Part shown: one piece after another, positions 1-48,407 of the stretch
Layout of the letters: each line of letters opens with the position of its first letter
How positions within the stretch are numbered: the first letter of the stretch is position 1
Source: Bacteroidales bacterium
Lineage (GTDB): Bacteria > Bacteroidota > Bacteroidia > Bacteroidales > VadinHA17
Assembly (NCBI GenBank): GCA_029974835.1
Contig: JARKQN010000025.1
Span: 1-48,407, forward strand
Direction: 5' to 3'
Length of the DNA stretch: 48,407 nucleotides
Notes under the pieces: model-generated
What the model was told of the DNA's origin: nothing
What the model saw: the letters and a program-made list of their open reading frames with translations, nothing else
Database searches by the model: none
Program-made: the position numbers and the translations under genes

Positions 1-321
1 GATAAATATCTCATGATTACCGGGTTCAATATTTTCGAGTCTTTTAAGAATCTTGAGGGCTTCAACTGTTTTACCGCGGTCAAGAAGCACTTTTGCATTT
101 CTCAGCTGGATCGGTACCGAATTGGGGTGCTGCCTGCTGGCAATGGAAGCAGCTTCCAATGCTTTTGTATGGTTATTCCTTTCGAGATAATAATCAATAA
201 TAGTTTCAAATTCGATTACGTCGAAGAAGTAATTTTCATTGTTTCTCTTCATTCGTTCGAATCGCTGAACAACCCTGCTTATTTCCTCCTCACGTGAGAA
301 TCTGTATTTTTCCTCTTCCAT
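1..321 (-). CDS. TPR-repeat protein, C-terminus cut by window edge
   Basis: I translated this frame by hand from the ATG at 321 down to base 1: 107 codons with no stop, so the gene continues beyond the window. The N-terminus is acidic and basic (MEEEKYRFSREEE). It is followed by helical repeats such as 'YYLERNNHTKALEAA', 'NSVPIQLRNAKVLLDRG' and 'KTVEALKILKRLENIEPGN', which have the alternating small/aromatic pattern of tetratricopeptide repeats. There is no signal peptide, so it is probably a cytosolic scaffold or protein-interaction protein. A TAATTTTG box lies at 348-341, about 20 nt before the start. The specific partner cannot be told from this fragment. Confidence 0.75.
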   Translation of the reverse strand, partial: MEEEKYRFSREEEISRVVQRFERMKRNNENYFFDVIEFETIIDYYLERNNHTKALEAASIASRQHPNSVPIQLRNAKVLLDRGKTVEALKILKRLENIEPGNHEIFI

Positions 322-340
322 ATCATTATAGGATCCGTGA

Positions 341-348
341 CAAAATTA
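341..348 (-). promoter_or_regulatory. Candidate -7 box (TAATTTTG) for the TPR gene
   Basis: Read on the minus strand this matches the Bacteroidota -7 consensus TAnnTTTG and sits about 20 nt before the TPR start codon. No convincing TTTG -33 element stands at the usual 17-23 nt spacing (the nearest is 31 nt away), so the call is weak. Confidence 0.35.
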
Positions 349-554
349 ACATTATTTTTTCCGGCCGGCATAATTGATACAAACAATTATAAACAAAAAT
401 CTTATTTTACAAACATCTCATAATAAGCCATGTCCGTATTTTTAATGATGAAAATGAAATTTTTATGAAGATCAACGCAACCCGGCGACGCAAAATCTCA
501 TCTATAGATTGTAAAAACCCTCATACCCAATATACCCTAAATTAACCTAAATTC

Positions 555-562
555 TACCTTTG
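555..562 (+). promoter_or_regulatory. Candidate -7 box TACCTTTG upstream of a hairpin
   Basis: The box matches TAnnTTTG exactly. A transcript from it would begin almost at the base of the 566-590 hairpin. No clear -33 TTTG was found at standard spacing. It could drive a very short attenuated leader, or it could be a chance match. Confidence 0.3.
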
Positions 563-565
563 AAG

Positions 566-590
566 AACCGGGCCCGAAAGCCCGGTTTTT
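566..590 (+). terminator. Rho-independent-terminator-like hairpin
   Basis: The 8-bp arms AACCGGGC (566-573) and GCCCGGTT (580-587) are perfectly complementary around a 6-nt loop, and T residues continue to 590. In form this is a classic intrinsic terminator on the plus strand. No plus-strand gene ends upstream, so it either ends a small RNA, attenuates the lipoprotein transcript, or insulates the divergent pair. Confidence 0.6.
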
Positions 591-605
591 CATTTCATAA
601 TTGTT

Positions 606-613
606 TATATTTG
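606..613 (+). promoter_or_regulatory. Candidate -7 box TATATTTG for the PD40 lipoprotein gene
   Basis: An exact TAnnTTTG match 24 nt before the ATG at 638, a typical Bacteroidota 5'-leader distance. The upstream hairpin T-tract (586-590) lies where the -33 element would be, but a proper TTTG is not present. Confidence 0.45.
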
Positions 614-637
614 TACTATACTTAAGACAATAACAAG

Positions 638-1639
638 ATGAACATGATACGCTTCCAAATCTTTCCTGTTGCTGCATTAATTACGGTAATATTATTAAAT
701 CAGGGCTGTAAAAAGGATCACAGTCCCATAAAATTCCCCAAAGGAACTTTTCCTGATTCCGTGTATGCTTTGAGTAATCTGAACTCAAACAACGATGATT
801 ACAACACCAACCTTTATGTTCTGGGAACGACTTTCCCGGTCATTTTTTCAAGCAACAGGGGGAGCTCCGGCGGGCAGTTTGATCTTGTTCAGGGTACAAT
901 TTCCTTCACTTTCTTTCAGACTAATGGCGGTTTTTCCCTCTCATCCGAAATGACCAATGATATTTATTACGGCACAATAATAAACAAGGCAAACACTGCA
1001 GGGAATGATTTCGGACCCTATAGTTATTTCAGTTCAAATGACGGATATGAATATCTGATCTACGCGTCCGAGACTCCCGACCAGGGGCTGGATCTGTTCT
1101 TCGTTAAGAATCTGCCAAGGTTTGCGAATAATACACCTTCAGTTTCAGGCCCCTCTCCCGTCAGAATAATCAATTCTCCGTATGATGATGCTTACCTGAC
1201 ATTTGACATGAACGGCGATTCGATGTATTTCTGCTCGAACCGTGCAGGTGATTTTGATATCTATTGCCAGTACCGTAATCCGAATATTACTACGGATCTT
1301 TTTCTTGGAGGTGATTACAATGCGGCAGTTGCAGTTGACAGCATTAACACCGCTTATAACGAAAAAACCCCTTTTATACTGAAGAATATAATGGTATTTG
1401 TTTCGGATCGTCCTGGCGGACTGGGCGGTTACGACATCTATTATTCGGTGTTCAGTAAGGGCAAATGGAGTTCTCCGGTCAATATGGGTCCCCCGGTAAA
1501 TACATCATCAAATGAGTATCGCCCGGTTTTAGGCTTCCATGGCGATTTCACAAATCTAATGCTGGTTTTTTCATCTGACAGGCCGGGTGGCAAAGGCGGA
1601 TATGACCTATACTTTACGGGTTTTTCAGCCCCGAGATAG
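638..1639 (+). CDS. Lipoprotein with WD40-like PD40 beta-propeller repeats
   Basis: This 333-residue protein starts with a lipoprotein signal peptide ending in the lipobox 'LLNQGC', so it should be lipidated and periplasmic or outer-membrane attached. The C-terminal half has several PD40 (TolB-type) propeller blades with the signature 'SDRPGG..GYD.Y' (for example 'SSDRPGGKGGYDLYFTGF'), and an earlier blade 'CSNRAGDFDIYC'. In Bacteroidota such propellers often precede OmpA domains in peptidoglycan-associated proteins; here the OmpA domain is absent and the protein stops after the last blade. ATG 638 is used; ATG 644 is an equally possible in-frame start. The gene converges on folD with 11 nt between the stops. 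Its exact function is unknown; cell-envelope protein binding is plausible. Confidence 0.85.
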   Translation: MNMIRFQIFPVAALITVILLNQGCKKDHSPIKFPKGTFPDSVYALSNLNSNNDDYNTNLYVLGTTFPVIFSSNRGSSGGQFDLVQGTISFTFFQTNGGFSLSSEMTNDIYYGTIINKANTAGNDFGPYSYFSSNDGYEYLIYASETPDQGLDLFFVKNLPRFANNTPSVSGPSPVRIINSPYDDAYLTFDMNGDSMYFCSNRAGDFDIYCQYRNPNITTDLFLGGDYNAAVAVDSINTAYNEKTPFILKNIMVFVSDRPGGLGGYDIYYSVFSKGKWSSPVNMGPPVNTSSNEYRPVLGFHGDFTNLMLVFSSDRPGGKGGYDLYFTGFSAPR

Positions 1640-1650
1640 AATAAACATTA

Positions 1651-2532
1651 TTACTTTCCGGCTTCCCTGAGAGTGACGGCGAGAAGAGTGTTCCTCAGGA
1701 GAGAAACGCGCGTCATAGGTCCTACCCCGCCGGGCACGGGAGTAATAAAGGAGCATTTTGGTGCAACATTTTCGAAATCAACATCACCCGCCAGTTTCCA
1801 TCCCTTTTCTCCGGCAGAATCTTTTATGCGCGTTGTTCCGACATCAAAAACAACAGCTCCTTCCTTAATCATAGAGGCCTTAATGAAATGCGGAGACCCC
1901 AGGGCTGCGATTACAATATCTGACCGTGAGATGAGTGATCCGATATCTGCCGTCCGGCTGTGTGCAACCGTTACGGTGGCATCCATTCCTTTCTGCGACA
2001 GAAGTATGCTTACAGGCCGGCCTACAATGTTGCTTCTGCCTATTACGATGCAGCTTTTACCTCTGGTTTCAATTTTGTATCTTTTTATCAGTTCTACTAT
2101 TCCGTAAGGAGTTGCAGGCAGAAAACCCGGAATTCCCAGAACCATTTTACCGATGTTTACAGGGTGGAAACCATCGGCATCCTTTTTTGGATCAATAGCT
2201 TCAATGACAGAGTTTTCCGACAAATGAGCAGGAAGAGGAAGTTGTACAATAAAACCGTCTACATCATCATCATAATTCAGCTCTATGATTTTCTCAATCA
2301 GAGTCTTTTCCGGGACGTTATTATCAAAGCGTATCAGGGATGATTTGAATCCGACCTCGGAGCAGTCTTTGATTTTGTTTGCCATATAAGTTTCGCTGGC
2401 GCCGTCGTTTCCTACCAGGATGGCAGCCAGGTGAGGGATTTTAAGGCCTGCTTCCATTCTTTTTTTAACCTCCGCGGCAATTTCATGCCTTATTTCGGCT
2501 GCAGTTTTTTTCCCGTCAATAAGTGTATACAT
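1651..2532 (-). CDS. folD: Bifunctional methylenetetrahydrofolate dehydrogenase/cyclohydrolase
   Basis: FolD interconverts 5,10-methylene-THF and 10-formyl-THF with NADP(H) in the cytosolic one-carbon pathway. At 293 residues it has the family's usual length. Visible motifs are the catalytic Tyr49 and Lys53 in '[11 protein letters not shown]', the substrate segment 'VQLPLPAHL', 'DADGFHPVN', the nucleotide-binding '[14 protein letters not shown]' and the C-terminal '[10 protein letters not shown]'. It lies 10 nt downstream of ffh and probably belongs to the argS-ffh-folD transcript, since no promoter-like box is visible in that gap. All key residues look intact. Confidence 0.97.
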
Positions 2533-2542
2533 GGTTCAGGGT

Positions 2543-3862
2543 TTATCTTCTTCCCGGGATACGCAGCGGATTACTGCCCCTGGAAACTGTTTTCATCATT
2601 TTCTTCATGTCCTCAAACTGTCGCAGGAGTTTATTAACATCAGGCACTGTTGTGCCGCTTCCTTCGGCAATTCTTTTTCTCCTGCTCCCGTTTATTATAG
2701 CCGGATTGTTTCTTTCGGCAGGCGTCATGCTTTGGATGATAGCTTCTATATTTTTAAATGCATTATCGTCAATATCAAGATCTTTCATGGCTTTTCCGAC
2801 GCCGGGAACCATTGAAAGCAGATCTTTCACGTTTCCCATCTTTTTGATCTGCTGTATCTGGTCGAAGAAATCATTGAAATTAAACTGGTCTTTGGCAATT
2901 TTCTTCTGAAGTTTCCTTGCCTCCTCCACGTTGTACTGTTCCTGTGCCTTTTCAACCAGGGATACGATATCTCCCATCCCGAGAATTCTGTCGGCCATTC
3001 TTGCGGGGTAGAAAATATCAATTGCATCCATTTTTTCGCCTGTACTGACGAATTTAACGGGTTTGTTTACCTCTGCTTTAATCGATAGTGCAGCACCGCC
3101 TCTCGTATCTCCGTCAAGCTTTGTCAGAACGATACCGCTGAAGTCGAGGCGTGCATTAAATTCCCTGGCAGTATTTACGGCATCCTGTCCGGTCATTGAA
3201 TCGACCACAAAAAGAATCTCGGAAGGGACGACTGCCTTTTTGATTTCGGATATTTCCGTCATCATCTGTTCATCAATCGCAAGTCGTCCGGCCGTGTCAA
3301 TAATAACGGTATCGAAGCCCGTTCTTTTTGCTTCTTTAACTGAATTGAGGGCGATTGTGACAGGGTTTTCGCCTTCGTTTCCCGTAAATACAGGAACTTC
3401 CGTCTGCTTTCCCAGTATGTTGAGCTGTTCGATAGCAGCAGGCCTGTAAATATCGCAGGCGACTAGCATGGGTTTCCTGTTGTGCCTCGTTTTAAGCCAG
3501 AGTGCAAGTTTTCCGCTGAAGGTCGTTTTTCCCGATCCCTGAAGTCCCGAGATCAGAATCACGGCAGGATTGCCTTTTAAGTTTATATCTGTCTTATCGG
3601 CGCCCATCAGTTCGACCAGTTCGTCGTGGACGATTTTTATCATCATCTGCGACGGGTTAACGGCTGTCAGCACTTTCTGGCCCAGTGCTTTCTGTTTAAC
3701 CGTATCTGTAAACTGCCTGGCAAGCCTGAAATTGACATCGGCATCCAGAAGGGCTCGTCTGACATCTTTAAGTGTCTCAGCTACATTTATTTCTGTAATT
3801 CTCCCCTGTCCTTTAAGAATTTTAAAGGATCGTTCCAGTCGTTCTGTAAGGTTCTCAAACAT
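2543..3862 (-). CDS. ffh: Signal recognition particle GTPase Ffh
   Basis: Ffh binds signal sequences and 4.5S RNA and delivers ribosomes to FtsY for co-translational membrane insertion. The 439-residue protein shows the helical N domain, the G domain with P-loop 'GLQGSGKTTFSGKLA', 'DTAGRLA' and 'TKLDGDTRGG', and an M domain with 'MGNVKDLLSMVPGVGKAM' and the basic RNA-binding 'GSRRKRIAEGSGT'. Length is normal. It lies between argS (21 nt upstream) and folD (10 nt downstream) on the same strand, so co-transcription is likely. The SRP RNA gene itself is not recognised in this window. Confidence 0.97.
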   Translation of the reverse strand: MFENLTERLERSFKILKGQGRITEINVAETLKDVRRALLDADVNFRLARQFTDTVKQKALGQKVLTAVNPSQMMIKIVHDELVELMGADKTDINLKGNPAVILISGLQGSGKTTFSGKLALWLKTRHNRKPMLVACDIYRPAAIEQLNILGKQTEVPVFTGNEGENPVTIALNSVKEAKRTGFDTVIIDTAGRLAIDEQMMTEISEIKKAVVPSEILFVVDSMTGQDAVNTAREFNARLDFSGIVLTKLDGDTRGGAALSIKAEVNKPVKFVSTGEKMDAIDIFYPARMADRILGMGDIVSLVEKAQEQYNVEEARKLQKKIAKDQFNFNDFFDQIQQIKKMGNVKDLLSMVPGVGKAMKDLDIDDNAFKNIEAIIQSMTPAERNNPAIINGSRRKRIAEGSGTTVPDVNKLLRQFEDMKKMMKTVSRGSNPLRIPGRR

Positions 3863-3883
3863 ATTGTATCAGAAATATAAAAT

Positions 3884-5671
3884 CTACATACGTTCCGGCA
3901 TCTCTATACCGAGAAGCCACATTGCAGTATAAAGCACCACAGATGTCTTTCCGGATAGAAGGAGTCTGAAATTCCTTGTTACCGGGTCTTTTTCTCCAAG
4001 TATTGAATAATCATGATAGTATTGATTGAATTCCCTGGCGAGGTCATAACAGTAATTGGCTATTAATGAAGGGTTAAGGGTTTCAGAGGCTTCGGTTACG
4101 ACTGCTGCGAATTTCCTCAGGAGCTTAATAAGTCCAACCTCCTTCGCACAGGGAATTGCAGAACCAAGCAGGGATGAATCACCTTCAATACCGAGAGACC
4201 GGGCTTTCCTCATAACAGATTTTATTCTTGCGTAGGTATACTGAATAAATGGTCCGGTATTACCGTTGAAATCAATCGACTCTGCAGGGTTAAAAGTCAT
4301 ATTCTTTTTCGGGTCAACCTTAAGGATGAAGTATTTCAGGGCGCCGAGTCCGATTTTCCTGAAGATTTCATCTTTATCCTCATCAGGAATGGCTTCAAGT
4401 TTACCGAGCTCAGCGGAAAGCTCCCGGGCGGTTGCAATCATCTCACGGATAATGTCGTCGGCATCAACTACGGTACCTTCTCTCGACTTCATCCTGCCTT
4501 CGGGCAGTTCTACCATACCGTAGGAGAAATGAATCAGTCCATCCGACCATTCATATCCCATTTTTTTAAGTATGGCTTTTAAAACCTGGAAATGGTAGTT
4601 CTGTTCGTTGCCGACCACATAGAGGCATTTGCTGAAATGATAATCATTCTGCCGTGCGATGGCTGTTCCAATATCCTGGGTAATATACACTGCCGTTCCG
4701 TCCGATCTCAGCAGCACCTTTTGATCAAGTCCTTCACCGGTAAGGTCGGCCCAGACTGACCCGTCCTCCTTTCTGAAAAGGATATTTTTTTCAAGTGCCT
4801 TTAAAACCTGTTCCTTACCATCCTTCCAGGTTTCGGACTCATAATAAATTTTGTCGAAGTCGACACCAAGCAGACGGTATGTTTCCTCGAATCCTTCGTA
4901 CACCCATGAATTCATCATTTTCCAGATGCGCACCACCTCTTCATCACCTGCCTCCCATTTTACGAGCATTTCCCTGGCTTCAACCATCATTGGGGCGGAG
5001 AGCCTGGCGGTTTCATCATCGTATCCCTTTTTCAGAAGGTTCTCAACTTCAGCTTTATAGGCCGTCTCGAACATTACGTAATATTTACCGACAAGGTGGT
5101 CGCCTTTCATGCCGGAAGTTTCAGGAGTCTCGCCGTTGCCAAACTTAACCCAGGCCAGCTTCGATTTGCAGATATGGATACCCCTGTCGTTTACGATATT
5201 GGTCTTGATAACCTTGTGACCGCACGATTCAAGAATGCGGAAAATGGAAAAACCCAGAAGATTATTCCTGATATGGCCCAGGTGTAATGGTTTGTTTGTA
5301 TTTGGCGAAGAGTATTCGACGAGTATTACTTCGGGATTTTTAACTCTGCAGTCTGCGAACAAATCTTCTGAATTGTAAAAAGCCGAAAACAGATCTGTCC
5401 ACCATTTTCCGCCTATTGATATGTTTAAAAACCCTTTTATAACGTTGTATCCTTCAATTTCAGAGAGGTTGGCAGTAAGATATTTTCCAATGTCATCGGC
5501 CGTTTTTTCGGGTGTGTTTTTTGAAAATCTCATCAACGGAAAAACCACAAATGTAAAATCCCCGGTAAACTCCTTCCTTGTTTCCTGAATCTGAATCTGA
5601 GCTTCGTCGATCGCTCCGTTATACAGCACCTTTACCGCTTCAGCAATTTTCTTCCGCAGAATATTTTCCAT
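3884..5671 (-). CDS. argS: Arginyl-tRNA synthetase
   Basis: A class I aminoacyl-tRNA synthetase of 595 residues that charges tRNA-Arg. The HIGH-type signature is 'NKPLHLGHIRNN', the KMSKS-type loop is 'EGRMKSREGTVV', and the N-terminal Arg-tRNA-synthetase additional domain and the C-terminal DALR anticodon-binding domain ('YTYARIKSVMRKA' through the end) are in order. A TATATTTG box at 5701-5694 stands just upstream, so argS is probably the first gene of argS-ffh-folD. Nothing is unusual apart from the operon partners. Confidence 0.97.
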   Translation of the reverse strand: MENILRKKIAEAVKVLYNGAIDEAQIQIQETRKEFTGDFTFVVFPLMRFSKNTPEKTADDIGKYLTANLSEIEGYNVIKGFLNISIGGKWWTDLFSAFYNSEDLFADCRVKNPEVILVEYSSPNTNKPLHLGHIRNNLLGFSIFRILESCGHKVIKTNIVNDRGIHICKSKLAWVKFGNGETPETSGMKGDHLVGKYYVMFETAYKAEVENLLKKGYDDETARLSAPMMVEAREMLVKWEAGDEEVVRIWKMMNSWVYEGFEETYRLLGVDFDKIYYESETWKDGKEQVLKALEKNILFRKEDGSVWADLTGEGLDQKVLLRSDGTAVYITQDIGTAIARQNDYHFSKCLYVVGNEQNYHFQVLKAILKKMGYEWSDGLIHFSYGMVELPEGRMKSREGTVVDADDIIREMIATARELSAELGKLEAIPDEDKDEIFRKIGLGALKYFILKVDPKKNMTFNPAESIDFNGNTGPFIQYTYARIKSVMRKARSLGIEGDSSLLGSAIPCAKEVGLIKLLRKFAAVVTEASETLNPSLIANYCYDLAREFNQYYHDYSILGEKDPVTRNFRLLLSGKTSVVLYTAMWLLGIEMPERM

Positions 5672-5693
5672 AGAGGCTTTTTAAATTCAGCGG

Positions 5694-5701
5694 CAAATAT
5701 A
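5694..5701 (-). promoter_or_regulatory. Candidate -7 box TATATTTG for argS-ffh-folD
   Basis: An exact TAnnTTTG match on the minus strand, 22 nt before the argS start codon. A TTTG occurs at 5717-5714 but only 12 nt away, shorter than the usual 17-23 nt spacer. Confidence 0.45.
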
Positions 5702-5905
5702 ATATTTTAAAGCCAAAGCAGCCGGGAGGGTTTTTCAAATTGATCTCTGGCTGACGCGTTTAAATGCAACTTTATGCAAACAGACGAAAATATTTGACAA
5801 TTGCACCTTAGAATTTGATGAAGGTATTAAAATTGAAATAAATTTCGGTTATTTTTACAACGTGGGACTAATCCAAAAGAATGAAGGGTTAACTACCTTT
5901 TCGCC

Positions 5906-6364
5906 ATGAAAGATCTCAGGAATATTTATATTGAAGCCACCTCAAAAACGCCGGAAGTTGATTTTGATTCAATGACCGGGAATCTGATACTTTCAGGAAG
6001 ATCCATTCCTGAGAATGCCACGGAGTTATATGATCCCCTATATAAATGGATAAATCAATACGTCCTTAATCCCTGCCAGGTTACCAATCTTCGTCTGAAC
6101 CTAGAATATTTCAATACAGCTTCGTCAATCTGGATTGCAAAGATTGTAAAAACGCTGAGCCGGATGGACAAACCTGACAATCTCCTTTATATCCATCTCT
6201 ACTTCAATATTGAGGAGTTCGACAACATGGAAACAGAAGATATAAAGGATGCAATCAGCCCCGTGGTTGACATAATAAGTGACGCCACCGTAAGCATAGT
6301 TGTCAAGATCTACGGAACCGACGACAACGGTGAGATTATTAAGGAATCGATGGTACTGATTTAG
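5906..6364 (+). CDS. SiaC-family (DUF1987) regulatory phosphoprotein
   Basis: The 152-residue sequence carries the family hallmarks 'TPEVDFDSMTG', 'GRSIPENATELYDPL' and 'LEYFNTASS'. In the Pseudomonas SiaABCD pathway the STAS-like SiaC is phosphorylated on a Thr in the YFNT motif (here Thr71) by the kinase SiaB and dephosphorylated by the phosphatase SiaA, and the unphosphorylated form activates the diguanylate cyclase SiaD. None of siaA, siaB or siaD is adjacent or elsewhere in the window, so this is an orphan whose kinase and target are unknown. There is no signal peptide, so it should be cytosolic. It lies 77 nt before the MEMO-AMMECR1 gene on the same strand. Family assignment is firm; the role is inferred. 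Confidence 0.85.
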   Translation: MKDLRNIYIEATSKTPEVDFDSMTGNLILSGRSIPENATELYDPLYKWINQYVLNPCQVTNLRLNLEYFNTASSIWIAKIVKTLSRMDKPDNLLYIHLYFNIEEFDNMETEDIKDAISPVVDIISDATVSIVVKIYGTDDNGEIIKESMVLI

Positions 6365-6441
6365 GTGTTTCTTTTCTCTTTCATTCCGGAATAACTTCCC
6401 GTTTTTTAGAGTAATTTTATGTCATAATTCATTTTCGGATT

Positions 6442-7947
6442 ATGCGTTTTGTTTTCTTTTTAACAATTTCACTTTTGATGTCGATGGATACTTTTTCCCA
6501 AAACAGGCCGGTCGACAGGCAGCCATATGCCGCCGGAAGGTTCTATTCTGCAGTAAGTGAATCACTTAAGAATGATCTGTCTCAGTTATTTGCAGGAGCT
6601 GCAAAAGCAGATTTGGCGGGGCTGCAGGTAAGGGCCCTGATAGTTCCTCATGCTGGTTATGTTTTTTCCGGAAAAACAGCTGCCTCTGCATTTTTGACTG
6701 TACCGCCCGATAAAAAATACCGTAATATTTTTATTATCGGATCGAGTCATGTTATGGCATTCGACGGAGCATCTGTGTATTACAGGGGTGATTTTATAAC
6801 ACCACTGGGGAAAATGAAAGTCAATACCGAAGTTGCGGAGGCCCTGAGAAAAGAGCATAATGTTTTCAGGTTTCCCGACAATGCACATACACAGGAACAC
6901 AGCCTTGAGGTACAGGTTCCATTTATTCAGTATTATTTCAGGGAAGCTCAGCAGATAGTTCCCATTATCATCGGTACCAGCAACAGGAATACCATAAAAG
7001 CCATTGCGGAGGCACTCAGACCGTGGTTCACTGATGAGAACCTTTTTATCATAAGCAGCGACTTTTCGCATTACCCCGGATATAAAGAAGCAAAGGAGGT
7101 TGACAACCTGACTGCCGATGCCATTCTGTCGAAGGATCCGGATAAATTTCTCAGGACACTTGCTTCAAATTCCTCAAAGGGAATCGATAATCTTGCAACC
7201 AGCATGTGCGGATGGACATCAGGATTGATGCTTCTGTATCTCGTAAACAATGATCCTTCACTTGAGTTCAGGAAGATCAGTTACTGCAATTCAGGCGACT
7301 CTCCCTACGGTAATAAGGATGAAGTGGTTGGATATCATTCCATTATCCTGACGGAAAAACCGAAGACCGGCGCAGCCCGGAAAGAGGACGAATCACTGGT
7401 GAAATTTACAGAAGAGGAGAAGAAGCAGTTGTTCACTATTGCCAGGAATTCTATTTCCCTGATGCTTAACGAAAAGCGCCGGCAGGTCATTAACCCTGCT
7501 GAAATTCTTCCGGGGCTGAAGAAAAACATGGGGGCTTTCGTCACGCTGAGGCTTAATGGCAAATTAAGGGGATGCATCGGAAGATTTGTCTCCGAGGACC
7601 CGCTTTATGAGGTTGTTAACCATATGGCAGTGGCTTCTGCATTCGATGACACCCGTTTTCTGCCTCTTACAAAGGAAGAGTACAGAAACGTTGAAATTGA
7701 AATATCGGTTATAGGCCCGCTGAAACGGATAAACGATAAAAGCGAAATTGTTTTGGGAAAACACGGCATATACAGTAAGAAAGATTTCAGGTCAGGTACC
7801 ATGCTGCCGCAGGTAGCTGTTGAAAACAAATGGAGTGTTGAAGAATTCCTGGGCTATACGTCGAGGGAAAAAGCAGGCCTTGGCTGGGATGGCTGGAAGA
7901 ATGCTGAATTGTATGTGTATGAAACCGTAGTGCTCGAAGAAAAGTAA
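6442..7947 (+). CDS. AmmeMemoRadiSam B-A fusion (MEMO1-like + AMMECR1), exported
   Basis: A 501-residue fusion of two normally separate proteins. Residues 1-20 form a Sec signal peptide (hydrophobic core, then 'TFSQ'). Residues about 28-305 are a MEMO1/LigB-fold domain with 'VPHAGYVFSG' (His70), 'GSSHV' (His103), 'QEHSLEVQVPF', 'SSDFSHY' (His210) and 'SMCGWTSG' (Cys256), the conserved putative metal ligands of that family. Residues about 325-498 are an AMMECR1 domain with the diagnostic LRGCIG at 375-380. The signal peptide points to a periplasmic location. It heads a close run with the membrane protein 11 nt downstream and the cognate radical SAM enzyme after that. Family assignment is secure; the reaction is unknown to me. 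Confidence 0.92.
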   Translation: MRFVFFLTISLLMSMDTFSQNRPVDRQPYAAGRFYSAVSESLKNDLSQLFAGAAKADLAGLQVRALIVPHAGYVFSGKTAASAFLTVPPDKKYRNIFIIGSSHVMAFDGASVYYRGDFITPLGKMKVNTEVAEALRKEHNVFRFPDNAHTQEHSLEVQVPFIQYYFREAQQIVPIIIGTSNRNTIKAIAEALRPWFTDENLFIISSDFSHYPGYKEAKEVDNLTADAILSKDPDKFLRTLASNSSKGIDNLATSMCGWTSGLMLLYLVNNDPSLEFRKISYCNSGDSPYGNKDEVVGYHSIILTEKPKTGAARKEDESLVKFTEEEKKQLFTIARNSISLMLNEKRRQVINPAEILPGLKKNMGAFVTLRLNGKLRGCIGRFVSEDPLYEVVNHMAVASAFDDTRFLPLTKEEYRNVEIEISVIGPLKRINDKSEIVLGKHGIYSKKDFRSGTMLPQVAVENKWSVEEFLGYTSREKAGLGWDGWKNAELYVYETVVLEEK

Positions 7948-7958
7948 CAGCAATCCGC

Positions 7959-10388
7959 ATGTACCATGTAGTCGGCACAGGCATCACAATAACAATTCTG
8001 TATCTGGTCTTTTTTCTGTTTCAGAAAGTCAGTATCCTTTCTGCAAGTGATAACAGGAAGATATGGAACCTGATTCTCATGCTGACTTTCCTGATTACCG
8101 GAGTTGCAGGCATTATTCTTGCGATCAGGGTAAATTATAAGCTCAAAGGTGATTTTTTTGATCAGCTGCTCAGGTGGCATGTTGAAACCGGGGTTGCATT
8201 CTCATTCACCGGTATCATACACCTTTTACGTCATCTGTCTTATTTCAGGAACCTCTTTGGGGAGTTACAACCAGGGATCAGGTCAGATCCGGAACTATCC
8301 GCACCGGAAAGTGCGGTTTCATCGGGTACCAACCTGTTCCTTCTTGGTTTCGTAAGCACATCTGTCCAGTTACTCCTGCTCAGGGAGATAATAAACATTA
8401 CGGGAGGCTATGAACTCATTGCAGGCACATATCTCGCAGCCTGGCTCATAAATTCCGCCGCGGGTTCATTCTTTGCCGGAAGAACCGGAAAAGTAAATAT
8501 CAGAAGTCTGAATATAATTTTTGCCCTTGCCCCGCTCCTCTCGGTTGCGCTGATGATATTGTCAGGCAGGCTGTTTCTTCATGCAGGCGAGACACCTTCC
8601 TTCCTTGAAAGCATACTGATAACCACAGTCGTTTTGCTGCCGGTATGTTTTATGTCGGGATTTTTATTTATTAAACTGCTTGAAACGGCCGCCGCAAAAG
8701 GTTTCCGCAGCAGCGGCAGATCATTTTCAATAGAAACAGCCGGCGGAATTTTTTCGGGGCTGGCCGTAACATTCCTTTCGTCGGGTGTGTTTGATACATA
8801 CCAGATATTGTCTGCAGTTTTGTTTCTGTTTGCCATTTTCCTTTCGGTATCCTTCATCTCTTCAGGAAGATGGTTTAAACCTCCGCTGATTTTTCTCTGG
8901 ACACTTCTGCTTTTGTTTACCCTCTGGTTTTCGCCTTCAGTTTTTGTCCGGCAGGTGATGCTCCCGGGCATAAAAGTTACAGGTACAACTGATTCGCCTT
9001 ATGGTAACGTAACCACTGGCGAATATCGCGGAGAAAACTTCGTATACTATAATCAAAGACTGGCTCGCTGGTCGTACGATGAAACAGAGCGTGAGGAAAG
9101 TGTCCATTATACTATGCTGCAACACAGTGATCCGAAACGGATCCTGGTCATTTCGGGGGATATCAGGTCGCTCTTTCCTGAATTGATGAAGTACCATCCC
9201 GAAAGGATTGTTTTTGTAGAACGGGATCCCGAACTTCTTAAGATTGTTAAAAAGGAGATGGAGTATAAAACAAACCTGATATTAATTGAAGACGATGTTT
9301 TCAGGTATTTAAGAAAAACAGAAGATGTATTTGATATTGTCATCATGAATATGCCTCCCCCCTCCTCTCTCCAGATCAACAGGTATTACACCGAAGACTT
9401 CTTCAGACTTGTTCATTCAAGACTCGACACGGCAGGTGTATTCACATGTTCCCCGGGGGTTTTTGAAAACTATTTCAACGACCAGTCGGCAAATCTGTAT
9501 TCAATCATTTTCAACACCTTAAACAAGGTATTCAGAAATATCGTCCCCATTGGCGGTAACAGGCTTTACCTGATAGCTTCAGATGGCAGACTTCAAACAG
9601 GTATCTGCTCCCTGTATGAAAAAAGTGGAATCCGGAATGTATATGTGAACTGTGATTATCTTGACGATGAGCTGATAAGAATGAAATCTCTTGAGATACA
9701 GGATCTTCTCAGGAAGGAAACCAGAATAAACTCACTTTCCGGTCCTCTGGCGACTTATTTCTTCCAGGCATACCACCTCACAAGGACACCGGGACGGACA
9801 GTCCCGGCCCTCATTCTGCTGGCCATCTTATTTGTATTACCCTCATTAACAGTATCATCCAGGAATTTCCCAATGTATGCTGCCGCAGCATCTCTCGCCG
9901 GCTTTGAGATTTATGCCCTGTTAACCATCCAGTCGGTAATGGGTAACATATATCATCTTACAGGACTTGTTATTTCGGCTGTTATGGCGGGTCTCGCAGC
10001 AGGTTCGGGTATAAAATTCATGGACAGGAAGGAAGGTATGGTTAAGGCGTATCTGATAATAATGGCTTCTTTTTACATAGTGGTATTTTTCATCAATGAT
10101 CATCTGCCTTCAATTGAATCCGGCGCATTATTTACCGGTATAATATTGCTTCTCAGCTTTATCCCGTCATTCCTTGCAGGCAGCCTTTTCAGGATTCTGT
10201 CGGCAGAGAGAGACAGCAAAATAACCGCATCCGGTGTTTACGGATCTGACCTCACTGGTTCGGCTCTGGGTTTTATTGCCGTTTCAGCCCTTCTTCTGCC
10301 GCTGGCAGGAAGCGGAACAACTCTGTTGACTTTTGCAGGAATTACCTTAACAGCCTTTATATTTGCAGTAGTGAGAAGTAAGAGTTAA
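7959..10388 (+). CDS. Polytopic membrane protein with degenerate spermidine-synthase-like domain
   Basis: An 809-residue protein in four parts. Residues 1-95 hold about three membrane helices with a Trp-His..Gly..His..His pattern (His74, His88, His92) like heme-binding DUF4405/cytochrome-b-type bundles. Residues about 122-325 are roughly seven helices of the kind fused to large bacterial spermidine synthases. Residues about 340-560 are a Rossmann methyltransferase-fold domain with 'VISGDIRSL' in place of the Gly-rich loop, acidic 'VERDPELL', and 'NMPPPSSLQINRYYTEDFF' where true synthases have the catalytic D-x-x-D-P gate. Residues about 620-809 are further helices. Loss of the catalytic Asp argues against aminopropyl transfer. 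Its position between the MEMO-AMMECR1 fusion (11 nt) and the radical SAM gene (40 nt) suggests a partner role in the same membrane system. Confidence 0.8.
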   Translation: MYHVVGTGITITILYLVFFLFQKVSILSASDNRKIWNLILMLTFLITGVAGIILAIRVNYKLKGDFFDQLLRWHVETGVAFSFTGIIHLLRHLSYFRNLFGELQPGIRSDPELSAPESAVSSGTNLFLLGFVSTSVQLLLLREIINITGGYELIAGTYLAAWLINSAAGSFFAGRTGKVNIRSLNIIFALAPLLSVALMILSGRLFLHAGETPSFLESILITTVVLLPVCFMSGFLFIKLLETAAAKGFRSSGRSFSIETAGGIFSGLAVTFLSSGVFDTYQILSAVLFLFAIFLSVSFISSGRWFKPPLIFLWTLLLLFTLWFSPSVFVRQVMLPGIKVTGTTDSPYGNVTTGEYRGENFVYYNQRLARWSYDETEREESVHYTMLQHSDPKRILVISGDIRSLFPELMKYHPERIVFVERDPELLKIVKKEMEYKTNLILIEDDVFRYLRKTEDVFDIVIMNMPPPSSLQINRYYTEDFFRLVHSRLDTAGVFTCSPGVFENYFNDQSANLYSIIFNTLNKVFRNIVPIGGNRLYLIASDGRLQTGICSLYEKSGIRNVYVNCDYLDDELIRMKSLEIQDLLRKETRINSLSGPLATYFFQAYHLTRTPGRTVPALILLAILFVLPSLTVSSRNFPMYAAAASLAGFEIYALLTIQSVMGNIYHLTGLVISAVMAGLAAGSGIKFMDRKEGMVKAYLIIMASFYIVVFFINDHLPSIESGALFTGIILLLSFIPSFLAGSLFRILSAERDSKITASGVYGSDLTGSALGFIAVSALLLPLAGSGTTLLTFAGITLTAFIFAVVRSKS

Positions 10389-10428
10389 TTTTAGGTCAAA
10401 GGAGCCAAAGGTACCAGACTGATGCAGG

Positions 10429-11547
10429 ATGAAAATGAAAAAGAGGGAATTTATAAGGAAATGTTTTCTGGCTTCAGGGTGTATTATGCTCCCTGATTAT
10501 CTGCCAGGGGCAGAGGCTTATTCAGACCAGAAAGACACAGGACTTAAAGAGGCCATGTTTCAGGAAGAAACACCAAGGGGCATCATGTGCAGGATATGCC
10601 CGAACGAGTGTGTTCTGAAAGAAGGTGAACTAAGTCAGTGCCATAACCGTAAAGTAGTCAAATCGAAGCTGAGGACACTTGCATACGGCAATCCCTGCTC
10701 GGTTAATATTGATCCGATAGAAAAGAAACCCCTTTATCATTTTTTCCCGGGATCAAAGGCATATTCAATTGCAACGGCCGGATGTAACCTGGCTTGTCTT
10801 AATTGCCAGAACTGGTCGATATCACAGACATCTCCCGACAAAACCAGAAATTACAGTTTTTCACCCGACAAAGTGGTTGAAGAGAGCATCAGGACAAACT
10901 GCAAATCGATAGCATACACCTATTCGGAGCCGGTAACATTTTATGAATATGCCTGGGATACTGCCAGGCTGGCAAGGTCGGCTGGAATTAAAAATATCTT
11001 TAAATCGAACGGATATATAAACCGCGAGCCTCTTGAAAAGATATGCGGAGTTCTTGATGCGGCCAATATCGACCTCAAATCTTTTAACGACACAACATAT
11101 CTCAGGCTTTCGGGCGGCAAACTGCAACCGGTACTTGAGTCTCTTAAGGTGTACAGGGATAAAGGTGTGTGGCTTGAAATAACCAACCTTATTGTACCCT
11201 CATGGACCGACAAATACGAAGAAATTAAGGCTATGTGCAACTGGCTTGTTAAGAATGGTTTTTCGGAAAATCCATTGCATTTCAGCAGGTTCTATCCTGT
11301 TTACAGGCTCGAACAACTCCCTCCCACCCCGCTTGAAACGCTTACCACGGCGGCAAAGATTGCAACTGATGAGGGGATGAAATATGTATATGTGGGAAAT
11401 GTACCCGGAAATGAGATGGCTGACACTAAGTGTCCGCACTGCGGAACCGTAATTATTAAAAGAACCGGGTACAGGATTGATTTCAACAGGACTAAGGACG
11501 GGAAATGTTTGACATGCAACAGGCCGGTTGCAGGAGTGTGGCAGTAA
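10429..11547 (+). CDS. amrS: AmmeMemoRadiSam system radical SAM enzyme, Tat-like leader
   Basis: A 372-residue radical SAM protein. The CX3CX2C iron-sulfur motif is Cys119, Cys123, Cys126 in 'GCNLACLNCQNW'. An N-terminal Cys set (54, 57, 61, 71: 'CRICPNEC...C') and a C-terminal CX2C...CX2C set (335/338, 360/363) match the AmmeMemoRadiSam radical SAM family. Residues 1-30 begin 'KKREFIRKCFLASG', a twin-basic, Tat-like leader followed by a hydrophobic stretch and 'GAEAYS', which suggests export of a folded Fe-S enzyme. It follows the MEMO-AMMECR1 fusion and the membrane protein and lies 22 nt before ligA. ATG 10429 or the in-frame ATG 10435 could be the start. Family firm; substrate unknown; export inferred. 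Confidence 0.9.
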   Translation: MKMKKREFIRKCFLASGCIMLPDYLPGAEAYSDQKDTGLKEAMFQEETPRGIMCRICPNECVLKEGELSQCHNRKVVKSKLRTLAYGNPCSVNIDPIEKKPLYHFFPGSKAYSIATAGCNLACLNCQNWSISQTSPDKTRNYSFSPDKVVEESIRTNCKSIAYTYSEPVTFYEYAWDTARLARSAGIKNIFKSNGYINREPLEKICGVLDAANIDLKSFNDTTYLRLSGGKLQPVLESLKVYRDKGVWLEITNLIVPSWTDKYEEIKAMCNWLVKNGFSENPLHFSRFYPVYRLEQLPPTPLETLTTAAKIATDEGMKYVYVGNVPGNEMADTKCPHCGTVIIKRTGYRIDFNRTKDGKCLTCNRPVAGVWQ

Positions 11548-11560
11548 TTTAAAACGCTAA

Positions 11561-13576
<2,016 letters not shown>

Positions 13577-13619
13577 AAACAGAGTGGTAAATATTCCGAA
13601 AAACTGTTAGGTTTGCATT

Positions 13620-14180
13620 ATGGAACTTTTCAGAGAATCGAGGCTAAGGCATGGCAGGTACCTGCTCCGAAAAAGGGCGGATACCGTAACCAGAAAGAGA
13701 TTCAGGGGAAACCTGAAGAATGCAAGATCTATTGGCATTGTATGGGATGCATCAGATATTTCAGGGTTTCCGGTTCTCAGCCAGTTTCAGCAGAAGATGC
13801 AGGACAGAAATATTGAGACCAGAATTCTTGCCTATTATCCGGAGAAGGTTCTTCCCGACCGGCTTACAGCAATAAGGTATCTTTCGTGTATCAGGAGAGA
13901 TGATCTTAACTTTTTCTATATACCGGTATCAGGAGAAAGCGAGAGTTTCATTAAAACCAGCTTTGACGTTCTGATTGAAATCAACTTCAGCAACAGTTTC
14001 CCGGTGGAGTATATCACGACTCTGTCGCGGGCCGGTATAAAAACCGGGCTGTACGATGAAAAAAGGAATAACAAACCGTATGATTTAATGATCGATGCCG
14101 GCAAACCTGTCAGGCTGGATGAATACCTTGAAAATGTTATTCAATATCTTGAATTAATCAATACCAACGCAGAAAATTAG
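13620..14180 (+). CDS. Conserved hypothetical protein (DUF6913-like)
   Basis: A 186-residue cytosolic protein with a very basic N-terminus ('RLRHGRYLLRKRADTVTRKR') and an alpha/beta body with 'SIGIVWDASD', 'KMQDRNIETRILAYYP' and 'GIKTGLYDEKRNNKPYDLMI'. I recognise the pattern as a Bacteroidota-restricted uncharacterised family (DUF6913) that I recall lying between ligA and dapA; this naming is from memory and not checked. No catalytic motif is evident. It ends 9 nt before dapA, so co-expression is likely. The basic N-terminus could bind nucleic acid or membrane surface. Confidence 0.7.
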   Translation: MELFRESRLRHGRYLLRKRADTVTRKRFRGNLKNARSIGIVWDASDISGFPVLSQFQQKMQDRNIETRILAYYPEKVLPDRLTAIRYLSCIRRDDLNFFYIPVSGESESFIKTSFDVLIEINFSNSFPVEYITTLSRAGIKTGLYDEKRNNKPYDLMIDAGKPVRLDEYLENVIQYLELINTNAEN

Positions 14181-14189
14181 AATCTCCAG

Positions 14190-15068
14190 ATGAAAAAATT
14201 CAGAGGAACAGGAGTTGCGATAGTAACACCTTTCAGGAATGACCTGAGCATAGATTTCGCATCTATGGAGAAAATTATAAACCACATCATATCAGGCGGA
14301 GCTGATTATATTGTATTGATGGGGACAACCGGAGAATCCCCGACTCTTACAAAAGACGAGAAGAAAGCGCTGATAACTTTTACCGCCGACACGATCGCCA
14401 GGAGGGTGCCGCTGGTAATTGGCATTGGAGGTAATAATACCCAGGAGATAATTAACCAGGTAAAGACGACCGATTTAAAACAGGCATCTGCCATATTATC
14501 CGTTGCCCCCTATTATAATAAGCCGACGCAGAGGGGATTGCATGAACATTTCAAGGCAGTGGCGACATGCAGTCCTGTTCCGGTAATAATGTACAATATC
14601 CCCGGGCGTACCGGTTGCAATATTTCGGCTGAGACATGCCTCCAGCTTGCACATGAGTTTGACAATATAATCGGAGTAAAGGAGGCTTCGGGTAATTTTG
14701 AGCAGGTAGCCAGAATAATTAAAGGTAAGCCCGATGGTTTTCATGTAATATCAGGTGATGATCTGTTCACGCTGCCGCTCATAGCAGCCGGTGGTTCAGG
14801 CGTTATTTCTGTTATTGCCAATGCATATCCGGCAGAATGGAGCGGGATGGTTGATCTATGCCTCCGCCAGAACTATAAGGCTGCCAGGGAAACGCTGTTT
14901 AAGTTTCTTGAGATACTGGATCTGCTGTTTGTCGAAGGCAATCCGTCGGGGATTAAAGCAGCACTGAGTATAATGGGCTTATGCCAGAATAATCTCAGAT
15001 TACCACTTGTTCCAGTCAGCAATCACACCTTTACCCGGTTCAGGAAAGCGATGGAAGAGCTGAAGTAG
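14190..15068 (+). CDS. dapA: 4-hydroxy-tetrahydrodipicolinate synthase
   Basis: DapA condenses pyruvate with aspartate semialdehyde, the first step of lysine and diaminopimelate synthesis. The 292-residue (beta/alpha)8 protein has the Schiff-base lysine Lys164 in 'GVKEASGNF', the catalytic Tyr135 in 'MYNIPGRTG', and Thr47 in 'MGTTGESPTL' with Tyr109 in 'APYYNKP'. It lies 9 nt after the conserved hypothetical gene and ends 5 nt from the stop of convergent secA, with no terminator between them. Confidence 0.97.
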   Translation: MKKFRGTGVAIVTPFRNDLSIDFASMEKIINHIISGGADYIVLMGTTGESPTLTKDEKKALITFTADTIARRVPLVIGIGGNNTQEIINQVKTTDLKQASAILSVAPYYNKPTQRGLHEHFKAVATCSPVPVIMYNIPGRTGCNISAETCLQLAHEFDNIIGVKEASGNFEQVARIIKGKPDGFHVISGDDLFTLPLIAAGGSGVISVIANAYPAEWSGMVDLCLRQNYKAARETLFKFLEILDLLFVEGNPSGIKAALSIMGLCQNNLRLPLVPVSNHTFTRFRKAMEELK

Positions 15069-15073
15069 CGGAA

Positions 15074-18000
15074 TCAGACTGCAGGTGTTGGCGATGACCC
15101 TGCAGAGTCGAATTTTCCGTGGCACTGTTTGTATTTCTTCCCGCTTCCGCATGGACAGGGATCATTTCGTCCGACTTTCTTTTCAACCCTGACCGGTTCG
15201 GTTTTGCGCGGGCCACCCGGCTGACCGCCCGTGCTGCTGTATTGCGAGAAGTCACTTTTTGATTCTCTCAGTCTGCTCGTGTCAATCTGTCTTCTCCTCT
15301 CAGCTTCCCTCACCTGTTCAGGATCCTGAACAGGAATGAAACCCTTCATCAGCGTGCTTACGATATCCTTGTTGATCTTATTGATCATTGCCTTAAAGAG
15401 TTCGTATGACTCAAACTTATATATCAGCAGAGGGTCTTTCTGTTCATAGGTGGCATTCTGCACCGACTGCTTAAGATCGTCCATCTCTCTCAGATGTTCC
15501 TTCCACGCTTCATCGATTGTTGCAAGTACGACAGTTTTTTCGTAAGCCCTTACAATCTCTTTGCCTTTGGTATCAGCCGTAAGTTTAAGATTTGCAATTA
15601 CCTGAAAGACCTTAACCCCGTCTGAAACAGGCACCACCACATTCTCGTAAACATGAGCCATGCGGTCATAAACGTCTTTTAGGACAGGATAAGCCTGAGC
15701 GGCTATTGCCTCCTCCTTTCTTTTGTAAACCTCCAGCAGTTTTTTATATAAGGTATCAGTAAGTTCCGAAACGTTTTTCTGCAGGAACTGCTCTCTTGTC
15801 ACAGGGGAGTCCATCGAGAATGACCGTATAAGGTCGAATTCAAACTCCTCAAAATCGCCCTGGCTCTGGTAATAATCGACAAAGCTTGCGGTTACGTCGT
15901 ACATCATATTGGCGATATCGACCGACAGTCTCTCACCAAGGAGGGCATGACGGCGTCTTTTATAAATCACCTCGCGCTGGGAGTTCATCACGTCGTCGTA
16001 TTCCAGCAGTCTTTTCCTTATTCCGAAGTTATTTTCCTCGACCTTTTTCTGTGCTCTTTCGATTGATTTGGTAATCATCGGATGCTGGATCATCTCACCA
16101 TCCTTAAGTCCAAGGCGGTCCATTATGCCGGCTATTCTTTCCGAGCCAAAGAGCCTCATCAGTTCATCCTCGAGCGACACGAAGAACTGTGATGAACCTG
16201 GATCTCCCTGTCTGCCCGAGCGTCCTCTCAGCTGACGGTCGACTCTTCTTGATTCGTGTCTCTCAGATCCTATTATTGCCAGACCTCCGGCTTTTCTTGT
16301 TTCGGGAGTAAGTTTAATATCTGTTCCTCTTCCTGCCATGTTGGTGGCAATGGTTATTGTCCCAGTTTTACCAGCTTCGGCGACAATTTCTGCTTCGCGC
16401 TGATGAAGTTTCGCATTAAGCACATTATGCTTCAGTCCTTTCATCTTCAGCATCCTGCTCAGCAGTTCGGATATTTCCACGGAAGTTGTGCCTACCAGCA
16501 CGGGACGTCCCTGGCTGTTGAGTTTGTAAATCTCATCTATGATGGCGTTATATTTCTCCCTTTTTGTCTTATAAACAATATCTTCCCTGTCGTCCCTTAT
16601 GCAGGGCACGTTGGTCGGGATTACCACGACATCAAGTTTGTAAATATCCCAGAATTCACCTGCTTCGGTTTCGGCGGTACCTGTCATACCTGCCAGCTTA
16701 TGGTACATTCTGAAGTAGTTCTGCAGGGTAATTGTAGCGTAGGTCTGGGAGGCGGCTTCAACCTTAACGTTCTCCTTTGCCTCAATAGCCTGGTGAAGAC
16801 CGTCGGAATATCTTCTTCCTTCGAGAATGCGTCCGGTTTGTTCATCAACAATCTTTACCTTGTTGTCAAGGACCACATACTCCACGTCCTTTTCGAACAG
16901 AGTATATGCCTTGAGGAGCTGTGACATGGTATGGACCCTTTCGGACTTAACTGAATAATCCTGGAGAATCTCATCCTTAGCCTTGATTTTTTCTCTTTCT
17001 GAAAGACCCGATTTTTCAAGTTCTGCCAGCTTTGAGCCCACATCGGGGAGAATAAAAAAGCTTGCGTCTTCCACAGAGGTTGATATCAGATCGATTCCTT
17101 TTTCGGTAAGTTCGATGCTATGGGCTTTCTCATCGATAACAAAGTAAAGTTCCTCTGTTACCTTTGGCATCTCCTTGCTGTTGTTTTGCATGTAAAAGTT
17201 CTCGGTCTTAATAAGCAGGGACTTGTTTCCCTCCTCGCTGAGGAACTTTATCAGTGCGTTGTTTTTTGGCAATCCCTTATAGGCTCTCAGCAGCAGCATT
17301 CCTCCCTGTTCCGTATTGCCTTCGGCTATAAGTCTTTTAGCATCGGCAAGAATCTGCGTCACGAGTTTTTTCTGAGCGCTGACAAGTTTTTCCACTTTGG
17401 GTTTAAACTCATCGAACTGCTGGTTATCAGCCTGGGCTGTAGGCCCTGAAATGATCAGCGGGGTACGTGCATCATCAATCAGTACCGAGTCAACCTCGTC
17501 AACAATGGCATAATGGTGTTTTCTCTGAACAAGATCTTCGGCGTTAACAGCCATATTATCCCTCAGGTAATCGAAGCCGTACTCATTGTTTGTACCATAT
17601 GTTACATCGGCCAGGTAAGCTTTGCGTCGTTCGGGCGAATTTGGCTGGTGTTTATCGATGCAGTCAACCGACAGGCCGTGAAATTCAAATATCGGTCCCA
17701 TCCATTCTGAGTCACGTTTCGACAGGTAGTCATTAACGGTAACAATATGAACACCTCTTCCTGCCATTGCATTCAGGAAAACAGGAAGAGTTGCCACCAG
17801 AGTTTTACCTTCGCCGGTTGCCATTTCGGCAATTTTACCTTTATGAAGAGCGACGCCGCCGAAGAGCTGAACATCAAAATGAACCATATCCCAGGTTATT
17901 TCGTTGCCGCCTGCCATCCACCTGTTGCTCCATACTGCTTTGTCTCCTTTGATTTTAACCGAGGGTCTTTTGGCAGCCAGGTCGCGGTCGTATTGTCTTG

Positions 18001-18397
18001 CCGTCACTTCCAGTTCGCTGTTTTCCTTGAAACGCCTGGCGGTATCCTTAACGATGGCAAATGCGAGCGGCAGGTACTTGTCGAGGACACTCTCAAGTTT
18101 CTTTTCAAGCTGCTTATCCAGCTTGTCGACTTCATTGTATAACTCCTCTTTCAGATACACGTCCTCTTCTGCTTCGGCCTTTGCACGAAGAGCTGCAATT
18201 TCCGCTTCATCTTCTTTAAGGTCTTCATGAATGCCCGCTCTCAGTTCATCAGATTTCTGCCTGAGCTGATCATTGGAAAGATTCTTCAATAATTCATATT
18301 CCCTGTGTATTTTTTCAACAAAAGGGGTTATCTCTTTGATGTCTCTTTCATATTTATTGCCCAGAAACAGGCCGAGTATTTTTGTAATTATGCTCAT
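15074..18397 (-). CDS. secA: Preprotein translocase ATPase SecA
   Basis: SecA drives post-translational export through SecYEG. At 1,107 residues it is longer than the roughly 900 of Proteobacteria, as is normal in Bacteroidota, which carry insertions near the nucleotide-binding and preprotein-crosslinking regions. Visible motifs are Walker A '[14 protein letters not shown]', '[15 protein letters not shown]', '[15 protein letters not shown]', '[12 protein letters not shown]', '[14 protein letters not shown]' and the C-terminal zinc-binding SEC-C motif '[18 protein letters not shown]'. A TAATTTTG box lies at 18436-18429, 32 nt before the start, so it may have its own promoter. Confidence 0.98.
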
Positions 18398-18428
18398 CTC
18401 GTGAAATACGAATTTTCGGATTATCCGG

Positions 18429-18436
18429 CAAAATTA
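18429..18436 (-). promoter_or_regulatory. Candidate -7 box TAATTTTG for secA
   Basis: Exact TAnnTTTG match on the minus strand in the 113-nt gap between the T9SS protein gene and secA, 32 nt from the start codon. No clear -33 TTTG is seen. Confidence 0.4.
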
Positions 18437-18510
18437 GATTATTTTATTTATTTACCCATAAAATAATTGAGGAGATGACGTAAACCGATGCCGTCCCGGC
18501 AGTCGCAGGG

Positions 18511-20961
18511 TTAATTCACCTTTACATATTTTATGGCAGCAACAGACTTACCTGACCTTATGCTTATGAGATAAACGCCGGCAGGCTGATCAGTTATATC
18601 CAGTGAGAAACCATTTCCGCCGTCGAATATGCAGGATTTTATTTCGATACCCGATAATGAACGAACCGTGCATTCAACAATACCGCCGGTGTCATCGCGG
18701 GCCGGTGTGAAATAAATCATGCCGTTGCCCGGATTTGGATATACATTCATTGAATTAACTCTAACCGGTGTTACAGAGGTTGTTAAGCTTTTTACTTCCA
18801 GGTTATCTATGGCCCAGCCCCATCCGTGGGCATAGGGATCGGAGAACAGTCTGAAGCGGATCATCAGGGTATCGCCGACTGATATTTTCCCGGAGGTGCC
18901 TGCTGTAAATATTTTCCCCCTGAACATTGATTGTCTGCCCTGGTAAGTCGAATTCATTCCGCTTACAGAGCTGTTGTAGGCATTAAGGAACACTGAGGAT
19001 ACTCTGCTGTCGTAGCCATCGGTCAGAGGGAACCAACTGTTTCCGAAATCGGTTGATCCCTCAATTATCACATAATCATAAAAATCCTCCGATCCGAATA
19101 CTGAACCCTCTTCACCGGGTTCAACCAGCACGATTTCATCATATCTGACGGCTAATCCCGAACGGTCTATTTTGATGGGCACCTTAAGTATTGAAATATA
19201 TTCAATTTTTTCATTGTCCTTTTCCGGGCTTTCGTAGGGGTGACGAGTATGCAGTGCGGGACCGGCAAAACCGGATGGCGCAGTAATTTCAAACCCGCGG
19301 TTAATAAATATTCCCTGTGCATCGGAGAAATCAGTGGAATAAGAAGCCGAAGGCATTAAAACCTTTTCGACAGGAATTTTGTAAAAACCGCTTTCGGGAA
19401 CCGTTTTCATGTTTTCTTCCCGTGATTTGTCAATTGCCGTGATCCGGTATTTTATTGTATCGCCTTCGCTAAGGCCCAGTGAGGTCAGATCAATGTCTGC
19501 CATAAATTTATTATCATTCTGCCTTTGCATCCCGGCGGCGAAAGTAACTCCGTCATTTATTTCATATTCAAGGTATACGGTATCAATGCCTATGTTGTCA
19601 TCTGCATTTGCCGCAATAATGACTGACGGTGAGATACTGAAAACCAGTTCCGGCGGGGTGTGATTAATAACAGGTTTTACCGTATCCGTGCCTATAAATA
19701 TCCGGTACATTGCCGGGTCGGCAGCTGACGGAAGCCTGAAAATACGGCCAAAGCAGTCTTTTACAAAGAATGAATAGCTGAATGAGGTATTGTATTCCGT
19801 AACCGGGATGCTTGCGGCAAATGTATCCTCTTCGCCGGTTGGGCTGAGGTAAATTGTATCTCTGACGCCCTGATCGCCGAAATACCAGGCAACACCGGCG
19901 CTGCCTGCAATGAAAACGGTATCGGAGACAATCTTTGTTTTAAGGTCAACGAATTCAAGAGTATCTTCGGTATCGGACAATCTTTTATGAATAAAACCGG
20001 TGTTTATCCACCCTATTTCACCGAGCAGGGCGCGTGCAAGTTTTCCGGGAGAATGAATAGCCTCTCCCCTGTCGATGTACGGAGTCATCAGTGCATCGGC
20101 TTGAGGCGTGAAAGATTCATCGAAATGAGCGATGCTCGAACCATTGTTCCATTCGGAGGGGGCAAAAAGTTTTATTCCGGTTCCGTTATTCAGTGCATTT
20201 ACCACAGGTCCGAAAAAAAATACTTTATTCCCGGTAAGCTCTGTCTTAAGTTTACCCGACGGATTCGGGTAGATCAGGGTATCTGTCAGGCTTTTATAAT
20301 TGTTGTTTACAACGAATTTATCGTAGATTACAGGGGTGCCGTAAAAACCATAGGCACCAACGGAATCAGCCACCCTGTAGCTGTCGAAAAATCCGAGTCC
20401 GTGAATGAGTTCATGAAGCACCACGGTGACAAGGTCATACATGGATGACGGCGTGTCGCCTGATGTGCCTGAATACCAGGTAACGAGGCTGTTTACAGAT
20501 ATTTCAACATCCGGCTCTGAAATGTCGTTAAAACTTATGCCTGAGATTTTTTCTGCAAGAGGTGCGGAATAATAAGCCAGTGGATCAAAGGCGTTTATTG
20601 CCGATCCCTTCATAAAATATGTTGCGGAAGCCTGTGCGAGCACATTCGGATCAGATAAAGGCTCAAAGACTGCCTTAATGTTAAAGGATGCATTTTCAGG
20701 CAGTATCGACGACAATATTGATACTGCATACTGAAATGCACCCTTTGCAAGTGAGTTAAACCCTGTGTAATTAACCGTGATTTTCGCTCCTCCCTCCTTC
20801 CTGTAAAATTCTTCAGGAGGAGGAATATAAATCCTGTTTACCCTTGTGCCGGCGTAGCAAACAGTCTTAAGATCTGTTTTTCTGATTATGTCCTGGCCGG
20901 CAGCATGGGTAAAATATACCTCAGAAAGGCACAAAAGGATTAAGAGGCAACCCTTTTTCAA
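18511..20961 (-). CDS. T9SS-exported protein with zincin (HExxH) motif
   Basis: An 816-residue secreted protein. Residues 1-20 are a Sec signal peptide. The middle of the first third carries 'VVLHELIHGLGFFDSY' (HELIH at 183-187), a zinc-metallopeptidase helix with the following Gly expected in extended HExxH families. It is followed by Ig-like and jelly-roll-like beta segments ('DDNIGIDTVYLEYEINDG', 'YAHGWGWAIDNLEVKSL'). The last 75 residues form a type IX secretion sorting domain ('MNVYPNPGNGMIYF', 'QPAGVYLISIRSGKSV'). It should therefore be translocated by the type IX machinery and anchored to the surface or released. The start is 12 nt after the ferritin stop, so the two may be co-transcribed. 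A peptidase role is inferred from the motif alone. Confidence 0.85.
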   Translation of the reverse strand: MKKGCLLILLCLSEVYFTHAAGQDIIRKTDLKTVCYAGTRVNRIYIPPPEEFYRKEGGAKITVNYTGFNSLAKGAFQYAVSILSSILPENASFNIKAVFEPLSDPNVLAQASATYFMKGSAINAFDPLAYYSAPLAEKISGISFNDISEPDVEISVNSLVTWYSGTSGDTPSSMYDLVTVVLHELIHGLGFFDSYRVADSVGAYGFYGTPVIYDKFVVNNNYKSLTDTLIYPNPSGKLKTELTGNKVFFFGPVVNALNNGTGIKLFAPSEWNNGSSIAHFDESFTPQADALMTPYIDRGEAIHSPGKLARALLGEIGWINTGFIHKRLSDTEDTLEFVDLKTKIVSDTVFIAGSAGVAWYFGDQGVRDTIYLSPTGEEDTFAASIPVTEYNTSFSYSFFVKDCFGRIFRLPSAADPAMYRIFIGTDTVKPVINHTPPELVFSISPSVIIAANADDNIGIDTVYLEYEINDGVTFAAGMQRQNDNKFMADIDLTSLGLSEGDTIKYRITAIDKSREENMKTVPESGFYKIPVEKVLMPSASYSTDFSDAQGIFINRGFEITAPSGFAGPALHTRHPYESPEKDNEKIEYISILKVPIKIDRSGLAVRYDEIVLVEPGEEGSVFGSEDFYDYVIIEGSTDFGNSWFPLTDGYDSRVSSVFLNAYNSSVSGMNSTYQGRQSMFRGKIFTAGTSGKISVGDTLMIRFRLFSDPYAHGWGWAIDNLEVKSLTTSVTPVRVNSMNVYPNPGNGMIYFTPARDDTGGIVECTVRSLSGIEIKSCIFDGGNGFSLDITDQPAGVYLISIRSGKSVAAIKYVKVN

Positions 20962-20973
20962 TCCTGTAAAAGT

Positions 20974-21480
20974 CTATCCGGCAGCCTGACCCGTCGCCGG
21001 TGTGCGGAGGGTAATAATATCCCTGTCGAAAATATAAAGGCTTTCCGCACCGACCATTTTCAGTTTGTCGATAATGGTTCTTACCGAAGCTTCTTCTTCC
21101 ACCTGCTCTGTAAGGAACCATTGCAGGAAATTGTTTGTATTGAAATCCTTCTCTGTGAGGGTAGCAGCAACAATCTCATTGATGCTTGATGTGATAAATT
21201 GTTCATGCTTAAGGACTTCATCAAATAACTTCTGAACATTTTTATACTCCACAGGGGGCTGCTTAAATGCCGGGATGACAGCATGTCCCCCTCTTTCATT
21301 TATATACTTAATGAATTTCAGGAAATGAATTCTTTCCTCCTCCGCCTGGGCATAAAGCCATGCAGCTATACCGGGGTATCCCTTGTTTTCGGCCCATGAA
21401 GCCATGGCAAGGTAAAGATTTGAGGAATAACCTTCTCTTTCAACCTGCCTGTTGCAAAGATCTTCTATTTTCTTGTTCAT
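20974..21480 (-). CDS. ftnA: Bacterial non-heme ferritin
   Basis: A 168-residue four-helix iron-storage protein. Residues aligning to the ferroxidase centre of E. coli FtnA are all present with a one-residue offset: Glu16, Glu49, His52, Glu93, Gln126 and Glu129. It forms a 24-mer shell in the cytosol, oxidising Fe(II) and storing it as mineral. The C-terminus ends in a flexible 'TPATGQAAG' tail. It sits 40 nt downstream of the response regulator and 12 nt upstream of the T9SS metallopeptidase-like gene. No Fur-like or -7 box was identified in the short gap. Confidence 0.95.
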   Translation of the reverse strand: MNKKIEDLCNRQVEREGYSSNLYLAMASWAENKGYPGIAAWLYAQAEEERIHFLKFIKYINERGGHAVIPAFKQPPVEYKNVQKLFDEVLKHEQFITSSINEIVAATLTEKDFNTNNFLQWFLTEQVEEEASVRTIIDKLKMVGAESLYIFDRDIITLRTPATGQAAG

Positions 21481-21520
21481 ATATGTAATATTTAAGGTAT
21501 TTCATTAAGATAACATCCGT

Positions 21521-21901
21521 TTATCCTGATTGTTCACTTCTCAGAAGTTCTTCGGTTTTGTCGATAAGTGCTTTGAGAGGGAAAGGTTTTGTAAAGATTT
21601 CATTAGCGCCGAGGGCTTTTGCAAGGCTCAGGTAATTACCGGGACCCGCCTTTCCTCCTCCCGAAATGGCAATAATCTTTAAATCCGGGTTCATCTCCTT
21701 TAACTTCATAATAACCTTCAGCCCGTCTTCATCAGGCATCAGGATATCGGTAATTACGAGACTGGTTAAGGAAGACTTGAATTTCAGGAGGGCTTCGCGA
21801 CCGTTTTCGGCTACAATTACTTTGTATTTTCGTCTGGTAAGAGCCTCAGTCAGCATTTCCCTCATACTGATATCGTCCTCAACAATCATTATTACATCCA
21901 T
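21521..21901 (-). CDS. Single-domain response regulator (REC only)
   Basis: I start this at the ATG at 21901 (MDVIMIVEDD), which gives 126 residues and puts the acidic pocket at the usual place; an upstream ATG at 21973 would add 24 non-conserved residues inside the kinase gene. The phospho-acceptor is Asp52 in 'LVITDILMPDEDG', the switch lysine is in 'EIFTKPFPLKAL', and there is no output domain, so it is a CheY/Spo0F-like shuttle. It begins 13 nt after the histidine kinase stop, making the kinase its obvious partner. Possible outputs include phosphorelay to another protein or direct protein binding. Confidence 0.92.
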   Translation of the reverse strand: MDVIMIVEDDISMREMLTEALTRRKYKVIVAENGREALLKFKSSLTSLVITDILMPDEDGLKVIMKLKEMNPDLKIIAISGGGKAGPGNYLSLAKALGANEIFTKPFPLKALIDKTEELLRSEQSG

Positions 21902-21914
21902 ATAAGAAAAACTA

Positions 21915-23831
21915 TTAAATAAGTTGTATTGCAGTAATAATTTCGCGCAGCGATACAGGTTTAAATAAAACATGCTTTGCGATCCCCGAATTTAATAATT
22001 TTTCCCCTGATATATCACATTGGCTGCCGGCAATAAAAATTACCGGAATTTTCAGATTGCCGTCAATGAATTTTGCATAAAAGTCAGGCTGACTTATCAC
22101 TCCCTCCTCGCAGGCATAAATGATTATATTGATATTCGCCAGCCTTTCATTTTCAATATTTAGGAATTCATCCTTTCCGGTGACATTCTGGACCGTGTAT
22201 CCCGATTGCTTTAAAGCGCCTGACAGAATTCTGGATTCATGGCTGTCGCCGGAGATGAACATAATTCTGACAGAATCGGTGGTATTTGTAAATGGCTCGC
22301 CGGGTACTTCGGTGATTGCAGGAATGAAAACCGAAAACACGGAACCTTTTCCCTTCACCGATTTTACGGCAAGTTCGCCTTCAAGGTCGGTTACAATGCC
22401 ATAAACGACAGAGAGTCCGAGGCCTGTTCCTTTCCCTAGTTCCTTTGTGGTAAAATAGGGTTCAAAAATCCTGCTTATTACAGCATCATCCATTCCTATG
22501 CCGGTATCTTCAATCCTGACAAGGGCATACCGGTCGGATGAATTATCTTTACCCGTTTCGTTTCTGAATACCTGGCCACCGGCGATATCAAGAGTTACTG
22601 TAAGCGTTCCGCCGGTTTTTTCCATAGCCTGCACAGCATTGGTCATCAGGTTAAGAAAAACCCTGAAAAGCTGGGTTGGATCGGCCGATACCGTCACTTC
22701 GCTGCTTTCGATCCTTTCCCTCACCGTCATTCCTGTTTTTATCAAAGAAGAAACGACGCTGAGAGCTTCCCCGAGAATGTCACTGACCCTGACAGGTACT
22801 TTTTTCTGTTCAACCTGTCTGGAGAAAGTAAGCAGCTGGTTTGTGAGTTCCTTTGCCCTTGTACCGGCTTTGAGAATTTTTCCGGTGATATCGTATGCGC
22901 TTTTATTGTCTTTTAATTCATCACCCAGCATTTCCGTAAATCCGAGGATTGACCCCAGCAGGTTGTTAAAATCGTGTGCAATTCCTCCGGCGAGGGAGCC
23001 GATTGTCTCCAGTTTCTTTGCCTGTAAAAGCCGGTTTTCCAGCATAACCTCCCTGGAGACATCTTCAAAGGCAAAATCGAACCATTGAATGTCCGGATTA
23101 TCATAATCAGTTACTGCATAGCCGTTTATTCTGCATTTTATTTCCCTGTTGCTCAGGGTGACAAGCGGGACCCGGCTGAAGGTTATTATCTCTCCCTGCC
23201 TCATTTGCATCAGATGAATATCGAAAAGGGATTTATCGGAATAAAAATCCCTTAAGCTGACACCCTCCAGATGGTCCGGATTATCGCATTCAATCAGTTT
23301 AATAAAATTATCATTGAAATGCACGATTGTTCCGTCCGTTTTGCACCTGAGCAGTCCCACCGGCACAGTCATTTCCAGCCTTTTAATGTCTTCCTCTTTC
23401 CGGGTTGCTTCCCGCAGTGATAACTTCAGTTCCGTTATGTCGAGGCTTTCGGCCAGTACATTAACAATCTCTCCCGACTGGTTTTTCAGAGGATAGAAAG
23501 TTACTTCAAAGTACTTTTCTTCCGATGAACCTATATTAAAATCAGCCTGGTACCTGACTGTCTGTCCGGAAAAACATGTTTGCAGTTTGGCGGCAATTAT
23601 GTTTTTAAATGTTTCCTTTCCCCAGAGGTCTGAGAGGTGCCTGCCTGTTATTTCCTCTTCCTTTACTTTCAGGTAGCTGCAAAAGACAGGGTTAACCGTC
23701 ACATATCTGCCATCCCTGTCAATAATGCTGAGCATCGCCCTTGATTCCCTGAAGAGATAATCCAGAAGGCTTTTATCGGTGTCAGCCCGGCTCATTCCGG
23801 GCTTTCTGCGACGGAATGAAAAATCAATCAT
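21915..23831 (-). CDS. PAS histidine kinase with C-terminal pseudo-receiver
   Basis: A 638-residue cytosolic sensor kinase without membrane segments. Order: PAS ('ESRAMLSIIDRDGRYVTVN', about residues 25-130), a second PAS ('MTVPVGLLRCKTDGTIVHFN', about 150-265), a HisKA dimerisation domain with the phospho-His in 'GGIAHDFNNLLGSILG', and an HATPase ('NLMTNAVQAM', 'DTGIGMDD', 'GKGTGLGLSVVYGIV'). A receiver-like domain (about 515-638) has 'NIIIYACEEG' where the phosphorylatable Asp should be, so it probably cannot accept phosphate and may be regulatory. The start codon overlaps the dnaX stop by 4 nt, which implies translational coupling. The single-domain regulator downstream probably takes the phosphate. 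Confidence 0.92.
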   Translation of the reverse strand: MIDFSFRRRKPGMSRADTDKSLLDYLFRESRAMLSIIDRDGRYVTVNPVFCSYLKVKEEEITGRHLSDLWGKETFKNIIAAKLQTCFSGQTVRYQADFNIGSSEEKYFEVTFYPLKNQSGEIVNVLAESLDITELKLSLREATRKEEDIKRLEMTVPVGLLRCKTDGTIVHFNDNFIKLIECDNPDHLEGVSLRDFYSDKSLFDIHLMQMRQGEIITFSRVPLVTLSNREIKCRINGYAVTDYDNPDIQWFDFAFEDVSREVMLENRLLQAKKLETIGSLAGGIAHDFNNLLGSILGFTEMLGDELKDNKSAYDITGKILKAGTRAKELTNQLLTFSRQVEQKKVPVRVSDILGEALSVVSSLIKTGMTVRERIESSEVTVSADPTQLFRVFLNLMTNAVQAMEKTGGTLTVTLDIAGGQVFRNETGKDNSSDRYALVRIEDTGIGMDDAVISRIFEPYFTTKELGKGTGLGLSVVYGIVTDLEGELAVKSVKGKGSVFSVFIPAITEVPGEPFTNTTDSVRIMFISGDSHESRILSGALKQSGYTVQNVTGKDEFLNIENERLANINIIIYACEEGVISQPDFYAKFIDGNLKIPVIFIAGSQCDISGEKLLNSGIAKHVLFKPVSLREIITAIQLI

Positions 23832-25567
23832 TCAAAATCAAGGTTAAATGTTTTTCGCAACTCCTTAATCATCGGGTATCTGGATGAGAGGTAATTATAT
23901 TTCTGCTCGTCTGAATAAATGATTCCTTCTGATTCGGAATTATCCACCGCCACTTCCATTGTAAAAGAAGCCCTGCCGAAAACTTCCTCGAGCATTGAGA
24001 TGACTTTCAGCTTATAATTATTAATAAAAAGATCCCTTTGAGGGATGTTATTCATATGGAGAGTAACAACATTATCGTTATGTACTTCGGGGGTTATTGA
24101 TTTAAACATGCCGGAGATTCTTGGTCCTTCTTCCCTGAATTTTTCGCAAACCGTCTTCCACGCCTTTTCAAATTCCCCGCCTGTTAATTTTGCAAAACCC
24201 GTCCGGCTCTGTTCCTGTACCGTGTCTGAATCCACTCCGTTATATTCCTCAGGCTTTGAATTTTCATCTACCGGTGAGGATAAAAGGTCTTTTATGGATA
24301 CGGATCTTTTCTCTTCTTCTTTTGACTCCGGGACTGGTTTTTCATTCCCGGGAATCTTTTTAGGTTTTTCAGCGACTTTAGGATATAAACCTGGATTTGG
24401 TCCGGCGACCGGTTCAGGTGGTGACTTTTCCGGTTTCAGTTCAGGCTTTTTTTTTTCTTCAACCTGATTCTCAGCGGCATTCAGTCTGCAAAGTCTGACA
24501 AGTGTTATTTCCACATGCAACCGCTGGTTTCTGCTTGTTTTATAACCGGTATCGCAAGTGCTTCCGGTTTCGAGGGCCTGATAGAGAAATTCCCTGGTGC
24601 ATTTACGTGCCTGCCTTATATAGTTTTCCCTTACGGTAGGTGCGGTGTCGAGCAGGGTTATGGTTGCCTCATCCTTGCTCACAAGGAGGTTTCTGAGGTG
24701 GCTGTTAAGACCTGCGATAAAGTTATGACCGTCGAATCCCCTTGCGATAACATCATTGAATATCAGCAAAATTTTCGAGACGTTTCCTTCAAGTGCCGCA
24801 TCAACTGTTCTGAAGTAATATTCATAATCCAGAACATTCAGATTTTCAATTACCTTTTCATAAGTAATCTCCCTTCCGCTGTAACTTACAATCTGGTCAA
24901 AGATTGAGAGTGCGTCTCTCATTGCCCCGTCGGCTTTCTGCGCAATAATATGGAGTGCATGCTCGTCCGCCTTTACAGATTCATTATCTGCGACATACTT
25001 CAGTCTTGCCACCATATCTTCTATCCTGATTCTCTGGAAGTCGAAAATCTGGCATCTGGAAAGGATAGTTGGAATAATCTTGTGCTTTTCTGTTGTTGCG
25101 AGGATAAAAATTGCATGGGCCGGAGGTTCCTCGAGGGTTTTAAGGAAAGCGTTAAAAGCTGCCGATGAGAGCATGTGAACCTCGTCTATTATGTAGATGC
25201 TGAATTTTCCGATCTGCGGGGGTATTCTTACCTGATCGGTGAGCAGCCTGATATCTTCGACCTTGTTGTTGGATGCAGCATCAAGTTCATGGATATTGAA
25301 TGACCTCAGTGAGTTGAAAGAAACGCATGATTCGCATTTGTCGCAGGCTTCACCGTTTTCGGTGATATTAAGACAATTAATGGTTTTGGCAAAAATTCTT
25401 GCACAGGTTGTCTTCCCTACTCCTCTCGGGCCGCAGAAAAGGTATGCGTGTGCTATCTGTCGGGTTCTTATTGCGTTTTTCAGCGTACTGACAACGGAAG
25501 ATTGTCCGACCACCATGTCAAACGTGGCAGGCCTGTATTTTCTCGCTGAAACAATAAAGTTATCCAT
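23828..25567 (-). CDS. dnaX: DNA polymerase III clamp-loader subunit gamma/tau
   Basis: DnaX loads the sliding clamp and, in its tau form, tethers polymerase at the fork. Within the 579 residues are Walker A 'GPRGVGKTTCARIFAK' (about 46-61), zinc-binding cysteines (Cys65, Cys75, Cys78, Cys81 in 'CLN...CDKCESC'), Walker B 'YIIDEVHMLSS' and sensor 1 'ILATTEKHKIIPTILSR'. A Pro/Lys/Glu-rich linker follows about residue 370, then a C-terminal globular domain. A -7 box TATCTTTG lies at 25617-25610. The 3' end overlaps the histidine kinase start by 4 nt. I did not find a convincing slippery frameshift site for a short gamma form. Confidence 0.97.
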   Translation of the reverse strand: MDNFIVSARKYRPATFDMVVGQSSVVSTLKNAIRTRQIAHAYLFCGPRGVGKTTCARIFAKTINCLNITENGEACDKCESCVSFNSLRSFNIHELDAASNNKVEDIRLLTDQVRIPPQIGKFSIYIIDEVHMLSSAAFNAFLKTLEEPPAHAIFILATTEKHKIIPTILSRCQIFDFQRIRIEDMVARLKYVADNESVKADEHALHIIAQKADGAMRDALSIFDQIVSYSGREITYEKVIENLNVLDYEYYFRTVDAALEGNVSKILLIFNDVIARGFDGHNFIAGLNSHLRNLLVSKDEATITLLDTAPTVRENYIRQARKCTREFLYQALETGSTCDTGYKTSRNQRLHVEITLVRLCRLNAAENQVEEKKKPELKPEKSPPEPVAGPNPGLYPKVAEKPKKIPGNEKPVPESKEEEKRSVSIKDLLSSPVDENSKPEEYNGVDSDTVQEQSRTGFAKLTGGEFEKAWKTVCEKFREEGPRISGMFKSITPEVHNDNVVTLHMNNIPQRDLFINNYKLKVISMLEEVFGRASFTMEVAVDNSESEGIIYSDEQKYNYLSSRYPMIKELRKTFNLDFE

Positions 25568-25609
25568 TAACTTACTTCCCTGTTGTTATTTGCTGCTACC
25601 TTAACAAAA

Positions 25610-25617
25610 CAAAGATA
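25610..25617 (-). promoter_or_regulatory. Candidate -7 box TATCTTTG for dnaX
   Basis: Exact TAnnTTTG match on the minus strand, 42 nt before the dnaX start codon, in the divergent gap to rpsF. The -33 element is not clear. Confidence 0.45.
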
Positions 25618-25706
25618 AATAAAAAGGATGCCTGAACTGAACAGTGTTGAAAAATTATTGAAAAAGGTATAAAACAGGGCCCGGGAAAATTTTCGGTTAA
25701 TCTCTT

Positions 25707-25736
25707 TTTGTAAATTGTAAAAATATTGTACTTTTG
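25707..25736 (+). promoter_or_regulatory. Promoter of rpsF-rpsR-rplI (TTTG-N18-TACTTTTG)
   Basis: TTTG at 25707-25710 and TACTTTTG at 25729-25736 are separated by 18 nt, a textbook Bacteroidota sigma-70-type (SigA/RpoD) promoter. Transcription should begin near 25742, leaving a leader of about 30 nt, too short for the S6:S18-binding leader RNA known from other phyla. Confidence 0.8.
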
Positions 25737-25771
25737 CGAGCCAATTAACTATTAATTAATTAAAGACATTT

Positions 25772-26125
25772 ATGTTGAATCATTACGAAACCGTTTTCAT
25801 TGCAACTCCCGTTTCATCTGAGAACCAGATGAAGGAAGCGGTACAGAAATTTAAGAAGATCATCACCGAAAATGGTGGTGAACTTGTACATGACGAAAAC
25901 TGGGGTCTTAAGAAACTTGCATACCCGATCAAGAAAAAATCCACGGGGTTTTATTATCTGATCGAGTTCAGGGGACCCGGCGATATTGTAGAGAAGCTTG
26001 AGCTTCAGTACAGAAGAGATGAAAGGATTATCAGGTATCTCACGTTCAGAATGGATAAGTATGCTGTTGAGTATGCCAATAAGAAAAGGAAGCAGAAAGA
26101 AGCTGAAAAAGTAATGGAGGAATAA
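25772..26125 (+). CDS. rpsF: Small ribosomal subunit protein bS6
   Basis: A 117-residue bS6, which pairs with bS18 on the platform of the 30S subunit. The N-terminus '[18 protein letters not shown]', then '[22 protein letters not shown]' split across strands two and three, and '[16 protein letters not shown]' are typical. It is first in the rpsF-rpsR-rplI operon and follows a strong promoter at 25707-25736. Its leader is A/T-rich without a Shine-Dalgarno sequence. The C-terminus is charged ('[14 protein letters not shown]'). Confidence 0.98.
26116..26120 (+). promoter_or_regulatory. Shine-Dalgarno-like GGAGG before rpsR
   Basis: GGAGG lies inside the last codons of rpsF, 8 nt before the rpsR ATG at 26129. 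Most genes in this window have no such element, so it is notable and supports the rpsR start. Confidence 0.6.
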
Positions 26126-26128
26126 GAG

Positions 26129-26398
26129 ATGGCACAGAATGAATCAGAAATCAGATATTTAACACCCCCGAGTGTTGAGATCAAAAAGAAGAAATACTGC
26201 AGGTTTAAAAAGAACAGGATCAAGTATATCGATTACAAGGATCCTGAATTCCTGAAGAAATTCCTTAATGAACAGGGTAAGATTCTTCCGCGCAGGCTTA
26301 CAGGAACTTCACTTAAATACCAGCGGAAAGTGGCAAAAGCCATTAAGAGAGCAAGACATATTGCGTTATTACCTTACGTTACTGACCTTTTAAAATAA
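26129..26398 (+). CDS. rpsR: Small ribosomal subunit protein bS18
   Basis: An 89-residue bS18, heterodimer partner of bS6. It has '[21 protein letters not shown]', the '[22 protein letters not shown]' segment and '[20 protein letters not shown]', all standard. It starts 3 nt after the rpsF stop and ends 13 nt before rplI. In Flavobacterium johnsoniae ribosomes bS18 with bS6 and bS21 forms the pocket that hides the anti-Shine-Dalgarno sequence; whether the same residues are present here needs an alignment. Confidence 0.98.
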
Positions 26399-26399
26399 T

Positions 26400-26406
26400 A
26401 AGGAGG
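26400..26406 (+). promoter_or_regulatory. Strong Shine-Dalgarno AAGGAGG before rplI
   Basis: A perfect AAGGAGG ends 5 nt before the rplI ATG at 26412, the ideal spacing for 16S rRNA pairing, in a genome where other leaders lack the motif. Confidence 0.75.
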
Positions 26407-26411
26407 CATCG

Positions 26412-26858
26412 ATGGAAGTTATTTTATTGCAGGATATACCCAAACTGGGACATAAGGATGATATTATAAAAGTCAAAGATGGCTACGGCCGTAACTTTCT
26501 TATTCCTAAAGGCATGGCCGTGATGGCAACCCCTTCGGCAAAGAAAGTTCATGCAGAGAACCTGAAACAGAGGGCCTTCAAGGAAGAGAAGATTAAACAG
26601 GGAGCTCTTGAGCTAGCAGGAAAACTGAATGGCCTTAAACTTGTTATCGGAGCAAAGACAAGCAGTACCGGAAAAATATTCGGATCGGTCAACACGATAC
26701 AGATTGCGGAATCACTTCACGAAAAAGGTTTCGATATCGACCGCAAGAATATAACTATTCCTGAAGATCAGATAAAGGAAGTCGGTACCTACAAAGCAGT
26801 TGTCAGGCTTCACCGCGAAGTAAAGGCTGAGATCGAGTTTGAGGTAATAGCTGAATAA
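26412..26858 (+). CDS. rplI: Large ribosomal subunit protein bL9
   Basis: A 148-residue bL9 with the N-terminal rRNA-binding domain ('MEVILLQDIPKLGHKDDIIKV', 'GYGRNFLIPKGMA'), the long connecting helix and the C-terminal domain ending 'VRLHREVKAEIEFEVIAE'. bL9 bridges the L1 stalk region and helps keep the frame. It is the third gene of the operon and has the clearest Shine-Dalgarno in the window. It converges on the RidA lipoprotein gene with 17 nt between the stops and no terminator hairpin. Confidence 0.98.
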   Translation: MEVILLQDIPKLGHKDDIIKVKDGYGRNFLIPKGMAVMATPSAKKVHAENLKQRAFKEEKIKQGALELAGKLNGLKLVIGAKTSSTGKIFGSVNTIQIAESLHEKGFDIDRKNITIPEDQIKEVGTYKAVVRLHREVKAEIEFEVIAE

Positions 26859-26875
26859 AAAAGTCAGAAGGAACA

Positions 26876-27334
26876 CTACCTGACGGCGATTGCCTCAATC
26901 TCAATAAGCGCTCCCATCGGAAGGTCTTTTACGGCAAATGCTGCCCTTGCGGGCGGTTCCGAGGGAAAAAACTCCATATAAATTTTATTCATTACCTGGT
27001 AATGGGTGATGTCAGTCATCAGTACTGTGCATTTGACTACATTTTCCCGTTTGTAGCCCGCCGTTTCGATAACCTTCGTCAGGTTTTCAAGTACCTGCCG
27101 GGTTTGCTCTTCGATACCGCCTTCGATCAGTTTGCCGGTGACGGGATCAACAGCTATCTGGCCTGAAACGAAAAGCATATTTCCGGCTTCGACAGCGGGG
27201 CTGTAGGGTCGGGATGCAGGTGTAGTGCTCAGTGTGACAACCCTTTTCCCTGCAACTTTATCCGCAGATTTATCTGTGCAGGAAGAGAGAGAGACCGTCA
27301 GCATGAGGACTAAGGGAATCATTATGTTTTTCAT
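26876..27334 (-). CDS. RidA-family protein with lipoprotein signal
   Basis: The 152-residue protein has an N-terminal lipoprotein signal ('MKNIMIPLVLMLTVSLSSC', lipobox LSSC) followed by a complete YjgF/RidA domain ('NMLFVSGQIAVDPVTGKL', 'NLTKVIETAGYKRENVVKC', 'EPPARAAFAVKDLPMGALIE'). RidA normally deaminates reactive enamine/imine intermediates from PLP enzymes in the cytosol; the substrate-binding Arg of the 'PPAR' segment is retained. Lipidation would put it in the periplasm or at the outer membrane, an unusual place for such an enzyme. It lies 54 nt downstream of a second, unlipidated RidA gene, so a duplication followed by relocation is likely. Confidence 0.9.
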   Translation of the reverse strand: MKNIMIPLVLMLTVSLSSCTDKSADKVAGKRVVTLSTTPASRPYSPAVEAGNMLFVSGQIAVDPVTGKLIEGGIEEQTRQVLENLTKVIETAGYKRENVVKCTVLMTDITHYQVMNKIYMEFFPSEPPARAAFAVKDLPMGALIEIEAIAVR

Positions 27335-27388
27335 GGCGGTTGATTATTGTTTCAGGTTGATTTTACTGGCGTTGGCAATACCGGAATA

Positions 27389-27766
27389 TTATTTCATTGC
27401 AATAGTCTCAATTTCGATCAGGGCTCCCAGGGGAATATCCTTAACTGCAAAGGCTGATCTGGCCGGTGGATTTGAAGGATAAAACCGGGAATAGACCTCA
27501 TTCATCGCTTTGAAATCCGAAATGTCTTTAAGAAAGCAGGTCGATTTTACGACATCTTCGTAGGTGTATCCGGCTGCTTCAAGAATTGCACCGACATTTC
27601 TGAGCACCTGTTCGGTCTGTTCGGCAATGCCTCCGCTGATTATCTTCCCTGTGGAAGGATCGAGAGGTATCTGTCCCGAAATAAAAAGGGTTCCGTTTAC
27701 CTCGACTGCCTGGCTGTAGGGGCCGACTGCCGAGGGTGCGGCCTGAGTGGTAATGATTTTCTTCAT
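27389..27766 (-). CDS. ridA: RidA family 2-iminobutanoate/2-iminopropanoate deaminase
   Basis: A 125-residue cytosolic RidA of the usual length. Motifs are 'AVGPYSQAVEVNGTLFISGQ', 'NVGAILEAAGYTYEDVVKST', 'NPPARSAFAVKDIPLGALIE' and the C-terminal 'EIETIAMK'. It hydrolyses 2-aminoacrylate-type imines that would otherwise inactivate PLP enzymes; it forms trimers. Its closest neighbour is the lipoprotein RidA paralogue. lptD starts upstream on the same strand, 26 nt away, so ridA may be expressed from the lptD transcript. Confidence 0.95.
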   Translation of the reverse strand: MKKIITTQAAPSAVGPYSQAVEVNGTLFISGQIPLDPSTGKIISGGIAEQTEQVLRNVGAILEAAGYTYEDVVKSTCFLKDISDFKAMNEVYSRFYPSNPPARSAFAVKDIPLGALIEIETIAMK

Positions 27767-27792
27767 AGCATTTATTCTGAATAAGTTAGCAG

Positions 27793-30462
27793 TTAGAAAT
27801 TCTGGTCGCGGAAATCTTTTCTCCGTTCATATTTTAGGTCGGCAAGGACAGAAGCTTTGACTTTTATTGTAAAATACCAGCTTTTCATGGAACCGACCGG
27901 AATCCAGTCGAAACTCATGTCCCAGCAATGCAGATCCCTGTATATTCCGATTGACGTCATGGTAATCTGCTTTTGTTTAACATCATAACCGGTGGTATAT
28001 GTAATCCTTGTTTTTTTCGTAACGGCCACATCACCCTGTATGGCGAGAGTCTGTGATAAGATACCTTTATTTATTGTTTTGGTATAGTTTAGGTTATAAG
28101 CCATCCGCATTGTCCAGGGCATGTCAAACCTGTTATACCCGTATTCGTCCCTGAGAATCCCGGTATTGCCGGTTGGAACGTTTCTTTCATCATTCATAAC
28201 ATCCTCTCCGCCACTTATTGTTCTTTCCTGCCTTGCCGGCATCACAGGGGTCTGGTCAGATGATTTTTTGCCTGTAAGCAGCCTGTTTACATCCAGGTCG
28301 AAGCTCATGTTGAGTCCCGTCAGGCGTAAAAGTTTTCCGGTCTGCCTGACATAAAATTTATTTATTATTCTTCCGTAGTTGTCGTAGCCGTAAAGGGAGA
28401 AGGATCCTCCGGCAGCAACGCTTACATTATTGAACAGGGTGGTTCTGAAACTCATTGTGACCGGGGCCCACCTCAGACTGTCGGCAAAAATGTTATAGGA
28501 AGTTGCGGCACTCAGGTTTTCAATCAGTTTTACCTTGGAGGGTTTGCCGGTGGTGTCGTTTTTATTGTAAATTTTTGCTTCAACAATGTTACTTACGCTG
28601 AAATTTAAACCGCCGCTTCTGCTTCCAAGGGAAGGTGTTCCGAAGATGTTACCTTCGAAAATGGAATACCTGTGCCGGATGCCTGCGGTATCGGTATACT
28701 CTCTGTACATATCTGTTGTCAGTCCCTTAATAACAGGAACATAGCTGAATGAAACGGAAGGTCTCATCACATGTCTGATTGCTTCAACCCTGGAACCAGG
28801 TTTAAACTGGTAGAGTCCGTACAGCTGCGGACTTAAACCGGTACTTACTGAAGCAGTTACAGACTGCCCGTAAAAGAGTCCCCTGATGGTATCTGTTATT
28901 ACCGCCGGCCTGGTCTGATTCAGTTCAGGGTCAAAATAATCGGCAACATACTGCTTATTGTATTTCTGCAGATATAACACTCCGGAGTATGACACCTGCG
29001 GAGAGATGGTGAAGCCCGGCATTTTCTTAAACGGTCTTATCTGAAGGCTCAGGGGTGCTTCGTGTTTGAAACCACTCCTCATATTGTCAAACACTTCCCT
29101 GGTAAAAAGAAGGCTGTCGCGGATATTCTGAACCTGGTTATCAATTGAGGCGGAGTACTGGAACTGAAGGTCTTCATACCAGCGTGACGGGCCTACCCTG
29201 TTTCTGCTTTTCAATGGATATATTCTTGACATTGAGAACTGAGCCCTCGGCAGATTAAGGCTTACTGTCTTATTCTGCATATTCTGACTGTGGTTAAGGC
29301 TGGTTGAAAAGTTAAAAGGTGTTCCCTCCCATGTCTTTGAATAGCTGATACTCGACTGGCGGGTTGTATTTACGTGTTCGGCGGGTAAGTAACTGTTCTG
29401 CCTGTCGAATGAGCTTGAACTCATATTTACACTTGCCGAGAATCTCGATCCGGGGCTTGCTTTGGGGTCCTGGTTATAATTCCAGTCGATCCTGTAATTT
29501 CTTGATTTTGTGTAATCAGGAAGTCCTTTGTGACCGCTGATGTTATTCGCGAAACTGAAAGAGATTCTTCCCGAGTATTTATACCTTTTAATATATGTCG
29601 ACGCGGCATTAAGCATCCAGGTTCCGTTTGTATAGATCGTCCCGGTAAGTGAAAGGTCGAAATTGTCATCGATGGCGAAATAGTATCCGCCGTCGCGCAG
29701 TGAGTATCCCAGTTCATAGGTTTGTCCAACCTTTGGCATAATTATGCCCGAAGATGCCGTGTTTTTCCGGTATAGTGGGAAGTAACCGAACGGTATAACC
29801 AGGGGAAGGGGGATTCCTTCCAGGACCAGGTATGCCGGGCCGGTAACGATCTTCTTTCCCGGCACGACCTTGGCTTTATTGAATGCGACATAGAAGTGCG
29901 GAGGGTCAGCGTCGCATGTTGAATAGGTACTCATGCCAATATTCAGGCTTCCGTCGTCGAGGCGTTTGGTGACTTTGCTTCTCAGGTACCCTTCCTCCTG
30001 TTTGGTCATCAGGTTAAAGACCCTGCCCTTCTTTGTTTTGAAATTAAATTCAAGTGCTTCAGATTCAAAAGATTCCTCACCCTGTTTAAAAACCGGCCGG
30101 CCTGATATTTTTCCTGTTGAGTCGGGTTTCCCGGAAGCATACACCACTCCGGTTTCGGTGTTAAGTACTATTGAATCTGCCTTGAGAACAATATCTCCGT
30201 AGGTTACTTCGGCTTCATCGACAAGATAAACCCGCTTGTTGGCCATATCAGCCCGCCTGTAACCTTTCGCGTTATGCGTAATGGTTTTATCAACCGCATC
30301 AGGTGAAATTTTCAACTGTCTTATAATGGTGTCGGTAATTCTGTCATTACTGATAAGCAACAGAGTATCAGGGATATTAACCTCTTCCTGACCATAGAGG
30401 CTGAAAGAGGACCACAACACCATTAACACTACCGTGAACCTTTTCACGTTTAAAAAATACAA
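27793..30462 (-). CDS. lptD: LPS-assembly protein LptD-like outer membrane protein
   Basis: An 889-residue outer-membrane protein with an N-terminal signal peptide (ends near 'SLYGQ'), an OstA/LptA-like N-terminal jelly-roll region ('VYLVDEAEVTYGDIVLKADSI', 'GRPVFKQGEESFESEALEF') and a C-terminal beta-barrel rich in alternating hydrophobic strands. This is the Bacteroidota form of the LptD barrel that inserts lipopolysaccharide into the outer leaflet. The paired cysteines of E. coli LptD are not obvious. It is divergent from the amidase gene; a TAGTTTTG box at 30513-30506 may drive it. Confidence 0.9.
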   Translation of the reverse strand: MYFLNVKRFTVVLMVLWSSFSLYGQEEVNIPDTLLLISNDRITDTIIRQLKISPDAVDKTITHNAKGYRRADMANKRVYLVDEAEVTYGDIVLKADSIVLNTETGVVYASGKPDSTGKISGRPVFKQGEESFESEALEFNFKTKKGRVFNLMTKQEEGYLRSKVTKRLDDGSLNIGMSTYSTCDADPPHFYVAFNKAKVVPGKKIVTGPAYLVLEGIPLPLVIPFGYFPLYRKNTASSGIIMPKVGQTYELGYSLRDGGYYFAIDDNFDLSLTGTIYTNGTWMLNAASTYIKRYKYSGRISFSFANNISGHKGLPDYTKSRNYRIDWNYNQDPKASPGSRFSASVNMSSSSFDRQNSYLPAEHVNTTRQSSISYSKTWEGTPFNFSTSLNHSQNMQNKTVSLNLPRAQFSMSRIYPLKSRNRVGPSRWYEDLQFQYSASIDNQVQNIRDSLLFTREVFDNMRSGFKHEAPLSLQIRPFKKMPGFTISPQVSYSGVLYLQKYNKQYVADYFDPELNQTRPAVITDTIRGLFYGQSVTASVSTGLSPQLYGLYQFKPGSRVEAIRHVMRPSVSFSYVPVIKGLTTDMYREYTDTAGIRHRYSIFEGNIFGTPSLGSRSGGLNFSVSNIVEAKIYNKNDTTGKPSKVKLIENLSAATSYNIFADSLRWAPVTMSFRTTLFNNVSVAAGGSFSLYGYDNYGRIINKFYVRQTGKLLRLTGLNMSFDLDVNRLLTGKKSSDQTPVMPARQERTISGGEDVMNDERNVPTGNTGILRDEYGYNRFDMPWTMRMAYNLNYTKTINKGILSQTLAIQGDVAVTKKTRITYTTGYDVKQKQITMTSIGIYRDLHCWDMSFDWIPVGSMKSWYFTIKVKASVLADLKYERRKDFRDQNF

Positions 30463-30472
30463 GTTAAAATTC

Positions 30473-30480
30473 TATTTTTG
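30473..30480 (+). promoter_or_regulatory. Candidate -7 box TATTTTTG for the amidase gene
   Basis: Exact TAnnTTTG match on the plus strand, 53 nt before the amidase ATG at 30534. The expected -33 TTTG is imperfect. It sits to the left of the minus-strand box of lptD, so the two promoters face each other. Confidence 0.45.
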
Positions 30481-30505
30481 TCTGTTGCCGGTTAAAAGCT
30501 GTCAG

Positions 30506-30513
30506 CAAAACTA
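30506..30513 (-). promoter_or_regulatory. Candidate -7 box TAGTTTTG for lptD
   Basis: Exact TAnnTTTG match on the minus strand, 43 nt before the lptD start at 30462. No clear -33 element at full spacing. Confidence 0.45.
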
Positions 30514-30533
30514 TAACATTTAATCAACAATTA

Positions 30534-31691
30534 ATGATAAGCCGGAATAAAAACGGGATACGGAGTAAGGGTATTTTAAGGGGTGCCGGATTATTTTTAA
30601 TTATTATTGTTTTCATTGTTTCAGGAGGATCAAAACCGGTAATACCTGAAAAGGAGACATGGGTAATTGTTCTTGATCCCGGTCATGGCGGGCGTGACCC
30701 CGGAGCTGTGGGTACTTTCAGCTATGAAAAAAACATAAATCTTGCCGTTGCACTCAAGACGGGACAACTCATCGAAGAGAATATAAAGAACGCAAAAGTA
30801 ATTTATACCCGTAAAACGGATGTATTTATGGATCTTGCCGACAGGGCGAACCTTGCCAATAAGAGCAAGGCTGATTTATTCATATCCATTCATGCCAACT
30901 CACACCCCCTCAAAAGCACCTACGGTGCTGAAACGTATGTCATGGGTGTTCACAAAGATCAGGAGAACCTGGAGGTTGCAATGAAAGAAAATGAAGTGAT
31001 CCTGCTTGAAAAAGACTATACCACCAAATATGAAGGGTTCGACCCCAAGTCGCCTGAGTCGTATATTATTTTCACCCTGATGCAATCGGCATATTTTGAG
31101 CAGAGCACCAATCTGGCTTCAAAGATACAGACGCAGTTCAAAACCCAGGTAAACAGATATGACCGGGGAGTAAAACAGGCCGGTTTCTGGGTACTGTATA
31201 TGACAACCATGCCAAGTGTACTGACAGAACTGGGTTTCATTTCGAATGCAAATGAAGAAAAATTCCTTAATTCCAAAGCGGGCCAGGATGGACTGGCTGA
31301 TGCACTTTATAAATCCGTAAAAGACTACATAAATGAGGTTGACAAAAAAACAGGGATATCGGCTGTGAGAGTTGAAGGGACAGATGATGTAACGGCTGCA
31401 GTTAAAGCGTCAGCTACGGGAGCCGGACAGATAACTTTTATGGTACAGATTGTTTCATCATCGAAAAAAATACCAACCGATCCCAAAAATTTCAGAAATC
31501 TGAAGGATATTACAGAAATTTATTTCGGTAACCGTTACCGTTATGCTTCAGGAAAGTTCTATGATTACCAGGGAGCTCTCGAACACAGGAAAAAACTCGA
31601 GGCAATATTTCCTGATGCTTTTGTAATAGCGGTAAAAGAAAACAAAATAGTACCTTTGCAGGAAGCTATCAAGGAAACAAGAAACAAATAA
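30534..31691 (+). CDS. N-acetylmuramoyl-L-alanine amidase (AmiC type)
   Basis: A 385-residue amidase_3 enzyme that cuts the amide bond between N-acetylmuramic acid and the stem peptide during septum splitting. After an N-terminal hydrophobic signal segment the catalytic domain shows the zinc ligand His in 'LDPGHGGRDPGAVG', 'FISIHANSHP' and the catalytic Glu in 'VLTELGFISN'. The last 120 residues form a region ('FMVQIVSSSKKIPTDPKNFR...RYASGKFYDYQGALEHRKKL') that resembles a SPOR peptidoglycan-binding domain. It is followed 9 nt later by the MCE-domain gene and is divergent from lptD. A -7 box lies at 30473-30480. Confidence 0.93.
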   Translation: MISRNKNGIRSKGILRGAGLFLIIIVFIVSGGSKPVIPEKETWVIVLDPGHGGRDPGAVGTFSYEKNINLAVALKTGQLIEENIKNAKVIYTRKTDVFMDLADRANLANKSKADLFISIHANSHPLKSTYGAETYVMGVHKDQENLEVAMKENEVILLEKDYTTKYEGFDPKSPESYIIFTLMQSAYFEQSTNLASKIQTQFKTQVNRYDRGVKQAGFWVLYMTTMPSVLTELGFISNANEEKFLNSKAGQDGLADALYKSVKDYINEVDKKTGISAVRVEGTDDVTAAVKASATGAGQITFMVQIVSSSKKIPTDPKNFRNLKDITEIYFGNRYRYASGKFYDYQGALEHRKKLEAIFPDAFVIAVKENKIVPLQEAIKETRNK

Positions 31692-31700
31692 TACTCCGGG

Positions 31701-32642
31701 ATGGGATTGAAAATCAGAAATGAAGTTAAAGTCGGAGCTGTTGCGCTCGTCACAATTCTGGCGTTTATTTATCTGTATAATTATCTGAAGGGAAAGGATC
31801 TTTTTACATCCACTGCCAGCTATTACGTATTATATAATGACATAGGCGGACTTACTGAATCGAATCCGGTTGAGATCAGCGGATTCAAAGCCGGCGTCGT
31901 ACAATCGATCCATCTTGTAAATGACGGGTCGGGAAGAATTTTTGTCGAATTATCCATTTCAAAAGATTACAAGCTGCCCACCGGCAGCATTGCCGAAATT
32001 ACGCCGGCATCACTTATTGCCGGAATGAAAATCAGGATTCTGTTTGGTCAGGGACCGGGGTTTTACACCAACAGAGACACCATACCGGGCAAACTGGCAG
32101 CATCTCTTTTTGAACTTATTGAGAATGAATTCATACCCGTTAAGGATAAAATTTCAAACCTGATTTCGAATCTTGATTCGGCAATCACGGGGATAAACCA
32201 GATACTTACACCTGAGTTTACCAAAGACCTGCGCGGAAGCATGGCAAATCTTAATAATACGACCGCAACCGTTTCAGACGTACTCGGTTCGGGCGAGAAG
32301 GATCTGAAAAAAATCATAGCAGACCTGTCAGCTTTCACATCAACAATATCTGCCAACTCCGGCAGAATTGACACAGCGATCGGTAATTTCAGGACGATAA
32401 CCGATTCCCTGGCGGCGGCCGATATTTACGGTGCAATATCAGGACTGAGAATGAGTCTTATGGAAACAAAGAAGCTGCTCGAAAACATAAACGAGGGTAA
32501 AGGCAGCGCAGGCCAGTTTGTCACAAACGATTCTCTTTACAGCAATCTTACCTCCAGCCTTGCCAGTCTCGACAGGCTACTCACTGATCTGAGGGAGAAT
32601 CCAAAAAGATATGTACATTTCTCATTATTTGGCAGAAAATAG
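31701..32642 (+). CDS. MlaD/MCE-domain lipid-transport protein
   Basis: A 313-residue protein with one N-terminal membrane anchor ('VGAVALVTILAFIYLYNYL') followed by the MCE domain ('YVLYNDIGGLTESNPVEISG' and 'GVVQSIHLV'), as in MlaD, whose hexamer forms a periplasmic lipid channel with an ABC permease and ATPase. The rest is a helical stretch ('LISNLDSAITGINQILTPE', 'NSGRIDTAIGNFRTITDSLA') typical of Bacteroidota MlaD-like proteins. The cognate permease (MlaE) and ATPase (MlaF) are not in the window, so they must be encoded elsewhere. It is 9 nt from the amidase gene. Confidence 0.9.
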   Translation: MGLKIRNEVKVGAVALVTILAFIYLYNYLKGKDLFTSTASYYVLYNDIGGLTESNPVEISGFKAGVVQSIHLVNDGSGRIFVELSISKDYKLPTGSIAEITPASLIAGMKIRILFGQGPGFYTNRDTIPGKLAASLFELIENEFIPVKDKISNLISNLDSAITGINQILTPEFTKDLRGSMANLNNTTATVSDVLGSGEKDLKKIIADLSAFTSTISANSGRIDTAIGNFRTITDSLAAADIYGAISGLRMSLMETKKLLENINEGKGSAGQFVTNDSLYSNLTSSLASLDRLLTDLRENPKRYVHFSLFGRK

Positions 32643-32989
32643 TTACACTCATATTTCAGGATTGTAACGATAAGATTACAAAACCATTACTGTCCTGAGA
32701 AAACACCGTTCAAAATTGTACTACTTTTTATTGCGTTGAGTTCATTTTTTTACTATTTTTTGTAATGAATTGTAATACATTCTGAAACAATGATTGTTAA
32801 TTTTATTATGCTGATATACAATTCATTACAAATGATAAAAAAATTTTTCAACATAACTTACTGAACACTAAAACCATAGATTTTTTTTATAAAAATCAAG
32901 TAAAAAAAATTTTTTTTTCGGGATTTTTTTTGCAAATATTGCTTTCTGGATGAACTCAAAAAAAGGCCTAACTCTGTAACAAAAAAACT
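32643..32989 (+). promoter_or_regulatory. AT-rich region upstream of dnaA; candidate origin or control region
   Basis: A 347-nt gene-free, strongly AT-rich stretch. It contains a 16-bp inverted repeat (32759-32774 and 32817-32832), a 13-bp palindrome between the arms (32786-32798), extra TTGTAA/TTACAA copies near 32660-32680, a GATTTTT...AAAAATC hairpin (32879-32897) and an A8T9 tract (32902-32918). It could unwind easily. No canonical DnaA box TTATCCACA was found on either strand by eye, so origin function is uncertain. Regulation of dnaA is an equal alternative. Confidence 0.45.
32759..32832. repeat. 16-bp inverted repeat with 42-nt spacer upstream of dnaA
   Basis: TTTGTAATGAATTGTA at 32759-32774 is exactly complementary in reverse to TACAATTCATTACAAA at 32817-32832. 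A perfect palindrome AACAATGATTGTT lies at 32786-32798 within the spacer. The arrangement suggests a dimeric or multimeric protein-binding site or a DNA cruciform. Confidence 0.7.
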
Positions 32990-34420
32990 ATGAACAAATC
33001 TCATACTGAAGTCTGGAAAAATTGTCTCAAAATCATCAGGGATATTATTCCGTCGGTCAGTTATAAAACCTGGTTTGAACCTATTGTCCCGCTTAAACTT
33101 GAAAACAACGTATTAACCATTCAGGTACCGAGTCCGTTTTTTTACGAGTACCTCGAGGAACAGTATATTGATATACTGAGGAAGACTATCAGGAGAGAGA
33201 TAGGCGCCGATGCCAAACTCGAATATAATGTAATAATGGAGAATGCGTCTTATGCCGACGGCAAACCCTATACTGTAAAATATCCATCCAGAAACAAGAC
33301 TGAACTTAACAACAAACCTGTACAGGTTCCTTTTGAACTTACACAGCCATCAATAAAAAACCCGTTTGTTATTCCCGGGATTAAAAAAATCCATTTTGAT
33401 CCAAAGCTTAATCCTGACTACAACTTCAATAATTTTGTTGAAGGCGAATGCAACAGGCTTGCTCGATCGGCCGGTATAGCCGTGGGCACAAACCCCGGCG
33501 GAACAGCCTTCAACCCGATGATGATTTACGGCGATTCGGGTCTTGGCAAAACGCATCTCGCACAGGCCATCGGGATACTTGTCAAGGAAAGATACCCGGA
33601 TAAAATTGTGCTCTACGTTAACGCAAACAAATTTCAGACCCAGTTTACCGAGTCGATAAGGAATAACAACAAGAACGATTTCCTTCATTTCTACCAGATG
33701 GTTGACGTTCTTATTCTGGATGATGTTCACGAATTCGGAGGAAAGGAAAAGACGCAGGACACCTTCTTCCATATTTTTAATCATCTTCACCAGTCGGGAA
33801 AACAGCTTATTCTTACCTGCGACAAACCTCCGGTTGAGCTTCAGGGTATGGAGCAACGTCTCCTCTCCCGCTTCAAATGGGGTCTTATTGCCGACCTCCA
33901 AAGACCTGATTACGAAACGCGGCTGGCAATACTGAGAAAAAAAGCCTATAATGACGGCATTGAACTGCCTGAGGAAATATTTGAATACCTCGCGGAAAAC
34001 ATTTCAAACAACATCCGCGAGCTTGAAGCTGCACTGATTTCCCTCTACGCTCAATCAACCCTTAACAGGAAAGAGATCACCGTTGAACTGGCACGAAAGA
34101 TGGTTGAAAAACTGGTCAGTTCAACCAGAAAAGAGCTGACAATTGAATTTATCCAGAAAGTCGTTTGCGATTATTACAAAATACCTGTCGAATTAATGCA
34201 GGGAAAGACCCGGAAAAGGGAGATTGTTCAGGCAAGGCAGGTATCAATGTATTTCTCGAAAAACCTTACTAAAGCTTCTCTTGCCAGTATCGGATCGAGA
34301 ATAGGCGGAAAAGATCACGCAACAGTGCTGCATGCCTGCAAAACAGTGAATAACCTTATGGACACCGACAAACACTTCAGAACCCAGATTAACGAAATTG
34401 AAAAAAAGCTGAAGGTATGA
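32990..34420 (+). CDS. dnaA: Chromosomal replication initiator DnaA
   Basis: DnaA binds origin boxes and opens the duplex. The 476-residue protein has domain I ('WKNCLKIIRDIIPSVSYKTWFEP'), a variable linker, the AAA+ domain with Walker A 'YGDSGLGKTHLAQAIG' and Walker B 'VLILDDVHEFGG', and domain IV with the DnaA signature 'GGKDHATVLHACKTV'. It follows the AT-rich region at 32643-32989, and its stop overlaps the galK start by 4 nt (34417-34420). dnaN is not downstream, which is common in Bacteroidota. Confidence 0.98.
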   Translation: MNKSHTEVWKNCLKIIRDIIPSVSYKTWFEPIVPLKLENNVLTIQVPSPFFYEYLEEQYIDILRKTIRREIGADAKLEYNVIMENASYADGKPYTVKYPSRNKTELNNKPVQVPFELTQPSIKNPFVIPGIKKIHFDPKLNPDYNFNNFVEGECNRLARSAGIAVGTNPGGTAFNPMMIYGDSGLGKTHLAQAIGILVKERYPDKIVLYVNANKFQTQFTESIRNNNKNDFLHFYQMVDVLILDDVHEFGGKEKTQDTFFHIFNHLHQSGKQLILTCDKPPVELQGMEQRLLSRFKWGLIADLQRPDYETRLAILRKKAYNDGIELPEEIFEYLAENISNNIRELEAALISLYAQSTLNRKEITVELARKMVEKLVSSTRKELTIEFIQKVVCDYYKIPVELMQGKTRKREIVQARQVSMYFSKNLTKASLASIGSRIGGKDHATVLHACKTVNNLMDTDKHFRTQINEIEKKLKV

Positions 34421-35589
34421 GTAATATTATTGAGAGAATGCTCGAATCATTCTATGGCAAATACGGAGACAGGAACAGCAAACCTGTCCTTTTTTTTTCA
34501 CCCGGCCGTGTAAACCTTATAGGAGAACATACTGATTATAACGGAGGTTTTGTCTTCCCATGCGCCCTCAACTTCGGCACCTACCTGATGATCAGGAATA
34601 ACGGCGGGAAGAATATAAGGTTCAGCACCCTTAATTTCACTGAAGAGCATTCGGTTCCCGTAAAAGAGGAGTATAAACGAATTGAAAGAAGCTGGGTTAA
34701 TTATCCGCTGGGAGTAATAAATGAATTTGCAAAACTGGGTTATCTGCTTCCCGGTTCAGATCTTCTGTTTTACGGAGATGTCCCCAACGGAGCCGGCCTT
34801 TCATCTTCAGCTTCAATTGAAATGGTGACTGCCTGTGCTGTTAACGAGATTACGGGGGCTGGACTCGCTCTTATTGACCTGGTGAAACTTTCGCAGAAAG
34901 CTGAAAACATTTTTGTCGGCATGAACTGCGGTATCATGGATCAGTTTGCCTCGGGTTTCGGCAAAAAGGATCATGCAATATTCCTGAACTGCGATACACT
35001 CGATTATGAAAATGTTCCTTTAATCCTTGGCGATTACTCATTAATAATAACCAATACAAACAAGCGCAGAGGCCTTACCGATTCAAAATATAATGAAAGA
35101 CGTGCCGAATGCGACAAGGCTGTTGAATACCTTCAGGCTTACAGAAAGATAAGGAACCTGAGCGAAACCGGAACTGATGAACTTGCTCTCCTTAATAAAT
35201 ACATCCCGGATGAGATAGTATTAAAGAGAGCCAGGCACGTGATCACCGAGAACGGGAGGGTGCTTGAGGCTGTAAAGGTGCTAAAGGAGAACAATATTGC
35301 AAGGTTCGGCGAACTGATGAACCAGTCGCACGATTCATTGCGCGGGGATTATGAAGTTACAGGCATTGAGCTCGATACACTTGTATATGAAGGCAGAAAG
35401 ATAGCCGGGGTACTCGGAACCAGAATGACCGGTGCAGGTTTCGGCGGATGTACCGTTTCAATCGTTCACAAAGACCACGTTGAAGAATACATCAATACAA
35501 TTACGGAGGCATATACCCGTAAGACGGGGCTTAATGCAGATTTTTACCAGCCTTCCGTGGGCAACGGTTCGGGCAGAATAGAGTTCTGA
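34417..35589 (+). CDS. galK: Galactokinase
   Basis: A 390-residue GHMP kinase that phosphorylates alpha-D-galactose for the Leloir pathway. Motifs: the galactokinase signature 'GRVNLIGEHTDYNGG' (30-44), the ATP-binding 'PNGAGLSSSASIE', 'NCGIMDQFASGFG', and 'TGAGFGGCTVSIV'. The ATG lies within the dnaA stop overlap (ATGA), so its translation is coupled to DnaA. No other gal gene is adjacent. The downstream gene converges with 4 nt between the stops. Confidence 0.96.
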   Translation: MSNIIERMLESFYGKYGDRNSKPVLFFSPGRVNLIGEHTDYNGGFVFPCALNFGTYLMIRNNGGKNIRFSTLNFTEEHSVPVKEEYKRIERSWVNYPLGVINEFAKLGYLLPGSDLLFYGDVPNGAGLSSSASIEMVTACAVNEITGAGLALIDLVKLSQKAENIFVGMNCGIMDQFASGFGKKDHAIFLNCDTLDYENVPLILGDYSLIITNTNKRRGLTDSKYNERRAECDKAVEYLQAYRKIRNLSETGTDELALLNKYIPDEIVLKRARHVITENGRVLEAVKVLKENNIARFGELMNQSHDSLRGDYEVTGIELDTLVYEGRKIAGVLGTRMTGAGFGGCTVSIVHKDHVEEYINTITEAYTRKTGLNADFYQPSVGNGSGRIEF

Positions 35590-35593
35590 CCCC

Positions 35594-38404
35594 CTATTTT
35601 CCCTGTTTTAACGATCCCGGGGCAATATCCTTCACGCACCTGAAGCCGACTGTTGCATTCCTGTCAAATCCCTGGGAAACGTGCAGCATGATCTGGGTAT
35701 TCCCGAGCGGCTGGGGCCCGCCCCTGATATACCACCAGCTTGAATCGGGATTATAATAACTCCCTCCCCTTATTATACTAAAGTAATAGTTTCCATTGCT
35801 GTACATGTCGTTGGTCATTTGCCAGACGTTACCCACAAGGTCCAAAACACCGAACGGACTGGCACCCTTGGGAAAAGCATCAACGGGTGTTGACCTGTTA
35901 AACGAATTGTTGCACCAGGTGCCACGGAACTCATTTCCCCAGGGCCATAATCTGCCGTCGGTGCCCTGCGCGGCAAGCTGCCATTCAGCCTCTGTGGGAA
36001 GCCGTTTCCCTGCCCAGGCAGCATAAGCCTTCATATCCTCAAGACTCAGGTAGACAACAGGGTATTTCTCCTGCCCTGCCTTGTAAAGGCCTCCTTCCCA
36101 GTGCTTCAGAAAGTTGGCAGTATCTGAAGGAACATAACCTGATGCCTGCAAAAACTCGTAATACTGAAGATTGGTAACAGGATACCTGTCAATAAGGAAA
36201 CTGTCAACCTCGACCGTAACGGGAACATTAACGGCAGGATAAGGTATAAAATCTTCAGAAGTGGTAAGTGTATATGTAATCTTTGCAGATGGCACAAGTA
36301 TCATGTCGGACGGAATTGAGGCTGCCTCCCGGGTTCTTGTGACTTTGCTGATGAGCCATGGCTTTCCAGCCTTAACTGTCAGGACATTTTCATCCTTCAG
36401 CAGATCGCCATCCATGCATTGCAGAACAATTTTGCCTTCAAAATTTCCTGCAAGTCTGAATATATTGAAAACCGTGTCTCTACTGAAACTTACATCGTAG
36501 TATTTTTTGTTTGAATATGAAGGATTGCCAATCCATATTCTGACCCTGGTTTTTACAGGCTTTGAAATTGACAGCGAGTCGCCTGTCAGAGCGGAAGACA
36601 TTATTTTGTCGAACAGTGCAATGCAATCCAGCGAGCCTTCAAGCCGTGTGTCCCTGTATTCAACCGGCCAGCCCTCTGCATTCACAGGAATTCTCAGTAT
36701 TCCATTTTCGGGCCGGACGTCATACTCCTCGTGATGCCAGAGCGAAACAATTCTTTTCCCCGGCCTTTCGGTCAACTCCAGGAGCTTTCCGCGGTATCCT
36801 TCAGGTCTCATATTAAGGATAGTATATAATTCCTTGCCGGGGGCGTTCCATCTGTTGACGTGAATATTTTCCGCCTTCACCGGCACCAATGGAAGCCAGT
36901 CGCGGTCGAGAAAGGCATCATTGTTCTGGCGGAGGATGAAAGTTGTTTTTGCCAGTAACTCCAGGTCATCACCGTAACCGTCTCCCCTTCCCCCCGGGCG
37001 GAAAAGATTAAGTTCGGTGCCGTATCCGTTAAAAAAGGCAATTGCTATTTCTCGATGATTGCGGTCCTCTCCCACATCGCATACCCTGAATATTGCGAAA
37101 TCGGGCTTTATCAGCTTATTAAGGTTAAGCTCGGGGCTTAAAAAGATGGCATTATGCACCCTGCCCGAAATAATACCGGGCATATCGCGGGTCACTGCCA
37201 TTCCCTCCGAAAACATTATAACCCCTTTTCTTACACTGTCGGCTGCTGCCTGCAGTTCGTAGCTTGAGCTGCCTCTTGTATCAAGTACGACGCCGTCGGC
37301 TTCCGTTTCCCTTATAAGTTCAGCCATACCTTTAAGGTGGTCTTCCCTGCGTGTACTGTTGTCCCACGGGTTATAGGCAATGAAGAATTTTGTATTATAA
37401 AGGCGCGACATCCTGGCAAATGCCCTTAACTGCTTTGTGCCGCCAGGCAGGTCGCGGTACATGTCCCACTGGTTTCGCTGGTCAAGTCCAAGCCTTGGCC
37501 AGGTTGGCCAGATTCCGAATACGTCAACATGACCGAAGAGCCTGTTCCATTCTGTAAGTTCGTCTGCATATCTGTATTTTCCCGTCAGCCGGTCATAGAA
37601 ATCCCTGTCCCATGCCATCTGCAGGACAATTATATAACTGCTTTTAATCCACTGAAGATCGGGTCGTTCATAAAGCGAATTGTCAAATGTTTCAAGGTCG
37701 TAGAGATATTTATCCCTGAACATCAGTTTTAGTCCGTTCTGCCATTCACCTGAATAGATATCGGCATACAGAGCGTATCTGACATTTGCCCCGGGAGGAA
37801 GCACGGTTTCATACCTTCTTTTCTGCCCTCCTTCTGTCTGCTGTCGTCTTGCCAGTGCACATACAGAGAGTTTACCTGCGGGGATTGAGGAATAACCAAG
37901 TTCCCATGCATTGTCGGGCAGGATAACCCTGAGAGGAGGCAAACCAGGTCTGAAAAGAAAGGCTCTGGCAAGATTCCACGGACCTGCACCCGTAATGTAA
38001 ACTGAGTTGTTACTGGTTCCGAAAGGAACAACATTCGAAAGAATAACCGTATCGTTGCCACGGTTTGTAAAAAGAATATCGGTTTTAAGGCTTCCGGAAA
38101 TTTTTGTGAAAGGCGAGACGAGTATTTCCATATTTCCTGCCATCCCGCTGAGGTTGCCGTTCCTTAACTCAGCATTCCTTAAACTGAGAGTTGAGAACCT
38201 GCTGCCGTTCACTTCGAAATCAAGCAGGGGTAAGGCGGACTGAAAATCGTATCCTGTGCTGTCGGAGAAGCCTGCCGAACTTATTGCAATCCCGTTTCCG
38301 GGATGGATGGTCAGACTTGTAAGTTTCTGCGCTTCAACATTATATGACAGCAAACACAATCCAAAGACTGCCAGTCCCGTTATTATTTTTACTTTATTAA
38401 TCAT
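35594..38404 (-). CDS. Secreted glycosidase-like protein fused to FGE/sulfatase-modifying-factor-like domain
   Basis: I choose the ATG at 38404 (936 residues) because it gives a compact signal peptide ('MINKVKIITGLAVFGLCLL...VEAQ'); ATGs at 38419 and 38443 are in frame. The N-terminal part has beta-sandwich segments. Next comes a TIM-barrel-like region with 'GHVDVFGIWPTWPRLGLDQR', 'KFFIAYNPWD' and 'ADGVVLDTRG', resembling glycoside-hydrolase-like families such as DUF6259. The last 210 residues are an FGE-sulfatase (formylglycine-generating-like) domain ('YPVTNLQYYEFLQASGY', 'RLPTEAEWQLAAQG', 'GVLDLVGNVWQMT', 'IIRGGSYYNP'). The copper-binding cysteines of true FGE are missing from that segment, so the domain is probably binding rather than catalytic. 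It likely acts on an extracellular polysaccharide. Confidence 0.8.
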   Translation of the reverse strand: MINKVKIITGLAVFGLCLLSYNVEAQKLTSLTIHPGNGIAISSAGFSDSTGYDFQSALPLLDFEVNGSRFSTLSLRNAELRNGNLSGMAGNMEILVSPFTKISGSLKTDILFTNRGNDTVILSNVVPFGTSNNSVYITGAGPWNLARAFLFRPGLPPLRVILPDNAWELGYSSIPAGKLSVCALARRQQTEGGQKRRYETVLPPGANVRYALYADIYSGEWQNGLKLMFRDKYLYDLETFDNSLYERPDLQWIKSSYIIVLQMAWDRDFYDRLTGKYRYADELTEWNRLFGHVDVFGIWPTWPRLGLDQRNQWDMYRDLPGGTKQLRAFARMSRLYNTKFFIAYNPWDNSTRREDHLKGMAELIRETEADGVVLDTRGSSSYELQAAADSVRKGVIMFSEGMAVTRDMPGIISGRVHNAIFLSPELNLNKLIKPDFAIFRVCDVGEDRNHREIAIAFFNGYGTELNLFRPGGRGDGYGDDLELLAKTTFILRQNNDAFLDRDWLPLVPVKAENIHVNRWNAPGKELYTILNMRPEGYRGKLLELTERPGKRIVSLWHHEEYDVRPENGILRIPVNAEGWPVEYRDTRLEGSLDCIALFDKIMSSALTGDSLSISKPVKTRVRIWIGNPSYSNKKYYDVSFSRDTVFNIFRLAGNFEGKIVLQCMDGDLLKDENVLTVKAGKPWLISKVTRTREAASIPSDMILVPSAKITYTLTTSEDFIPYPAVNVPVTVEVDSFLIDRYPVTNLQYYEFLQASGYVPSDTANFLKHWEGGLYKAGQEKYPVVYLSLEDMKAYAAWAGKRLPTEAEWQLAAQGTDGRLWPWGNEFRGTWCNNSFNRSTPVDAFPKGASPFGVLDLVGNVWQMTNDMYSNGNYYFSIIRGGSYYNPDSSWWYIRGGPQPLGNTQIMLHVSQGFDRNATVGFRCVKDIAPGSLKQGK

Positions 38405-38579
38405 GAAAGCCGTATTCATAACCTTGCATGGAAATTTAACCATAACAGAGTAACTAACTGAATGGAAAGTTCTCTGCAGGCTAAAATTAAGAACAAATCA
38501 GGTAACCTTTTAACAATTTCTTACGTTTAATAAAATAAATATTAATTTTAGGACAGAAACCACGAATAAGCCTTCTTAT

Positions 38580-38792
38580 ATGAGAGCTTTAAAAATCAGG
38601 GGTCTTTTAATAATAGCACTTACGCTTCTTTTGGTTGCGATATCCGGATGTGCTTCAACCAGGCAGAATCCATGGGCTGAAAAGAGGAAGAAGGCATCAC
38701 ATGTAAACACCACGCAGTTGGGCCGGAACAGGTATTATTTTTCCGTGAATTACCAGAAGAGGCTTCAGAAGAGTGTAAAGAAAAAGAGATAA
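38580..38792 (+). CDS. Small basic lipoprotein
   Basis: Seventy residues with a lipoprotein signal peptide ending 'LLLVAISGC', leaving about 47 mature residues with many Lys and Arg ('AEKRKKASHV', 'YQKRLQKSVKKKR'). The charge suggests binding to LPS, peptidoglycan or nucleic acid at the envelope. I do not assign a function; short basic lipoproteins of this kind recur in Bacteroidota by my recollection. It converges on the PhnP-like gene with 7 nt between the stops. The clear lipobox supports it as a real gene despite its size. Confidence 0.75.
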   Translation: MRALKIRGLLIIALTLLLVAISGCASTRQNPWAEKRKKASHVNTTQLGRNRYYFSVNYQKRLQKSVKKKR

Positions 38793-38799
38793 CGGGAAG

Positions 38800-39567
38800 T
38801 TACTCTTCCAGATTTAATGTCATCGTGTCATAGGCCAGCTCTATCCCGTGCGGCAGTTCCTTTGAAATTTCGGCATACAGACCCATCTGATGACTTATGT
38901 GAGTAAGGAATGCCTGCCTTGGCGACACCTCTTTAATTAAATTAATCGATTCAAAAAGACTGAAATGAGAGATATGCTTTTCTTTTCTGAGGGCATTTAT
39001 CACGAGCCACTTGACACCAAATAGTTTCTCCTTTGTTTCATCCGGAACCAGATTTGCGTCGGTTATATATGCAAAATTGCCGATTCTGAAACCCAGCACC
39101 GGAAGCTTAAGGTGGAAAACCCTTAAAGGAATAATTTCGACCTCTTTAATTCTGAATGGCTCAAGAGAGACAGGATTTAGCCTCATTTCGGGCACTCCCG
39201 GGTATTTCTGTTCACGGAAGACATAAGAATATTCTCTCTTCACCTCTTCGAGAACCCTGTTTTCGGCATAGATGTCTATAGCATCGCTTGTTTTGTAATT
39301 AAAGGCCCTGACGTCATCCATGCCGCTTATATGGTCCCTGTGTTCGTGTGTTAGAACTATCGCATCGACACGCATGACATTCTCCCTGAGCATCTGCTGT
39401 CTGAAATCGGGTCCGGCATCGAAAATTATAACAGTATTGCCGGTTTCGATCATAAGAGATGTTCTGAGTCTGTTATCGCGAGGATCGGTTGATCTGCATA
39501 CTTTGCAGCCGCAGGCAATAACAGGCACACCCTGAGATGTTCCCGTGCCCAGAAAAGTGACTTTCAA
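38800..39567 (-). CDS. MBL-fold hydrolase, PhnP-like
   Basis: A 255-residue metallo-beta-lactamase-fold protein with the metal site 'LTHEHRDHISGMDD' (His74, His76, Asp78, His79), 'TDANLV' and 'FLTHISHQMG', and an N-terminal Cys cluster (Cys19, Cys21, Cys24) found in PhnP-type phosphodiesterases. PhnP hydrolyses cyclic ribose phosphates from phosphonate breakdown, but no phn genes are near; other cyclic phosphodiesters are possible. Cytosolic. The start is divergent from the RsmI-like gene. Confidence 0.85.
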   Translation of the reverse strand: MKVTFLGTGTSQGVPVIACGCKVCRSTDPRDNRLRTSLMIETGNTVIIFDAGPDFRQQMLRENVMRVDAIVLTHEHRDHISGMDDVRAFNYKTSDAIDIYAENRVLEEVKREYSYVFREQKYPGVPEMRLNPVSLEPFRIKEVEIIPLRVFHLKLPVLGFRIGNFAYITDANLVPDETKEKLFGVKWLVINALRKEKHISHFSLFESINLIKEVSPRQAFLTHISHQMGLYAEISKELPHGIELAYDTMTLNLEE

Positions 39568-39669
39568 TTTTCTTCAATCTGGTGAACAAACCTATATTAA
39601 AAATACGTATCTGGCAAATCAGAAAGTAAATAATTTCAGGCATAATTTTTTTCTTTATACCTTTAAAAG

Positions 39670-40380
39670 GTGAAAGGGAAATTATATCTGATACCTCTTC
39701 CGGTAGGCGGAGCCGATTACAGGGATGTGATTCCTGAGAATGTTTTAGGAAAAACTCTCGGACTTAGGCATTTTCTTGCTGAAGATATCAGGAGTGCCCG
39801 CAGGTATCTTCGTTCGTTAAGCAGGGATTTTCCGATTGACAGCAGCCGTTTTTATAAGATATCCGACGACGATGACGATAAAATGCTGGCCGGATATCTC
39901 CAGCCCGCAATGGAAGGTTACGATACCGGACTTATGAGTGAGGCCGGCATGCCATGCATACTTGACCCCGGGGAGAAGATTGTCCTTAAAGCACACTCGC
40001 TGGGTATTAAGGTTGTACCGCTCACCGGACCGTCATCCGTAATACTGGCGCTTGCGGCATCGGGCCTTAACGGTGAGAATTTCAGGGTGCACGGATATCT
40101 GCCTGTTCAGGCACCAGACCTTAAAAAGAAGATTACCGAGATTGAAAACCGTTCATTGTCCGGTGAAGCCCAGGTATTCATTGAAACGCCGTTCAGGAAC
40201 CAGAGATTATCGGGATTTCTGCTTGATACCTGCCGACCCTCCACCCTCCTTTGCATTGCCTCTGATATAACGATGGAATCGGAGGAAATCACCACCAGAA
40301 CAATAAGGGAATGGAAGAAGAACCCGCCGGAAATAAACAAGAGGCAGGTAATTTACATTTTACAGGCAAAGCGGGAATAA
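39670..40380 (+). CDS. RsmI-like SAM-dependent methyltransferase (tetrapyrrole methylase fold)
   Basis: A 236-residue protein of the tetrapyrrole-methylase fold, resembling 16S rRNA C1402 2'-O-methyltransferase RsmI: 'YLIPLPVG', 'GLMSEAGMPCILDPGEK', 'GIKVVPLTGPSSVILALAAS' and 'ENFRVHGYLP'. The start is a GTG at 39670, chosen because no nearby ATG is in frame and the downstream sequence fits the family. It is shorter than E. coli RsmI (about 286) and lacks part of the C-terminal extension; Bacteroidota often have such short paralogues, so the target may differ. Confidence 0.85.
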   Translation: MKGKLYLIPLPVGGADYRDVIPENVLGKTLGLRHFLAEDIRSARRYLRSLSRDFPIDSSRFYKISDDDDDKMLAGYLQPAMEGYDTGLMSEAGMPCILDPGEKIVLKAHSLGIKVVPLTGPSSVILALAASGLNGENFRVHGYLPVQAPDLKKKITEIENRSLSGEAQVFIETPFRNQRLSGFLLDTCRPSTLLCIASDITMESEEITTRTIREWKKNPPEINKRQVIYILQAKRE

Positions 40381-40411
40381 CCTTCAAATAAAGCAACCAA
40401 ACCATCATATT

Positions 40412-43400
40412 ATGTTCAGAAAACTGTTATTAACGGGCCTATCAATTGTTATTCTGCTTCCGGTTACGGCACAGAAGGTTGACATGAATCTTTTTCACGG
40501 TATCAAACCACGCAACATCGGTCCCGCAGGTATGAGCGGGAGAGTAACAGCCATAACAACCGATCCCTTCAATTATGATATTTTATACATCGGAACTGCA
40601 TCGGGAGGACTATGGAAAAGCACCAATGCGGGCACGACTTTCACACCGGTATTTGACAATGAGGATGTTGCCTCTATAGGAGCTATTGCGGTTGATCCTC
40701 TCAGACCCGATATTGTATGGGCCGGAACCGGGGAAGGCAATCCCAGGAACAGTGTAACCGGCGGTTACGGTATTTACAAAAGCCTTGACGGCGGAAGGAC
40801 ATGGAAACTGATGGGTTTAAAGGAAACGAGGCATATACACAGGATTATAATAAATCCCAATAACAGCGACATTGTTTATGTGGGAGCCATTGGCTCGCCA
40901 TGGGGCCCTGGTACTGAGAGAGGCCTGTTCAGGACCACTGACGGAGGGCAGACATGGGAAAAGATTTTGTACACATGCGAAACATGCGGCGTATCCGACC
41001 TGGTAATGGACCCGTCAAACCCTGACAAGCTGCTGGCCGGAATGTGGAATCATCAGAGATGGCCGTGGTTCTTTAACTCCGGCGGTCCCGGATCGGGTAT
41101 TTATATGACACTTGACGGGGGAAGGAATTTTACCAGACTCGGCGGGGGCCTTCCGGAAGAGACAGGCCGGACAGGCATAGCATTTGCCCGCAGCAGACCA
41201 GGTTACATTTATGCATACGTTGAATCGAAGCCGAGCGCTATCTACCGATCAACAGACGGAGGCTTTACATGGGAAAAAAGAGCTGAAAGGGGGATCGGTA
41301 CAAGACCTTTTTATTATGCCGAGATTTATGTCGATCCGAAAAATGAAAATCGTCTTTATACCCTTTTCTCGGGCATTAACATGAGTGAGGACGGTGGTCT
41401 TACTTTTCCCGTCTCCATCGCCACAAATGTCCACCTCGACCATCATGCCTGGTGGATCAATCCGCTGAATCCATCTCATATGATCGACGGTAATGACGGC
41501 GGAATGGCTATTACATACGACATGGGAAAAAACTGGAGACACATCACCAACCTTCCCGTCGGTCAGTTCTATCATGTAAACGTTGATATGGAGAAGCCGT
41601 ACAGGGTGTACGGAGGTCTTCAGGATAACGGATCATGGGTTGGTCCGGCATACGCCTGGTACTCCGGAGGTCTGATAAATGAATTCTGGGATTTCCTGAT
41701 AGGCGGTGACGGATTTGACGCCATGCCGGTGCCCGGGGACCCCAGGTATTGTTATGCCCAGTCGCAGGGAGGTGCCCTGAGACGAATAGATATTCTTACC
41801 GGCAGTACTAAAAACATACGGCCCGCCGCCGACCAGGGGGAAAGACTCAGATTTAACTGGAACGCCGCCCTTGCACAGGACCCTTTCGACAACAATACAA
41901 TTTATTTCGGCAGCCAGTTCATACACCGGAGTACCGACAGAGGCGACACATGGGAAAAGATTTCACCTGATCTGACAACCAACGACCCGGAAAAACAGAA
42001 CCAGTCGAGAAGCGGCGGACTTACCCCGGATGTTACGGGAGCCGAAAACCATTGCACAATTATCACCATTTCCCCGAGCAAAATATCAAAGGGATTGATA
42101 TGGGCCGGAACAGATGACGGTAATGTCCAGTACACAAGTGACGGTGGAAAAACATGGACAAATGTTACCGACAATATCAAGGGTGCTCCAAAGAAAGCAT
42201 GGATACCGCAGATAACTGCCTCGGAGCATAATCCGGCTGAAGCATTTGTCGTACTTAACAACTACAGAACGGGGGATTATTCTGCATACCTGTACCACAC
42301 TGCAAACTACGGCAAAACATGGCAGAGAATTATAGACGATAACGATGTATGGGGATATGTAATCTGTTTTGTTCAGGATCCACAGGAACAAAGATTAATG
42401 TTTGCAGGCACAGAATACGGCCTTTACGTGAGTTTTGACAGGGGTGAAAACTGGAACAGGTGGAAAACGGGATATCCGACCGTTTCCACGTATGATATGG
42501 TGATCCACCCCAGGGAGAATGATCTTGTCATCGGCACATTCGGCAGATCGGTTTGGATTATAGACGACATATTACCACTTAGGGAACTGGCAAAAAGCAA
42601 CGGAAAAATCTTAAGTCAGCCTGTGATTGCATTTGATTCCCCCCCTGCCGTTATGGCATCAACTAAAAACCTTCCTGGTTATTACTACCAGGGAGATGCC
42701 AAGTATTTCGGAGAAAACCGCCAGGTGGCTTCCATGCTGACCTATTATCTTGGCGATGACCCCGGAGAGAAAATTAAAATAGAAATCTCAGATGAAAACG
42801 GTTCTGTTATCCGCAACATTGAATCTGAAGGCAAAAAAGGATTTAACAGGGTTTACTGGAGGTTTGATATAAATCCGTTGCCAACTGCAGGTTCATTGCC
42901 CAGGGCAAACCAGGCATCTGCCGGGACAGATCAGAGGCTTCAAAGGTTCTCAGGTGTCACGGTTATTCCCGGCGAATACAGGGTAAAAATATCATGCCGT
43001 AATTACTTTTCCGTCTCGAAGGCTTTTGCGGAGAGTGATCCCAGGATACAGGCCCCGGATGTCAGGGCCATGCGGCAAAACCGCAAAAGAGGTTACGAAA
43101 TTACCGAAAAGATAGTAAAGCTTAATGCTGATTATCAGCGATTTTCAGAGTGCGGGCAGCTTATTGCGAAGAGTGATGAAATGATTGCTAAAAATTATGC
43201 CTTCGCAAAGGAAATAAGAGGCTTTCATGATGTTTTCAAAAAGAAGTATCAGGAAGCTGAGCGGAAATTAACAAACCGCGATGATGGTCTTTTAATGAAA
43301 ATAAACCGGTACAGGATTTTGTTTACATCGGAGAGTGCATTAACTGATATCCAGGAAAAGTCGGTAGACGAAGTATTTACATCCATTGACCAGGCCGTTA

Positions 43401-43492
43401 AGCTTATCAATGATTTTTTAAATTCTGATCTGCCCGAATATCAGAAGCAGATGGCCGGCAGAATGGTTCCTGCCGAGGTTTTCCTGAAATAA
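40412..43492 (+). CDS. Secreted sortilin/BNR-type beta-propeller protein
   Basis: A 1,026-residue secreted protein with signal peptide ('LLLTGLSIVILLPVTAQ'). The first 750 residues contain repeated propeller blades of the VPS10/BNR (Asp-box) type: 'GLWKSTNAGTTF', 'IYKSLDGGRTWKL', 'LFRTTDGGQTWEK', 'IYRSTDGGFTWEK', 'IHRSTDRGDTWEK', 'VQYTSDGGKTWTN'. The C-terminal 250 residues include an Ig-like part ('IEISDENGSVIRNIES') and helices. Such proteins are often called glycosyl hydrolase-like, but no catalytic pair is identifiable. It probably binds or processes an extracellular substrate. It has no T9SS sorting domain. Ends 7 nt from the stop of the convergent FKBP gene. Confidence 0.88.
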   Translation: MFRKLLLTGLSIVILLPVTAQKVDMNLFHGIKPRNIGPAGMSGRVTAITTDPFNYDILYIGTASGGLWKSTNAGTTFTPVFDNEDVASIGAIAVDPLRPDIVWAGTGEGNPRNSVTGGYGIYKSLDGGRTWKLMGLKETRHIHRIIINPNNSDIVYVGAIGSPWGPGTERGLFRTTDGGQTWEKILYTCETCGVSDLVMDPSNPDKLLAGMWNHQRWPWFFNSGGPGSGIYMTLDGGRNFTRLGGGLPEETGRTGIAFARSRPGYIYAYVESKPSAIYRSTDGGFTWEKRAERGIGTRPFYYAEIYVDPKNENRLYTLFSGINMSEDGGLTFPVSIATNVHLDHHAWWINPLNPSHMIDGNDGGMAITYDMGKNWRHITNLPVGQFYHVNVDMEKPYRVYGGLQDNGSWVGPAYAWYSGGLINEFWDFLIGGDGFDAMPVPGDPRYCYAQSQGGALRRIDILTGSTKNIRPAADQGERLRFNWNAALAQDPFDNNTIYFGSQFIHRSTDRGDTWEKISPDLTTNDPEKQNQSRSGGLTPDVTGAENHCTIITISPSKISKGLIWAGTDDGNVQYTSDGGKTWTNVTDNIKGAPKKAWIPQITASEHNPAEAFVVLNNYRTGDYSAYLYHTANYGKTWQRIIDDNDVWGYVICFVQDPQEQRLMFAGTEYGLYVSFDRGENWNRWKTGYPTVSTYDMVIHPRENDLVIGTFGRSVWIIDDILPLRELAKSNGKILSQPVIAFDSPPAVMASTKNLPGYYYQGDAKYFGENRQVASMLTYYLGDDPGEKIKIEISDENGSVIRNIESEGKKGFNRVYWRFDINPLPTAGSLPRANQASAGTDQRLQRFSGVTVIPGEYRVKISCRNYFSVSKAFAESDPRIQAPDVRAMRQNRKRGYEITEKIVKLNADYQRFSECGQLIAKSDEMIAKNYAFAKEIRGFHDVFKKKYQEAERKLTNRDDGLLMKINRYRILFTSESALTDIQEKSVDEVFTSIDQAVKLINDFLNSDLPEYQKQMAGRMVPAEVFLK

Positions 43493-43499
43493 CAGAATA

Positions 43500-43991
43500 T
43501 CAGTTTTTCTTCACCGACATCAGGGTTATCTCCCATAAAAGGGGAGTATAGCCCGGAACCACGCCGGGGTAGCCGTTATGTCCGTATGCAAGGCTTGAAG
43601 GTGTCAGAAGAAGAGCTTTACCGCCCTGTTTCATATATCGTAATCCTTCGTCTAAACCGGCAATGATTTTTCCTGAACCAATCACATACTTCCACGGAAT
43701 ACTGTCGGTGACATTGGTATCAAAAACAACTTTATCGAGGAACATACCTTTATAGAAGAACGTCACCGAATCGCCGTTAACAGGTAAATCGCCGGTTCCA
43801 CCGCTGAGCTCCGTAAAATACAAGCCACTCGGCTTTAAAACAAAAGTTGTATCATGGAGCGATTTCAGAAAATCATTTATCTGGCTCTCCTCCTGTTCCT
43901 TCCAGGTTCCAATCTCTCCGCATCCGCTTAAAAGCAGAACGAACGATACATATAAGACCAATATGATTCCGGTTTTCCCCCGAGCGGCCAT
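43500..43991 (-). CDS. FKBP-type peptidyl-prolyl isomerase lipoprotein (1 of 3)
   Basis: A 163-residue lipoprotein (lipobox 'LLSGCGE') with a short 'ESQINDFLKSLHDTTFVLKPSGLYF' linker interrupted by coil, then the FKBP domain with 'VVFDTN' (active-site Phe-Asp), 'IAGLDEGLRYMKQGGKALLL' and 'LAYGHNGYPG'. It should catalyse cis-trans isomerisation of prolyl bonds in the periplasm or at the outer membrane, aiding folding of exported proteins. It is 14 nt downstream of a close paralogue and ends at the convergent propeller gene. Some catalytic aromatic positions are conserved, so it is likely active. Confidence 0.92.
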   Translation of the reverse strand: MAARGKTGIILVLYVSFVLLLSGCGEIGTWKEQEESQINDFLKSLHDTTFVLKPSGLYFTELSGGTGDLPVNGDSVTFFYKGMFLDKVVFDTNVTDSIPWKYVIGSGKIIAGLDEGLRYMKQGGKALLLTPSSLAYGHNGYPGVVPGYTPLLWEITLMSVKKN

Positions 43992-44005
43992 ATTAAAAGT
44001 GTATT

Positions 44006-44518
44006 TTATTTTTCAGGTCCGGGTTTGATTGATGCGATTTCAATATCCCATACCAGAGGGGTGTAACCGGGGAGTATCTGCCTGTAATATCCATACTGAT
44101 CATATCCGTACAGACCGGCTGATCCGTAAGCCAGATTGGATGGTGTAATAAACTTGGCAACACCTCCGTTTTTCATATACCTTATTCCTTCATCGAGTCC
44201 GGTTATAATCAAACCTGAGCCGACAACAAAAGAAAAGGGTGAATCAAGTCCCCTGTTTGTATCAAATATTCCGCCCGAAAGCAATTTAGCCGTGTACCAG
44301 AAGGCCACTGTATCTCCGTCCGCCGGCGATTCGCCCGTCCCTTCGGTGATTGAAAGAAAATAGAGTCCGCTGGGTTTTTTCACGTAAACAGTATCTCCGA
44401 TGGAGCTGAGATAGTTCTGGATAATCTGTGTCTCTTCCCTTTCGTATTTTCCGGAAAGGTCGCACGAACTAATGCTTACTGCGATTAATGCAGAAATAAT
44501 AAGAATCGTTTTCTTCAT
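44006..44518 (-). CDS. FKBP-type peptidyl-prolyl isomerase lipoprotein (2 of 3)
   Basis: A 170-residue lipoprotein (lipobox 'SISSC') and close paralogue of the gene downstream: both share the pattern 'E.EE.QI...L.S..DT..V.KPSGLYF'. The FKBP domain has 'GGIFDTNRGLDSPFSFVVGSG', 'GLDEGIRYMKNGGVAKFITP' and 'LAYGSAG'. It lies 14 nt upstream of copy 1 and 64 nt downstream of copy 3. Tandem arrangement points to recent duplication. Confidence 0.92.
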   Translation of the reverse strand: MKKTILIISALIAVSISSCDLSGKYEREETQIIQNYLSSIGDTVYVKKPSGLYFLSITEGTGESPADGDTVAFWYTAKLLSGGIFDTNRGLDSPFSFVVGSGLIITGLDEGIRYMKNGGVAKFITPSNLAYGSAGLYGYDQYGYYRQILPGYTPLVWDIEIASIKPGPEK

Positions 44519-44582
44519 TTTAATTTTTATAGAGTTATTCCGGATCTGCCGGTCTGCAAATATACCACAAAAATTATGCCCG

Positions 44583-45143
44583 TTATTTCAATACATTTAT
44601 ATTATATACCACCACCGCCCTCGGCGGGATCTTATTATCATCGCCGTGAAGTCCCCATGCAAGGAAGGGAGGAAGGATAAAGAGCGCCTTACCTCCCGGC
44701 TTAAGCATCCTTAATCCTTCATTAAGTCCGGGTTCAATAGCGGTAGTTCCCAGGATTATGCTTTTCGGTCCGAGCGACTCAGAGGTGTAGCAAAGCGTAC
44801 CATCGAGCAGAGTGCATTCGTAATCGAAAGTGATTTTGTCCTTATCCTTAAAGAATTCACCTGTTCCCTGCTCTGAAATCATATACCATAGTCCGGAAGG
44901 AGTTTCCTTCATTTGCAGGTTTTTCCTGTTTATATAACCTATTATTCTTTCCCTGTCTTTTTCAACGAGGTAAGAGTTTACAGATATCAGTTCGTTTTTG
45001 CCGGGTGACCTTGAAGGTGAAGTATTATCTGTTCGCCTGCCGCATGAAGGTGCAAGAAGTGCAAAGATCAAAACTATTATTAAACGTGCCTCAGAGGCCG
45101 GCAGGTTATTCTTCACAAACACGGAAATTTTTAAGAGATTCAA
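44583..45143 (-). CDS. FKBP-type isomerase lipoprotein (3 of 3), GldI-like
   Basis: A 186-residue lipoprotein ('VLIFALLAPSC' lipobox) whose FKBP domain is the most diverged: the 'FDTN/FDSS' site is 'CYTSE', so the active-site Asp is lost, while 'GLNEGLRMLKPGGKALFILPP', 'LAWG' and 'IPPRAVVVYNI' remain. Position next to nrnA and ndk matches the gliding-motility gldI neighbourhood of Flavobacteriia as I recall it; GldI is an FKBP lipoprotein. The ATG 45143 start overlaps the nrnA stop by 38 nt; in-frame GTGs at 45122 and 45116 would shorten the overlap. Confidence 0.85.
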   Translation of the reverse strand: MNLLKISVFVKNNLPASEARLIIVLIFALLAPSCGRRTDNTSPSRSPGKNELISVNSYLVEKDRERIIGYINRKNLQMKETPSGLWYMISEQGTGEFFKDKDKITFDYECTLLDGTLCYTSESLGPKSIILGTTAIEPGLNEGLRMLKPGGKALFILPPFLAWGLHGDDNKIPPRAVVVYNINVLK

Positions 45144-46122
45144 GAAAATATTTCACTGCATTCTCCAGCGAGTCGTAATAATCGCCCCCGGCCGCATTGT
45201 AGTGACCTCCGCCTCCGAAATACTTCTGGGCAAATGAATTGACAGGGAATTCTCCTTTTGATCTGAAGGAAAACTTAACATAGTTTTCTTTTTCAATAAT
45301 AATTGATGAAAAATCAACATCTTTCAGCGAAAGGGGCATATTGACGAATCCTTCAGTGTCGCCTTTGCTGTAGCCGTATCTGTCGAGTTCTTCCTTTGTA
45401 AGGACTATGTATGATGCCCTGCATTCAGGCAGAATAACCATTTTTTCGTACAGAGCATAACCCATCAGCCTCAGACGCGATTCTTCGAAATTGTTGAACA
45501 CCTTGTTAAAAATTTTCTCCTTGTCGATTCCCTTATCGAGCAATTCCGCCATTATTCTGAACGTGGTGCCGGTGAAGTTTCCGTGTTCAAAATTTCCAGT
45601 ATCGGTAATAATGCCAACATAAATTGCCTCGGCAAATCTATCGGTATGGTATTCGCCGCCGTTGAGTGAAGTAACTAATTCATAAACAATCTCGGAAGTA
45701 GAACATTTTAAAGGATCCGAGATCAGAAGGTCGTGAAATGAGCCTGAGTCGAGATGATGGTCTATAATAATTTTGGGTATATTCGTCTTCATTACCGTTT
45801 TTTCAGCCTCTCCGAGCCTGTTGCTCTGGTTAAAATCGAGCATTATTATAAGGTCGGAACTGTTGATTATCTCATCACAATGCTTTCGTCGTTTGGTATA
45901 AATCATTATATCATCCACCCCGTCCATCCATTTGATAAATTCCTGGAGGTGATTCGGGGAAATCATATTAACCTTCTTACCGCTTCTTTGAAGGTAATCT
46001 CCAAAGGCTATCATTGAACCGATTGCATCTCCGTCCGGATTTACGTGACAAATCAGGAGGATATTATGAGCATTCCCGAGAAAATGATTTAATTCTTTTT
46101 TATATTTGTCAGAGTCAAGCAC
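45106..46122 (-). CDS. nrnA: DHH/DHHA1 phosphoesterase, NrnA type
   Basis: A 338-residue DHH-family phosphoesterase. Motifs: 'CHVNPDGDAIGSMIAF' (25-40), 'IIMLDFN', the DHH triad 'IIDHHLDSG', 'GIITDTGNF' and the C-terminal DHHA1 'FGGGGHYNAAGG'. NrnA-type enzymes degrade nano-RNA and can dephosphorylate pAp; the exact substrate is not shown here. It overlaps the GldI-like gene and is divergent from ndk with 77 nt between. Confidence 0.93.
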   Translation of the reverse strand: MLDSDKYKKELNHFLGNAHNILLICHVNPDGDAIGSMIAFGDYLQRSGKKVNMISPNHLQEFIKWMDGVDDIMIYTKRRKHCDEIINSSDLIIMLDFNQSNRLGEAEKTVMKTNIPKIIIDHHLDSGSFHDLLISDPLKCSTSEIVYELVTSLNGGEYHTDRFAEAIYVGIITDTGNFEHGNFTGTTFRIMAELLDKGIDKEKIFNKVFNNFEESRLRLMGYALYEKMVILPECRASYIVLTKEELDRYGYSKGDTEGFVNMPLSLKDVDFSSIIIEKENYVKFSFRSKGEFPVNSFAQKYFGGGGHYNAAGGDYYDSLENAVKYFLESLKNFRVCEE

Positions 46123-46199
46123 CTTATTTTTTTAAAGGCTTAAAGATAAAAAATAAAATCAAGCGGAGCCATTTGTACAATCACTAACCAGTTACGGAA

Positions 46200-46622
46200 A
46201 TGGAAACAAATTTCACGCTCTCCATCATAAAGCCCAATGCGGTCAGAACAGGCAAGACAGGGCCGATACTGTCGATGATAAATGAGGCCGGTTTTGAAAT
46301 ATCGGCGATGAAGATGATCAGGCTTACCAGGAGTCAGGCAGAACGTTTCTATGCCGTTCATGCAGGCAAACCGTTTTATGAATCGCTGGTTGACTTTATG
46401 TCGTCGGGACCTATTGTGGTAATGGTGCTCAGGAAAGAAAATGCCGTTGAGCAGTATCGCCTGCTAATGGGGCAAACCGATCCGCAAAAGGCCGCTCCGG
46501 GCACCATACGTCACAGTTTCGGGGTGTCGGTACAGATGAATGCCGTGCATGGATCAGACTCTGTGGAAAATGCATACAGGGAAACATCCTTCTTCTTCTC
46601 GGAGACTGAACGTTATCCGTGA
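46200..46622 (+). CDS. ndk: Nucleoside diphosphate kinase
   Basis: A 140-residue kinase exchanging phosphate between NTPs and NDPs. The phosphohistidine is His117 in 'MNAVHGSDS'; 'TLSIIKPNAVRTG' and 'GTIRHSFG' are further active-site motifs. Length and sequence are ordinary. It is divergent from nrnA and followed 96 nt later by the truncated gene at the window end. Confidence 0.97.
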   Translation: METNFTLSIIKPNAVRTGKTGPILSMINEAGFEISAMKMIRLTRSQAERFYAVHAGKPFYESLVDFMSSGPIVVMVLRKENAVEQYRLLMGQTDPQKAAPGTIRHSFGVSVQMNAVHGSDSVENAYRETSFFFSETERYP

Positions 46623-46718
46623 AAATTATTTCAATACTCCTCCCCTTTTGAGAACATTATTAATCATGCTTTGTTTGTTCAGTAGATTTTCCGCTGACTG
46701 CTTCATTAATTTAAAAAT

Positions 46719-48407
46719 ATGACAGATTTTTCTGACAGAAGAACTCTCGAAATGTACTCGTCGGCCTATACATTATCCGACATGGAGGTGTTTGTATTTC
46801 CCCAACTCCTCTATCCACTTGTCATTGCCAACATTATGTCGCCGGCCATCTGGAAATGGCGCGACGATCCGTGGTTTGAGGGGATAGACGGAAAAAGTTT
46901 CAATTATAAGGCAAACCGGATCAAGCAATATATAATTCAGAACTATATTTTCAACCTCGACCTCTCCACCTGGGGTCTGACCACAAAGCCCAGGGAGATA
47001 GAGCGATTCAGAGATTTTATTGACATGGATACGCTGAGGCAGTCCAATGCCCTCTTTGGTTACGAAGGTGACAAATACTATTTTGATATAGACATAAGAA
47101 AACACTTCGGGCTTGACAAGTATGATTCTGATATAATTCCTTACTGGAAGACGGAGACTGTTGAAGCCATGAATGCATTCAGGCATAAACCCGGGTTTTC
47201 AACAGGTGCCGGAGAATGCGTATCATTGTCGGCACTATACGCCGCCGCCATGTTTGTTGTCGCAAAAATAGATCCGGAAAAAATCTTTCTGATTGCCACT
47301 CCCCTGCACTCACAGACTTTCATTCTGGAAAAGGAAGGGCTCCTTACCAACAACCGGAGGATCCTGACCAAAAATATGTGGTTCAACGGCACATCACTCT
47401 CTGCAAAGGCAAGAAGAGCACTCGAGAATGAAAAAGTTACGATAGTTGCAAATCTTTCGGGGTATATCCACACAATGTACGGAGAAGCAACAATCAACAG
47501 CAGTGATTATGAAGAGTTTTCCACCAGGCTAAACGAGTTTCTCCGGTCGGAACTGACAGTGCCTCTTTTTATCAACTTCCTCAGGTTCAAATCAAAATAC
47601 AAAACATTATTTCAGTACAGGTGCGATTGCCAGAATGTTTCGCGTTACATTTCACTTGAAAAGATGTTCGAGTATGAGCATTCAAGCCGGTACAATGCAG
47701 GACCTGAAACAAGGAAGCTGCTGCTTGACGAAATAGAAGGTGATGATTTTCATCTGAGCCCTCTGCCGGGTAAACTCTTTCTTAACGATTTCGAGGAAGT
47801 TCTCGAACTTAAGAAACCCAAAACCCTCGAAGCTGTGGCTGAAGAATTTCTGAAAAAATCGGGAAACGGTTTTTCAGGCACCATTGCAGAGATGAAAGAG
47901 GACCTGGACAGTTTTTTAAGGACTGTTCCCAGGCTTCCCGGGAAGGAAAAAAAGTTTGTAAGAAAAGAGGCTCAGCCATCAATAAAGCCGGATATGACAA
48001 GAGAAGAAATAATTCAGGAAGTTCTTTCATTATCAGACGATTCGGAGCTTTGCAGGCTGGCTGTTTATGCATACCGCCTTATGGAGGTGACCGACTGGCT
48101 TCCTTATGTAAAGGCGGCAATTGAAAGGAATCCCGTAAGTTTTTCCGATCTTGAAAAAAAGAGTGTCCTTGAAATGTACAGCATACTGAAGAGTATGCCT
48201 GATGAGAGCATATACGACGGCAACCGGCTTGCATTGCCGGATGAAGTATGGAATTTTGGCCGCGGCGACGGCATTGAAAAAGCTTTTCTGCTGGCTGCCA
48301 ATATTATAAACAAAGACCCTGAAGGAGTTATAAAACTTGAAACAGGTGACGGCAGGGCTCTTCTTGAATATGCCGGAGAAACCTATGAGTTTGAATCCGC
48401 AAAGAGT
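46719..48407 (+). CDS. Hypothetical protein with transglutaminase-like Cys/His motif, truncated by window end
   Basis: Hand translation from the ATG at 46719 gives 563 codons open to the last base, so the C-terminus is missing. There is no signal peptide. Residues 160-205 read 'FSTGAGECVSLSALYAAAMF', 'EKIFLIATPLHSQTFILEKE', with Cys167 and His197 in the spacing of the transglutaminase-like (papain-fold) core; the third residue is uncertain. Downstream is a charged, helical region ('EAVAEEFLKKSGNGFSGTIA', 'MTREEIIQEVLSLSDDSEL'). I do not recognise the family; a thiol hydrolase or structural role is possible. It stands apart from ndk. Confidence 0.7.
   Translation, partial: MTDFSDRRTLEMYSSAYTLSDMEVFVFPQLLYPLVIANIMSPAIWKWRDDPWFEGIDGKSFNYKANRIKQYIIQNYIFNLDLSTWGLTTKPREIERFRDFIDMDTLRQSNALFGYEGDKYYFDIDIRKHFGLDKYDSDIIPYWKTETVEAMNAFRHKPGFSTGAGECVSLSALYAAAMFVVAKIDPEKIFLIATPLHSQTFILEKEGLLTNNRRILTKNMWFNGTSLSAKARRALENEKVTIVANLSGYIHTMYGEATINSSDYEEFSTRLNEFLRSELTVPLFINFLRFKSKYKTLFQYRCDCQNVSRYISLEKMFEYEHSSRYNAGPETRKLLLDEIEGDDFHLSPLPGKLFLNDFEEVLELKKPKTLEAVAEEFLKKSGNGFSGTIAEMKEDLDSFLRTVPRLPGKEKKFVRKEAQPSIKPDMTREEIIQEVLSLSDDSELCRLAVYAYRLMEVTDWLPYVKAAIERNPVSFSDLEKKSVLEMYSILKSMPDESIYDGNRLALPDEVWNFGRGDGIEKAFLLAANIINKDPEGVIKLETGDGRALLEYAGETYEFESAKS

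Follow-up and report, generated by a model that had tools for sequence, protein, structure and literature searches.

A leadered AmmeMemoRadiSam cluster with an MFS/SpeE-like membrane partner that appears to operate outside the cytosol in a Bacteroidales bacterium

The three-gene locus and its relatives

The window (the whole stretch of 48,407 nucleotides that we analysed) carries three consecutive genes on the forward strand, encoding a Memo-AMMECR1 fusion (6442-7947, 501 aa), a polytopic membrane protein (7959-10388, 809 aa) and a radical SAM enzyme (10429-11547, 372 aa), with gaps of 11 nt and 40 nt between them. The initial annotation gave the same coordinates, order, strand, gaps and gene families, and all of these were confirmed. 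A gene for a SiaC-like protein lies 77 nt upstream of the Memo gene and belongs to the gene run here; it is found upstream in many relatives and is absent from the run in others. The features of the locus are as follows.

5906..6364, +, SiaC-like protein, upstream neighbour (PF09345, Pfam E 5.2e-24)
6442..6501, +, Sec-type leader of the fusion, about residues 1-20 (own sequence; homologue leaders)
6523..7344, +, Memo domain, residues 28-301 (PF01875, E 4.4e-55); putative metal ligands H70, H103 and C256
7435..7929, +, AMMECR1 domain, residues 332-496 (PF01871, E 1.4e-45); invariant C378
7959..8249, +, residues 1-97 of the polytopic protein, an N-terminal module of three helices containing H74 and H88 (H-x13-H) and H92; tentatively b-type-cytochrome-like (conservation, weak Pfam)
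8322..8852, +, residues 122-298, six helices that make up the first MFS-like half (AlphaFold2 helices; internal repeat)
8937..9728, +, spermidine-synthase-like (SpeE-like) domain, residues 327-590, which lacks the catalytic acids and is predicted to face the periplasm (PF01564, E 1.3e-13; Foldseek 1uir, E 4.1e-11)
9858..10382, +, residues 634-808, six helices that make up the second MFS-like half (AlphaFold2 model of the separate segment 605-809; Foldseek)
10429..10548, +, residues 1-40 of the radical SAM enzyme, a Tat-like leader with K5-R6-E7-F8 (R6 and F8 in 58/58; K or R at position 5 in 58/58; pN/pS 0.36)
10549..11547, +, radical SAM body (TIGR04337, E 4.9e-106), with C119xxxC123xxC126 at 10783-10806

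Both Pfam domains of the first gene fall on a single protein, which bears out its reading as a MEMO1-AMMECR1 fusion. NCBIfam models TIGR04336 (5.6e-68), TIGR04335 (4.6e-44) and TIGR04337 (4.9e-106) all matched above their cut-offs, and Memo (B), AMMECR1 (A) and the TIGR04337 radical SAM protein thus lie in adjoining genes, as in AmmeMemoRadiSam. The locus resembles that system in its retained Memo ligands, AMMECR1 cysteine and radical SAM cysteines, and differs from the standard form in having leaders on both enzymes, a fused Memo-AMMECR1 and a constant MFS/SpeE-like membrane partner. What is known here is the AmmeMemoRadiSam families; what sets this cluster apart in sequence is the leadered enzymes and the partner. 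In the parts of the literature covered that use the AmmeMemoRadiSam name, we found no common reaction for it.

Of the 117 genomes in this family, 103 encode the polytopic protein, and together with the gene order given below this is more than a chance association. Among the 14 without it, two have the leadered type of radical SAM enzyme, both at assembly breaks, and four (G021, G086, G038 and G009) lack the leadered radical SAM enzyme as well as the polytopic protein, yet keep a leadered Memo-AMMECR1. This computed co-loss ties the polytopic protein to the radical SAM enzyme. The radical SAM gene follows the polytopic gene at 71 of 80 named loci; eight of the other nine end less than 420 bases from the contig end, and the ninth (L192) continues for 4979 bases without a radical SAM gene. 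Gene order deviates at L228 and L229. The loci are a non-random sample, because they were chosen by match to the polytopic or the radical SAM protein; the named and unnamed sets of loci overlap, since 40 of their polytopic frames and 39 of their radical SAM frames are identical in both, and "distinct" below means that identical frames only were removed. In one further locus, L235, the window queries matched nothing at E 1e-4.

Leaders on the two enzymes

Judged by a simple hydrophobicity threshold, 85 of the 86 fusions that could be classified have a hydrophobic N-terminal leader, with five fusions unclassified by motif and two edge cases standing outside the 86; the Sec signal peptide that had been proposed for the fusion is in keeping with this. 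Lipoprotein-type leaders occur on Memo in some lineages, with lipobox-like sequences on 10 fusions by a loose pattern and on 7 of 89 by another. Behind the leader, the putative Memo metal ligands are kept (H70 in 91/91, H103 in 90/91, C256 in 91/91), as is C378 of AMMECR1 (91/91), and the genome holds one Memo and one AMMECR1 in total, with no further copies. H70 and H103 align with the iron ligands H49 and H81 of human MEMO1; C256 is equated with C244 by motif and order only, as the alignment stops before C244. Human MEMO1, which binds iron according to the excerpt of PMC11081632 and has an extradiol-dioxygenase-like fold, differs from the Memo here in lacking the leader and the AMMECR1 fusion.

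The radical SAM enzyme was aligned as the window sequence plus 57 non-redundant leadered enzymes of 360-400 aa (n=58). It carries the CxxxCxxC motif of radical SAM proteins together with two cysteine quartets (54/57/61/71 and 335/338/360/363), and all 11 cysteines (both quartets, C119, C123 and C126) are invariant in the 58 enzymes, as are many family residues. Conservation extends into the leader, where K or R also stands at position 10 in 57 of 58. Over 30 non-independent pairs, pN/pS was 0.36 in the leader and 0.11 in the body, a coding-type pattern of substitution. Among 118 distinct radical SAM frames, 101 have an extension with the motif (K/R)RxF, one (L036) has an extension without it, and 12 are leaderless paralogues; the remaining four are two pieces at assembly gaps (L103 and L150) and a further L103 piece and the edge case L062, both with the motif, which were set aside. 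The motif is thus present in 101 of 102 assessable extensions, as K-R in 84 and as R-R in 17.

The leaderless enzymes serve as a control, and one is encoded elsewhere in the same genome. In a tree of 78 rows (58 leadered, 17 leaderless and three others, with the fragment L227 excluded), a single branch splits 61 leadered enzymes from the 17 leaderless ones (96/55; with 60 rows, 100/99). The leaderless set comprised 12 enzymes and those of five of seven further loci, L019 and L022 being left out because their frame was over-long or wrong. The leadered enzymes are thus one clade, and it tracks the polytopic protein. The leader looks genuine from its conserved motif, its coding-type substitution and the leaderless paralogue of the same genome, and a mis-called start is disfavoured by the invariance and the substitution pattern. 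Same-order loci without leaders, which would speak against export, were sought, and no clear counter-example was found; L036 has its motifless extension, and at L103 and L150 the leader is hidden by assembly gaps.

The description of this leader as Tat-like, made from the window sequence, needs qualifying. For it are the conserved (K/R)RxF and the presence of TatC, which is encoded in this genome and in 110 of the 117 family genomes. Against it, the motif is mainly K-R, as in the window (K-R-x-F), and the Tat model TIGR01409 matched only 3 of 10 leaders, all below cut-off, with no match to the window leader. The same model gave 28 of the 33 matches listed for this genome above cut-off. Twelve loci were taken from the genome for reading of the Tat-type motif; six had readable leaders, all R-R, five gave no readable row and one showed no leader. 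Export of the system's enzymes is well supported by these sequence comparisons, and Tat is probably the route of the radical SAM enzyme.

The MFS/SpeE-like membrane partner

The polytopic protein was compared across the window sequence and 54 of 75 complete homologues at less than 72% identity (n=55). In its AlphaFold2 model (pLDDT 88.3) the SpeE-like domain sits between two six-helix halves. We put this domain in the periplasm because of the model together with the positive-inside rule, which gave K+R of 24.1 on the far side vs 5.3 on the domain side and held in 55/55 homologues; the domain is accordingly predicted to be periplasmic. Leaders on the fusion and the radical SAM enzyme, lipoprotein-type Memo leaders, this topology and the leaderless paralogues together support the earlier placement of the system at or outside the membrane.

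The two halves form an internal six-helix repeat (hhalign 95.7%, vs at most 1.0% in six controls), and the model shows two parallel repeats of the MFS kind. Since the best 50 of 64 Foldseek matches of the whole model at E 0.001 were all spermidine, thermospermine or spermine synthases, the second half was folded separately. MFS carriers, at E 0.02-0.17, predominate among its 50 listed matches, none of which reaches E 0.001; a handful are of another or ambiguous kind (7ydq, 9d7x and 6oom).

The SpeE-like domain had been overlooked in the initial annotation, and matches Pfam Spermine_synth at residues 379-498 (E 1.3e-13). The nucleoside-binding acids E421 and D446 are kept in 55/55 homologues. 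The catalytic acids of an aminopropyltransferase, namely the D-x-x-D-P pair and the GGGDG acid, are not: the first Asp of DxxDP is present in 0/55, the second position is acidic in eight (D2, E6), and the aligned GGGDG position holds no acid in any of the 55 (L30, I12, P6, A3, V1, T1, M1, Y1). Generic 7TM-SpeE relatives (L230-L234) retain DxPDP in 5/5. Since the domain has lost the look of an aminopropyltransferase and kept the nucleoside-binding acids, it most likely binds SAM or SAM products. In membrane SpeE-like proteins (PRK03612, E 2.4e-19; MFS_SpdSyn, NF037959) a SpeE fold likewise comes after a block of helices, and speE itself matched at E 7.3e-12; PRK03612 and speE score far below cut-off here, and unlike PRK03612 and NF037959 proteins the partner has lost the catalytic acids, continues beyond the domain with another six-helix half and has an extra three-helix module.

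That N-terminal module was aligned in the 43 of 55 homologues, the window included, with at least 110 residues in this part; it is absent or cut in 12, and we reject it as a universal part of the protein. Where it is present, H74 and H88 are invariant (43/43 each) and H92 is kept in 41 of 43. Weak matches to heme-b families at E 0.1 or better were found for DUF4405 (14/43), Ferric_reduct (11/43), Ni_hydr_CYTB (6/43) and Cytochrom_B561 (2/43), and none of these families matched a control half in 41 sequences (the first 41 of the 55 homologues in the list). The window module itself scored below the heme-b family cut-offs, and L174 reached 23.0 bits vs the Cytochrom_B561 cut-off of 23. No convincing solved structural relative was found (best E 0.086), and a profile search of the loci returned no separate gene for the module among short frames; the only short frames to match (L149, L154, L157, L158 and L240) are split or contig-cut polytopic genes. 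The module may bind heme and pass electrons. The partner had been listed as an anchor, electron donor or substrate supplier, and the SpeE-like domain, MFS-like halves and H-x13-H module suggest that it may handle SAM and perhaps also provide electrons.

Proposed mechanism and alternatives

The usual view places radical SAM enzymes in the cytosol because that compartment holds SAM and low-potential electrons, and radical SAM chemistry outside the cytosol is, to our knowledge, not expected and would be highly unusual. We know of no periplasmic SAM pool and of no periplasmic donor of sufficiently low potential. Heme b is usually too positive for SAM cleavage. Within this frame, sequence and predicted structure make the cluster appear to be a three-gene extracytoplasmic system, and we lean, on balance, towards a periplasm-facing AmmeMemoRadiSam variant in which the MFS/SpeE-like protein supplies or uses SAM. 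We infer the following order of steps. The Memo-AMMECR1 fusion would be exported by Sec, as a lipoprotein in some lineages, and the radical SAM enzyme, its iron-sulfur cluster already inserted, would cross the membrane in folded form, probably through Tat. The MFS-like carrier would most likely move SAM or spent forms of SAM across the membrane, and the SpeE-like domain between its halves would hand SAM to the exported enzyme or use it as methyl donor. In most relatives, and in the window, electrons may be drawn from the quinone pool by way of the three-helix H-x13-H module, and a protein or lipid of the envelope would be the substrate. A radical SAM pathway running entirely outside the cytosol, with a dedicated MFS carrier feeding SAM through a periplasmic SAM-binding domain, that carrier's own membrane heme module feeding electrons, and the Tat-exported enzyme and the Sec-exported fusion, an iron protein, modifying an envelope component (protein or lipid), we consider rather unlikely.

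In titles and abstract openings on radical SAM export and the periplasm we found no exported radical SAM enzyme, and the excerpt of PMC10924467 merely names a radical SAM gene. Likewise, the parts of the literature covered, including PMC7159879, gave no account of exported forms of AmmeMemoRadiSam, AMMECR1 or MEMO1. If our reading is true, a conserved exported form of radical SAM enzyme, kept and lost together with a membrane partner whose SAM-type fold faces the periplasm, would mean that some bacteria run SAM chemistry at the envelope. The unsolved function of Memo and AMMECR1 would gain a testable setting, the role of the polytopic partner would narrow to SAM supply or membrane methylation, and natural deletions would reveal which parts of the cluster depend on which.

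A somewhat unlikely alternative, which overlaps with the methyl-donor branch above, is that the polytopic protein is primarily a periplasmic methyltransferase for an exported protein or lipid, working with Memo and the radical SAM enzyme, and that its membrane part admits SAM or anchors it. The model is NHMT, which in the excerpt of PMC10349129 is a fungal, ER-resident 7TM methyltransferase of N-terminal histidines acting on secreted proteins, and in which an Ile at the GxG(D/E)G acid was taken by the authors to exclude spermidine synthase. By description alone, the two share a multi-helix membrane part, a SpeE-like domain without that acid and action on the secretory side, and the SpeE fold and nucleoside acids are retained here. 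However, NHMT has one 7TM block before its domain where in the bacterial protein MFS-like halves flank the domain, that excerpt describes neither a radical SAM nor a Memo partner for NHMT, and co-loss links the polytopic protein to the radical SAM enzyme.

We give little probability to a mis-called or non-functional leader, with the radical SAM enzyme cytosolic (starting near M43) and only Memo-AMMECR1 outside. Met stands at residue 43 in 44 of 58 enzymes, and the prevalence of K-R and the TIGR01409 result would fit, but Met43 is missing in 14 of 58, and the invariant R6 and F8, the coding-type substitution, the single clade, the periplasmic prediction for the partner domain and the co-loss argue against it. 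The chance is slim that the exported protein performs no SAM chemistry and instead serves as the iron-sulfur subunit in a redox complex of the membrane that also includes Memo and the H-x13-H module; the want of a known periplasmic SAM pool, the module and the iron of MEMO1 suit this, whereas the invariance of 11 cysteines and numerous family residues in 58 enzymes, and a partner with a SAM-type fold, do not. It is very unlikely that the polytopic protein is a polyamine synthase or exporter beside the AmmeMemoRadiSam genes by chance, as its sub-cut-off PRK03612 and speE matches and MFS-like halves might suggest, since the first catalytic Asp and the GGGDG acid are lost in all 55 homologues and the second position is acidic in only 8, while the five generic relatives retain DxPDP.

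Gene cluster and its distribution

The cluster and its upstream neighbor are arranged as follows.

5906-6364, + strand, SiaC-like protein, 77 nt before the Memo-AMMECR1 gene
6442-7947, + strand, Memo-AMMECR1 fusion, 11 nt before the polytopic gene
7959-10388, + strand, polytopic protein of 809 residues, 40 nt before the radical SAM gene
10429-11547, + strand, TIGR04337 radical SAM enzyme (NCBIfam)

These coordinates bear out the consecutive three-gene order (gaps of 11 and 40 nt) described in the initial annotation. All three AmmeMemoRadiSam families passed their curated NCBIfam cut-offs in the window, and all three have the status of hypothetical equivalogs there. The extra polytopic partner does lie between the fusion and radical SAM genes, but its Spermine_synth domain (residues 379-498; Pfam E 1.3e-13), which is related to spermidine and similar synthases of solved structure, had gone unnamed. 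The SiaC-like gene is upstream of the cluster in the genus of the window and several others, though not universally; the window protein scored 58 of 150 bits against the NCBIfam SiaC equivalog, far under the cut-off. Memo was reportedly tied to base and isoprenoid modification by Burroughs et al. in 2019. PMC7159879 mentions Memo-Ammecr1 systems with their radical SAM domain, and no description of an exported AmmeMemoRadiSam form was found in the literature searched, chiefly titles and abstract openings.

Of 117 genomes in the window's family, 103 (12 of 15 genera; G-numbers below) encode the polytopic protein. Among 198 evenly drawn Bacteroidota genomes, it was present at full length in five, the window's own included, and 15 more had shorter, weaker SpeE-type matches alone. 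A scan of named genomes returned 170 stretches encoding a relative. The best 80 of these were kept, mostly titled Bacteroidales or Bacteroidota with one Ignavibacteriales (locus L187) and one Chlorobiota (L191). The three-gene arrangement recurred in this set: the radical SAM gene followed the polytopic gene in 71 of the best 80 stretches, and the fusion was present in 70 (divergent in L186, L188, L189, and L191). Eight of the nine stretches without the enzyme end within 420 bases, while L192 has 4979 bases without it; in eight of the ten without the fusion, the polytopic gene lies within about 500 bases of the start of the stretch, and the fusion was absent upstream over 1.3 kb in L179 and 5 kb in L180. 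Four more distant loci (L226-L229) carry all three genes, with the L227 enzyme cut by the contig start and a different order in L228 and L229. In two loci, L136 (7536-9932) and L138 (7473-9869), the polytopic and radical SAM genes are separated by an opposite-strand gene of 798 aa with about eight predicted helices.

Leaders of the fusion and the radical SAM enzyme

The leader claimed for the fusion was confirmed as a hydrophobic stretch in 85 of 86 classifiable fusions; the exception, L188, scored 1.78 against a hydrophobicity threshold of 1.8, and outside this set five fusions were unclassified by the script's motif and two lay at edges. Lipobox-like cysteines were found in 10 fusions by a loose pattern and in 7 of 89 by another; on inspection, all four fusions of L226-L229 have a cysteine following a hydrophobic stretch. 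Three control loci had a separate Memo without a leader: L047, beside a leaderless radical SAM gene, and L241 and L242, where AMMECR1 is also separate (its start is ambiguous in L241) and the genomes lack the polytopic protein. The window's genome (92% complete) encodes one Memo and one AMMECR1, both within the fusion. Among the matches listed, many family genomes also have a second, weaker Memo-type match, whose open frame is usually some 360-400 aa long. PMC11081632 gives H49, H81, and C244 as the iron-binding residues of human MEMO1. These are kept in the window Memo as H70, H103, and C256 (the last by motif), which makes an iron-dependent step outside the cytosol plausible.

Two TIGR04337 enzymes exceed 340 bits in the window's genome, the leadered one and a leaderless paralogue of 334 aa on another contig. 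TatC is encoded in this genome, and 110 of 117 family genomes have it. Across the collected loci, 101 of 118 distinct radical SAM frames have an extension with (K/R)RxF (84 K-R, 17 R-R). In the search for orthologues without leaders, L036 was the sole extension without the motif, the 12 leaderless frames are paralogues, and the frames of L103 and L150 are pieces adjoining assembly gaps; two motif-bearing frames (L062, at a contig edge, and the other piece of L103) were set aside. R6 and F8 are constant across the alignment of 58 leadered enzymes; position 5 is K in 46 and R in 12, position 10 is basic (K or R) in 57, and residue 43, a possible inner start, is Met in 44. The leader shows coding-type evolution, with a pN/pS of 0.36 (body 0.11; 30 close, non-independent pairs). 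Two results count against a plain Tat call. TIGR01409, for which 28 of 33 matches listed in the window's genome exceed the cut-off, matched three of ten radical SAM leaders, all under it, and missed the window's; all six readable Tat-type leaders of this genome have R-R. The Tat-like description is qualified by the prevalence of K-R and by the TIGR01409 result.

Coupling of the polytopic protein and the leadered enzyme

A single branch of the radical SAM tree separates 61 leadered from 17 leaderless enzymes (96/55), and the same split was recovered without the long-branched L229 (60 leadered; 100/99). Fourteen family genomes lack the polytopic protein, and only two of them encode a leadered-type enzyme: in G005 its neighbor is a polytopic fragment at a contig end, and in G098 it begins at a contig end. 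Leaderless enzymes alone were found in G115, G004, G086, G009, G038, G105, and G026 (G090 is ambiguous), and no TIGR04337 enzyme was detected at 1e-30 in G085, G021, G027, or G028. A leadered fusion is still encoded in G021, G086, G038, and G009. In the first two (loci L236 and L237) the neighbors are as in the window, with ligA next after the fusion and the polytopic and radical SAM genes missing. This pattern of co-absence indicates that the polytopic protein and the leadered enzyme are gained and lost together, and that a leadered fusion can persist without them.

Given this pairing, the polytopic protein is the obvious candidate to provide an exported radical SAM enzyme with what it would be missing, namely SAM and perhaps electrons. 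The proposed location of the system at or outside the membrane is supported by several lines but falls short of proof.

Architecture of the polytopic protein

In an AlphaFold2 model (55 homologues; pLDDT 88.3, pTM 0.88), three N-terminal helices are followed by a six-helix block, a linking helix, the SpeE-like domain (327-590), another linking helix, and a further six-helix block. With sides set by helix order and the domain itself excluded, K+R averaged 24.1 opposite the domain versus 5.3 on its side, a bias in the same direction in 55 of 55 homologues (window, 24 versus 6); under the positive-inside rule, this predicts a periplasmic domain. Comparison with hhalign identifies the two six-helix blocks as repeats (95.7%, E 1e-8; at most 1.0% in five column shuffles and one reversal). 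Folded alone, the second block (pLDDT 89.4) gave chiefly MFS carriers in Foldseek (best E 0.02, TM about 0.5), with no match at E 0.001. The modeled fold is compatible with a putative supplier role, for which SAM binding, transport, a heme, and a substrate are all hypothetical. The polytopic gene of L157 and L158 is split into two overlapping frames, perhaps assembly errors or real breaks.

The N-terminal extension is present in 43 of 55 homologues. H74 and H88 (H-x13-H, on one helix) are invariant in all 43, H92 is kept in 41, and H32 in 40 (Asn in the window). Weak Pfam matches among the 43 were to DUF4405 (14), Ferric_reduct (11), Ni_hydr_CYTB (6), and Cytochrom_B561 (2), membrane families that belong to one heme-b clan; the window module stayed under cut-off, and one relative, L174, at 23.0 bits, came level with the Cytochrom_B561 cut-off (23). 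Unrelated families were also weakly matched (COX7B in 7 of 43, and others), and none of the module's families matched a longer control half of 41 rows. A putative heme-b-like identity is thus a lead, not a demonstration.

In the SpeE-like domain, aligned to the Thermus enzyme, E421 and D446 are invariant (55/55) and correspond to the nucleoside-binding acids of spermidine synthases. The second Asp position of the catalytic DxxDP holds P45, E6, D2, A1, and Q1; at more distant loci, Asp is kept in L226 and Glu occurs in L228 and L229. The first Asp (L39 N12 I2 A1 S1) and the GGGDG acid (L30 I12 P6 A3 V1 T1 M1 Y1) are missing in 55 of 55, which makes an aminopropyltransferase less likely. Ile at the same loop position in the fungal methyltransferase NHMT was its authors' ground for excluding a spermidine synthase (PMC10349129). 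These losses, the kept nucleoside acids, and the NHMT parallel make a SAM-type binder or methyltransferase the more likely identity. Generic 7TM-SpeE proteins of about 510 aa from other Bacteroidota (L230-L234) keep D-x-P-D-P in five of five, with a GGGDG-type loop visible in four; their aminopropyltransferase-type domain is membrane-bound.
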